NCBI RefSeq assembly: GCF_004011695.2
Contig: NC_082415.1
Span: 1,612,001 to 1,676,000 of the forward strand
DNA length: 64,000 bases
Direction of reading: 5' to 3'
From: Ascochyta rabiei
Taxonomy: Eukaryota; Ascomycota; Dothideomycetes; Pleosporales; Didymellaceae
The notes beneath the pieces are model-generated. The model ran no database searches and had not been told where the DNA came from. It saw only the letters and a program-made list of their open reading frames with translations. The translations under genes were made by a program, and so were the position numbers. Below are positions 1 to 64,000 of this stretch, in pieces (the first letter of the stretch is position 1; every line of letters starts with the position of its first letter).

Positions 1-2970
1 GCTTATAGACTATGTAACAGCCGCCTAGAACCTAACAGAGGACTAGGGGGTCCCTAGTCTAGAAGAAGGGAAGGTATGACTAAAGAAAAGCTAAAAGGGA
101 CTAACAAAATAGTATAAACTATAGCACTAGCTAGAGGAAGCCTACACAGTATTCCTTGCAATTAGGGAGAAGTTTATAAAAGCCCTAGTGCTACAACTCT
201 TTAACCCTAATAAGCCTATTATTGTCCTTACAGACGCGTTAGACTTTACTATAGCAGCTAACGTACTCCACGGGCGAGTCGGACACACAGGCGAGTCGGA
301 CACTTAAATTCACACCAAAAATCACAATTCCTAAACCTTAATATCTCCACAACTACACAATAAAATTATTTAAAAATTAATATACTACGCCGTATGTATA
401 TAAAGATAAAGACTATAGAAGTGCTTAGCTTTCCTCCTATTAATGTAGAAGTTAGTAAGTAAGATATAAAATACAGGGGTTATTTTAGCGTACTTTTAAA
501 TACCTCTATGTGTATCTATAATAGAGCTTAGTGCTTCTAGACTCTTTATTTTTATATAGATGCAGCATAGATTTTAAATTTCTAGACAATTTTATTGTGT
601 GGTTGTAGAGATATTAAGGTGTAAGAATTGTGATTTTTGGTGTGAATTTGAGTGTCCGACTCGCCTGTGTGTCCGACTCGCCCGTGGAGTACGTTATCCT
701 GTTACAACCCCAGACGTCTAAAGTAGCAACAGAGCAGCACTAGAAACTAGTAGCGTTCTAGAGCTAGAAGTTCTAAGGTCTATCTATTAGATAGCATACC
801 TATAATAAGGAACTCTTAGCAATTATTAAAGCTTTTAGGCAGTAGAGGCATTACCTTAAACACGCCCCTGCAACAATCTAGGTACTCTTAGACTATAACA
901 ACCTAAGGTACTTTATAACAACAAAGAAGCTCTCTCTAAAATAAGCCTGTTAAGCAGAGGAGCTAGTAAGGTTTAACTTTAAAGTTAAATACAAGCTAGG
1001 ACTAGAGAATGCAGTAGATAGTCTCTTAAGATGTCTAGATTACGCATAAGGTCTTAAGGTTAGGGAACAGTAAGCCCTTAGGGACGCTATGCTACCTACC
1101 TTGTAATAGAAGCTTTAGATCTAGATAATTTAAAAGTCTAGGGCTTAAAAAGATGTATAGGTAACATCTAGGAGTAACATACCTATAGAAGACCTAGCAG
1201 AGGTCTAATAACTGCCTAAAATTGTCCCAAAGGAATTCCGCCAACATTAGATTGTCCTTAGAGACTTGTCTCCCCTAGCTCTTAACCCTCTATATAATAG
1301 CTATTAGAGCTAGGGTTAATCTAAAGACACTAAAGCTAGGGGACTAGACTTTAATGTTGCAGAAGCTCTCCTTTATAGCCTAGACAACAGAGTTAGTACT
1401 CCTATATACCTTACAAACAAAGCCACACAGAAGGATTCTACTTACGCCTTAGAGACCCTAGAACTCCTAATAGATTTTGTTAACTAAGTTTAGTAATAGG
1501 ACGCAGCATACCCTGTAAACTAGTTATTAAATACCTAGACAGAGGGCAGAGTAAAGAAGGAACAGCACTACTGGGAGGTTAACCCTAGTAGGACCTTATG
1601 CAGAAGTAGGAAAGTTTAGATTCCTAATAATATTACACTATGCTAAGCTATCCTTTTAAGGAATTATAATAACCCTAAAAGAGGTTACTACAGCGTAGAT
1701 AAGACTGCTTAAGTACTTAAGAGAAAGTACTACTAGCTGTAACTAATAAAGGACGTATATAAGTACATCTAAAGGTGTCCTATATACTAACTATATAAGA
1801 TTAGAAGGTATAAGCTATAGAGATTGCTTATACTATTACTAGTGCTAAACATAGCCTAGTAGCACTTCCCCCTTAACTTTGTAACAGACCTGCTAAAGTT
1901 AACAGACGCTAAGGGGAATAAGTATAACTCTATACTAGTCCTTATAGACTGCTTTAGTAAGTACGTCTAGTACCTACCCTACACTAAGACAATTACTGCC
2001 TAACACCTAGCTAAGCTGCTTATAGAGCAGAGCTTTTTAAAGCAAGGACTACTAGATACGTTGTTGTTAGATTAAGGTTTAGTGTTTACTAGTTAATTCT
2101 GGTCTAATATATACTACTACCTTAAGATTAACTACTAATTAAGTATAGCTTTCTACCCCTAGACAGATAGGCAGACAGAGTAATAAAACTAGGAGTTAGA
2201 AACGTACCTCTACATATACATAAACTACTAATAGAATAACTAGGTAGACCTTCTACTATACTCTAAGTACGCCTATAACTCTAAAGCTTACTCTACCTAT
2301 AGAGAATCTTCTATTAAGGTTGCCTTTAGCACAGACCCTAAAGGATTTAACAGAATACCTAATAAGCACTAGCTATAAAAACCCTAAACTGTCTAGAACA
2401 AGGATAAGGTAACACTAGAACTACGCTAGCAGGTTGCTAGCCGCCTATTAAGCTAGCATAAGATGTAGGAAATAATAAAGGAGGCCTTAGAGTACGTATA
2501 AAAAGGCAACGCCTAGTAGTATAACATAAAACAGTCTAAATAACACTTTGCTAAGGGAGACTCTGTTCTCCTTTAGGCTAAGAACCTAATAACAAGTTCT
2601 CCTTCTAAGAAGTTTAACGCTTAGTACCTTAGGCTATTTGTAGTAATTAAAAAGGTAGGTAAGCTGGCATAAAAGCTGAAGCTACCCCTATTTATAGACA
2701 GAGTGCACCTAGTGTTTAACATATTACTCCTTAAGTACTAGAGGGAACCCTTTATAAGTAGTAGGTTCTAGCCAGGTCCTATTAGTATATTAGAAGACGT
2801 CTTACCTAGTAACAGGTTTAAAGTTAAAGGTATACTGTTATACAGAGATACTGCTACCTAAGGAAGGGAGTATAGAGTTATGTAGCTAGGTTAGCTAAAT
2901 AAAGAAGCTACCTAGGAACTACTTAAGAACCTTAACTACTGCAATAAGATCCTTTAGGATTATTACTAAT
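1..2970 (+). pseudogene. gypsy pol pseudogene (RT end, RNase H, integrase, chromodomain-like)
   Basis: Read with RIP stops ignored, the translation gives an RNase H stretch ending in TTKKLS near 905-935. The integrase core follows, with NKYNSILVLIDCFSKYV at about 1917-1967 and TDRQTE near 2161-2180. The end (about 2590-2960) resembles the retroviral-type integrase tail plus chromodomain (KVGKLA, then HLVFNILLLKY). This order is typical of fungal chromoviruses. The frame is closed by dozens of TAG/TAA codons and split by the MITE at 261-694, so no protein can be made. The family assignment is secure at the superfamily level; the clade is inferred. Confidence 0.8.
261..694. mobile_element. 434-bp MITE with pogo/Tc1-type termini
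   Basis: Very long, nearly perfect terminal inverted repeats begin ACGTACTCCACGGGCGAG at 261 and end with the complement at 694; pairing extends for more than 120 bp inward. Each terminus holds two tandem copies of a GCGAGTCGGACAC motif. A TA target duplication flanks it (259-260 and 695-696). The related element at 23031-31215 supplies the empty site near 27800-27830 (GCAGCTACC on the complementary strand), which confirms both the insertion and the TA duplication. There is no coding capacity. The outer termini match the ends of the pogo/Fot1-like transposase fragments at 32136 and 39713, the probable source of transposase. Confidence 0.9.
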
Positions 2971-4574
2971 ACGCTTAGGTAGGTGATCTATTAACAGTAA
3001 GGTAGACTACAACTAACAAACTAGCTCTGTTAAGGTAAAAGAGGGGACGTCCTTAGAAGTCTGCATAATAAACCCTACTCTAAAATAGCTTAAGGAAAAG
3101 GTAAGGATAGATAGCCCTAGACATCGTGCGGCTAGAGGCCGAAGAAGGCCTAGCGTCTATCTAATACATTAATAGCAAAGAATAGCCTATTTACAGGAGA
3201 GGAGAGTTTTATTGTTATCTACTAGTCTGTTAAGAAGTATTATAGAAGTAGAGGGTCTTTATAACTACAACTACAGCTTAAGCAGCTTCTCTGCAACCCT
3301 TAGAAGGGCTTATTTCGTAGGAGGGGCTGCAACAGCAACAACTACCTAGGGTAGGTTTAGTTAGAGACAACAAAAACCGCTTAAAAGGAGCTAACAGAGC
3401 CTAGATAGCAGAAGGCAGTTTAGTACTATAGTAGTACTACTGCTTCTCCGCATTATAAGCACTACCTATCTTCTAGAATTAATCCTTAATTATACTATTA
3501 ATTATAACGTTATTAGAAAGCTTTATACTAACTGTCCTAACTATAGCCTATAAAAAGTTAGCTCTGTATAAGAAAGAGGGGGAGGAAAAATACCTACAAT
3601 GTACTGCTTAAGGTTGTGTAACTAAGAAACCTAACAGGCTTAAGTATACTTAGTCTTACTTAAACTAGACTTATTAATATAACCGTAAACTACAGTATTA
3701 TAGGCAATAAAGCTGTTATTACAAGCCTTACTGTAGTTATAGGCAGTCTGCTAGTATGCCTGCACCTAAGTAATTACTTTGTTATTAGTTGCCTAGTTAC
3801 CTTAAGTAACTATCTTATTATTTGTCTTACAGAGGGCACACTTAATTAAGAAATTAAGCATGTTGCCGGCTTAACAGAAAACAGAGTTAGCCTACTAAAG
3901 TTAGCAGGAGTAGACACTAGGGCAGCGCAGGAAATACCTTAACATACCTCCCTTCCTTTAATTAGACGCAGTAGGGACATATGCTGAAGTTGTCCTTACA
4001 AAGCCTATACCTACTAGGCTAATAAAGAACACAGATAAAGGACAAGATAGTGCTATTAGGGTTGCTTTTAGATAAGGTAGTTAAGTGCGTAATGCTGGCA
4101 CAGCACTAGTACTGTAAAAGCGACAGCTAGGGCTGTATACTCTTAGGCAGCTAGTAGACATGGTTAGGTAAAGCCTTACAGGAGATGTACGTTAGAAGGG
4201 GCATTATAATATTAAAGGTAAGGGCTAGAAGGTAGATATAGATAAAGGTGTAGGGATAATAAGGCACTGTAAGTAAGCAGATACAGTCCTTATATACACT
4301 AAACTCCCTCTGCCTAATAGCTCTCTAGTAACAACCTAGCCTCTTACTACTCTCTTACCTTTCGCAACCTACTGCATAAAAAGATAATCTTTGTTACAAA
4401 CATCTAGGCAAAGGTCTATTAACTGCTAGAAGGGTAACTAGTAATCTTACCTAAGATTTATGTTGCAAATAAAACGCTAGAGCCTAGACTATACTGCGTA
4501 AGGGTCTAAGCAAGGTATTATACATAGCAAGGCTAACAGCTTACTATTACTACTAGCATGCAGACAAGATTTCC

Positions 4575-4664
4575 TCTATTAAGGATTTGTCTTATCTCTT
4601 AAATATTACCCCATTATTCGTCCTATCTCGCTCTGCTCCATTGCCTGCCTACAGCAACCTTACA
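4575..4664 (+). repeat. Truncated 3' LTR of the first gypsy element
   Basis: Reverse complement of the first half of the 199-bp LTR seen at 23031-23229 and 31017-31215, ending ...AACCTTACA. The rest of the LTR is deleted at about 4575. Confidence 0.8.
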
Positions 4665-5486
4665 AAGTAGGCGTGTTTATTTATTAGCAGCTTATATTGT
4701 ACAAACATTCTACACAACCCTAGTTCTTCCTTTTTCTACTCTTATAACATCTAATTATTTAGTAGGGGGCACTAAAAAGCCTCTAGCAGTATTGCTTTGC
4801 AAGAGCTATATTCTTTAGCTATATAGTAACTTACTTTGTATAGATGGCGTTTATATTTATATATTTAAATATTAGTTTTATATTTTTCTATTAGGAACTA
4901 ACACATATCTTTAAAGACACTAATAAGGAAAGATTTAGCAGACTCCTAAAGAGCCTCTAGAGCACTAGCCTAGAACTGAAGATTATTCCTTAGTTAAAGA
5001 GCAACTTCCCAAACTACGCGTGAGAATAGCATCTTAGGTACTAACAATTTAGTTAACCTCTAGTACTAATAGATATTACACAGCATAACTACTACCTTAG
5101 TAATAGTTATTAAATGTAATAATAGAATGTAACAACATACTGCTAGCCTTGTAATAGTACTTATACTTTAGTGGTACAGCAGGTGCCTTACAGGCAGACT
5201 TAGCTGCTAAGGGCTTTCTTACTAGCGTGCCGCCAGTTACAGCTAATCCTTAGCTTAGGACAGCCTTGTTCCTGCGACCTCTGGCTATGTTGGTAATTAG
5301 GTAGTTAGCTGTAATAGTAGGCTGTAATAGTAGGCTGTGGTAGTAGGCTGTGAAAAAAAGTGTAATAGCAGGTGTGATAGCTGGCAGGCTGTAATAGCTG
5401 AATAGTGTAGTGTAGAAGGTAACAGTAGAGTTTGTTAATAGGTTAGTGTAATAACGCGTGCAGAGGTCTAGGCACTGCTAAAGTTT
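4665..5486. other. Unassigned RIPped sequence with short tandem repeat
   Basis: No recognisable gene. AT-rich and stop-rich in all frames. A 13-bp unit (TGTAATAGTAGGC and a variant) is repeated three times in tandem at 5310-5348. Less regular copies of the same motif follow up to about 5400. Confidence 0.5.
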
Positions 5487-5962
5487 AGGCTACTACCTAA
5501 CGTAAGAAAATTAGAATCTGTAGCTAGTAGAAAGTTATTGTAACTATTATACACTAGCGTAACTATAATAAAAGCTTATAATAACCTATAGGTAGTATAA
5601 ATACGCTAAGTACATTCTTTTAGCCTAGGCTGCATCTAATTCTAATCTTATTTAATATTGTTAGACGCGTTGCAAATGCTTCCAGTTACTTTAGCGCTAG
5701 GGTTTGTTGTTTAAGCGCCAGTAGAGGCTACTGCCTAGCGTAAGATAATTAGTATCTATTGTAAGTAGGGGATTATTATAACTATAATGCACAAACAGTT
5801 ATATAATACTAAACTATAATAACTTACAGATTTTGCATATCTGCTAAGCGCATTCTTTTAACATAGGTTGCACCTAGCTCTAAGCTATTTTAATATTATT
5901 AGAAGGGGTTTTAATGTTTTTTGTTGCAATAGCGCTAGCGTTTGTTGCTTTTGCGCTAGCAA
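5487..5962. repeat. Tandem duplication, about 238-bp unit
   Basis: Two diverged head-to-tail copies: 5487-5724, beginning AGGCTACTACCTAACGTAAG, and 5725-5962, beginning AGGCTACTGCCTAGCGTAAG. Both end near GCGCTAG...GTTTGTTG...GCGC. Differences are largely transitions plus small indels. No coding function is recognised. Confidence 0.7.
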
Positions 5963-6518
5963 AACAGGGAGAGGTTAAGCACAGACTAGCTGCTAAAAAG
6001 CTTACTACCGCTCTACCCTTCTATAACACCTTCTGTATCTATAATACCTTCTGTTTATAAAATACTATACGTTATTACTGCCTCCTATTACAGTTAGCAG
6101 AATTAATCTTAACGCTAATAATATTAAGAAGGAGGGGGAGGAAGATATACTAACCTTTACTAGCACTACAGGTACTAGTATACTAGCTAGCTTTACTACT
6201 AAGGAGTAGGATTAACTAAATAAGGTAGCTATTACAGCCTGTTATAACAGTTAGTGCTAACAATAATAGAGTTTCTATTTAAGAGACTATAAGATTAATT
6301 AAGTCCTTAATTCTTATAGTTAGATTAGGGCTGCAGGTCGAAAGACTAGCACATAAGTCTTATTTAAGGGAGAGCTTAGCAACATTATCTGCGCAGTTTA
6401 ACAAAGAAATTAAGCTGCCTGGCGTAGCAAAGAGAAGGAAATTATTAATAAGGCAAAGGCTGCGAATTGTGCAGCAAAATACCAGGCTAGGCTAAAGTTA
6501 GGTTAAGACTAGTCTTAT
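5963..6518 (+). pseudogene. 5' part of hAT-like element, interrupted by copia insertion
   Basis: This segment is contiguous, across the copia element at 6519-11632 and its CTTAT duplication, with 11633 onwards. Its translation is lysine-rich with many RIP stops and has no domain I can name. It is assigned to the hAT element only because it leads into the same plus-strand coding tract. Its true 5' boundary was not found. Confidence 0.4.
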
Positions 6519-6691
6519 TGTCAGATGGTATGATGAATGTGTGATAAGGTAACTTAATGATATTAATGATTGTTGTGTGTTGCTGTTCCCCTGTGTTCAG
6601 TGAGATTCAGGTTCTTCGCTAGTGTGCCAAGCCTATTGGTCCCTACTTGATTGTACAGATCCGACCCTGCTAGAGCTTGTTCTATCTAACA
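6519..6691 (-). repeat. 3' LTR of copia element (173 bp)
   Basis: Direct repeat of 11460-11632; TG...CA ends; RIP-type transitions distinguish the two copies. Confidence 0.9.
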
Positions 6692-9600
6692 CACCCCTTT
6701 AGCTTAGAGACTTATTAAGCTGGTAGTTATGCAAATATAAGGTCTTTAAGTTACTCTTAAATTTCCTTAAGAGGCATAGTATTTGTTACCTGTACCAGCT
6801 CTGTAATAACTAGGCTAAGTTATTAAAGGAAATCCTTCTATTTAATTGCTGGTAGGACCTTTGTTATGCTATCTGCAATTATATTTACTAACTACACAAA
6901 TTCTATCTTAATTATACCCTTAGATACTTCTTATCTAATTAAATAGTTGTAGATATCTACATGTTAAAGTTTAGTTTAGAGACAGGAAACTTCCTCTGTT
7001 ACTAAGCGTATAGTTTGCTTATTGTTGCACTAGATAGTAATAGTGCGCGTGTCTATTTTTATTTAGAGTTTATAGAGCAGTCTTAATATAAAGAGTGCAT
7101 CTTTAGCTACTTATAAGAGAGCTAGTAGCTCTGCTTTAGTAGTTGATGTGGTAACTCTGTCTTACTTGTTAGCTCTCTATGTAATAAGTCTACTAAATAG
7201 TCTTATAGCGTATCCTTATAAGCTTTTATAATCTAGGGTGTTATCTGCAAACAAAGCGTTACTTGCAATTTGTAGTCCTTTAGCTCTTCCTAGTTATAGG
7301 GCTTATTGTTTGGTATCTTAGAGGTATAGTAGTACTTAATCTGCAGCGTTATAGTGCTTAGGTCCTAGATTTACTAGGAAGCGAGCTAGTTGCAAGGTAG
7401 CAAAAGTAATGTCTAGCCTTGTAGTAACTGCAGAAAAAAGCAATAACCTAATCTTGCGTTAATATTTATTAGTTTCTACTAGCGCTGCTAGACCCTTCTT
7501 TAGGCGAAGTTCTATTGCTGCTACAGGAGTATTGTGTTAAATATCCTGCCTATTAGCTAAGTAGCTAATCTTGTCTAAGTATGCGGCTTGTGATAGTTAG
7601 ATCTTTTAATCTACTCTTTTTTACATAGGTTCTATGCTAAGGAACCACTAAAGGTTATCTTCTCTAGTAAATTTGTAACTGTTTTGCAAGTATCTAATTA
7701 ATTCTTATACTTCATGCTCCTTATCTCTATAGTACGCAAGTAGAATATTATTAATATAGAAGAGAATAATAACTCTATTTCTAATTAGGCAGCACAGCCT
7801 ATAGGGTACAATCTGGAACCCTAGTGCCTTAAGCGTTGCGGTAAATTCTTTCTGCTAGAGGAGTAGGGAGCTACAGAGACTATACAAAACCTTGTTTATT
7901 TATAGAATTATTTTAGGCTTCTAGTAGCCTTAAGGCATTTTTATTCAAACCTCTTAATCTATTGTTATATAGACAAATGCGTTTATAACATTATATTATT
8001 TTAGCTTTATATTATAGTAAGCTGCAATTGCTATTATTATTTAAAATAATTAGCTAGTAAATGTGGCTGCGTAAGTGTCTTATAAGGTTATATTTTGTTA
8101 TTAGTTGCCTCTAACTATTAGTCGCGCCTTGCACTTTAGCAAATAATAGTGTTTAGTAAGCTTATAGGTGTATACCTACATACAGTTAAGTATCTATTAT
8201 CCTGTTAATTTAATCTTCTTTTATAGTATTTCTAACTATAATTTTATATCCTAATAACTTGTAAGGTGTACTTAGTTAGCCTCTTAGAAATATTGGCCTA
8301 TTAGGTAATCCTTAAGCTTAGTTTAGCAAGTTAGTAAAGGTAGAAGTTAACTGCAATAGGGCTTTAAGCCTATAGCAAGCATTCTTATTGTCTTAGTCTT
8401 ATCTATAACTTCTCCTCTGTATTATCTAATAAAACTAGCTTAGGTTTCTGCTATAAAGGCTGCTGCCTAGAGGACAGTTGTTAAGGACACTTGTTCTGTT
8501 AGATCTGGTTGTTCTCTAGTTATTAACTGTGCAAATAGTGCTAAAGGAGGTAGTGTAGATAGAGGTGTTAGGTAATTATCCCTATTCTTCCTTCCTTAGT
8601 AGTAGCCTAGTTAGTCTACTTTGTTTTGTTCTTCTAAACGTTCTTTAGCAATATTGTCTTTATAGAAGGATTCTGTTTCTAGTTGCTAGTATAGAGTTAG
8701 TAGTTTAATAGTCCTAACATGTGTTGCTATCTCCTCTAGCGTCTTATGCATTAGGCTAGCTTTTAGATCTTTAACCTCTCTATTAAATATTAACAGTTTA
8801 TTAAATACAACGTCCTAGGTACTAATTACTTTAGTAAGGAATAGTATCTATATTTAATATATATTTAATAATTAGTATCCTACTAGATAATTAATCTATA
8901 CCTTTAGATCTAGGCGTTAAAGACATAATCTGCCTCTGTGTGTATTATTAGTTATTGCAAATGCCTTATAGCTGTATGCTTTAAGGTGTGTAAGATTAGG
9001 TTTACGTAATAATATTACTATCCTTTTACTTAAAGCAACTTACGTAAAGAATATTTTATATAGTGTTTTCTAATAGTTTATAAAGTTTAGAGTTCTGTTA
9101 TAGAGGTATACTGCAGCTCTTATACCTTCTAGCTATACTTTCTAGGAGAGGTTAGCGTTAAGTTGTATAGTGTAAGCTTTCTCCTTATTTACGCCCCCTA
9201 AGCGTTCTACGCCTCTATTCTATGCTTATATGTCTAGTATAGAAGGCTTAACAATAATTCCTTATATTGCTAACTATCTTTTAACCTCTAGCTTAACAGT
9301 TGTAATTTTATTATCTGCCTTAATTGTCTTTATAGATATGTTATAGTAGTTTTTAAGAAATAGTATAAATGTTAATAAGGCTTTAATAATAGATTTTACT
9401 GTTTAGTTGTTAGGAAAGTAGAGATCCTATTAAAGGCCTAGGAATTTGTTAGTAATTAATAATTAGCTCTTCTCTTTTATTACCACTTAAGCCTTTTAGG
9501 TGTGGAAATTAATACTTAGTCTTTCTTCTAGGCTGTTATTATTCGTGCATAGGGCTTAGCTTATTTATTGCCTTAACTTTGCTCTTCTGCAGGAATTCCA

Positions 9601-11445
9601 CTCTACTATAGTAATGCACTTAATGCGCACCCCCTAGGTTTGTTATATAAGGTGTTCTACTACTACTAGGCTAGGATAACCTAGTCGCTTATGCTATAGT
9701 GTGGCAGAGGCTCTCTGTAGTCCCTTTTTAGTTTTTAATGTAGTTTTGTGCGTATAGTATAAGGCATCTTACAATTCCTTATACTCTAGTACCTATTACC
9801 TAAACATTTTAGTAATAGTGTAGATAATTTTGTTGTCTAGTCTTTGTAGGGTTGTTAGATTTGTCTAGGTATCCTACTATATCCCTTGTTATCTTAGGAG
9901 GTAGAAAGATACTAAATTGCATAGTAAGTTAGGGTAGACTGCTACGTTATGCAGTGTTATACTGCAGGTTCTAGACTAGTTTGTTAAACTTAGCTTAATT
10001 AATCTGTATCCCTTTATCTACACTTTTAAGTTTCTAACCTAGATGTAGTTACTAGGCATTAGTAGGTAGAGGTTGTGTATATAGTAAGGGTTGTTTATTA
10101 TATAGCAGGTTAATTCTAAGTTAAGGATAAACAACTTCCTTATTAGATAGCCTTTAGTATTCCTTCTGCCTAACGCTGTATTAAAGATAGCTTTCACGTT
10201 TTTAACTCTCTAGCCCTCTAGTTATTCTTTAATGATTTTAGGCGTTAGAGTGTGTAATTGTTTTACAACTAGTGTTCTTAAACAGGTTCTGCTTTGTCTG
10301 CAAATTAGCCCTTAAAATATAGTGTCTTTCTTACACTTAAATTGTATAAGCTTATTTATTATCTTATTTAGTTTCTACTACTTAGGTGCCTTATCTAGAT
10401 TAATATAATAGCAATCCTGTATACTGTAGCGTTGTCTACATGTAGGGTATTTTGCTCCCCCTATAGTAGTAGGTCCTTAATCTAAAGGCTGCTTAAGTGT
10501 AGTAGTTTTCCTACCTGCTGTACGTTAATTATAGGGTCTCCCTTAGTTGCTAGATAGCGCGCTTTCAGTATATTAGGCGTCCTCTTTAGTACTCTAAGAG
10601 GGTCTACGCCCTTTAGTAAGAAATAATGCATTACAAGCTATAAAGGCCTTATGTTTCTATAATTTAAGAGGATAATATATTATTATCTGTTCTTAGAAGC
10701 GTTTTATTATCTCCTTTCAGCTTATGCAAGTTGCAAATCTACTATTATCCTAAAAATTTGTAGACTATATAGGCGCAACTTTGTTTATAGCTACTAGGAA
10801 GTCTTTTATTGTTATATTTAATTATAATAATTTAGTAACTTTATATGTCTCTGCCTCTGTAGCTACCTAGTTGTACTTAGCTAGCTATATGTCCTATTAT
10901 AACGTGCTTCTTATTAGCTTAAGAGCTAAGAGGTATCTGTTATGGGCTTGTTCTTGTTTAATTTGTTTGTTAATTCTAACTGTTAATTGCAGGTTAGTAA
11001 TCTACTATTAGAGTAGTTTGTCTAAAAGATAATATGTGCGTAGCAAGTGAAGTAACACAGTAAACTAGATAAACGTAACAATCTGTTATATACTGCTTTG
11101 TTCCTTCTTATACTTATATTAATTGCTCTTGTACTATTTAAGGAGTATGTTATAATATTTGAGGTCTTCCTTAGAAGCCTTCTAACCTCTAGTTAATAGT
11201 TCAGTTAGTCTTGTTGGGACTTAAATGCTAGGAGCTAGCGTGTAGTCTATAACAACAGGCGCACGTATAGCTAGTAGTTTTAGTGTTTCTTAGACACTAG
11301 ATTTTAGATTTATCTTGTTCTAGATGTTATAGACTACGTATCTAGATTATAGTTGCGTGAACTATCTAGTGTAATTAGTGTGATCCCTCAGCGTTATTGT
11401 AGGGTTGCAGTGGGTTAATTGCGCTATTTTGCGTTGGTCGCGGCA

Positions 11446-11459
11446 GTAAGACTCTTAAT
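11446..11459 (-). promoter_or_regulatory. Primer-binding site, half-tRNA type
   Basis: On the minus strand, ATTAAGAGTCTTAC begins immediately after the LTR terminal CA. The same 14 bases occupy the same place in three other copia copies (17993, 40008, 49531). They do not begin with TGG, as a site for a tRNA 3' end would. They complement an anticodon arm containing ACTCTTAAT, as in tRNA-Lys(CUU). Confidence 0.65.
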
Positions 11460-11632
11460 TGTTAGATAGTATGATAAATGTGTGATAGGGTAACTTAATA
11501 ATATTAATAATTATTGTGTGTTGCTGTTCCCCTGTGTTTAGTAAGATTTAGGTTCTTTGCTAGTGTGCTAAGCATATTAGTCCCTGCTCGATTGTACAGA
11601 TCCGACCTTGCTAGAGCTTGTTCTATCTAACA
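11460..11632 (-). repeat. 5' LTR of copia element (173 bp)
   Basis: Direct repeat of 6519-6691, adjacent to the primer-binding site, hence the 5' LTR on the minus strand. Confidence 0.9.
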
Positions 11633-14600
11633 CTTATGCTTTAGCAGATCTTAATATTTAAGCTGTAATAGTAGCCTAGACTAAAGAAGATGTAGATTAG
11701 TAACGCTTTAAGTTATCTGCTAGTAGTTATTTATTACAGCTTTTTATTACAAACATTTACTAACTAAGAACAGTTAAGTAGCTTAAAAATAAGCTTAAGA
11801 CTGTTTATAAGAAGTAGAATAATCTTAAGCATAAAATTAATCTTCGCGCATACTAACAGGCCCTTAAACAGTATGTAGAAATTGCTTAAGACAGTTCTAC
11901 TACTAGTTAGACTACTATAGGCTAAGGTAACAAAGAGCTCTTTTCTAATAGCAGCGTTGTTAAGAAACTGCTCTGCTAAGAGTATTAGTAAGGTCTTTAA
12001 AAACTTAAAGATAACACCTTTAAGAGCAAGAAGGAGAAAGAAGATTAGGAGGCCTTTTGTAATAATATGTCACCTAAGAGCATAGTAGTTATAACTATGA
12101 ATACCTAGCTATAAGTTATTATATTATATTATTACATACACTTACTAATTACAATAGTTAAACTAAACCTCTGTCTCTCTTAAATAAGATTAGTTAGGAT
12201 ACTAAGCTTGTTAGCTATTGCCTATTTATTCCAGCACCTAACAATAATAAGTGTAAGGAGCAGATTAAAGAGTCTAATTCTAAGCTAGAGGAGTACTATT
12301 AGTCTATGCCAAATGTGTATAAGACTAATAAGCAATTTTACAAGTTATTAGCTAAAAAGGATGTTACGGAATTAGGCTCTAAAGGATCTAACAATATTAA
12401 AAAGATAGATCTAAATTATATATAGAGCTAATGTTTTAGCTTGAAATCAAGCTAATTAACACATACATAGCCTCTTTTGTAAGATCTACTAATTTCTATT
12501 TAATTTATTATTTTAAATCTCTACCTAATCAGAAACTTGCTTAAGATAACTAAGCTAACCCTAAGAAAATAGTAAAATAACTAGTTTCTAGCACTAAGTA
12601 TACCAACCTTGCTGTTAGGGCTTAGGCTTACCCTAGGCAGTTTGTTAAAAAAAAAACTCTATTATCCTATTGCCTTAGGATTAAATACCTATATTTGTTA
12701 CGACTACACATAACATATATGTTATTACTACTAGTAGACACACCTTCTACTCTACCTAAGCTTTTTCTATCTCTTACTTTCTTTACTACACAACTTGTTA
12801 AAGGGGCGTTTCTAAAACAATTATATCTTATTAAACAGCTAGTATCCGTAGACTCTAACACTAGTAACAGTAAGGCACCTATTATAGCATAGGATTAGTA
12901 GTACACAACTACATTATAGGGAAGTAATCCTACTTCTAAAAAGCTACATTAGGACGCACTAACTTGCTTAGGCTAGATCTGGAGTAGATATAGCGAAGCC
13001 TCTTAGGTATAAGATAGCTATCTATACGTATACTGTTATAACTATAGGTTAGTTCTTCAGCACCTAGTTATAAAAGGCTGTAGGACTAAGCATCTTATCT
13101 AACACCTTAGTTTACAAGCCTGCAGAAAATTTAAGAATCCTACAGTCCTACTTATGCTTTATTAAACCTCCTTTTATATCTAAACACTGCCTGCCAGTAA
13201 AACAAAAACTGTTTTTCTTCTAATATAGTATACTCTGCGTTAGCCTTTAAAACAGAGCTTATGCATTTAGTTTTTAACAACAACCTCTTATTTTAAACAA
13301 TTAGACGGCTTTTATTCCAACAATTTATATACTTCCTAAGGCTAGAAGCTGTAATAACTACCTGTTATAAGTTTGGCTAGATGTTCTAGAGCCAATTTAA
13401 GGTTGCTGAAAAGGCTCTTCTCTAGGATCTTAGATCCAGTACTAAATTGTCTATTGCATTAGATGCCTAGACTGCAAGTTATTACCTTCGCTTCCTAGCT
13501 ATTAAAGGTTACTATATAAACAAGAGCTAGACTTATAAGAAGTCCTTTTAGAATTTATTCCTATACGCGGAAAATATTTAAGATATTCTATAGCACAGTA
13601 AGTTCCTTTACTTCTTTAAGAAACTAAAACTACAAAACAACTACTTGCTATTATTTTATTACATACTAAGTGTAACACAGATCTAAGCTATATGCATTGC
13701 AATAGATCTATCACCATAATAATTTAAAAGGTTTCTTACACTATAGAGTATTATTCTAGAAAATTATTAATTATTAGTTATATAAGATGTTAGGACTAGA
13801 TAGAACTCTACCTATAGTAAGTGTAAGCGCGCCCTAAAGCTTTAGGTCTACATTAATAAATAGTTAGAGTAAGACATTGCACTAAAGGCACTAAGCTGTA
13901 GAGAAGTTAATTCTACATATAATAAGGTAGCAGAAGCTAATTTTAAAGATCTTAAGAAACTTTAACTAGCAGTAACTAAGTATTAGCACCTGTGGGCTGT
14001 TACAATAATGCTACAGCAATTTAAGAAGGCATCCAGTGCCCTTAGCAAGACTTATAAGCCCCTTATCTAGCACATCCAGCTAATATACAACTAGCTATTT
14101 AATTTCTTAGAATAGATAACTAAACAGCTTAGCAATAACCTAGGTTACGCTAATAACTTAGAATAGCTAGAAGATGTGAAAGCAGCTGCGTAAAAGGGTT
14201 ATGTTAAGCTTTCTAAGTACTATTTAAAAACAGAGGACAGTTGCAGGTTCTTATTTAACTGTGTAATAATTTTAGATCTAAGGTAGAAGCTTACTGTGTA
14301 TAAGGTAATGTTATTACAGCAGTTTATTACATACTATTACTAACTACGTTAAAAGGATAATACCTAGGAAGGTTAAGATAAGCACATGTGCTAAGATTAT
14401 TCTTATAATACCTAGATTGTTATAGTAATAGTAATTTAGGTTGCTTTATATGTACTTTACAACCCTGTTTAATAGTTAGTAGAAGATAATAAGTTCTGAA
14501 AACCCGCTTTATCAGTCTAGCAACCTAATAGAAGCTTCTTATCCTACAGTTAGAGTTTAATCCTGTCTAATAATAACAAGGAGGTGGCTTACACCCGCAA

Positions 14601-15100
14601 AGAAGGAGAGGCCTATCTTAGTACCCCTTGCATACGACAGAGACATGGATTTAATCTACTAGACTAGTAGAAGGTTAACGCTGCAACTTATCTACAACTT
14701 GCTTGTGTAGCAAAAGATATACTTACAGTACAAATAACAGAAGTTAGAGTTAAATAGGTGTTTAACACAGCTAGAGATATAATTAGGGACTAACAGCACA
14801 GGTTATCTGCTACTACAATACGCCAGATTTTAATTCTCAAGGATTCTCTTGCTTTAGCACAGATACAAGAGGGGGAGGAGGCAGCTTTAGATAAGCTAGA
14901 TAATGTCGTTAAGCTACTAGCTTGTCCTAGTCTAGAAACAGAGGTTATAGAAGAAGAGTAACACAGTAGTAGTACTAAAGAAACTAGTCTATAAACTCTA
15001 TCTTAGCAAGAACAGCAGCTGTAAAAGAGAGTAAGGCCACTACAGTATTAAGATACATAGTTCTGTAATAAATAGCTGTTATAAATAGAGAAAATCTACA
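11633..15100 (+). pseudogene. hAT-superfamily transposase, heavily RIPped
   Basis: The plus-strand translation, ignoring RIP stops, resembles hAT transposases in its C-terminal third. Around 13985-14300 there is a WAVTIMLQQFKKASSALSKT tract followed by YYLKTED and a short NCVIILDLR segment, as in the hAT catalytic region. Around 14640-14830 comes the dimerisation domain: RQRHGFNLLD, ARDII, then RLSATTIRQI. Fungal hAT transposases end with WW.VN...P.LA.VA.D.LA...V.R.FN.ARD, which fits if TAG codons are restored. The first kilobase (11633-12440) is not recognisable by domain. More than 40 stops close the frame, so the gene is dead. Confidence 0.65.
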
Positions 15101-15212
15101 AATTCTGTCTTCTATTTAAATCTTTTATAATTAAGTTCTAGGTGCATACAGCATTTCTAAGTAGCATACTATTAAGTATGTTATGTATAGTAATATAGAA
15201 GATTAGGTAACT

Positions 15213-15466
15213 CTAACCTACCCTACCCTACCCCTACCTAACCCCTACCTAACCCCTACATAACCCCTGGTCTGTGCGGACTATACCCTACCCCTACCAC
15301 ACGCTAGAGGTACCCCTACCCTACCCTTACCCAACATCCGTACAGACCCTACCCTACCCCTACCCTATGTGGACCCTACCCCTACCCTACCCCTACCTAA
15401 CGTCCGTGCGGACTGTACCTAACCCCTACCCAACCCCAGGGTACCCCCTACCCTTTTGCCAGCGTA
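15213..15466. repeat. Telomere-like CCCTACCC minisatellite, copy 1
   Basis: Irregular array of CCCTA, CCCCTA and CCTAACCC units, interrupted twice by a GTCYGTGCGGAC palindrome (about 15270-15281 and 15402-15413). It closes with CCCTACCCTTTTGCCAGCGTA. Two further copies (31321-31559 and 61328-61528) end with nearly the same 20 bases, which argues for a transposon terminus rather than a random simple repeat. Confidence 0.8.
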
Positions 15467-15730
15467 ATAGTAGGTAGTATTAGTGTGCGCAGGCGTACTT
15501 TAAGCTTCAACATTACAGCCTCTAGTTTAAATAAGACTAGACCAGCGACTCTAAATCCTGCCTTTATGTTGCCATTAGTAATTAAAGCATTAAAAGCAGC
15601 TTTAAGGTATAGGAAGAACTTACATATAGTCATTTGCGTGATCTTACTACGCATTAGCTGCTTGGCTTAGGGGCTATAGGCCTTCTTTAATATAGAGAAA
15701 CAACCTACAGTATTACGTTAAAAGTTAGTT
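15467..15730 (-). pseudogene. C-terminal part of DDE_1 (pogo/CENP-B-like) transposase
   Basis: Minus-strand translation reads TVGCFSILKKAY, then LKAAFNALITNGNIKAGFR, then VAGLVLFKLEAVMLKLKVRL. This closely follows the end of fungal DDE_1 transposases, where LQPLDVGCFSxLK precedes a GF...GLVPFDPxxVLSKL segment. An open stretch survives at about 15448-15654, but it is a fragment cut off on its C-terminal side by the minisatellite. Upstream (15731-16150) similarity fades, so the catalytic core appears deleted or too decayed to read. Confidence 0.65.
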
Positions 15731-16152
15731 CCACTAAGCAAATCCCCGCATCATCACCACGCCCACCACCCCACTTTGTAAGGCAATTGAGATAGCTACA
15801 CATAGTTAAAACGCTCTAAATTTTAAGGTTGTACTGTTTAATACTGGTATTTTGTTTGCTAGCCTTTTACCTTCCTGCAGGCACTTAGGCGTGCTGGCAT
15901 ACTACTAATAAGTTTCTTAATAAGTAAGTTTAGAATACAACGCTAGCTCTCCTTTAATGCCTTAAAAAACTTATCCTAATGCTCTTCTGCCTTGCTATAG
16001 TTATTAAACTGTAGGTAGAGCTTATGCATTATCTGTTTAAGGCGCTACTAGGGTGTTTAATTAGGTTAAGATTAGGTAAGTAAGCTAGCTATAGGAGAGT
16101 TGTAATGTTATAATCTACTATAAATGTCTGTATAGCGTAGGAGGTGTGTATT
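15731..16152. other. Unassigned RIPped sequence
   Basis: Possible decayed continuation of the DDE_1 transposase on the minus strand, but no motif could be matched. A short C-rich CACCACGCCCACCACCCCAC tract lies at about 15755-15775. Confidence 0.35.
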
Positions 16153-16875
16153 GTTATAGGCTTAGACCTTGTCTAAGCCTTAAGCGAGACGGGACGGTCA
16201 CGTGCCCTATAGACATATTAGAAGGACACACAACATGTTACCTCCTTAAGAGATACAATACTATATTAACCCTTATTACATCCTACCCTAAGGCTAGTCT
16301 ATAACATTTGTATCTCTTCTTCTAGGAGAACAGCTAGCACTTGTACTATGTCCGCTAGTTCCTAGAATAACCCTCTAGACAAATCTGTCCCCTTAACCCT
16401 TTAGGAATTTATAGCCTAGATATTACAGTTTATAATAAACTTATAGTAAGCCTTAACTGCTACTAATAAGCGTATAGTATTACTTAAACGTAATAACTCT
16501 AATATACGTGTGTTTATAGAGTCCCTAGCACAAACAGCTAACGCCTATACTAGACCTGCGTCTACAGTCCTATTATTCTTCTTAGGAGTAATGCTGTACC
16601 TATTAACGTCTACCCTAGCCCCTAACCCACCTTACAAAGCGCTGTTTTTAGCGTCTGCCCTAGGCCTGTATGCCTCTATGCAGACGTCTACAGCCTATAG
16701 GAAACCTCTTCCTATAGGTAATGTTATGGACTAGCCTTAGGGTGGGATGCAATAAGGGTTGATATAGTATTGTATCTCTTAAGGAGGTAACACGTTGCGT
16801 GTCCTTCTAATATGTCTGTAGGGCACATAACCGCCCTGTCTTACTTAAGGCTTAGACAAGGTCTAAGCCTATAAC
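16153..16875. mobile_element. Element with about 155-bp terminal inverted repeats
   Basis: The left arm (about 16153-16306) and right arm (about 16721-16875) are reverse complements with scattered transitions. Each arm carries near its outer end a self-complementary motif, GGCTTAGAC-CTT-GTCTAAGCC (16159-16179, mirrored at 16849-16869). About 415 bp lie between the arms and include one open reading frame. Exact ends and target duplication are not resolved. This is a foldback/MITE-like non-autonomous element of unknown superfamily. Confidence 0.75.
16510..16734 (+). CDS. Small hydrophobic ORF inside inverted-repeat element
   Basis: Unrecognised 74-codon frame lying mainly between the arms of the inverted-repeat element and ending inside its right arm. 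Its middle is hydrophobic: residues 20-37 (VLLFFLGVMLYLLTSTLA) and about 43-55 (YKALFLASALGLY) could be two membrane segments. It stands out because surrounding frames are dense with RIP stops. It may be a surviving exon of a captured gene, part of a longer decayed frame, or chance. No function is assigned, and expression is doubtful. Confidence 0.25.
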   Translation: MFIESLAQTANAYTRPASTVLLFFLGVMLYLLTSTLAPNPPYKALFLASALGLYASMQTSTAYRKPLPIGNVMD

Positions 16876-17830
16876 ATACCTCCTTTCCCTATCTCTCGCT
16901 AGCTCAATGTATTTTACAGGGTCCTTTCTACGTTTTGCGTAGATTATAGGGGCGCTAGTAGCAGGTAAACCCTAGGGCTGGTTGTAGTTACGTAAGGGCC
17001 CGCCTCTTAGTAGGTTAGCTGCTAGTCTAGTCTGTAGTTTACCTAGGGTGGTCCCTGCGCACACCTGGGTTGTTTTTGTTTTACCTAGCATACCTACCTA
17101 AGTCAGCCACTATACCACTCCACGCTCCTGCCTAACCTACCTACCTTACACCTACCCTATTTTTTTGTATTATACCTACGCTTAACCTGCTATATCTGTT
17201 GTTGCTTCTAGTTATAGCTACTAGGCTACCAGCTAAGAAGCTAGTAGTCCCCCTAGAGGGGGCGGTTGTGGTCTACTATAGTCCCTCCCCTCTGCCTATA
17301 ACATTCCCCTAGTATTTCTTTTTTCTATAGTTTCTAATTTAGTTGTAGGGCCTAACTATATATGTAGAAAGCTTACTGCTGTTGTATAGGCAACTATAAG
17401 GTTAAGGGTAATTTAGACAACAAGAACCTAGTCCCTATCTCTGCTAGCGCCGTCCTATACTGCCTATACTGCCTTCTTACTATCCTTACTAGTTAGCCTT
17501 ATACGTTTTCTGCTTCTGTTATAGGCCTACTTGCCTGCTAACCTTCTACAGCTAACTGCATTCCTAGCGCTATTAAGACGTGCTGTACCTGTACTAAGCG
17601 TAAGCGCACTTACGTATATAACAACAACCTCTTTACTATAAATACTAAGCTCTACTACGCCTAGCGTAACTTTAAGTAGTATATCTAAGTATATGTCTCT
17701 ATTCTAGCCCTATGTTCCTAACTAATAGTAGCTAAGATGTTAGTGCGTACTAGTAACGCCTATGTTAAGACGCCTAGCACCTAGCGTATAGGCAGTAATA
17801 AGGCTAACTAGGGGCGTTGGCCTGTCTTCT
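16876..17830. other. Unassigned sequence before copia element
   Basis: Mixed composition with no confident gene. A plus-strand segment near 17575-17640 reads CCTCTKRKRTYVYNNNLFT, which has a Cys-x-Cys/Lys-Arg look, but it is isolated and surrounded by stops. Several CCTACC clusters occur at 17085-17160. Confidence 0.4.
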
Positions 17831-17992
17831 TGTCAGATAACCGACCTTGCCGAAACAAGTTGGGGGGTTGGGGTTAACCTCGGTTAACTTAGGGGCTAGC
17901 GGCACACACACATAAAATGAGCCATTAAGACAGATAATTATTAATTAATTACTTTTATTATTATCTTTGCACATTAAGCATATTATCTAACA
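17831..17992 (+). repeat. 5' LTR of copia element
   Basis: 162 bp, TG...CA, repeated at 22863-23023 with transitions only over most of its length. Confidence 0.9.
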
Positions 17993-18006
17993 ATTAAGAG
18001 TCTTAC
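17993..18006 (+). promoter_or_regulatory. Primer-binding site, half-tRNA type
   Basis: ATTAAGAGTCTTAC directly after the 5' LTR; identical to the sites at 11446-11459, 40008-40021 and 49518-49531. Confidence 0.65.
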
Positions 18007-18299
18007 TAACACTACTAAAATACCCTTTTAATATGTTGCTATTAATAATGCGTAATTTAATAATAATCCTTATAGATTACATAACCTACACACCTTAGTT
18101 GCATTAACTACAGACCTGCTGCGCCTCTCTAGACGTATAGAAGAAGATAGACCTAAATTAGACTATCCCTATAAGGACTAAGCTATAAGTACCTAACGCC
18201 ATAGACATTACTAACTATAAGAGGAGGCTAGCCCTTAGCAATAATTAACAAGGAAACCCTTAGCTTCTAGAAATCCTATCTAAATTATTAGCTAACAGC

Positions 18300-21200
18300 C
18301 TAAAGGCATAGAAGGAAGATAATAACTATTAGAAGAGCTGCCTTAAATCCTATAAGATAGTAGATAGAGACTACTACAAGGAACAAACTAACCTAGACAA
18401 GGTAGTAATATTTATCTATAGCTTAGTATCACCTTACCTTATGAAGAACTACTACTAACTAGGTAAATTAATTTAAATATAGCTTATTAGCCTTAAACAC
18501 ACAGTTAGCATTAATACTAAAGAAGAACAATTACGCGCACGCCACTAATACCTAGCAGCCCTTAAACTAATAAGACAACCTAGAAGCTAGGATACCTAGC
18601 TCCTTAAGTATAATTATGCTGTAACTAACGCTAAAACAGAGTGTGTTGCTGAAATATACAATATACAAGACACTATCTAAGACTTCTTAGATTTAGTAAT
18701 AAAAATAGCGCTAACCTAGGTAATAACATTCTAGAACTATAGTAGACAAGAATAAAACATAACTTATAAAGAAATAATAAAACGCTTCTAAGAGCATATA
18801 AGTAAGTACTACCCTAAGGGGAGACAGTAAAGAGGCGCCTTTGCTGCAGGGAACAACTTAACTCTTACTGCTAGTAGTAAATCTACCCTAGACACTAACA
18901 GGGACACATCTTATGTTGTTAAAGACATATTATCTACTTCTACTACACAGGGGAGTTATGGAAGACCTTGTTAAAAACAGAATATTAGTTAAATAACTAT
19001 ATCTAAGCAGTCCCTAAGAGGGGATACAGCAGTAGCTAGAGGAGCAAAATACCCTGCTTATAGACAACACTATAGACTAGAAGATTGCTACTACGTCTAT
19101 AAAGGTAAAGCACTAGACTAGTTTACCCTATATAATAGAATTGCTAAGATAGTACAATTTAGGATAGAACAAAATGCTAAACTTTAAGATTAGGTTAGAT
19201 CTGCAAAACAAGCTTGCACTAAGACACTAGCTATTAAGACATTTTAAACACTAGAGGCACCTCTAGGATAACTACAGGGACAGAAGATATTAATAATTTA
19301 TATAAGTCTAGTTAAAGAATTATACAATATAGAGCTACTAAGCTACCCTCTTAGGAACTCCTTTATTCTTAACTTAGGATTAACAATCTATATTACAAAT
19401 AACAAGGACTAGATATAAGACCTTACTCTACCTACTTTAAATAACTACCTATAGGCAGGAAACTCCTAGGTATAGATATAGGGATATAGCACTGTCTATC
19501 TCTATCTATTAAATATAAGCTAACTAACTACTCTTAAACTTCATAATGTAGCATAGTGCCTAGACATACTTTGTAACCTTGTCTCTTTCTAATAACTACG
19601 TTAACAGGGCATCTAGTAGGACACAGAAGGAGATCTAACTTAGCTTAGACAAGTAGACAACATAGCTATTACATCCTTAGATAAACAATATAAACAATAG
19701 GTACTTAGAGAACAGCTATAGACAGCATTTGCAATACAATTAACACAAAGCTAAACACCTAAGACTGCTACTGCTCTGCTATAGCACAAGCAAATAGGGC
19801 ACCCTAGAGCTGCTACTATTAAACACTTTATCTAACAATCTTAGGGGGTAAGAGTTAGGGGTATTACTACAGTGTAATGTTATGCTTACAGACAAGCTAA
19901 GACTAAGAGGTAAATTAGTTAAACACTATAAACAAGCAAAAAAGGACTAGGAGAACGTATAGCAATTAACTTCTACTTATATAAAGAAGAAAGCTTTACT
20001 AAGGAAAAGAGCTAATTACTTACTGTTAACAGGCAATCTAGCCTCCTCTAGGACTTCTATTTTAAAGATAATTAACTAGGAAAGACAATTATCTACTTCC
20101 TAGACACTCTTACACAATTCCTGTCAAAATAATACAAGATCTAGGTTAAGGTAATTAAGTGTAATAGTAAAATTACTATAATAAAACTAGAAGTATTAAG
20201 ATAGTGCGCTGCACAATTAATTAGCCTTAAGCCTTCCACACTAGACACCTAAGCACAGAATAGAGGTGCTAAACGCTTAGGGGGTGTAATAAAAGATAAG
20301 GTACGCACTATAAGATTAGACGTTAACCTACTATAGGAAATGTAGCTAGAGATTGTAAGGGCAGCAGTATACCTACATAACTAAACACTAAGGTTATTAA
20401 ACAACTAGAAAACACCCTATAATGTGTTCTTTACCTATACAGCTTAACTAGCTAGCCTAAATATATAAAGCAGGAAACTAAACTAGGTATATTTAAAAGT
20501 ATATAGATGTAAAGCCTTTACTTTTATAAGTATCACCCTTTAAGGAAAGTTATAACTCTAGCAACTAGACCTAAGAGCATAGGTAGGATACCTAGTAGGA
20601 TACTAATCCTTAAACATATATTAGATATAGATTCTAACCTTAGTAAAAGTTATTAGTATAAGAGATGTAATCTTTAATAAGGATACTGTCTTTAGTAGCT
20701 AGACTTAGAAACTAAGAGACAACCTTATGCACAGCACTCTTAAAGAGATAGCAATATAGACAAGAAGCGTAGAGCTTCTGCCTCTACCCTAAAATAAGGC
20801 TAAAATCTAGTTATTCTATAAGGACAACACTATTACATATTAAAATACTATAGAAGAATAACTAGGATATAATAATAGACAGAAAGCTAGACATATATAT
20901 CTAACTTCTCCTCTAACCCTACTACTAGTCGCGTTATTAATAAATATGTTGTTGCTATCCTAGTTAGTAAAAGGTAACAGCTAATTAGGAGTTAGCAGGT
21001 AGCACTAGTTAACTGCCAATTAGTTAGAATTAACACTAGCGCAATCTTAAGGAACTTTATAAACTATCCTATAGAAAGCTGCATTTATAGCTAGCGTATA
21101 AGGCAGATACATAGGCACATACTAGAGCAACAATATTAATAAGGCTAGGTTAAAATAAATATTAATAAAAGAGCTTAAGCCTTATTAAAGCTAACTCCTA

Positions 21201-22800
21201 CTAGAGCTAACAGCACAATTAAACCTAGAGGACTACCCGCTTTACATATCGTTTAAAGAAGCTAAGCAAGAACACCTTAGCAGCTATTAGAACATAAAGT
21301 TATAGTCTAAAGTACTCCTAACAAAGACTAAGGTAGTAGGACACTAGATACTTAACTATATGTGGGTATACACGTATAAGCTTAATAAGAACTACTACCT
21401 ACTTAAATATAAGGCGCAACTAGTAGTCTAAGGTAACTAGCAACAAAACATTACTTCTAAAGATACCTACGCAGTAACACTAGCTAGCAGGTCCTTTAAA
21501 ATGCTTATAGCAATTTTGGCAGCATATAACCTAGAACGTAAGTAGTTTTATATTATAAATGCCTTTATTTATATATTAATTAACTGAGAGGTCTATATAA
21601 AGATGCTATGCAGGTATTAGAAACTAGGCATAGTCCTATAGCTACACAAGGCACTATATAGACTAAGAATCTCTCTACTCCTCTAGTAGAAGGAATTTAT
21701 ATCTACTCTAACAAGCTATATATTTGCAGTTATTCCCTATAAACTGTACTGCTTACTTAAGAATAGAGTTAATATCTTTTTCTATGTGGACAATATTATT
21801 AAAGCTTATTACCTAACTAGAAAACATAAGGCAGATAAGGCCCTTAGCTATATTAATAACAAATACTCTATTACAGGAGGAAACAATCTGTAATAGTTCC
21901 TAGGAGTAGAGATAACCTAAGATTAAGACAACCTAAGGATCCTCCTCTTACAGGCGTTATACATTAACAAAATTGTCTCCCTAGTAGATAAGAAAGACAT
22001 ACAATATAACACACTAATATTAAATATTAAGCTTCTACTAAATAAAGGGGAAGCTGCAGTATTAGAAATTAACAAATACTAGACAAAGATTAGGTCTCTC
22101 CTCTTTACTGCGGTCACTACTAGGCCTAACATTGCCTTTGCCACATCTAGGCTGGCACAGTTTCTAACTAACCCTAGACAGCAGCATTATAACGCAGTAG
22201 ATTAAGTACTATTATACCTATAAGGAACACAAGACCTATCCCTTACCTTTAGAGGCAACAAGCACCTAGTAGTTGCTAGTAATGCATTATTTGCTAATAA
22301 TACTCTTAACAGGAAGAGCTTCTAAGGATATACTATTAAACTATACAGAGGACTTATTACCTAGAGAGCTAATAAACATGACACAGTTACTACGTTAACA
22401 ACTAAAGCAGAGCTACTTGCCCTAGCACAGGTGGCTAAGGAAGCTATCTTTATCTTACAACTATTGTTAGAACTTAGCATACACCTCTTACAATTAACAA
22501 TTACTATTTAATATAATAATACCTAGACTATCTAATTAATTAATAAGGAAGTCTTAAAACTATAAACTAAACTACAATATGTAGATATTTATAACTACTA
22601 GCTGTAATAAAAGGCAAACAAAGGCACTATAACAGTAACCTATGTCCTATCTACTAAGATGTTAGCTAACAGACTTATAAAGGCTCTGCCTGTAAGTAAG
22701 TAGTTAACCTTTCTAAGGTAGCTAGGACTAGAGAAACATACTGAACGAAGAAAGCCAGCTAACACCTAGATAGAATTACTTAACTAAAAGCTCTCTAACC
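18300..22800 (+). pseudogene. copia gag-pol pseudogene
   Basis: Plus-strand copia order is readable. A GAG-pre-integrase His motif (HKQIGHPRAATIKHF) lies at about 19785-19830, followed by a CYAYRQAKTKR segment near 19875-19910. The integrase core continues with a DTxAQNRGAKR tract near 20245-20275. Reverse transcriptase FFYVDNI (YVDD with Asp to Asn) is at 21777-21797, and RNase H follows to about 22720. TAG and TAA codons interrupt every domain, and the catalytic change fits G-to-A mutation. Confidence 0.75.
20981..21023 (-). repeat. 43-bp imperfect palindrome, copy 1
   Basis: Begins CTAATTAGGAGTTA and ends GTTAACTGCCAATTAG, with the ends complementary. The same unit occurs at 45412, 46501 and 53202. 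This copy is inside the copia pol frame, between integrase and reverse transcriptase, and is inverted relative to the other three. Confidence 0.7.
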
Positions 22801-22862
22801 TGGAGGTATAATAAGAGCCAGTTGTGTCTAGCTTTAATTAGGGCCTTAAAGCTAAGGTTGTG

Positions 22863-23023
22863 TGTCAGATAACTAACCTTACCGAACTAAGTTAGAGGTT
22901 TAGGGTTAACCTCAGTTAACTTGGGGACTAGCGGCACACACACATAAAATGAGCCATAAGACAGATAATTATTAATTAATCACCTTTATTATTATCTTTG
23001 CACATTAAGCATATTATCTAACA
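22863..23023 (+). repeat. 3' LTR of copia element
   Basis: 161 bp, pairs with 17831-17992. It carries more G-to-A changes than its partner in the first 60 bp. Confidence 0.9.
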
Positions 23024-23030
23024 AGAGGCC

Positions 23031-23229
23031 TGTAAGGGCGCTGTAGGCAGGCAATAGAGCAGAGCGAGATAGGGCAAATAACAGGGTAATATTTAAGAGA
23101 TAAGACAAATACTTAATAGATTAGTCTTAAGGTTTGTGAATATTATATACGTGTGTGGCCGGTAGGTCCCTAGGCTTAGCCTAGGACCTGGCTGAGGTAT
23201 CTCCTGGCGTAGGGAGAATACTTGTAACA
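23031..23229 (-). repeat. 3' LTR of gypsy element (199 bp)
   Basis: Pairs with 31017-31215 at equal length; next to the polypurine tract. Confidence 0.9.
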
Positions 23230-23232
23230 ATA

Positions 23233-23249
23233 GCCCCCCCCTCTTTAAA
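23233..23249 (-). promoter_or_regulatory. Polypurine tract
   Basis: On the minus strand CTTTAAAGAGGGGGGGC precedes the 3' LTR. It fixes the element's orientation and marks where plus-strand DNA synthesis would start. Confidence 0.7.
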
Positions 23250-25479
23250 GGTTCGTCCCGAACTGTAGAAAGGTCTCCAGCAATGTTATTAGGCTCTAGA
23301 AAAACCTCCTTTAAAGGGAAATACTTAGCAGGAGAAATGCAGCGCTAGTAGGAGTCTATTAGTTAGCGTCTGTAGGGATAGGAAGCTGTTTAGCACATAA
23401 TAGACGCCAGCAATCCTATCCTTACAACATTTGCTTAGTAAGCCACTAAGGCAGTGTTGCTGCGTAGCTAGGTAGGCAAGTCTTGTTTGCAAGAGACTAG
23501 CTAAGGCTAAGTCTTCCCTTATGCCTTTATTAGCTGCTAGTTAGTAAGCTATTACTTCTACTAGACGTTACTATAAATAACGCCTTAGTAGTTATTAGCT
23601 CTAAAACCTATATAGCTAAGGCTATAGGGAGCGTAATGATTGTACACTAAATAGGTAATATATAAGAGGTATTATTTACTCTCTGCGTAGCGTACGCAGC
23701 GCCTAGCACTAGGCTAAGAGTTACCCTAGGCGTGCCTGCTGTTTACTCTCTACAATCTCCTAAGTAATTAGGTGCCTTAATCCTAGGGCTAAGGCTGCTA
23801 GAGGCGTAAGTAGTTAGATGTTGTCTGCCTTGTGGGCTAGAGCAGTAAGTCCCTAACCAGTAACGTCTGCAAGAGGATCGCTAGCAGCTTCTGCAGGCCT
23901 GTTCCTGCGCAAACTAGCCTAGGATTTGCTTATTTGTGGGGGATCTTGTCTGTATGCTAGCAGTGACAGTAAGCTATTAGCCTTACTATGCCTAGTGCCT
24001 TACCTAGACCCTTGCGCAGTATAGTCTAGGCTCTAGCATTTTATTTATAACGTAAATCTTAGGTAAGATTACTAGTTGCCCTTCTAGCAGTTAATAGACC
24101 TATGCCTAGATATTTATAACAAGAATTGTCTTCCTACACAGTAGATTGCAACAGGTAAGAGAGTAGTAAGAGGTTAGGTTTTTACTAGAGAGCTACTAGG
24201 CAGAGGGAATTTGGCGTATATAAGGACTGTATCTACTTACTTATAGTACCTTATTATCTCTACACCTTTATCTACATCTACCTTCTAGCCCTTACCCTCT
24301 ATACTATAACGCCCCCTCTAACGTATATCTCCTATAAGGCTCTACCTAACTATATCTACTAGCTACCTAAGAGTATACAGCCCTAGCTGTCGCTTTTACA
24401 GTACTAGTGCTGTGCTAGCATTACGCACTTAACTACCTTGTCTAAGAGTAACCCTAATAGCACTATCTTGTCCTTTATCTATGTCTTTTGTTAGCCTAGT
24501 AAGTATAGGCTTTATAAGGACAACTTTAGCATATGTCCCTACTACGTCTAATTAAAGAAAGGGAGGTATGTTAAGGTATTTTCTACGCTGCCCTAGTGTC
24601 TACTCCTGCTAACTTTTATAGATTAACCCTATTTTCTGTTAAGCCTGTAACATGCTTAATTTCTTAATTAAGTGTGCCCTCTGTATAACAAATAATAAGA
24701 CAGTTACTTAAGGTAACTAGGCAACTAACAATAACGTAATTACTTAGGTGCAGGCGTACTAGCAGACTGCCTATAACTACACTAAGGCTTATTACAACAG
24801 CTTTATTGCCTACAATACTGTAGTTTATTACTACATTAATAAGTCTAGTCTAAGCAAGACTAAGTACGCTTAAGCCTGTTAGGTTTCTTAGTTACACAAC
24901 CTTAAGCAGTACATTGTAGGTATTTTTCCTCCCCCTCTTTCTTATACAGAGCTAACTTTTTATAGGCTATAGTTAGGACAGTTAGTATAAAGCTTCCTAA
25001 CAACGTTATAATTAACAGTATAATTAAAAATTACTTCTAAAAGATAGGTGGTGCTTATAACGCGGAAAAGCAGTAGTACTACAATAGTACTAACCTACCT
25101 TCAGCTGTTTAGGCTCTGTTAGCTCCTTTTAAGCAGTTTTTGTCGTCTCTAACTAAACCTACCCTAGGTAGTTATTGTTGTTGCAGCCCCTCCTATAAGA
25201 TAAGCCCTTCTAAGGGTTATAGAGGAGCTGCTTAAGCTATAGTTGTAGTTATAAAGACCCTCTATTTCTGTAATACTTCTTAACAGACTAGTAGATAACA
25301 ATAAAACTCTCTTCTCCTATAAATGTGCTAGTCTTTGCTAGTAATGTATTAGATAGACGCTAGGCCTCCTTCAGCCTCTAGTTGCACAAGTCCTAGGACT
25401 ATCTATCCTTACTTTCTATTAGCTATTTTAGAGTGGGGTTTATAAGGCGGACTTCTAAGGACGTCCCCTCTTTTACTTT

Positions 25480-28400
25480 AGTTGCACTAGTCTGTTAGTT
25501 GTAGGACAGCCTACTCTTAATAGATTACCTGCCTAAGCGTATTAGTAATAATCCTAAAGGATCTTATTGTAGTAGTTAAGGTTCTTAAGTAGTTCCTAGG
25601 TAGCTTCTTTATTTAGCTAACCTAGCTACATAACTCTATACTCCCTTCCTTAGGTAGCAGTATCTCTGTATAACAGTATACCTTTAACTTTAAACCTGTT
25701 ACTAGGTAAGACGTCTTCTAATATACTAATAGGACCTGGCTAGAACCTACTACTTATAAAGGGTTCCCTCTAGTACTTAAGGAGTAATATGTTAAACACT
25801 AGGTGCACTCTGTCTATAAATAGGGGTAGCTTCAGCTTTTATGCCAGCTTACCTACCTTTTTAATTACTACAAATAGCCTAAGGTACTAAGCGTTAAACT
25901 TCTTAGAAGGAGAACTTGTTATTAGGTTCTTAGCCTAAAGGAGAACAGAGTCTCCCTTAGCAAAGTGTTATTTAGACTGTTTTATGTTATACTACTAGGC
26001 GTTGCCTTTTTATACGTACTCTAAGGCCTCCTTTATTATTTCCTACATCTTATGCTAGCTTAATAGGCGGCTAGCAACCTGCTAGCGTAGTTCTAGTGTT
26101 ACCTTATCCTTGTTCTAGACAGTTTAGGGTTTTTATAGCTAGTGCTTATTAGGTATTCTGTTAAATCCTTTAGGGTCTGTGCTAAAGGCAACCTTAATAG
26201 AAGATTCTCTATAGGTAGAGTAAGCTTTAGAGTTATAGGCGTACTTAGAGTATAGTAGAAGGTCTACCTAGTTATTCTATTAGTAGTTTATGTATATGTA
26301 GAGGTACGTTTCTAACTCCTAGTTTTATTACTCTGTCTGCCTATCTGTCTAGGGGTAGAAAGCTATACTTAATTAGTAGTTAATCTTAAGGTAGTAGTAT
26401 ATATTAGACCAGAATTAACTAGTAAACACTAAACCTTAATCTAACAACAACGTATCTAGTAGTCCTTGCTTTAAAAAGCTCTGCTCTATAAGCAGCTTAG
26501 CTAGGTGTTAGGCAGTAATTGTCTTAGTGTAGGGTAGGTACTAGACGTACTTACTAAAGCAGTCTATAAGGACTAGTATAGAGTTATACTTATTCCCCTT
26601 AGCGTCTGTTAACTTTAGCAGGTCTGTTACAAAGTTAAGGGGGAAGTGCTACTAGGCTATGTTTAGCACTAGTAATAGTATAAGCAATCTCTATAGCTTA
26701 TACCTTCTAATCTTATATAGTTAGTATATAGGACACCTTTAGATGTACTTATATACGTCCTTTATTAGTTACAGCTAGTAGTACTTTCTCTTAAGTACTT
26801 AAGCAGTCTTATCTACGCTGTAGTAACCTCTTTTAGGGTTATTATAATTCCTTAAAAGGATAGCTTAGCATAGTGTAATATTATTAGGAATCTAAACTTT
26901 CCTACTTCTGCATAAGGTCCTACTAGGGTTAACCTCCCAGTAGTGCTGTTCCTTCTTTACTCTGCCCTCTGTCTAGGTATTTAATAACTAGTTTACAGGG
27001 TATGCTGCGTCCTATTACTAAACTTAGTTAACAAAATCTATTAGGAGTTCTAGGGTTTTTAAGGTATAAGCAGATTCTTTCTGCGTAGCTTTGTTTGTAA
27101 GGTGTATAGGGGCACTGATTCTATTGTCTAGGCTATAAAGGAGAGCTTCTGCAACATTAAAGTCTAGTCCCCTAGCTTTAGGGTCTTTAGATTAAACCTA
27201 GCTCTAATGGCTATTAGATAGAGGGTTAAGAGCTAGAGGAGACAAGTCTCTAAGGCTAATCTGATGTTAGCAGAATTCCTTAGGTACAATCTTAGGCAGT
27301 TGTTAGACCTCTGCTAGAATTTCTATAGGTACGTTACTCCTAGATATTACCTATGCATCTTTTTAAGCGCTAGACTTTTAAATTATCTAGATCTAAAGCT
27401 TCTATTATAAGGTAGGTAGCATAGCGTCCTATAAGGCTTACTGTTCCCTAACCTTAAGACCTTATACGTAACCTAGACGCCTTAAGAGACTATCTAATAC
27501 GTTCTCTAGTCCTAGCTTATATTTAACCTTAAAGTTAAATCTTGCTAGCTCTTCTGCATAATAGGCTGACTTTAGAGAGAGCTTCTTTGTTGTTATAAAG
27601 TACCTTAGATTATTATAGTCTAAGAGTACCTAGATTGTTACAGGGGCGTGTTTAAGGTAGTGTCTCTACTACCTAAAAGCCTAAATAATTACTAAGAGTT
27701 CCTTGTTATAGGTGTGCTATCTGATTAATAGACCTTAGAACTTCTAGCTCTAGAATGCTACTAGTTTCTAGTGCAGCTCTATTGCTACTTTAGACGTCTA
27801 GGGTTATAACAAGGTAGCTGCTATAGCAAAGTTAAACGCATCTGTAAGAACAATAATAGGCTTATTAGAGTTAAAGTTTTATAGCACTAGGGGTTTTGTA
27901 AACTTCTCCCTAATCGCAAGGAACACCGTGTAGGCTTCCTCTAGCCAGTGCCATAGTTTGTACCATTTTGTTAGTCCCTTTTAGCTTTTCCTTAGTCTTA
28001 CCTTCCCTTGTTCTAGACTAGGGACCCCCTAGTCCTCTGTTAGATTCTAGGTGGCTGTTATATAGTCTATAAGCAGCTAGACCATTCCTAAGTAGTTAAA
28101 AATAAATTATTAATAGAAGTTAGCAAAGCCTAAGAACACCTAAATATCCTAGTAGCTTAATAGCTCTAGCTATTTAGTAATAGTATAGACCCTCTTAGGA
28201 TCTATAACTACGCTGTCTAGTGTAATAATAAATCCTAAAAATTCTACTAACTTGCTAGAGAAGACACACTTGCTTGCCTTTGCAAGCATTCCCTACTTAA
28301 CTAGGCAATCTAGGACCTCCTTAACATGCTTGTTGTAGTCCTTCTTGTCCTAGGAATAGATAAGGATTTTATTAAGGTAGACTACGCAGATCCTGTTTAG

Positions 28401-29760
28401 TAAGCCTTCTAGGGCTTATTAGATATTGGATTAAAACGTAGCTAGTGCATTTGCTAGGCTAAATAGCATTACTAGGTATTTAAAATAACTGTACTGTGTC
28501 TTAAACGCAGTCTTCTACCTATTACCTTCCTTAATCTAGAGCCTGTAGTAGGCATTATGTAGATCTAGCTTAGTAAAGACCTTTGCTTTTAACAGGTAGT
28601 CTATTATCTTACTAACTAGCAGGATAGGGTACTAATTCTTTATAGTTACCTTATTTAATCCCTACTAGTTAACGCACAGGCTTATAGTGCTGTTAGACTT
28701 AGGGACAAAGAGGATAGGGGCTCCTGCCAGCGATTTGCTTAGGCAGATCTAGCCCTTTTCTTGTACTGTTTTAAGGTATTCCTAGAGGATATCTAGCTCT
28801 CTGCAAGACGGGTTATAGATTAGGAGATTAGGGACCTTAGTTCCATCTCTAATCTTAATAGAGTAGTTATACTCCTAGTGTAGTGCTAACACGCTTATCT
28901 GTTATTTACTAAAGGCAAACTACTTATAATAGAGGTGCTTAGGCACGTATTTAAGCTCTTCTATGTCTAGGGCGTTATCTCCTAAGACAGCGCTGCTGTT
29001 AAGACCTACTACTATAAACCTTAGCTATTTGGCTAGATAGGTTGCGTCTAGCGTCTGTCTAGCGTCTGTCTAGTAGGTGTCTGCTAGGCTGCCTATATTT
29101 AGGCTCCTAGGGTGTAGTAGATATAGCTGCTTACCTAGACCTAGTTTACTAAATAATTGTTTAGCTGTTAACAGCTAGACTTTCTTAGTGTTGTTAGTAA
29201 ACTACTTATAGGTTTCTACTAAGAAATAGATATATAGATCTGCTTTAGCTAGCTATAGGTAACCTAGGACTAGGTTATACCTAACAAATAATATAGACTA
29301 GAACTTAGTTAGTCTAATTGTCTTAGGTACTCCTTTACTGTTGTAGCAGACCACTATTAACTAGTACTAGTTAGTTAAGGACAGCTCTGTGTTGTCTAGG
29401 ACTACAGCCTTTAGTTATTAGTTAGTGCCTGCTAGGTTAAGCCTTAGGTCCCTAGCTACATGCTTAGTAATAAGGTTTAGTTCTAAGTCTAAGTTGTATA
29501 GGGCCTAGAGAGTCCTAGGGTTACTATTAGTGTTGTTAAGCTAGACTATAACTGTTATGCAGGTTTATTTCCTCTTAGTTTCTAACCCTAGCTGCAGGTA
29601 GGACAGGTTAGCAACTAGGGCTTGCTATTTCCTAGATTTAGCTTGCTACTAGAATGTTAATTACTGCCTCTGTGGCCTCTCTAATAGCCCTGCTGCTAGC
29701 ATCCCTAGGGCTGTTATCCCTAGTTCTGTAATTAACCTTAGGATTGTTAATAGTTGTTTC
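25480..29760 (-). pseudogene. gypsy pol pseudogene (RT to chromodomain-like tail)
   Basis: Minus-strand motifs: reverse transcriptase VVYLNKILIYS (YLDD-type with lost Asp) around 28360-28395, then LVEFLGF and VFLGFANFY in the thumb region at about 28130-28270. RNase H ends in TTKKLSL near 27565-27600. Integrase corresponds base for base to 1250-2400 on the other strand. The chromodomain-like tail is near 25560-25900. Numerous in-frame stops are present. This copy lacks the MITE, so it documents the empty target site. Confidence 0.78.
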
Positions 29761-31016
29761 CCTTAGGGTTCTATCTTCTGCCTAATAAACTAGCAGTACT
29801 AGTTGTTAGCTTAGGGTCTTTTAGGTGCTTTCTAGTGTTGCTCCTAAAGGGGGTTAACGCCTAACTATTATACCTTTTAAACTTTCTCCTAGCGTGTAAA
29901 GAATGAGGTCTCTTGTTTCTACCGCTACCTCTAGTCCGCAACCCTAAGTTTAAGGGGACTATTAAAGTTTTTGCGTTTTAGAGGGCCTGTTTAAACTCTG
30001 CCTACTTAGTAATATGTTCCAGACTGCTGTTCTACTAGGTATTATGTTAGAGTGTAGGGGGCGTAAGGCTCTACACAAATACTATCTTAAACTTATAGTT
30101 GTTACTGCTCTCTTTAAACTTTGCAAAGTTACAGGGCAGTAGTAACTCCTGCTTATTTAACTTTATTAGGAAGGTGTTAACTAAATTATTAGACTTCTAC
30201 TTATAGATAAAGTACTTATTGTAGTTTTTATACTGTGTAAAGACTAGGTCTTAAATAAGCTGCTCCTCTTCTGCGTAGAGGTTGACCTAGGTCTAGATTA
30301 ATCCCTTATTAATACGTTGTTAAATTAATTCCTAGTAGACACTATAGTAGATAGTGCCTATAATCTAGTAGGTGTAGGTAATAGAGTTGTTAAGTACTTA
30401 AGCGTACTAGAATGCTGTGTCTCTATCCTTAATCTACTAGTCTACCTACTAGGTTAATAGAGGCTTGTTGTCTGTCCTAAGTTTTAGCTTAGGCTAAACA
30501 TTGTTAAGGACTTGCATTATCCTGCTGGCCTTGTTAAACGCTAGGCATTAGCTACTTAGCGCGTGTCTGGCATGCGTCTGTTACAGGGTCTTAACTACCT
30601 AGTTAAATTATTGTTACTAGATTTTAATCTCCTGCTTAGTAGCGCTAGACAGTTCTGCCTTGTTAAGTGCTTCTAGTAACAATAGGATAGAAGCTTATGG
30701 CAATTCTATTACAGGTTATGTAACGCGTAGTGTTAGAACGTCTAGTGTTATAATACCTACTATTATAGTGTCTAACTTACCCCTAATATAACGGTTAAGT
30801 AGTAGCTCTATAGGCAATAGCGACACCCTAAGCACGTTGTTGCGTTGTTAAGCATCTAGCTTCTAACTAGGGTTATAGCAAGGAGGTAGCTTGTCTATAT
30901 TACTAGTAGTTAAGCAGAGGTTATGTTGTCCTCCTACTATTGTAATAGCTAGGTTTCTCCTGCTCTTCTACTGCTAATTAGCTACCTGTTCTAAGAGGAG
31001 TATAAAGGATTTAAAT

Positions 31017-31215
31017 TGTAAGGTTACTGTAGGCAGGTAATAGAGCAGGGCAAGATAGGACAAATAATAGGGTAATATTTAAGAGATAAGACAAATCCTT
31101 AATAGATAAGTCTTAAGGTTTGTAAGTATTATATACGTGTGTAGCCGGTAGGTCTCTAGGCTTAGCCTGGGACCTGGCCGAGGTATCTCCCAGCGTGGGG
31201 AGAACACTTGTGACA
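31017..31215 (-). repeat. 5' LTR of gypsy element (199 bp)
   Basis: Pairs with 23031-23229; TG...CA ends. Confidence 0.9.
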
Positions 31216-31320
31216 TACTTATAATAAATGTCTGTAATAATATTTAAAGCTTAATAACTAAAAAAATTATAGGAAAGAGGCTTTAACAGGATAGATGTGT
31301 AGTTACGTAATGTACATAAA
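31216..31320. other. Short AT-rich spacer
   Basis: Flank of the gypsy element; nothing recognisable. Confidence 0.5.
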
Positions 31321-31460
31321 CCCTACCCCTACCCTATGTAGACCCTACTCTACCTGTACCCCTACCCTATGTAGACCCTACCCTACCCCTACCCCTACCC
31401 TATATAGACCCTACCCTACCCCTACCTCTACCCTATATGGACCCTACCCTACCCCTACCC
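31321..31460. repeat. Telomere-like CCCTACCC minisatellite, copy 2
   Basis: CCCTA/CCCCTA units broken at intervals of about 45-50 bp by TATRTAGACC or TATATGGACC, matching the TATGTGGACC spacers of the other two arrays. A hairpin repeat made of the same units follows at 31476-31559. Confidence 0.8.
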
Positions 31461-31475
31461 TCTTAGTAAGGAATT

Positions 31476-31559
31476 AGCGTAGGTAGGGGTAGGGTAGGGT
31501 AGGGGTACATCACCTGATGTACCCTACCCCTACCCAACCCCTACCTTTTTGCCACCGTA
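31476..31559. repeat. 84-bp hairpin of telomere-like repeats
   Basis: The left arm is GCGTAGGTAGGGGTAGGG..., and the right arm is its approximate complement, ending CCTTTTTGCCACCGTA. The centre is an exact GTACATCA-CC-TGATGTAC inverted repeat at about 31505-31522. The right end matches the common terminus of the minisatellites. It looks like a minimal two-ended derivative in which both subterminal arrays face each other. Confidence 0.7.
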
Positions 31560-32136
31560 CCTACTATGGACAACAGCACATAGGAGTCTAAAACACTAAG
31601 CAACACCCTAGAATTTAGGTCTTATCGAAGCTAATTCAAGAGAGGATTTAGAGACACGCTGATAGCTTACTAACGTCTTTAGTTAACGCCCTTAGTCAGC
31701 TTATTAGAGTTGCAGAGCTAATGGCGCATTTACTACTTTTAGTGCGGAACTAGGTTGCTAACCTACAGGTATACGTCATAAATCACACAAAAGAAAGCAA
31801 ATCTAGCGTGAAGGGACACTACCGTTTACTAAAGGAGTGCAGCTAACTACTTTAAAAGAGTTTAAGGCCCGTAGTGGTGAGAAGAAGGCAAAGAAGAGGT
31901 TGTGTGTTAATAATAGCACTTAGTCTTAAAGGCGCTGTGGCATATGTAGTAAGACAGGGCATAACATGCAAACATGCAGCAAAGATGCACAAAGTACTCT
32001 AGATTAGTCTAGCTTACTGTGTAGTACAGTATATTGCTGCTGTGTACTGTAGTATTGCGAAGTAGTTGTGGTGTTGGTGTAGTCTTGGCAAAAGTGGACA
32101 GCTCGCTTGGGTGGGCAGCTCGCTAGTGGAGTACGT
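31560..32136 (+). pseudogene. C-terminal half of pogo/Fot1-like transposase with right TIR
   Basis: The plus-strand translation includes QLIRVAELMAHLLLLVRN near 31700-31755, a basic RR.R stretch near 31880-31900, and a zinc knuckle RRCGICSKTGHNMQTC (C-x2-C-x4-H-x4-C) at about 31930-31980. Fungal pogo/Fot1-type transposases end this way. The terminal inverted repeat, about 32094-32136, ends GGAGTACGT before TA and carries two copies of a GCTCGCT-type motif. The catalytic region is missing, cut off on the left by the hairpin repeat. The complementary half of such a transposase lies at 38800-39713. Confidence 0.7.
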
Positions 32137-32138
32137 TA

Positions 32139-33083
32139 CGTTAAAGGAGTTATTTAAGTTCCTAATCTTATATTTTAAGTTAAGGATCAAGTCTATATAC
32201 GTTGCTATCTATGCCCTAGTCTAGAAGTAGGATTAGTCTAATTACCCTATCTGATCCTGGTTGGGTCTGTAGTCAGCTCGGTCCGCAGTCTGCGCACATG
32301 ACCGTTATCCTTCACTGGGACAATAGTAAATCTCATGGCCACAACAGTACTTATTGCCAACCGGGTTGGAAGTGAACGTTGCCACATGCCGGTGCCTGAC
32401 AAGAAGAATGCTGGGTAATCCCAACGCCTGGTTGTCCGACGGACAACAAGGATAAATCTGACATCTTTAATTATTTTAATGACAGTGACATCCCTTTGCA
32501 TTTGTGTCAGACAATTTTACAGAGCTTACTGCCAAGACATGCTAATTTCGTGTTTAATCCAATGATATATGCGACATACCACAACACTGGCGTGGTCAGA
32601 CTGCAAGCACTTGAGAATGATGTCAATGCTCACAACGACGCATGGGGTCAAGTCTATGACCAGGTATGCCACTCAAAGGTTTTTCTAGTACCATGGGGAT
32701 CTGATCAATTATGCAGGCACACTTCCCGATACTGTACTATGACCTCTCTGAGGGGGACGGAGTGCTCACGATTAAACATGGCTCTGAACGGTCGATTGCT
32801 ACTGATCCCAACCTACTCCTACCCTTTTCGCCAGGCTAATCTCGGTGGTACTTAACCCAGGCTCATTCTCCTCCAGTATGTCCTTGTAACGTAGTTGTAG
32901 TGAAGTGCCGTGAATGGCTCCATCTCGGCGCTGGCCCGGGATGTCGCTGGCTCTTACCTGAGACAGCTACCGGAGCAGCCTCCGGATAAATTAAATCAAT
33001 AGTGTTATCTATAGCGACATTGACGGTAAGTTCGCTGCTGCACTACCCTAAACAGTAAACTTCTAAGTCACTACCCGCCTTCT
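32139..33083. other. Protease upstream region; RIP boundary near 32240
   Basis: 32139-32235 is still AT-rich and RIPped. From about 32240 composition becomes balanced, with normal CpA and TpG. No conserved gene is recognised; a 119-codon frame at 32496-32855 has no family resemblance. An almost perfect 17-bp palindrome, GTTGTCCGACGGACAAC, lies at 32431-32447 and contains CCG-N-CGG. Confidence 0.45.
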
Positions 33084-33092
33084 TATAAATAA
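33084..33092 (+). promoter_or_regulatory. Putative TATA box of the protease gene
   Basis: TATAAATAA lies 60 bp before the ATG. Spacing is plausible for a short 5' leader; the transcription start is not known. Confidence 0.5.
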
Positions 33093-33152
33093 TCGAGTCA
33101 ACACTCATGCATCGAAACGATCATCGTCTCTAGTTCTTTCAAATTCACCATT

Positions 33153-35549
33153 ATGGCAAAGTTTGCATGCGCTTTACTCGTCTGTGCTGCTCTTCTTGGA
33201 GGCGCTGTGACTCAGAGCACCAAACAAACATACATTGTTCAACTAGAGTCACAGCCAGATCTTCGTAGATCTACCATCCAACGACGCTCTGCTCATGAGA
33301 GTTCCCTCCAAAGAGTTGCTCCTCAGAACACCATAATCTATTCGTACCAGCATGTATTCGATGGGTACGCTGCATCTCTCAGTGACACCCAAGCTCGAGC
33401 TCTGCTTGACCAACCTGGAGTCAAAGCTGTCACTCGCTCAAAGAAGTATCACCTCCACACAACCCACACGCCTGAATTTCTTGGTCTAAACAACGTCGCG
33501 TTGTTTGGGCAGACCACATTAGCATCGTCTGGAACCAACGAAACCGAAAACGGGAATACCACCGCTGATTCTGAATCAGACATAGTGATTGGCATTGTGG
33601 ACACGGGGGTCTGGCCTGAGAGTGAGAGCTTTGACGATACTGGCATGCCACCTGTCCCGTCTTGGTGGAAGGGCTCTTGTGTAGAAGGAGAGCAGCTCAC
33701 TGCAGCTGATTGCAATAAAAAGCTCGTCGGAGCGAAATGGTTCAGCCAGGGGTATGAAGCTGATTTCAATGGTAGAAACAATGGCACTGCATTTAACTTT
33801 CATCGGGACTACCGGTCCGCAAGAGACGCTCAGGGCCACGGATCACACACCGCTTCTACCGCGGCCGGCAGCGTTGTCCAGAACGCGAGCTTATTTGGAC
33901 AAGCTTCTGGAAGCGCTCGAGGTATGGCCCCAAAGGCGCGGATAGCTGCGTACAAGGTCTGTTGGGGAGTTGAGACAACCAGCGACTGCACGAGCCCAGA
34001 TATACTCGCAGCTCTCGATGCTGCTATTGAAGATGGAGTCAAGATAGTCTCTCTTTCTCTCGGCGGCGAACCAAGCCTTTTACCCGACCCAGTATACGTC
34101 GGATTGTTCTCTGCAATGGCAAAGGGAATATTCGTCTCCATGTCTGCTGGCAATGATGGGCCTGGAGCCGGTACAGTGGCAAATAATGTCCCTTGGATTT
34201 TGACTGTTGGAGCGAGCACAACTGACCGTGATTTCCCGGCCACTGCTGTTCTTGGCAATGGGCTGAACATCACCGGCAAGTCACTCTCAGTCAATGAGGA
34301 TGGCTCTTTTCCAAAGTTTCAGGAACTACCACTCATTCTGGCCAGCGATGCGGCGAATGCGAATTCGACGAATAGCGACGATGCTTCCCTGTGTCAACCT
34401 GGTTCTCTTTCTTCCAGTAAGGTTGCTGGAAACATCGTCGTATGCATAAGGGGAATAAACGATAGAGTAGAAAAGGGCCAAGTTGTTAAAGATGCTGGGG
34501 GTTTGGGAATGATTCTAGTCAACGCTGACTGGGAAGGCGAAGATACAATAACAGACCCACATGTTCTTCCGGCTATCAACGTTGGCGCGAGCTATCGATC
34601 TGCATTGGCAGAGTACGTCGGTACCAAGGGCGCGAAAGCTGGTTTGGATATCAAGGGCACCACATTTGGTTTTCAAGCCCCTTCAATAGCCGCTTTCAGT
34701 TCAAGAGGTCCGAACTACCCTGTCCCAGAATTGCTTAAGCCTGACATAACGGGACCTGGAGTCAACATTTTGGCCGCATGGCCGAACAACCTGCCAGTCA
34801 CCAGTCTTCTTGAGGATACCCGAAGAGCCAGTTTCAACCTACTTTCAGGGACCTCCATGTCTTGTCCCCACCTGAGTGGCATAGCCGCATTGATCTTGGC
34901 AAGACGTCCCGGTTGGAGCGCTGCTGCCGTCCGCTCAGCTTTAATGACAACCGCATACACCACGACCAGGGGCAGTGATACACCCATAACGGACGCCTCT
35001 GACGGGGTTCCGGCATCGCCTTTCGACTATGGAAATGGCCATGTAGATGCACTCGCCGCTTTGAACCCCGGCTTGGTATACGACATCAAGACTGATGACT
35101 ACATAGACTTTCTATGCTATTATAACAGCTCTGCTGAATATATCCAAGGCATCACTGGCACGAATAGTACTTGCTCCGATAACAAGGAGTACAGCCCATA
35201 CGATCTCAATTATCCGTCTTTCGCAGCTGGCTACGACACGGCAAAAAACGAAAGTGAACCTAAGACTATACACTTTAAGCGAACGGTTACTAACGTTGGC
35301 GATCCCGGCACCTATCGTTTCAACGTGTCGCTCAGCAGCCCTGACCTCGTCAATGTCTTGGTAGAGCCTAAGGAGCTTACCTTCAACGCATCAAATGAGC
35401 AAAAGGGATTTACTGTCACAGCAACACTTAAACCGTCTGCCGCGGGTACAACTGTGACAGGAAGATTGGTTTGGTCAAACGGGTTGCACAAAGTTGGGAG
35501 CTCCTTAGGATTCGTATGGGGCAACTTGGCCGACCTGGGCTCAGATTGA
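33153..35549 (+). CDS. Plant-type subtilisin-like serine protease (S8), secreted
   Basis: An uninterrupted 798-residue preproprotease. Residues 1-20 form a signal peptide. About 25-105 is an I9 propeptide (TYIVQL) ending at TTHTPEFLGL, the usual start of plant subtilase catalytic domains. The triad is Asp150 (DTGVWPES), His229 (GHGSHT) and Ser568 (GTSMSCPH), with oxyanion Asn334 (SAGNDGP). A PA-type insertion occupies about 375-500. FSSRGPN and LKPDITGPGVNILAAW (residues 516-543) are plant subtilase hallmarks. An Fn3-like domain (about 685-785, TVTNVG) closes the protein. Many N-x-S/T sites suit secretion. The start has a good context (CACCATTATGG). No introns and no RIP stops are present, unlike everything around it. 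Likely an apoplastic endoprotease; the substrate is unknown. Fungal subtilases usually lack this PA-plus-Fn3 layout, so acquisition from a plant is inferred. Confidence 0.93.
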   Translation: MAKFACALLVCAALLGGAVTQSTKQTYIVQLESQPDLRRSTIQRRSAHESSLQRVAPQNTIIYSYQHVFDGYAASLSDTQARALLDQPGVKAVTRSKKYHLHTTHTPEFLGLNNVALFGQTTLASSGTNETENGNTTADSESDIVIGIVDTGVWPESESFDDTGMPPVPSWWKGSCVEGEQLTAADCNKKLVGAKWFSQGYEADFNGRNNGTAFNFHRDYRSARDAQGHGSHTASTAAGSVVQNASLFGQASGSARGMAPKARIAAYKVCWGVETTSDCTSPDILAALDAAIEDGVKIVSLSLGGEPSLLPDPVYVGLFSAMAKGIFVSMSAGNDGPGAGTVANNVPWILTVGASTTDRDFPATAVLGNGLNITGKSLSVNEDGSFPKFQELPLILASDAANANSTNSDDASLCQPGSLSSSKVAGNIVVCIRGINDRVEKGQVVKDAGGLGMILVNADWEGEDTITDPHVLPAINVGASYRSALAEYVGTKGAKAGLDIKGTTFGFQAPSIAAFSSRGPNYPVPELLKPDITGPGVNILAAWPNNLPVTSLLEDTRRASFNLLSGTSMSCPHLSGIAALILARRPGWSAAAVRSALMTTAYTTTRGSDTPITDASDGVPASPFDYGNGHVDALAALNPGLVYDIKTDDYIDFLCYYNSSAEYIQGITGTNSTCSDNKEYSPYDLNYPSFAAGYDTAKNESEPKTIHFKRTVTNVGDPGTYRFNVSLSSPDLVNVLVEPKELTFNASNEQKGFTVTATLKPSAAGTTVTGRLVWSNGLHKVGSSLGFVWGNLADLGSD

Positions 35550-35703
35550 ACTGACAGCTCTACTATGTAGAATGGATACCGGACTAAACAGTGAGCTATT
35601 TGAGAGAATTGACTATCATTTTGTTGTTTCTCTATTATGGCGTAGTAATACCTATAAGACCCTTCCAATTTAGCGTTATGCTCATGCTTCTGCTGTGTCG
35701 GCA
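35550..35703. other. Protease 3' flank
   Basis: Non-coding, with normal composition. No clear polyadenylation signal stands out, though AT-rich stretches at 35612-35660 are suitable. Confidence 0.4.
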
Positions 35704-36022
35704 TCAAATGCGCTCATGGGAATCTTTTGCGCTCTTGAGACGACATGAGGTTCCTCGTGTCCATATATGATCCTCTGGAGGTTTGGGTTGATTTTTCGGA
35801 CCAGGTTGGCCATTGTGATTAGAAACCGGCGATTCGTTCTGGCGGCGGCGGCGGCGGATAAGAAAGAAACGTAGCTATCGCTACGATGGTCATAACTGCC
35901 GCTATGCCAACGGCTACTCCTACTTTGGCTCCGGTTGACAGTACTTCGCCAATTCTACCGTCGCGGAAGGCATTGCTGCTCGTTTCACCGCCGGTGGACA
36001 CCAGCTCAGTCATCCGTTGCAT
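35704..36022 (-). pseudogene. Frameshifted tail of a single-pass membrane protein
   Basis: On the minus strand, the frame from 36022 has a Ser/Gly-rich stretch, then GAKVGVAVGIAAVMTIVAIA as a membrane helix. It then runs into a proline-only stretch. Shifting one base at about 35855-35865 gives FFLIRRRRRQNE, a perfect stop-transfer tail, and a hydrophilic cytoplasmic end of some 45 residues stopping at 35704. Fungal wall-sensor and lectin-like surface proteins commonly have this STGAK-helix-RRRRR layout. The extracellular part upstream of 36022 is missing. It is either a pseudogene end or a last exon with a sequencing error in the CCG repeat region. Confidence 0.5.
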
Positions 36023-36144
36023 TGATTTTCAAGAGCGCGAGGATCCTCCCAGAAAGCCGACGCCCTTCGATGTCATCAGCATATGGCGCACTTAGGATCA
36101 GCTGTCATCGAACATCTCGCTCCAAAATCTGAGGAGTTGAGGAT
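36023..36144. other. Junction between membrane-protein relic and copia fragment
   Basis: Balanced composition, nothing recognised. The extracellular domain expected upstream of the membrane helix is not readable here. Confidence 0.4.
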
Positions 36145-36674
36145 TAAGTGCATCACCACAGTCCAGTGCGACACATGCTAGAGAGCCAAGACTAAGAGAC
36201 AATTTAGGCGAACGGTGCAGCAGATTGACGAAGGTCCTAGTAAGCAGATGTAAACAGACTCCCATTCAGATAGAGAAGAAAGCTCCGTTAAGGAGAAGAG
36301 CTGACTGCGTGTCACTGACTGATACTAAGGCTTTCTCTAGGACTTTTACCTAAGGAACTTCTACTCAAGAATAATCTCCTAAGCAAATTTGTTATCTACT
36401 TCTTGGATACCCTTACCCGCTTCCTCCATTAGCAATATCAGATTCAATCAAGTTGATTAAGCGCGACGGAGGGATCACGATGAAACCAGAGGTGGCTGAA
36501 CAGTGCGCTGCGCAGTTGGCCTCTCCAGAACCTACAGTACCAGACACCCAAGCTCAGAACAGAGGTGCCAAACGCTCACAGAGTGTGGTCAAAGAAAATG
36601 CACGCACTTTGAGACAAGACGTGAACTTACTACGCGAGATGAAGCCAGAGACTGTACAAGCCGCAGTCTACTAA
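36145..36674 (+). pseudogene. copia integrase fragment, almost free of RIP
   Basis: The translation gives ITTVQCDTC.RAKTKRQ near 36150-36210, matching the end of the copia GAG-pre-integrase zinc site. The integrase core continues in shifted frames to PDTQAQNRGAKRSQ and VKENARTLRQD (36520-36625) and ends EMKPETVQAAVY at 36674. The same tract in the copia at 17831-23023 (19870-20370) is full of stops, while here Gln, Trp and Arg codons survive. A few indels and stops break the frame, and no LTRs are present. The last 74 codons (36453-36674) are open, but this is a fragment, not a gene. Confidence 0.75.
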
Positions 36675-37346
36675 TGAATGCTGATATCGTAAATTGACTA
36701 AAAAATTGCTCTTCTCCTCTGCAACCTTAACATAACAACAGCAATATAATCAAAGCAAGCGTACAAAAGCAAAATACGGACATAGGGCCCTGCACACCAA
36801 AAGATCATCAGAATCTATCTTAACCTAGCGAGGATATTCTATCCTCAGCTTCCTAGAGCCTCTAGGCGTCTGGTTGCTGCACGCTGCCTGGTTATTTAAC
36901 CTGTTCTGTTGCAAAAAAATCCGGATTTGCAGAGCACAGACTACGCCTACAACAAATTATCTTATCTTATTTTATCTAAAACAATCTTATCTAAATATTA
37001 CTACAACTAATAAAACAATCTATCTTTATAACAGATAGCAACAAGCCTTTCCTTAGCTTTCTACTTTTAACCTCTTCTTTCTTCTCCTGGAGGTCTATAA
37101 GTTAGGCCAGTAAGAATAGAATAAAGGCAAGATTAGTAATGCTAAGACTGCCTTTTTCCCTATTTTTCAGCCCTAAAAAGCGGACAGAGACTGGGTACCT
37201 CTGCCTGTGCAAAAATAAGCTCTTCTCTAGTTATTTTATAGTTATTTTGTTATAAAAGAGAAGGAAGCCCTACCTAGGACTAGGACCCTGGGACTATAGA
37301 ACTAGAACCACCACCTAATAGAGAGTACTCTCTAGATAGAGAGACA
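36675..37346 (+). other. LINE 5' region, transition back to RIPped DNA
   Basis: Moderately RIPped leader before the LINE ORF1. It includes TTATCTTATCTTATTTTATC-like AT repeats at about 36957-36980. No gene is recognised. Confidence 0.4.
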
Positions 37347-38628
37347 ATGGAAATAAGCACCCTAAGCTCCCTAATCTCTCTAGGAGAGATGTACCCGCCT
37401 ACACCTACCCCTAGACATCTGTCTATACCCTTATTGTTAACACCTTACCAAAGTAACCTACTTTAGGAATACAACAACCTAGTATATTCAACAGAACTGC
37501 AACTATACCTCTACCCTCTGCTCCTTCTAAACAACTAGCTAGTAGACCTGCTAATGTAACAGCACCTAGACTCCCCCCTTTCTAATTTAACATAGCTACC
37601 AGACCTATAGCCTAAGCTCCTATTACTAAGACAGTAAAAGAAGCACTATCTATTGCTGAAACAATAGTAATTTAGGCTTCTTTCTTAGCTACCTCTAACA
37701 AAGAACAATTAAACCTCCTAGACCTTCTTGAAATCTTTAGGGATTACACAGAACACAGCTGGATAAACAAGCAAGGCCTCTCTATGCTAGCTTCCTAAGT
37801 ATTGAACCTAGAATTAGTATTAAAGACAATTAAAATAAGAGCAAAGCTCCTCTTAAAACCTACTATAGTTGCTAAGACCTCTACTATACAACCTACTACC
37901 TAGCCTACTTTATATACATCTATAGCTGCTACTAACCTCCTTAAGAGTATAGAGTAGCAAACATTTACAAAAAAGAAGTAACCTACTATTGTAAAAAACT
38001 CTCTAAGTGTACGCTAACTAGTCCTTACGCAAGAACAAGAACTGTCCTCTTTTACCCCCCTAGAAATGCGTAACGCCTTTAATAAGGCCTTTATAGATAA
38101 AGGAGTAAATCTCCCTCTAATTGCCTCTGCTAGCCTAAGCAGAAGGAATGGTATAGTCCTTACTACTACGCCTACCTTTACAGCAAAATACCTACTTAAA
38201 AACTAAGTAATCTAGCAATTAGTTTCTACCTATAAGAAAACCCTTCTAATAGAACTATAGCACAAAGTAATACTACACAACATTCCTACATCTCTAGAAA
38301 CAAATTAGGACCTAGGGGTGCTTAAGTTGAAAATAACTACCTTAAATAAAGGCCTAACTATAGTAGGAAATCTATTCTGGCTAATAAGCTATAAAGTAAG
38401 ACAAAAGCAATAACTAGGCTCTGTCTGTATAGCGTTTGCTATAGAAAAAGAAGCATAACAAGCTATAAGGAACAGAATTCACCTACTAGGAGCTAGTATA
38501 AAAGCAGGAAAGTTTATTACTACGCCTTCTACCATATAATGCTAAAAATGCTAGCATTTTAGGCATATAGAGAGCAGGGGCCTCTATAGCACTACATGTA
38601 AAATATATGCAGAAAAACACCCTTAAAC
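37347..38628 (+). pseudogene. Tad1-like LINE ORF1 (gag-like), truncated
   Basis: Starting at ATG 37347 the plus-strand frame gives a Ser/Pro-rich N-terminus with RIP stops. Later, an RNA-binding-like domain near 38330-38500 reads LNKGLTIVGNLFWLISYKVR and then QAIRNRIHLLGA. It ends in a degenerate zinc knuckle (C.KC.HFRHIESRG, then CKIYAEKH; Cys codons changed to Tyr or Gly) at 38539-38620. This is the layout of ORF1 in Tad1-type fungal LINEs. The LTR beginning at 38629 cuts it off; no ORF2 reverse transcriptase follows. Confidence 0.6.
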
Positions 38629-38769
38629 TGTTAGATTGGATGGTAATGGTAATGAGTTGATGATGATGTATTAATGTTCTGTTCTTGTTCTATTTAAGGG
38701 TGACTTTGGTCTGATCTAGGTTCTAGTAGGGGCCCCTGCACGGTTTCTTGGCAGGTATATCGCCTAACA
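38629..38769 (-). repeat. 141-bp copia LTR, inverted copy
   Basis: TGTTAGATTGG to CGCCTAACA; reverse complement of 39867-40007, equal in length. On its inner side, 28 further bases also match in inverted form (38770-38797 with 39839-39866). Its outer edge joins the LINE exactly at the LTR terminus. Confidence 0.8.
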
Positions 38770-38799
38770 CATTTCTCTAATACCTTTCATTTAACAATA

Positions 38800-39713
38800 A
38801 CACTGTACAAATGTAATACGTGTGTCTTTGTATAGGCATGAAGGTGATTTAACTAGTCTAGACTAAGCTTGTTAGTAGTCTATCTGTTATTAGAGACTCT
38901 AATAACCTAGTTATAGGGCAGGTTGTCCTCTTTATACTAGGCAGAGAGGTAGTTATAGCCTTTAAAGATAATAAAGGGTAAAATAGCCTACCCTGTGCCA
39001 TTAATGCCCTGTATAACTGCTGTCTACTCTTAATTACCATACTACACTGCCTTTAGCCGTCCTTAACACTCTAAGCCTGTAATAACTACTCCTGTTGATT
39101 TCTAGCCTATTATAAAGCCTGTCTTATTAAATTTGTACGTGTTATTGTTCTAGATGCTATACTAAGCTTTAATCTTCGCTATAAGCCTAAACTAGCCCCT
39201 ATTAATCTCTAGATTCTTATAGACGACTCTCTTATAGTCGTACTTGCAATTAAACCTTATTTTAAGGTTAGGACGGCGCACAATAAACCTGTTAGGCTAG
39301 TTTATGCTAATATAGCCTATATTACGCTTAGTACGTAAAGAGTTAGCTATATTAGCTATAGCAGCTAGTTAAATAGCAAATCCTTATGCATCTAGCTTAA
39401 GAATGTACTTAGCAATTACATCCTCCTTAGTCTAATCTATATTCTGTTAACTTAGCGTATAATTAGCTTGTGTAGGTTGTTCTATGTATTAATTGCGTAG
39501 TGTACTGCAAGGCGCTTTGTATATGGCTGCAGCGCGTTATATAGTAAGGTATGCGTCTTATTTAAGTGCCTAGAGCGTAAGCTGTATTGCAGCCTCTTTT
39601 CAGGGCGTAGATTTATATTGTTGTTAAGTTATCGCGTTATGAGGTAGAATGTTGGTGTAGTCTTAGCAGAGTGGCCGACTCGCCTGTGTGGCTAACTTAC
39701 CTGTAGAATACGT
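38800..39713 (-). pseudogene. N-terminal half of pogo/Fot1-like transposase with TIR
   Basis: On the minus strand, after the terminal repeat (39671-39713, starting ACGTATTCTACAGG inside TA), the translation follows pogo/Fot1 transposases. A KLDAQGFAI helix-turn-helix region lies around 39390-39420, followed by a W...F..R.P.LK..F.....YKR stretch. Next are NKTGF (Asp to Asn at the expected first catalytic position, NFDETGF in relatives) and VIQGINGTGQAILPFIIFKG. Similarity stops near 38810, at the inverted LTR flank. The remaining catalytic residues are absent. Confidence 0.65.
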
Positions 39714-39866
39714 TATAACTACTATAACACTAAAAGCTAATAGTTTTGTTGCCTAGATAGAAGAATAAAACCTAGAGCTATTAAACAGCCCTGGTATAGG
39801 CACCTTCTACAGACAAAACATAAGCAGAGAGAGTGTTCTTGTTAAATGAAAGGTATTAGAGAAATG

Positions 39867-40007
39867 GGTTAGGCGATATACCTGCTAAGATACCGTGCAG
39901 GGGCCCCTACTAGAACCTTAATAAGATTAAAATCACCCTTACATAGAACAAAAAAAGACAATTAATCCATTATTATTAACTTATTACTATCACTATCTAA
40001 TCTAACA
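39867..40007 (+). repeat. 141-bp copia LTR followed by primer-binding site
   Basis: Inverted match of 38629-38769. It ends ATCTAATCTAACA and is directly followed by ATTAAGAGTCTTAC, so it acts as a 5' LTR. The 27 bases before it (AAAGGTATTAGAGAAATG) look like a polypurine tract, which would make it also a 3' LTR of a preceding unit. Confidence 0.75.
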
Positions 40008-40021
40008 ATTAAGAGTCTTAC
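40008..40021 (+). promoter_or_regulatory. Primer-binding site, half-tRNA type
   Basis: ATTAAGAGTCTTAC, identical to the three other copia primer sites in the window. Confidence 0.65.
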
Positions 40022-40031
40022 TGCCGCTACG

Positions 40032-40790
40032 ATGAGCGCTAATAACAAGCGAAATAGCGACTAGCTAAAGCTAGAGGGACGCGACGGTTATTCTTACTAA
40101 CTTTAGCAACTAGGTATCCTAGTACTACTAACTTAAGACTAAGTGCTAATTACAAGATATATAGCTGCTAGTAGACCCTAAAGGGGTGCAACTCTAACGC
40201 ATATAACTAAAGGCGCTACTACCTCTAGAAATTACTAATATAAACTAGTAATAAGCATAAGTAACACCTTAACTACGTTATTATAGACTATCTAAACAGG
40301 TTAAAGCAGAGCTTGCAGAACAACACACAAAGTAACAGACATATTAATAACTGCGCTGTAAATACCTATAATCCTAATACAGGTATTAGACCTCTTAGAA
40401 AAGAGATAAGACGTATATTAAGAAGATTATAAAGACTATAAGCTTCACCTTAAGTTCTACAAGATACTTAAGAAGGACTATTAAGATAAGAAAAGTAAAA
40501 TATTAAGAACAGTTAAGCATATTCTTACAACAGTAATACTACGTCTACAGCTAAGCTGCTGTGCAGAAAATAGAACGCTGCGCAAATAGATAACTGCCCT
40601 TTAAGACACTGTTAGAGTAGATGTAGAAAAAGAACATGCGTAAGTATAAGAAAGATACTACGCTGCACTTTAACTAATATAAATAATTACAAATTAGGAG
40701 ATATAGCTAGGTAAATACAAGTAGGCAGCAACTTAAGCTATGACCTTTAAATTGGCTAAAATTATTATAGTGGAGTAAAAGTACAAGGCC
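40032..40790 (+). pseudogene. Truncated copia gag
   Basis: Begins ATGAGCGCTAATAAC 24 bp after the LTR. The translation starts MSANNKRNSDWLKLEGRDGY and continues as a hydrophilic, stop-ridden gag-like frame. No pol or 3' LTR follows; the element breaks off at the tandem repeat near 40790. Confidence 0.55.
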
Positions 40791-40791
40791 G

Positions 40792-40968
40792 ACTAGTAAG
40801 GGCCTAGAAGGCCATTGGGGTTTAGGTGCACGTGATTATTAGGGGTGTTAACTGGCAAGGGCTTAAAGGGCTATTAGGGTTTAGGTGCACGTGATTATTA
40901 GGGGTGTTAACTAGCAAGGGCTTAAAGGGCCATTAGGGATTAGAGGCACGTGATTGTTGGGAGGGTAA
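40792..40968. repeat. 59-bp tandem repeat, three copies
   Basis: Units at 40792-40850, 40851-40909 and 40910-40968. Each has AAGGGC...ATT(A/G)GG followed by a GGCACGTGATT or TGCACGTGATT core (E-box-like CACGTG). Copies are well conserved and less AT-rich than the surroundings. Confidence 0.85.
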
Positions 40969-41290
40969 ATCAGATAATCTTAGCAACCTATTAGGGCTTG
41001 CTATTAAAGACAATAACCTTCTTACATTAAGTAATATTCTTACCTATAGAAATAGCGACTAATATACAACTTAAACACCTATAAACCTTAGCCTTAGAAA
41101 GGCTAAGGCTACTACAGCTAGTACTTGATAGGACATTAATATACAGTACGTGAAAAACAGCATCTTCTTTATAATATCCTTTTACGCAGTTATAATACAG
41201 TATTTATAGGACAGGCCTAGTAAGCAGTTATATACTAAGCAGCAGGCCAAGAAAAACAGCATAGAGTAAAAGGCGTTAGACAGATCCAAC
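40969..41290. other. Unassigned RIPped sequence
   Basis: No gene recognised. A CCTTAGCCTTAGAAAGGCTAAGG hairpin lies at about 41085-41108. Confidence 0.45.
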
Positions 41291-41358
41291 ACTAACAGTA
41301 CAGAACTAAGCTAGGCTTAGGAATCTATTAGGACTTATAGTAAAAAGTCTACACATAC
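41291..41358. repeat. 66-bp tandem repeat unit split by gypsy insertion (left copy)
   Basis: ACTAACAGTACAGAACTAAG to CTACACATAC; two further copies lie at 56151-56280 on the far side of the 14.8-kb element. Confidence 0.8.
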
Positions 41359-41613
41359 TGTTCCAGTATAAGTATCGAAGCATCTTATTAGCAGGCACAT
41401 TAGGAAGGATACTTATTATTATTATTGTTAAGGGCTAAAGAGACAGGTGATACAGTAGTTGAATTCTATAAGTAGGTGTTTCTAGTTGTTGTTATAGGTG
41501 TTGTGCCTTAACAGTTCCTTTTTAGGCCTCTTATACCCTTCTGCCAGCCAGATTACGTACACTAGCTAAGCATCCTAGTTCTTACTAAGGCAGTTACTGT
41601 GTGCACCAGCACA
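41359..41613 (-). repeat. 3' LTR of large gypsy (255 bp)
   Basis: Pairs with 55894-56148 over full length; adjacent to the polypurine tract. Confidence 0.9.
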
Positions 41614-41630
41614 AACCTCCCCCCCTTAAG
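41614..41630 (-). promoter_or_regulatory. Polypurine tract of large gypsy
   Basis: Minus strand CTTAAGGGGGGGGAGGTT-like purine run directly before the 3' LTR. Confidence 0.7.
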
Positions 41631-41699
41631 AGCTTAGCCCTATTAAGTAAATAAACTAAGTTAAAACTAAACTCTAAACTAATTACTAACCCCCCTTAT

Positions 41700-44600
41700 T
41701 ACTCTGCTTGTTCCTCTTCCTTGCCACCTCCTTGTTTCTGCAATCTTGTTAAGGCCCTAGTTTCCTAAGTAGGTTATCAACTAGAGTTTCCTAATAGCTT
41801 AGGGGTAGGAGAGTCTAGTAGGTGTCTTAATAAACCCTAGTCTAAGGCACTGCCTAATTTGTATGTTATCTAGGTAGTAGCTTCTGTTACTTTAACAGTT
41901 AGATTATTAAATAACCTATCTAGAGCACTCCTCTGTGTATGCTGTCTGTTATATAACTCCTATCCTTTCTTATGTTCTAGTACTACTCCCTTGTTAGTAA
42001 AGAAGGATTAATTAGGGATACCTAACTCTTTACCAGCACTAAAGCAGTGTTTCTTAGACATCTTTACCTACTGCTAGTGCCTCTTTACTATAGCAACGTT
42101 GTTATCCCTACTTTTCTAAAGAAACTTTACAAGCTCCTTGTTATTAAGACTAAAAATGCAGAGTATCTCTTGCTAGACTAGGTAAGAGTTATACTAAGCC
42201 TAGCAATAGATAGCTTTAGAAATCTAGGAGGAGAAAGTTAGCGCTATGTCTGCTGGGAAAGCATAGGGAGCACCACTATACTTATTTAAATAACCTAATA
42301 GTAATAAGGGTCCTAGCGTAAGCATCTAATAAGAACTAGTAATATCCTTGTATAATTCTATCTCTAGAATCTCTATAGTGTCTCTGTCCTCTGTAACTAG
42401 CACGTACTAAGGAAGTATAGTTTAACATTATATTATAAATAGTCTAGTAGAACTATGTAGCAGTGCTAGGTAGGAGATCCTAAAGTCCCTATACTTGTAA
42501 GGGTACTTCTTCTACTTAGCACCTACTACCTCTTGTGCTAACTTAGGGTAGTTTACTGTATCTACCTACCCTTTAATATAACTATTACGTTACTTAATTC
42601 TATTATCTTTCCGCTAGGCTAAGTATTCTAGAACTAAATTGTAGAAGCCTTCTAGAGCAATAGTATAGTTGTCTTTATCCTTATTTTTAAAGGATACTAA
42701 TCCTTGTATTATGTCTATTCCTCTACCTAACTCTATAGTGTTGTAGAGGTTATAATCTACATGTTTAAAGAACGTCTAATCCCTAGGCTTAGTGTATTTA
42801 GTGTAGTATAGGTAGAAGATTAAGTTAGTTTGTGAACAGAGTACTGCATAGTAAAGCCAGTACTGCAAATTGCCCCTTACAAGCTATTAGATAACAGAGT
42901 AGTACATAATTCTACACTACCCTAGGTTACTTTTGCTATACTTTATATAAGTATAATAGTTATATATGTTAAAGTAGTTATCTACTATCTTCTAGAGTTC
43001 TAGATTGTTTTAAAACATAGAGGCAAACACAGAGACTACAATAGTGCCCTTCTGGTTTAGACTGTCTACCTTGGCTTAAAAATGTTAAGATAGATGCCTA
43101 GAGATAAAGTTGCTCTAGTTAAGGTTAAGTACTGTAGTAACTAGGCGGAATTAATAGGACTGTAGACTATCTATCGTGTTTAGTGCATAGAGCTGCTCTT
43201 AAAACAGGATCCTAGTTTTTAGGTTACTCCTCTACTTCCCCTAGCTGGTCTTATTCTTATACATTAACATAAGCAGGTTAGATATTATAGTAGTGTTAAG
43301 GGTGCAGACTAGTAAGCTAAGTTTACTAGCAGTGTACTAGGAATAAGGAAAGTAAACTTATAATAGGTTAACTGTGTAGTAGGTAATTGTTCTCCAACTA
43401 GTACCTCCTTCCTTTTAAGTTTCTCCTCCCTTACAGCGCTCTTAGACCTATGCATCTAGGAGCTTTACACGCTCTAGATCCTTAAGTAGCTTCTAACTAA
43501 TCTTTGTGCAGAAGAGAATAAAGGCAGATTAGCTGTTAATGCATTTGCACTTAGCGCTATAATAGATATTATTTATTATATCTTTACTAATCTCTGCGTT
43601 TTCCTGCATAGACTAAACATCTAATATTAATAGGTAGTTAACTCTAGGGCTTGTAACGTCTTAAAATAATCTATATTCTAATAGCCTAATTAACAATTGT
43701 TCCCTAGTTTAATGGTCCTCTAGAACTAAAATGACAGAGCTAAATTGTGTTCCTCTAGACTGTTAGTGCTTACGAATTGCATCTATTATGCAGCGCTGCT
43801 TTCCTGTTTTATTAACACCTAACTTAAAGGCTATCTAGTTAAGGTTATTAGTTGTTGTAGACAACAGGTTTCTTTTGTGTTCTTGTTTAATGCTTTTAAT
43901 AACACCCTTAGGGAATTTGTTGCTTATTAGTAATAGCTTTGTATTAGTCTATGGCCTTATAAGAGTAAGAGATAATCCTCCTAGGGAAATACCTAATTGG
44001 CCTGCGGTCCTTATGCTTGTTGCTAGCTTAGTAAGTAACTGTAACCTGGATAGTAATGCTAAAGGGGCTAGTGTCTAAACTCTGTTAAGAATATACTCTA
44101 GCGCCGCTTGTATTAGTGTAAGGAAGTTCCTAGAGCCAAACATTATAGCATTTAATGCTGCCTACTCCTAAGTAATTCTTTCTTTTAGCAGGTAGGGTGT
44201 CCTAACACTTTCTAGGTTAAAGATTAGTGCTAGTAGTTAGGCCTTCTACAGTGTAAGTGCTTACATCTACTATTAGTATGTTTTTAAAGTTAGGTCCCTA
44301 GTTAGGCAAATATCCTACTCTGCTGCTTTTAGCTTTAGTACGCCTTTGCCTAGTGCTTTTACCTCTACTATAAGTAGGTGGTTCTTGTTGTTTAGGTGCG
44401 TGACGAAGTTTATTATGTCCTGCTAGAGCATGTTAAGGGCTTAGTAGACTGTATTCTAGTTTCTTAAGTTACAGAACTTATCCTTCCTCTTTTATAGCAT
44501 AGATAGGCATTAGTAAATTACTAAGTTAATAAACTTAGTAAGGTTATTAGCGTCTACTTAGCAGATATAGTATATAATTAAGTTAAGTGTTATATACTCT

Positions 44601-45170
44601 ATAGCAGACTGTAGGCAGTATAGTGTTACTACGTTTACTAGAATATTTTTACTATTCTTATTTTTGCAGATGTATTTTATAGCTTATGCTATTTCTGTTA
44701 TCTTCCTCTACTTATAGTCTGTTGCTAATTAGATTGCTAGGTATTAACTATTAAAGTTCCTTATGCCTCTGTATTGTGCAACTAGGTTTAGGGTTTACTA
44801 GACAATGTCTAATATTAAGTGTATTATAGCTGCTAATTTGTTAAACTTAGTAACTGCTGCACTTATCTAGAAGTTCAGCCTTTCTCTCTGCGCCTGTAGC
44901 TCTCCTTACGTAATCTCTATTACAAACTAGCTAACTGTAGATCCCTCTATGTATAGCATTTAGATAGTAGCAACCTTAGTAATGTCCTTACTCTTAATAG
45001 CCTTTAAGACTAATAACTACCGCACTACTCCCTCTCCTGGTTCTAGCTCTTTCTGTGCAATTACCCTTTACTGTAATATTGTAAACTTTATATATAGTTA
45101 AGTAGATATAAAGAAGTTATAAGCTAATGTTGTAAAGGGGAGAGTTAGAAGTAATATGGTGGCTCTGCCT
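41700..45170 (-). pseudogene. Extra 3' ORF of large gypsy; possible 2OG-Fe(II) oxygenase domain
   Basis: On the minus strand a coding-like tract of about 3.4 kb, downstream of integrase, can be followed through RIP stops. It matches no retroelement domain. In its C-terminal part the translation reads PRD.TFFKHVDYNL (HVD codons at 42755-42763), then ELGRGIDIIQG. A second His (LLHSSTR, codon 42455-42457) follows 102 residues later, with Arg three residues on. HxD...H...R is the iron and 2-oxoglutarate ligand pattern of double-stranded beta-helix oxygenases, and the flanking text resembles hypothetical fungal proteins I recall with FFRHID and IIQG. The N-terminal two thirds are unrecognised. The tract may be element cargo or a nested unit. 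Confidence 0.4.
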
Positions 45171-45216
45171 TAAGAGTGTCCCAGGCAGCTATAGGCCCGC
45201 TTTTCTTCTGCGCTTT

Positions 45217-45276
45217 CACTCGCTGTTTGTGTTTTTCACCCGCTGTTTATGTTTTTCACCCGCTGTTTGTAGTTTT
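45217..45276. repeat. 20-bp tandem repeat, three copies
   Basis: CACCCGCTGTTTGTGTTTTT-type units at 45217, 45237 and 45257, in the spacer between integrase and the extra ORF. Confidence 0.85.
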
Positions 45277-45540
45277 ACTTACTTACTTTCACTTGCTATA
45301 ATTATTAATTGTTTGTAAACAGTTGTTTTAGTTGCAAGCTGTTAGCTTACACCTTTCTCCGTACTTAGTAAGTGCCTAGGCTAAGTTGCCTTTGCTAGCC
45401 TCAAGTTTCAGCTAATTAGGAGTTAACTAGTAAGACCTGGCAACTGCTAATTGGCTTGTAGCTTCGGCGGTTAGGACGTTACCCCCCTATCTTCAGCAGT
45501 CTGTCCTATAGACTGCACTGCCATTCCCTATTATTAGAGT
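45277..45540. other. Spacer between integrase and extra ORF of large gypsy
   Basis: Relatively GC-rich for the region; contains the 43-bp palindrome at 45412-45454. It could hold the promoter for the extra ORF; no specific signal is seen. Confidence 0.35.
45412..45454 (+). repeat. 43-bp imperfect palindrome, copy 2
   Basis: CTAATTAGGAGTTAACTAGT... to ...GCTAATTGG; shares the central GTAAGACCTG with the copy at 53202. Confidence 0.7.
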
Positions 45541-46013
45541 CTAAATTAGACAAGTTATTATATATTTTATATTGTAGTCTTTTATACTATGTAAGAGGTT
45601 AAGGGTAGATTTTAATGCTTAGAAAGTTGTATTTAGTAGGTGCTCTTCCTTTACCTGCTAGAATAGAGGTGCTTAAGTTCTTAGCAGCCTTGCTTTATCT
45701 GCTGTATTAAAACATGTTCTTATAGTTTTAATTCTAGGTATCTTCTCTCTATACCTTTATAAGTCCCTTCTCTTCTAACTAAATATCCTCTAGTAAACGC
45801 TTGCAGAACTTCTTTATTCTTTACCCTAGTACTGTATGTAGCATGCTAGTTCTGTTAAAGTCTTTAAGTAAATAGGTGCCTTTGTCTAGCTATGTTCTGT
45901 TAAGTAACACTTAGTATAGCCTAAGCCAATTCTTTCTTAACTTCTTATCTCTAGACATGTTAATTTGTCCCACCAAGTCCTACAGTAGAACTAGGTCTCT
46001 AGGGTTAATCTGC
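45541..46013 (-). pseudogene. Integrase C-terminal segment of large gypsy
   Basis: Minus-strand translation INPRDLVLL, then GQINMSRDKKL, GTYLLKDF and VLG.RIKKF. This is the GPF/GPY-like integrase tail of gypsy elements. It is separated from the integrase core at 49695 by the copia insertion, and about 140 residues between the two are missing. Confidence 0.6.
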
Positions 46014-46500
46014 TTATAAGCATTTTAAAGGACCTGCTAGCTAGTGTTGCTGCGTAGGTATCTTTAGAAGTAATATTTCTTTGCTAGTTACCTTAGACTA
46101 CTAGTTGCGCCTTATATCTAAGTAGGTAGTAGTTTTTATTAAGATTATATATGTATACCCACATACAATTAAGTATCTATTGTCCTACTACTCTAGTCTT
46201 TATTAGGGGTACTTTAGACTATAACTTTATAATCTAATAGCTGCTAAGGTGCTCTTACTTAGCTTCCTTAAACAATTAGTAAAGCGGGTAGTCCTCTAGG
46301 TTTAATTGTGCTGTTAGCTCTAGTAGACGTTAGCTTTAATAAAGCTTAAGCTCTTTTATTAAAATTTATTTTAACCTAGCCTTATTATTATTATTACCCT
46401 AGTATATGCCTATACATCTACCTTATATGCTAGCTATAAATATAGGTTTCTATAGGATAGTTTATAAAGTTCTTTAAGATTACGCTAGCGTTAATTCTAA

Positions 46501-46543
46501 CTAATTAGCAGTTAACTAGTGCTACCTGCTTACTCCTAATTAG
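46501..46543 (+). repeat. 43-bp imperfect palindrome, copy 3
   Basis: CTAATTAGCAGTTAACTAGT to ACTCCTAATTAG; the nested-copia counterpart of the copy at 20981-21023. Confidence 0.7.
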
Positions 46544-49517
46544 CTGTTACCTATTGCTAATTAGGATAGCAATAACATGTTTATTAACAGCGCAACTAGT
46601 AGCAGAGTTAGAGGAGGAGTTAGATATATATGTCTAGCTTTCTGTCTATTATTATAACCTAGTTAATCTTCTGTAGTATTTAAGTGTGTAATAGTGTTGT
46701 CCTTATAGAATAACTAGATTTTAGCCTTATTTTAGGGTAGAGGCAGAAGCTCTACGCTTCTTGTCTATATTGCTATCTCTTTAAGAGTGCTGTGCATAAG
46801 GTTGTCTATTAGTTTCTAAGTCTAGCTACTAAAGACAGTATCCTTATTAAAGATTATGTCTCTCATACTAATAACTTTTACTAAGGTTAGAATCTATATC
46901 TAATATATGTTTAAGGATTAGTATCCTACTAGGTATCCTACCTATACTCTTAGGTCTAGTTACTAGAGTTATAATTTTCCTTAAAGGTTGTTACTTATAA
47001 GAGTAAAGGCTTTACATTAATAAACTTTTAGATATGCCTAGTTTAGTTTCCTACTTTGTATGTTTAGGCTAGCTAGTTAAGCTGTATAGGTAAAGAACAT
47101 ATTATAGAGTGTTTTCTAGTTGTTTAATAACCTTAGTGTTTTGTTGTGTAGGTACACTGCTGCCCTTACAATCTCTAGCCACATTTCCTATAGTAGGTTT
47201 GCGTCCAATCTTATAGTGCGTGCCTTATCTTTTATTACACCCCCTAAGCGTTCACCACCTCTGTTCTGTGCTTAGGTGTCTGGTACGGAAGGCTTAAGCC
47301 TAATTAATTGTGCAGCGCACTATCTTAATACTTCTAGTTTTATTATAGTGATTGCACTATTATACTTAATAACCTTAACCTAGATCTTATATTGTTTTAA
47401 CAGGAATTATGTAAGAGTGTCTAGGAAGTAGATTATTGTCTTTCCTAGTTAATTATCTTTAAAATAGAAGTCCTAGAGGAAGCTAGATTGCCTGTTAACA
47501 GCAAGCAATTATCTCTTTTCTTTAGTAAAGCTTCCTTCTTTGTATAAGTGGAAGTCAATTACTATGCGTTCTCCTAGTCCTTTATTGCTTGTTTGTAGTA
47601 TTTAACTAATTTGCCTCTTAGTCTTAGCTTGTCCGCAAGCATCACATTAGACTGTAGTAATACCCCTAACTCTCACCCCCTAAGATTGTTAGATAAGGTG
47701 TTCAATAGTAGCCGCTCTAGGGTGCCCTATTCGCTTGTGCCATAGCAGAGCAGTATTAGTCTTAGGTGTTTAGCCTTGTGTTAATTGTATTGCAAATACT
47801 GCCTATAGCTGTTCCCTAAGTACCTATTATCTATGTTGTTCATCTAAGGGTGTGATAGCTGTGTTGTCTACTTATCTAAGCTAAGTTAGATCTCCTTTTG
47901 TTTCCCACTAGATGCCCTGTTAACGTAGTTGTTAGAAAGAGACAAGGTTGCAAAGTATGTCTAGGCACTATGTCACGTTGTGTAATTTAAGAGTAGTTAG
48001 TTGGCTTATGTTTAGTAGATAGAGATAGACAGTGCTATATCCCTATATCTATACCTAGGAGTTTCCTGCCTATAGGTAGTTATTTAATGCAGGTAGAGTA
48101 AGGTCTTGTACTTAGTCCTTATTGTTTATAATATAGATTTTTAATCCCAAGTTAAGGATAAAGGAGTTCCTAAGAGGGTAGCTTGGTAGCTCCATATTGT
48201 ATAATTCTTTAACCAGACTTATGTTAATTATTAATATCTTCTGTCCCTGTAGTTATCCTAGAGGTGCCACTAGTGTTTGGGATATCTTAATAGCTAGTGT
48301 CTTAGTGCAAGCTTGTTTCGCAGATCTAACCTAATCTTAAAGGTCAGCATTTTGTCCTATCCTGAATTGTATTATTTTAGCAATTCTATTACATAGGGTA
48401 AACTATTCTAGTGCTTTATCTTTGTAGACGTAGTAGCAATCTTCTAGTCTATAGCGTTGTCTACAAGCAGGGCATTTTGCTTCTCTAGCTACTGCTGTAT
48501 CCCCTCTTAGGGACTGCTTAGATGTAGTTATTTAACTAATATTCCGTTTTTAACAAGGTCTTCCCTAACTCCCCTGTGTAGTAGGAGTAGATAATGCGTC
48601 TTTAACAACATAAGAGGCGTCCCTGTTAGTGCCTAGGGTGGATTCACCACTAGCAGTAAGAGTTAAGTTGTTCCCTGCAGCAAAGGCGCCCCTTTACTGT
48701 CTCCTCTTAGGGTAGTACTTGCTTATACGCTCTTAGAAGCGTTTTATTATTTCTTTATAAGTTATGTTTTATTCTTATCTACTATAGTCCTAGAATGTTG
48801 TTGCCTAGGTTAGCGCTATTTTTATTACTAAATCTAAGAAGTCTTAGATAGTGTCTTGTATATTGTATATTTCAGCAACACCCTCTGTTTCAGCGTTAGT
48901 TGCAGCATAATTATACTTAAGGAGCTAGGTATCCTAGCTCCTAGGTTGTCTTATTAGTTTAAGGGCTGCTAGGTATTAGTGGCGTGCGCGTAATTGTTCT
49001 TCTTTAGCATTAATGCTAACTGTGTGTTTAAGGCTAATAACCTATATTTAAATTAATTTACCTAGTTAGCAGCAGTTATTTATAAGGTAAGGTAATACTA
49101 AGCTTTAGATAAATATTACTACCTTGTCTAGGTTAGTTTGCTCCTTGTAGTAGTCTCTATCCACTATCTTATAGAATTTAAGGCGGCTCTTCTAATAGTT
49201 ATTATCTTCTTTCTATGCCTTTAGGCTGTTAGCTGATAGTTTAGATAGGATTTCTAGAAGCTAAGGGTTTCCTTGTTTATCATTGCTAAGGGCTAGCCTC
49301 CTCTTATAGTTAGTAATGTCTAGAGCGTTAGGTACTTGTAGCTTAGTCCTTGGAGGGATAGTCTGGTTTAGGTCTATCTTCTCCTATACGTCCAGAGAGG
49401 CGCAGCAGGTCTGCAGATAATGCAACTAAGGTGTGTAGGTTGTGTAATCTATAAGAATTATTATTAAATTACGTATAGTTAATAGCGACATATTTAAAGG
49501 GTATTTTAGTAGTGTTA

Positions 49518-49531
49518 GTAAGACTCTTAAT
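49518..49531 (-). promoter_or_regulatory. Primer-binding site, half-tRNA type
   Basis: ATTAAGAGTCTTAC on the minus strand next to the LTR. Confidence 0.65.
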
Positions 49532-49694
49532 TGTTAGATAATATGCTTAATGTGGAAAGATAATAATAAAGGTAATTTATTAATAATTATCTTTCTTAAT
49601 GGCTGATTTTATGTGTGTGTGCCGCTAGCCCCTAAGTTAACCGAGGTTAACCCCAAACCCCCCAAATTGGTTCGGCAAGGTCGGTTATCTGACA
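49532..49694 (-). repeat. 5' LTR of nested copia (163 bp)
   Basis: Reverse complement of the LTR family at 17831-17992 and 22863-23023. Several GC-rich positions escaped mutation, as in the left LTR of that element. Confidence 0.88.
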
Positions 49695-52400
49695 TAACAA
49701 TAGGTTTATGTCTACCCTCTACTTTTCCTATTACTTAAGGGTTGTGTGTAGATACCTGTACCCTCTTAATCCTGTAGATTAAAGTAAGCCTCTTAAATAC
49801 TTTAGCAAAGTATAGTCTGCTGTTAACTATAAGTCTTCTTATAGTGCTCTACCTGCAGACAATGTCTTTATATAGGAACTTTGCTACTGTTAATAACTTG
49901 TTGTTATAAAGCGCTCTTGCCTCTATCTACCTACTTAAGTATTCTCTAGCTGCAACTAGGTACTAGAAGCCCTTACTTATTAGCATATACATAACATTAA
50001 TAGTAACTAACTCCTACAGCGTATAGGAGTAGGTACTAGTTAGTATATCTTTTATAATCTTAGTTGCTCTAAGTTAGCACTCCTTACACGTAGAGAATTT
50101 TCTCTTTACACTCCTGTACATGTTAAGCTAGTAGTACTGTTAAGAGACTATAGAGAATACTGCGTTTGTGCCCCTATAGCTAATGGTTTAGTAGATGTCC
50201 TATATAACTGCTGTTTAGATATCTATATTATTAACTACTCACCTAATAGCAATATTCCTTAATGTTTTTTAGAATAAGTAGCTGTCCCTCTTAATAAAGT
50301 TTATAGCTCTCTTCTTCTAAGCCCTGCACTCTTTCCTACTTAACCTAACTAGGGTCTTTAGGGAGTGTAGAAAAACAGCAATGTCCTCTTATTCCTAGGA
50401 GTATTCCTGTCTTAGAACCTGGGTAGTCCTTGTGTTAACCTGGTCACCTAACACCACGTTTGCTATTAGGTTTTTAATAAACTCTTTAATGTCAGATTTA
50501 GGTTCGTCTAGGTTCTCCTACCCCTCTAGCTTTAGGTATCTTAATAGTGCGTCTGTAACTACGTTCTTCTTTCCTAGTATATAGCGTATTTTAATGTCCT
50601 AGAGTAGAATTGCAGCAAGCCACCTGTTTATAACTAAGCCTAGAAGGTCTAATAACAACCTGTTTAGCTAGGTAATTAATGTCTAGGCGTTAGTCTTAAT
50701 AATAAAGTGTATACTATATAGCCACATCCTCAACCTCTTAAGTACCTAAATAACTACCTTATATTTAAGCTTTGTTAAATGCTACCTACTTTCTGCCTTA
50801 GACTAGACAGTGCTTTTAAACCTGCATAGGTGTTATTTTCTGTCTAGGCCTATTTGTTTAAGGTATGCTCCTGCGCCTTTATTGCTCGCATTAACTAAGA
50901 GAAACACTAAGCTAGGATTTTTGTAAGACATTGTTATAAGCGCAGGTGTGTTAATAATGTGCCCTTTTAGGAGTAACATTAAGCTCTGTTTAACGTCGCC
51001 CTATTACTATACTGCGTTATTCTTTAATAACTAGAATAATAGTTTTGCCTTTAAGGCGAATAAGGGTATCTAGATACAGTAGTACACTACAATTCCTATA
51101 AACATTTAGACCTCCTTTAGGTTCTAACACTCTAGCTAATTTGCAATTTTGTTAACTTTCTTTTGTGCAAGATATTGTCCTTCTGCTAGAACCCTTTAGC
51201 TAACTACCCCTAATTAATTGTGTCCCTAGTAGCATTTAAGTCCTAACACTGTGCTGCTAGCTCTTTCTACGTCTGCAAGGACCCTGTCTAGTTGCTAGAT
51301 GTGCTTAAGCATATATCACCTAACACTAGGTAAAGCCTCCTTGCTATTATAATCTGTCTTTAGACTACTACTAGTAACGTTATTAAGGAAAGGAAGTGTA
51401 TCTGGCTAGTGATCCTTAAGAATCTTTGTTAAAATTCTTTAGAAGACAGCTACTAAGTTAGTAGCCCCTTAAACTAGGGTATATAATTATAAAAGGCTAA
51501 TTAGCGTTATAATTGCTGTTATGTCTCTACTGTCTTTATGCAGTGTTATCTAGTTATAACTAGAGAAGAAGTCTATAAATAATATAATCTTACAGCTAGC
51601 AAACTTCTTAGAGAACTTATCTGTAGTTAGCAGGGTTCCTGCATCTTAAACAGAGACCCTGTTTATATGTTAAGCGTTGTTAATAAACTAAAATTTACTA
51701 TCTTTCTTAGACACTAAATGCTATAGGTTTCTGTATTAGCTGTTGCATTACTTAAGTATTCCTTATTCTAACCTGTTGTTTAACATCTTAATAAGTTCTC
51801 CTTCTAGACTTCTTACCACAGGGAAGGTCTTAACCTGCTAAGCTTTGTGTAGGATTGTCCTAATTCTATATAGAGGAGAAACCTCCTTCTAAATCTACCT
51901 AGATTCAGAAAAAGTAAAAGCTATAGCTGCTTCCCTATTTAGGATCATTTCCTTAAAGAGTACTATCTCTGCTAGGAACAGAGTATTGCCAAACTTCTAA
52001 TCTCTTATTCTCTAGGGAGTAAGCCTTTTTCCTCTTGTGAAAGGGGCATATTGCCTTTTAAATAAGTAATTAAAAGGCCTAATATTGTGTAGTCTTAAAC
52101 TAAGTATTAGCTGCTGTTATTTATATGCAACTTTTTTCTAGTCTTCTAAACTAAGTTCTATAGGTTAATTAGGTTATAGATTATTAATAGGTTAAACTTT
52201 TACCCCTACTTATTTATAGAGTGTGTTAACTTCTTAGTTTTTAACTATAATATGCTAACCCCTTGTCCTTAATAATTGTAAGTTTATTTAGGACAGTAAG
52301 ATAAGGAAGTCCTTATCCGCATGTACTTGCCTAGGGTCCCCTCCCTTAGAGATCTATTAGAGACTGCTGGCATTGTTCTGTGTAAAGATAAAACTACTTA
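49695..52400 (-). pseudogene. pol of large gypsy (RT, RNase H, integrase core)
   Basis: Minus-strand reading: an RT segment with IDFFSSYN, the conserved palm motif, near 51548-51580. Then VFMFIGIVVYYCIQIPLF and LLVNASNKGAGAYL, with the end of RT running into RNase H (about 50850-51120). KIRYILGKKNVVTDALLRYL follows near 50545-50605. The integrase zinc region and core come next (CKEC near 50080, INVMYMLISKGFRYLV near 49960-50010), stopping at GKVEGRHKPIV (49698-49730). Stops interrupt throughout. This is a metavirus-type pol, but a different family from 23031-31215. Confidence 0.72.
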
Positions 52401-55400
52401 GGCCTTTTAAGATTCCTAAATCTATAGTTGTACATAGGAAGTAGTAGTTTACTTCTGCTAAGTAATAGAACTTTAGTGTTGTTAGGTCTTTACTAGTATT
52501 AGAACATCCCAGCCTAATTAAGGAGTTCCCCTAACTTTTCTCTTATCCTGGTTATGCTTAACTAAGGTGGAGTAGTAAGGGGATGGGTCTGATGCGATAA
52601 AGGTAGCGTTCCTTCTGCTGTTATTAGACATAATGCAGCACGTAGTTCTTCTAAAGACGTTGTACTATATAGCTAGTCTTACTAACAAGCACTATAGCGT
52701 TCTAAGGATAACTAATCTTATTAGGTTCCTTATAAGCCTAAAGTGCGTTAGGGTTGTAACTTCTCTAATATAGACTAGGACATTTTACAACGGTCTAACA
52801 AATAGATCTATGCTACTATTAGCTATAATAACGCCCTGCTCTTTCCCTATTAGGTGTGTTATTTTTTTGTACACCATTCCTAGTGCTTAAGAAGCACTAA
52901 ACCTTATTAAATTTATCTAAGCTCTAGTGTTAATTAAACAGCTAACTGCATGTAACCTAATATAAGCCTAGTATGTTAGTAAATCTTAGTGTACTAGCTT
53001 CTCTAACCTAGTAGTTTCTATAGTTTTAGCTAGCTTATTTAGAGGATCTTTATCGTCCTAAGTATTGCTGTGTGCTTCTACTTAATAGCTCCTTTAAGTA
53101 TTTCTTTCTAATCTAATGTTAAAGCATTAAGCCCTGCTGTTCACAATTGTGGGGTAATTTTTGCTAAACTTGACGATAGTGCGGACCCTTATAATTTCTG
53201 GCTAATCAGCAGTTAACTAGTAAGACCTGTTAACTCCTAATTAGTTAGGACCCCTGGCCTCTAAGGTCGCTAAGTTAACGCTTCTGCTAACTGTTAGTTT
53301 AGAGTCTAACTCCTTTATAAGCTTCTAGAACATAACTTAGATATAACCCTAGGAGACTAAGTCTCTAACTGTAATCCCTTGTACTTCTTAACAAAGAATT
53401 ACAGTTAGAATCTTGTTTTTAGATAGTTTAAGTAGGTCCGCTATTCTATCGTCCAAGCCAGTTATTAAATGCTTCCTCTGTTGCTAATTTAATAGTAGAA
53501 TAGTTTCTAATACCCTCTCTTGTAATAGCTGTTTAATAATAGCATATAGCTAACTGTAAGGTTAACTAGGAAAAGGTATTATTTACTCGCTCTCTATTAG
53601 CAAAGGACTTAACTCTAATAAGTCTTTAATATCTAATACTAACTTATCTCTAGCATTATTGTATGCTTGCTTAACAGTAGCTTATTAAAATATTAAAGGT
53701 CTTTCTTTCCTGACCGCAGCTCTCTAACTCTTTCTGGGATAGTATTAACTTGGCGGTCGCGTGCCTTGTCTGACCTAGTTACTGCGTTTAAGGAGGAGCT
53801 ATCTTTAACGTTATATGCTCCTATTATAATATCCCTGTTATTAATATAATCAAGACTATAAACTTTGTAATAGTTATTGTTAAGGATTTAGAAGTTCTAA
53901 AAAGAGTGCAATAACTTATAGTCTGGCTTGTGATTATCTATTGTAGTTAGTGCGCTAACACTCCTAATAACCTTTCCCTGTATGTCTAGGCCTAGCCTAG
54001 TTCTATACATTACCCCTCTAGGCCTAGAGTCTACTCCTTTAAATAGATTAGGCTTAACTGCAGAGGCTGGCTAGTCTAAGACATCCTGTGAAACTTTAAA
54101 GTACTCTTAAATCTTCTGTTTTAACTAATTAAGTTAATAGGTAGGTGGGACATATCTTTAGATAGGTTTAATTTAATAGTAAGTAGGGCTAAAATAGTAT
54201 CTGCGTTAACTGTCTTAGTTAAGTTAGAAACTGCACCACCTTATGTAGGTAAGTGCTCTATACAACTCGCACTTATAGGCTTAGTAGTTTAGCTCTCTAC
54301 ACATGTTGCAAGAGTTACTGTACTCTCTTCCTTAGGAGTAGTTTACTCCTTGTCTTAGATTAACGTTTCTAGGTACGTTAGTGATGTAAGAGCTATTGTT
54401 CCTTTCCTAGGTAGCACTAGCTCTAGTTGCTTAAGAAATAAAGTAAGCGTAATTAGTAGGAGACTAAAGGATCTCTCTTATCTAATTGTTGGAGTTTATA
54501 AGGGTGCTAACCTCTGCTAGAGATAGCTTCTATCCGCCTATTACCTAGAGAAGCTCTTTAACGTCTTTATTAACACTAGGAGGTAGAGGTATTTTATTCT
54601 TACTACCCTAACTAGCCAGTTAATCCTTAGCCTAGGTAACAATGGACTTAGCGTTAATTAGGCTCCTTAGTGCTGTTTATAAGGCGCTGGGTTTCCTTAT
54701 AATATTTATTGTCCCTTCTAATCGCTAATTCCTTTAAGCCTTAGCGCTGCTTATGCACCCTTTTTATAAAATTGTAGATATTATTATGTATAAATAAAGA
54801 TTAATCCTTTATATCTAGCCTGTTTTGCATATTAAAGAGGATAAGGTCTTTGTTAACATTTAGCAGTCCTAAGAAGAAGTAGTATCCTTCCTTAGAGGTT
54901 AGGATATAATTATTCTTCTAATATATATTACTGTACACTATAAAGTTAGTATAGTAGTGTAATAGTCTACAGAAGGCTTAAGAGGTTTCTTTAATATAGG
55001 CTTTAAGGAACGCTTAATTGCCTATGCGTTAGGCAGTGTCCTAGTCTTTCTAGTAATCCTTTATAGCGATCTAAAGCTTAACCTAATTGTCTAAAGCGTA
55101 TAGTTTTAGGCGTTTAATAAACTTCCTACAGTAATTATAGTAGTAGTTAGGGAGGACCCTAACCTTCTGCTTGTTACTTTACCCTCTGTTTTCTGCTATG
55201 TGGTTATAGTTATTAAGGAACTCTATAGCCTCTTTTCTATTAAAGGATAGTTAGATAGACCTTCCCTTTATTAGAACAACAACCTAACAGCTGTTTCCTA
55301 TTAGGGAAGACAGTGTCTCTATAGAGTCTAAAGGGTTGTCTATAATAGTGTACATTAATCCTTAGTAGTCTGTTATATTAAGTAGATAATATTTTCTTAT

Positions 55401-55560
55401 AATTAAAGTAATCTTGATTACTCTGTCTGTAGGAGCAGCTTAGTACCTGTCTTTTATGTTCCTCTAGTCCTAAGGATAAGGGCTAAGTAGAATTGTGCGG
55501 ATAATATATATAATAAGCATTAGAAATTAGACTAAGATAGTCCCTTAGCTAAGGCTTTTC
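52401..55560 (-). pseudogene. Presumed protease/gag region of large gypsy
   Basis: Lies between the 5' leader and RT, so it should hold gag and protease. The minus-strand frames are coding-like between RIP stops, but I recognise no nucleocapsid knuckle or protease motif. The assignment is positional. A 43-bp palindrome sits at 53202-53244. Confidence 0.4.
53202..53244 (+). repeat. 43-bp imperfect palindrome, copy 4
   Basis: CTAATCAGCAGTTAACTAGT to TTAACTCCTAATTAG; this copy has the longest complementary arms (about 15 bp each). Confidence 0.75.
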
Positions 55561-55623
55561 TAGGTTAAATAGATGCCCGCGTTGTTTTAAGCTTGTTTTT
55601 CTCGTTTTCTAAATAATAAGTCT

Positions 55624-55851
55624 GATAGTAACGTCCTAGTCCAGAATTAACAGGATAATTCCTAGGCCGTTCCCTAGCCTTCAGAGTGGCAGATATTCAG
55701 ATAGTAACATCCTAGTCCAGAATTAACAGGATAATTCCTAGGCCGTGCCCCAGCCTTTAGAGTGGCAGATATTTAGATAATAACGTCCTAGTCTAGAGTT
55801 GACAGGAAAATTCCTAAACCATACCCTAGCCTTTAGAGTAGCAGAATTTCA
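55624..55851. repeat. 76-bp tandem repeat, three copies, in gypsy leader
   Basis: Units at 55624-55699, 55700-55775 and 55776-55851. Each contains CCTAGTCYAGAATT and CCTAGCCTTYAGAGTRGCAG. The third copy is the most RIP-changed. Located just inside the 5' LTR. Confidence 0.88.
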
Positions 55852-55893
55852 ATGTTGCCTGCTATACCGTGCCCCCTGGTTAGGTTACTCTTT

Positions 55894-56148
55894 TGTTCCA
55901 GTATAAGTATCGATGCATCTTATTAGCAGGCACATTAGGAAGGATACTTATTATTATTATTGTTAAGGGTTAAAGAGACAGGTAGTACAGTAGTTAAATT
56001 CTATAAGTAAGTGTTTCTAGTTGTTGTTGTAGGTGTCGTGCCTTAACAGTTCCTGTTAAGGCCTCTTATACCATTCTGCCGGCCAGATTACGTACACTAG
56101 CTAAGCATCCTAGTTCTTACTAAGGCAGTCACCGTGTGCACTGGCACA
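55894..56148 (-). repeat. 5' LTR of large gypsy (255 bp)
   Basis: Pairs with 41359-41613. The sequence beside it in minus sense (AAAGAGTAACCTAACCAGGG) does not begin TGG, so the primer is unclear. Confidence 0.9.
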
Positions 56149-56280
56149 ATACTAGCAGTACAGAACTAAGCTAGGCTTAGGAATCTATTAGGACTTGCAG
56201 TGAAAAGTCTACACATACTAGCAGTACTGAACTAAGCTAGGCTTAGGAATCTATTAGGACTTGCAGCAAAGAGTCTACAT
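56149..56280. repeat. 66-bp tandem repeat, two copies (right of gypsy)
   Basis: Units 56151-56216 and 56217-56280 match 41291-41358. The array was a tandem repeat before the gypsy inserted. Confidence 0.8.
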
Positions 56281-56679
56281 AGTTATAACAGTTACAGCCC
56301 TTACATGCAGCATGCACAGTCCTAGTAAGGAAGCGTTCTTACAGTTTTATTAAGGCTATAAAACACCTGCTTATTAGATAATTATACAGTAACAGGAAAT
56401 AACAGGAAGGTATAACAGAACTTAATTGTAAGAAAACGCTAACAAGCTATTAAATATAGCCTAGTAATCCTATAGGCGTTAGAATAAGGGTATGTAACAA
56501 AAATACAGATGCAGGAACTACAGGAGAACTAAAGAAGCCCCTTAAAGGACACGTATGGAGAACACCCAAGCAAAGACTATTTAAATAAGATAAGAAGACA
56601 CCCTCTAAAAAGCAACTACCTGCAATTTTAGCATTAATAAATGCCTAAAAACAAAAACAGTAACTAAAACTTTCTAAAA

Positions 56680-58130
56680 TGTTATACACTCTAACGCACA
56701 AAGCTCTCCCTAGCACCTATTAGGATGCTGTAAGGGGAGGATTCACAGCGTTACCTCTAGAAGCAGAAACTACAGCAGCTTATCTCTATCCTGAAAATTT
56801 AGAGACCCTAAACGCGTCGCTACTAAGTAATAATGCTTTAGGAGACCTAGACCTACGCTAAATCCGTTCTATTATTACTAATAGAGTAGGACATATTACC
56901 TAGGTGAGCTAGCGCACCTACGCTAATAAGCAAACCCCTTTTGCAGATGTACCTCTAGTATTTAGTAGAGAAAATATAACCTAATTCCTAAAGGAGATTA
57001 AACAACGCTCTAGTTTCTTCTAATAGACTATTAAGGACTGTATTAGCAGACTCCTTAGTTACTTTAACTATGCTTACTAAGACATTATTAAGTTAAGCTT
57101 AATAGACTTTGCAGCTGCCTAGGCAGTAACTAATTAGCAAGCTGTTAAGGAAGCACTCTAACAACAATTCTGAAGCCAGAATAAGGCCTAGCAGGAAGAG
57201 ATTAAGGATTTGCTGCGCCTTTAGTGCATCTTATGCTTATTAACCCTAAATTTGTCTCTCTAAGGGTACCGAGACAACTTTAGCCCCTAGTTTAAATAAT
57301 GCCTAGAAGCTAGGACAGTAGAAGAATTATAAAAAGGATTCTACTTAGTAAAAGGCGTAAACAAATAATGTCTTAATAAGGTATTAAATTAATATAAACT
57401 TACTATAACTGGCCTAGAGGACCTTTACTATGCTAAATTTAAAGTGTTCCTTGGTAAGGTCGCCTTACAAGAATTAGAAATTAAATTAATTAACATAGTA
57501 TTTAAGAAGAAAACAACAACAACTAAGGTATAGGCACTTAATAAGCTATTAGGACCCCTAAATATATTTAAACTAGCCTAGTTAAATAAAGAAGGCGTGC
57601 TGAAGAGGCTATCTAGAGCACGACCCCTAGGTAAACAAGGAGTCTAAATGCTACTAGGGCATTAGCCTACACAAGGTGAGGTTAATAACCTTATTAAGAA
57701 GTTCTCTAGGATTAAGCTTAATAGCATAAATGTCTTGCTTGCCCCTTAGAAGCTGTAGGAAGTTGAACTACTTTTATATAAAGATATATAACAGGAAGTT
57801 AGTAAAGCAATTACAGGTCTTAAAAGGCAATACTAAAGACCTATTAAGACGCAAAACCCTACTAGCTTTAATTAATACTCTATTACTTAATAAAAAGGGC
57901 TTTTCCTAGCTAGGATAACACCGCAGGGATATAGATAACTAAGAGGCCTAATAGTTTGTTATGCCTGTAGAAAGGAAGGCTACCTAGCGTTAGCATGCGC
58001 AGACTAAGAAAAGCTAATCTAAAACTAATAGGTCTACCTTAACTAGTAAGGACGTCTTATATAGGGATTAGCTAAAAACCTATAGGGTAACATCTATAAC
58101 GTGTTAGGGACGTACATTATAAAAACAGTA
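56680..58130 (+). pseudogene. gypsy gag pseudogene with nucleocapsid knuckle
   Basis: The frame ends in a zinc knuckle at about 57955-58010, reading VCYACRKEGYLALACAD. This is C-x2-C-x4-H-x4-C with the His changed to Tyr, as expected from CAC to TAC mutation. Upstream is a long hydrophilic, stop-ridden tract suiting a capsid. It lies directly upstream of the pol reading and sets the plus orientation. Confidence 0.6.
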
Positions 58131-61100
58131 ATAGAGGGCATTAAGGAATAGCTTAAGAGGGAAGGGCACGTAGTAGTTAAACTAGTAACTACTATTAACC
58201 TATACACGCAAGAACACTATACCTAAGGTAGTATTAGGGTTGCTAGTAGCGCCATTGTTATAAACCTTAATATAGATTAAGAGGCAGGCCTTTTAAAAGA
58301 AGAAGACTACGCCTAAAAACAAAAGACAGTTATAATAGTGTTAGAAGAAAGTAAGAGCTGTAAGGTTTTTAAAGGATAAGTTAACAGTTAATCTGTAGCT
58401 ATAGTTAACCTAATACAGACTAATTGCTATGTAAGGGATATAGCGGTTTCTTAAGCGTTATTAGGTTACACCCCTACTGTTTAGAACAACAAAAGTAAGA
58501 ACGCAGGATAGAAGGTCCCTAAGGCAGTGGCATTTAAAGAAGAAATAGATGTTAATAACTAGGCCCCTAACCTAAGGACATAGGAAGATGTAAAAAAGCA
58601 CTAACTACTAGACAACCTTGTGGTAGACCTAAACAAGATTGTTTGCTAGGTCCTCTAAACTACTATTAAGGTATTCCTTAAGGATCTGTTAGCATTGGCC
58701 CTAGAGCTCTAGCAAAGACTAGGCAAGCCGTACTACGCTAACGCAGACCTAGACTTATTAGGAATACTAGCACCTAATTAAGAAAAGGATTAACAACGCT
58801 TCTAGGTTAATAATATGACACTCTTCTGTCCTAAATATGTTTATATAGAGGCTCACAACAAACAAATCATTTAAGCTAGCTTTTATAAATTTAATACTAA
58901 TAGAATATTAGTAGCTGCACCTATGTTCCCTTACTGGTAGCTCTACTATACTTATAGTATAGACCTTAAGAAAGAAGAATAAGAAAGGACTATAGAGGAA
59001 CAAAGAGTGTATAATTAAGAACAGAGATTTAAGCATGTCTAAAGAGACTACCTGTAAGCCCTAATAGCTATTAATAATGCTTAGATGTTAGCACTGCTAG
59101 ATTCTAGAGTAGAACTCAACACTATTTAGCTAAAGATAGCTTAAGTAGCTGAATTAGTAATAACGTCTATGCTAAACAAAATGGCGTCTTTACGCCTGCA
59201 GGCCGCTAATAGTACCTTTAAAGCCTTTGCTAGGATAATTTAGCGTGCCCTAGTTATAATTAGGAACATTATAATCCCTACTAACTTCTTTATACTAGAA
59301 TTGTTGTTAAGCCTAGTTATCCTTAGGAACCTATACCTGGCAGACGCACAATACACCTTCTAGTACTAGGCAGATAGACAAATAAGGTGTACTATCTACT
59401 CTAAAGACCATAAATTATATGTAACATTTATAGGAGCAACAGATAACACTGTTAGAATAATTGTTTTCAGGTTAATGCATTTAAAACAACGAGGAGAGTA
59501 AGCGTTAGGCCTAACTATCTAGAACCTTTAAAAACCCTAACAGTAAACAGACAAAGACTTAATAGGCTTTTAGGATGTGCTACTACAAGCCTAGTTAGGC
59601 CCTAGCTAGATTACTATCTGCTGTGCACTACAATTAAGGAAGATTAGCACCTCTATAAGAGTAGACATAACAAGGTGCTGTCTAACATTCTTCTAGACCT
59701 AAACTTCCTCTATTAGGCAGAACTAGCACAATTAAAGGGAGAAACTGCTTAATATCCTATTAAACTTAGGTGTAGTACTGCGTAAAAACCTAAAGCTAAA
59801 AAGGTTAAACTAGTCTACAACTTAACAGTGACCCTGCATACTGTAGAAGGACGCTAAGACTAGCAGGAAAGGGCTGAATTTTAACAGCTAATAAACCTAG
59901 ATTAGGGCTAGCAGTAGTTTTAGAGGCACACTAAGGACTGTACTGCTAGCTTTCTATTAGGTACTAGATTAACCCTAGAACGACTTTAGAAAATGAAGAT
60001 AGCGGACTGGCTGTAGCCTAGGGAACAAGAGGTATTAATTAAAGTGTTCTACTGTTAAGAAGCAGCCTTATACTTTAATTTCCCTACTCTAGGCAATCTA
60101 TGCAGATGTCTACCTCCTAATATAAATTTACACAGTACTACACGCTGCTTAGAAGGAGAACAGCTTTCTAGTTCTAAGGAAACTTAGGGGCGTAGTAGAA
60201 CAAAAAATCTAGAAATAACTTAACTATGTAGTCTTAGAGTACAGCAAGAGCCTACACAGTAACCTATAATTCTTAGTTAAGAAAAAGGACACTAGGTATT
60301 AGCTTATTAACAATTCCCAACAGATTAATAAGGTTATAATAAGAGATGCGAACTTACTGCGTAATCCTAATAAGTTTATAGAAGAGTTTGCTAGATGATA
60401 GGTTGTATCGCTAATTAACTTCTTCTCTAGATACAACTAAGTAGAGCTACACCTAGACTCTTGCCTATTAACTGCGTTTATAACCCTAAGCTATAGGCTT
60501 GTACATTAATACACACTCCTAATAGAAATAACAAACTCTGTAGTAGAGTTCGTAAGCGCAGTAATAAAAGTACTCTAGGATCTAGTTCTATTCTGTTATA
60601 CGCTGTATATAGACAATATTACTATAAAGGGTCTAAAAATAAACTACAACAATAAGTTACTTAAACAGGGGATCTAGAGGTTTATTAGGGAGCACATAAT
60701 AAACATTAACTAGGTGCTCTAAAAACTTAAGATGGCAGGAGCTACTGCCTTAGCCCTAAAGAGCGATTAGTGCTATAACAGCATGGGAGTAGTAGGGTAC
60801 GTTGTGGACAAAAGGGGCAGGTACCTAGCAACAAAAAAGGTACAGAAGATTGTTAACTAGCCCCCCTGTACAACCCTAAAGGATGTCTAAATGTTCCTTA
60901 GACTTTGTGTTTACTACTGCATCTAGATTCCTAAATTTAGCCCTATTGCAGCACCTCTGTTCGACTTGCCCTAGAAAGATGCTGAGTTTTAATAGATTAT
61001 TAAGGCAAGCTAGGTAATAGAGAAACTTAAAGCGTGTCTAATAACTACTTCTGTCTTGGTAACTATCAACTATACAGAACCTCTGCGGCTAGTAATTATA

Positions 61101-61205
61101 TTAGTAGACAGCAGCAAGAAAGGTTAGGGAGAGCTAGAGCAGTTGTTACGTAGGCCTACGTAGTAACAACCTAGGATTTACACAACAACTGCTGTAACTC
61201 TACCA
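58131..61205 (+). pseudogene. gypsy pol pseudogene (protease region to RT)
   Basis: RT motifs are clear: LINFFSRYN.VELH at about 60411-60455, then ITPLGLVHQY-like text. YIDNITIKG (YIDD-type, Asp to Asn) is near 60602-60630, followed by VGYVVDKRGRYLATKKVQKI and FLRLCVYYCI, then SPIAAPLF at about 60940-60960. It reads into RNase H and stops at about 61200. The layout resembles the lineage of fungal gypsy with a long segment between gag and RT (58600-59600). Integrase is absent because the element is cut off. Confidence 0.68.
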
Positions 61206-61327
61206 GTTGTAATCGGAATCTCACTGTATATGGACCGTTTGAAAGCGCTCGTTTTGCTCTACATTTCTGTAGTACATGGTTTTGCAATAACTGCTTTAGT
61301 TAAAGAGTTACACGCCGACACCTACAG
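61206..61327. other. Short segment with little RIP before minisatellite
   Basis: About 120 bp with normal CpG and CpA content (GGAATCTCACTGTATATGG, GAAAGCGCTCG), bounded by RIPped gypsy on the left and minisatellite on the right. A 113-codon open frame (61230-61571) begins here but runs straight through the CCCTACCC array, so it is not taken as a gene. Confidence 0.5.
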
Positions 61328-61528
61328 GCCCTACTTAGGCCTACCTCTTCCCTACAGACCCTACCCCAAACCCTACCCTACCCTACCTCTACCCAACGTC
61401 CGTGCGGACCCTACCCTACCCCTACCCTATGTGGACCCTACCCCTACCCTACCCCTACCCCTGGTCCGTGCGGACCGTACCCAACCCCTACCCAACCCCG
61501 AGGTACCCCCTTCCCTTTTGCCAGCGTA
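61328..61528. repeat. Telomere-like CCCTACCC minisatellite, copy 3
   Basis: The least mutated copy. It has two exact palindromic inserts (CGTCCGTGCGGACC near 61397-61410 and GGTCCGTGCGGACC near 61463-61476) and a TATGTGGACC spacer. It ends CCCTTTTGCCAGCGTA, abutting the integrase of the next gypsy. Confidence 0.85.
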
Positions 61529-64000
61529 TCTTAGCGTACTTAGTAAATCTGTCAACTATAACAAAGATTAGGTTGTAGTTGTATTTAGTTATTAGGTCTC
61601 TTAAGATAGGTAGCTGTGTAAGAAAGTCTATTGTAATATTTGTCTATAGTGCTGTTAGTGGCTCTATTACCTACATTTCTCCGTATTTTGCGTGTGTACT
61701 GTGTTTATTTTACTAACAGTTAATATAGTTCTTACCGTATTTAGTAACCTTGTCCTTTATATTACTAAACTTATAGTATTAGTTAATAAGTTCTATAATG
61801 CGTGTAATTCTAGGGTGTCTGTGTAGCAGGTTATTGTAGTAATTAGCTATAATTTTGTCCTAAAATTCCTCTAGTACGTGTATTGTAATGCGCTGTTTGT
61901 TTTTAATTTGCATTATATTGTTTAGTTACTGTAATAGTCTAAGTAACCTGTTATTGTTAATTCCTAGTACTGCGAACTAGTTTATTGTTTTTTCTCTAGT
62001 AAGGTTATATTATCTGCTAAGTGCGTTAGCTCTACTATTATCTTTACCTAGCGTATACAATATCTTATATTTATATAACCTAAGTATCTTAGACTAACAT
62101 ACTTGTTGTTAATTTAAGACCTTAGTAGTAGTAAAGTATACTAGATTCTTATAGTTAGTATAGATAGTAAGCTCTAAGCAGCTTTCTACATATAGTTGCT
62201 AATGTTCTAGGGCTAATATAATTATAAGTAATTCTTTGTAATACACATTATAGCGTTCTTTAGGTCCTAAGAACCTACGTAAGTAGGAAGTAATAGGATG
62301 CTATAGTCTATCCTTTTCTTATGTAATACATGCGCCTAATATAAGATCTAAGGCGTTAGTCTCTATACACATTAGTTTGCTACTATAAAATGTAATTAAC
62401 GTAGGAGGTGTAATATAGGCTTACATAAGTGCCTTAAACACAGTATTCTATTCTTGTCTCTACTTAAATGGTGTATTCTTCTACGTAAGCTTTGTTAGCA
62501 GAATTGTAATCTTAGAGTAGTCCTTAATAAAGCGTTAGTTAAAGTTAACAAACCCTAAGAATTCCTAAATCTGCTTAACAGTTTTTGGCGTCTGCTAAGT
62601 TCTAACTACTTCTACCTTTGTTAGACTAATCTTAACTCTATATCGCCCTACAATGTACCCTAGGAATTTAACTTCCTTGTTGTGCTATTTACACTTCTTA
62701 GGTTTAAGTTGTAGGTCTGCCTACCTTAGGCATTCTAGTACTTCTCTAACGTGTTGTTTGTACTCTTCTACTATCTTTAAATACAATAGGATATTGTCTA
62801 GGTACGCTACTACAGTTCTGTTAAGGTGTACTCTTAGGACGTTGTTAATTAACTCCTAGCATGTTACTAGTACGTTTGTTAGACTAAATAGTATAACTAG
62901 GTACTTATAGAGTCTATATTGCGTCTTAAATACTATTTTCTATTCTTCTTCTTTCTTTATGTGTATAAGGTTGTACGCGCCTTATAGGTCTAACGCTATA
63001 AAATACTAAACTACTACTAGCTAGTCCTGTAACTCTGTAATGTTTAGGAGCAGGTAGTAGTTCTTAATAGTAATTTTATTAAGCTTCCTAAAATTAATAT
63101 AAGGTTGTAGCTTACTACTCTTCTTAGGACCAAACATAATTAGGTACCCTGTAGGTACTTCCAATCTTCTAATAAATCCCTTCTTAAGGTTCTCCTTCAT
63201 GTACTTGTAAAGTACTTTAAATTCCTTTTCTAATAAATAATATAATAGCCTAAAAGTTAGTGTCTTTCCTTTCTAGAGCTTAATCTTATAATCCTAGCGT
63301 TTATGCTTAGGCAGGGCTTTTGCTATAAGCTCTTTTCTAAATATCTCTGCGTACTGTCTGTACACGTTAGGGATAGCAGAAGGTGCACTTCTCTCCTCCT
63401 TAACTCTTACTTTATAATCTGTAGGGCGTTTAGTATCTGTAGAGTTAACTGCTTTATCTTAGCATGTCTTATATATTAAAGAGACATTATTAATCTCCTT
63501 TTTATCTACTAGCTGCTGCGTGCGCTGCGTAGACGTAGATACATTAGTACTACATTTACATCCTTCTAACAAAAGTCTTTCTTATACCTAGTCTATCTTT
63601 AGGTTCTGCTTTTATAACTAGGGAAGTTCTAATATAACGTTATGTGTAGACTTTGTAAAGACGTCTAGGTTTATTTCCTTATAGTGCCCCTGTATCTATA
63701 GGGGTGCTGCTATTACTTTAAACATAATTAGCAGTTTATCTAGCATTAATTTTCTATTAGCTACTTAGAGTAAGTAAGTGTTTTCCTTATAATATAATCT
63801 AAGTCTAGCTTACTAAATTACTGTTCTAGATATGTAACTTACTTATGCTTCTAAGTCTAAGAGTGCTGTTAAGGCTACCCTATTTAGTTTAATAGGTAGC
63901 TTAATAAAGTAATTGTTCCTAATACTATCAGTAGATTAATCCCTAGGGCTTGTAGGCGCTGGCCTAAAAAGGTCCCCTCTTTACTAAACCCTTTAAACTC
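61529..64000 (-). pseudogene. Ty3/gypsy pol (RT, RNase H, start of integrase), runs off window
   Basis: Minus-strand chromovirus-like pol. RT: VAYLDNILLYLK (YLDD with Asp to Asn) at about 62788-62823, then KFLGYIVGRYRVKISLTKVEVV and EFLGFVNFN. RNase H: YKELLIIILALEHQQLYVE near 62200-62260 and YFTTTKVLN near 62110-62140. The integrase region begins with NCYQNKHSTHAKYGEM near 61675-61720 and NLIFVIVDRFTKYAK at 61530-61575, where it is broken by the minisatellite terminus. The 5' part lies beyond 64000. Stops are frequent. It is a fourth gypsy family in the window. Confidence 0.75.

Follow-up and report, generated by a model that had tools for sequence, protein, structure and literature searches.

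The window, a 64,000-nucleotide stretch of the genome of the chickpea-blight fungus Ascochyta rabiei, contains a plant-like subtilase gene at 33153..35549 on the forward strand, as are all of its features given here. The gene is an intact, intronless frame that reads from an ATG at 33153 to a TGA at 35549 and comprises 798 codons plus the stop. Its product begins with a hydrophobic, signal-peptide-like N-terminus of approximately 20 residues (33153..33212), recognized by eye and modeled with low confidence as a helix at residues 2-15. Pfam then assigns an Inhibitor_I9 propeptide (residues 26-102, 33228..33458), a Peptidase_S8 domain (residues 142-629, 33576..35039) with a PA domain inserted within it (residues 402-479, 34356..34589), and a C-terminal fn3_6 domain (residues 684-784, 35202..35504). 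By pattern count, a 37-residue linker (33489..33599) leads from FLGL to the catalytic aspartate, and pLDDT in the predicted model is low at residues 105-137. The catalytic residues Asp150 (33600..33602), His229 (33837..33839) and Ser568 (34854..34856) and the oxyanion Asn334 (34152..34154) lie in the expected motifs, and all four are invariant across an alignment of 35 sequences, one of which (P0047) was later placed among plants in the tree. The frame, domains and catalytic residues had been listed in a preliminary description of the window together with four signature strings (DTGVWPES, TTHTPEFLGL, FSSRGPN and GTSMSCPH), and all of these were recovered from the translation and the domain searches.

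This architecture is that of the plant SBT1-type (S8A) subtilases. The fn3_6 domain is a C-terminal domain typical of plant SBTs, and an SBT1.7 control (P0056) gave the identical set of I9, S8 with PA insert and fn3_6; the catalytic D, H, N and S are all present. Angiosperm SBT1.7-type proteins thus share domain layout and catalytic residues with the A. rabiei protein, but are 46-50% identical to it among the matches listed and have a linker of 21-25 residues rather than 37. The predicted model (mean pLDDT 81, pTM 0.85) found its best fold matches in 7eox from Euphorbia resinifera, tomato SBT3 and cucumisin, with TM scores of 0.83-0.90 depending on the target and 35-41% identity over the fold alignment. 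The same three were the top PDB matches by sequence, and the predicted fold is accordingly of the SBT3/cucumisin type.

The gene is single copy. A search of the genome (40,901,820 bases in 23 contigs) returned one DNA match, and fn3_6 was matched once in the genome, in this gene. Other subtilases are present, represented by 19 matches to PF00082, some of which are pieces of one gene. That the host genome is fungal, as previously described, is confirmed by a native subtilase that is 100% identical to EKO05_0004598 of Ascochyta rabiei. This vpr-type protein, our native control, resembles the plant-like protein in being a subtilase with a fibronectin-like C-terminal domain, but that domain is fn3_5 rather than fn3_6, and neither I9 nor PA was matched at E 1e-3. 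Its relatives, named among the best 120 of 1424 matches, occur in many fungi that we take to be Pleosporales and in others that are presumably Sordariomycetes. The plant-like protein stands apart from native fungal subtilases by its best native match of 34% over 178 residues and by the different domain set of this one native protein; the trees described below cover plant-type fungal, plant-like and bacterial rows. GC3 is 0.49 for the plant-like gene versus 0.62 for the native control, and ranges from 0.47 to 0.88 for frames of at least 250 aa in a GC-balanced part of the gene's contig.

The surroundings of the gene are those of mutated repeats. The RIP composite index is high outside the window's 32-37 kb (approximately +0.95 to +2.8 per kb), and it is -0.52 in the gene. 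On the window's contig (C11), the DNA from ~1582 to 1746 kb forms a block of ~164 kb in which almost all 2-kb bins are AT-rich and of high index. The subtilase gene is the only frame of more than 250 aa in this block, and one other frame reaches 200 aa: the subtilase frame measures 818 aa from stop to stop, and the other, an open frame of 211 aa, lies at C11:1736771-1737403. The gene itself occupies an un-RIPed island of 4.6 kb (32139..36765) that, by RIP index and repeat searches, is free of both flanking repeat families. On one side is the right-hand end of a RIP-mutated repeat family (31700..32138, searched from 31700 only) with at least 35 other long copies; on the other is the left-hand end of a second RIP-mutated family (36766..37300, searched to 37300 only) found at 39 or more other places. 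The index around the gene, the mutated repeats on both sides and the extent of the block uphold the earlier placement of the gene in a dead-transposon compartment. Upstream of the gene, a piece of ~166 bases (window ~32158-32324) recurs on contigs C15 and C4 at 82-85%. The frames at 32400-32852 and 61167-61568 gave no Pfam match.

Plant-like sequence in a fungus prompts the question of contamination or an assembly artefact. We give this virtually no credence, as the gene lies between two repeat families of the same genome on a contig that terminates in telomere repeats on either side, and relatives at 71-80% identity exist in A. lentis and A. clinopodiicola.

The gene belongs to a family that is spread among fungi. 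A protein search (best 120 of 4095 matches) and a fungal-profile search (best 120 of 4158) together yielded at least 34 full-length fungal rows, consisting of 23 named to species, the window's own and 10 unnamed rows placed by the tree; three further fungal fragments were among the protein-search matches listed. The preliminary description had proposed that restriction to one fungal genus would speak for transfer from a plant. Instead, the 24 rows with a species represent 11 genera among the matches listed: Ascochyta, Diaporthe, Gnomoniopsis, Discula, Colletotrichum, Verticillium (listed under the name Verticillium albo-atrum), Plectosphaerella, Paramyrothecium, Oculimacula, Rhynchosporium and Rhexocercosporidium. 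With taxonomy looked up, and with class and order presumed by us for Colletotrichum, Discula, Plectosphaerella, Rhynchosporium and Rhexocercosporidium, they fall in the Dothideomycetes, Sordariomycetes and Leotiomycetes, and in the orders Pleosporales, Diaporthales, Hypocreales, Glomerellales and Helotiales. Among the named rows listed, Ascochyta is the only representative of the Dothideomycetes. In the fungal-profile search the full-length fungal rows all reached at least 1189 bits, compared with 1008 for the top plant-like row of normal length (767 aa). Any further full-length fungal member among the 7996 candidates scored would thus be expected in the list. Ascochyta was the only one of the Pleosporales named among the best 120 of 4158, and no other Didymellaceae were named among the matches listed in that search or in the native-control search. 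The latter (best 120 of 1424) showed that Alternaria, Curvularia, Bipolaris, Pyrenophora and Plenodomus are present in the database. Within the plant-like family, P0062 from C. truncatum and P0023 from Paramyrothecium have long branches, which may reflect fast evolution or paralogues.

To place the family we used four sets of sequences. The largest tree held 34 fungal, 68 plant-like and 17 of at least 79 bacterial rows; the first careful tree held 24 of the 34 fungal rows, 24 plant-like and six bacterial rows, some of them long. Later trees and AU tests used a re-chosen set of 12 fungal, 28 plant-like and six bacterial rows, chosen after the long rows X_P0125b, X_P0017b, B_L058 and B_L065 had been removed, and a fungal-family tree held 37 fungal rows (three of them fragments) with four plants. 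For the largest tree, 24 plant models were 1192-1474 aa long: 16 with two active-site motifs were split in two, six with one motif were kept whole and the two without a motif (P0044 and P0129) were excluded. None of the plant rows is known as gymnosperm, fern, moss or SBT2, and the labels "SBT1 other" and "SBT3-5" are our own, after the source names.

The fungal rows formed a single clade in every tree of the first three sets: 34/34 in the largest tree, 24/24 with 100/100 support in the first careful tree, and 12/12 with the re-chosen set, in both the full tree and a tree of the catalytic core and C-terminal part. In both re-chosen trees the fungi joined angiosperm SBT1.7 at 100/99, with other plant SBTs and then bacteria outside. 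Nesting of the fungi within plants was weaker in the first careful tree (91/62 and 88/70) and in the first AU test, where a single plant clade was rejected at a borderline p of 0.045; the re-chosen set rejected it at 0.014, and its catalytic core and C-terminal part at 0.0035. These data support an ancestry within the plant SBTs sampled, with the fungal members as one clade sister to angiosperm SBT1.7.

Bacteria also have SBT-like proteases, with at least 79 prokaryote loci found, 78 of the 79 being 34-42% identical to a query whose first sequence is plant SBT1.7, and one could suppose that the fungal gene came from them. The trees led us to reject this origin, to which we assign only a very small probability: bacterial rows lie outside the plant and fungal clade (17 in the largest tree, six in each smaller one). 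The sole match of 47%, L067 (NYXK01000005.1, 1900-4310), is labelled as a Deltaproteobacteria MAG, and proved to be a fungal plant-like subtilase gene whose contig, also fungal, sits in a mislabelled bin; the gene is 81% identical to Rhexocercosporidium over 292 aa. It contains a short intron whose borders are, by eye, of fungal type, which is consistent with long residence in fungi.

A plant ancestor could also have come to Ascochyta directly from a plant host, in a separate transfer. Ascochyta species are plant-dwelling, and the protein is ~50% identical to one SBT1.7. We nevertheless regard this route as highly improbable, since the fungi form one clade and two separate origins were rejected with the re-chosen set at the sampling used, whether SBT1.7 was joined to Ascochyta and Diaporthe (p 1e-6) or to Glomerellales and Helotiales (p 4e-6), with the groups in these tests, as in the Diaporthales and Sordariomycetes tests below, picked after the first tree had been viewed. 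Most fungal rows also share a longer linker before the catalytic Asp, of 27-43 residues in 32 of 34 rows versus 21-25 in 105 plant-like proteins, as counted by a simple pattern that gave no value for fungal P0009 and 22 for P0038. The same pattern gave no value for 32 of 79 bacterial rows and 21-38 for the rest. Of the acquisition from a plant put forward previously, the plant ancestry is supported and direct capture by one genus is not.

Several observations point to movement of the gene between fungi after its entry. Ascochyta and Diaporthe were grouped at 100/100 in both the first careful and the fungal-family trees, with the Gnomoniaceae, which belong to the same order Diaporthales as Diaporthe, elsewhere. 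Diaporthales as one clade were rejected at p 7e-69 in the first AU round, and Sordariomycetes at p 6e-49 with the re-chosen set. The plant-like protein is 61.5-68.5% identical between Ascochyta and Diaporthe compared with 46.7-48.6% for the native control, a single protein that was compared with one Diaporthe species, a different one from those used for the plant-like protein. Within Ascochyta the relation is reversed: identity is 70.6-79.9% for the plant-like protein and 85.3-87.5% for the control. The plant-like protein is therefore more similar between classes, and less similar within the genus, than the control, which shows the pattern of vertical descent. Whether Ascochyta falls among the Diaporthe rows depends on the tree: it did with the re-chosen set (97/90 in the full tree, 83/34 with the core and C-terminal part) and did not in the first careful tree (96/91) or the fungal-family tree (65/85).

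These patterns bear on an older vertical inheritance, in which the gene was already in the ancestor of Dothideomycetes, Leotiomycetes and Sordariomycetes, was duplicated and mostly lost, and now yields a tree that mixes paralogues. The family is held by five orders in three classes, and the first careful and fungal-family trees give poor resolution of how the three deep fungal lines branch, as would suit such a history. It would require a gene that predates the split of the classes to adjoin SBT1.7 inside the plant rows, and it does not account for the excess Ascochyta-Diaporthe identity over the native control or for Ascochyta being alone among named Pleosporales in the best 120 of 4158 matches with other Pleosporales in the database. 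We consider it unlikely, if less so than the origins weighed above. Broad vertical presence across ascomycetes, which the preliminary description had set against transfer, is not what the gene tree depicts, as it conflicts with fungal classification.

We therefore favor, at a probability of roughly 0.85, a history in which a plant gene of the SBT1.7 lineage entered ascomycetes once and was then passed between fungi, the A. rabiei copy having its latest known source in common with Diaporthe, a member of another class. Ascochyta and Diaporthe would have received it one from the other or from a third fungus. For Ascochyta the nearest known donor line was most likely fungal, or else a source common to it and Diaporthe, and not a plant, as the 11-genus fungal clade and the conflict between gene tree and classification suggest.

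How the enzyme might be used can be considered from its architecture. The folded I9 domain of subtilases keeps the enzyme inactive until cleavage removes it; the mature form is secreted. By this analogy, and given its signal-like N-terminus, the A. rabiei protein would be secreted, remove its own I9 propeptide and cut host proteins, or proteins of the fungus itself, in the apoplast. Because plant SBT architecture and active site are retained, the enzyme would most likely be used on proteins that are natural substrates of SBT1-type proteases in plants; SBT biology offers, as candidate targets, the turnover of cell-wall enzymes or of defence proteins. It is plausible that the protein acts in the apoplast and imitates a host protease, and the N-terminus and the RIP compartment both fit an apoplastic effector. 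A general nutrient protease of the same ancestry, with no host-specific or mimic role, is a less favored but serious possibility in a genome with other subtilases. Against it, the complete active site is kept in the aligned fungal rows, the gene is kept where almost no other long frame survives and a Colletotrichum relative is reported to be induced in maize leaves at 48-72 h (PMC3598655). We see about even odds for the fuller reading that an SBT1.7-lineage gene, captured once, has been handed from class to class of plant-associated fungi, to serve as a ready-made protease for the apoplast that would work like the host enzyme, and that in A. rabiei it alone among long genes has stayed intact in the ~164 kb of RIP-killed DNA. 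As a whole, the earlier interpretation is partly supported.

The family has a precedent in the Colletotrichum plant-like subtilisins (CPLS), which a 2013 report places in Colletotrichum only (PMC3598655) and which, for C. truncatum, are likened to SBT1.7 in another paper (PMC5573122). The A. rabiei protein falls in the CPLS clade in the largest, first careful and fungal-family trees and shares the CPLS domain set and SBT1.7 affinity. It is of the CPLS kind but is not a Colletotrichum CPLS, sharing ~50-52% identity with the three sequences from Colletotrichum that were compared, coming from a different class, and being nearest outside Ascochyta to Diaporthe. Among the matches listed in searches of open-licence literature we found no report of the family beyond Colletotrichum, and later papers describe it in that genus. 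An analysis of plant subtilases derives the SBT1-5 groups of streptophytes from bacteria by one transfer, finds SBTs absent in fungi by its own search and cites plant-like subtilisins in fungi in its discussion (PMC6713707). Few gene transfers lead from plants to fungi, and the reported range of this one was Colletotrichum alone. With its clade present in three fungal classes, and with a fungus-to-fungus step, it would no longer be the case of a single genus but a gene common to various plant-associated fungi, and a testable case of a host enzyme reused against or beside its host. The wider occurrence also weakens a published dating argument that rests on absence from Verticillium.

Possible carriers and the end of the contig were also inspected. 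A Starship vector was rejected, as C11 has no match to DUF3435 (Starship captain). A viral carrier seems unlikely, viral contigs having given one weak match (36%, E 6e-8). Captain-type DUF3435 gave 16 match pieces on contigs other than C11, 15 of them with internal stops. Beyond the RIP block and outside the window, C11:1746000-1786714 (L105-L109) is GC-balanced and subtelomeric, with few frames of more than 200 aa. We discarded rDNA as an explanation of this chromosome end, as one 10-kb piece searched (L106) gave no Rfam match. Pieces of a 3-kb sample of the stretch (L106:1-3000) are found again, with 65-97% identity, close to where many contigs end.
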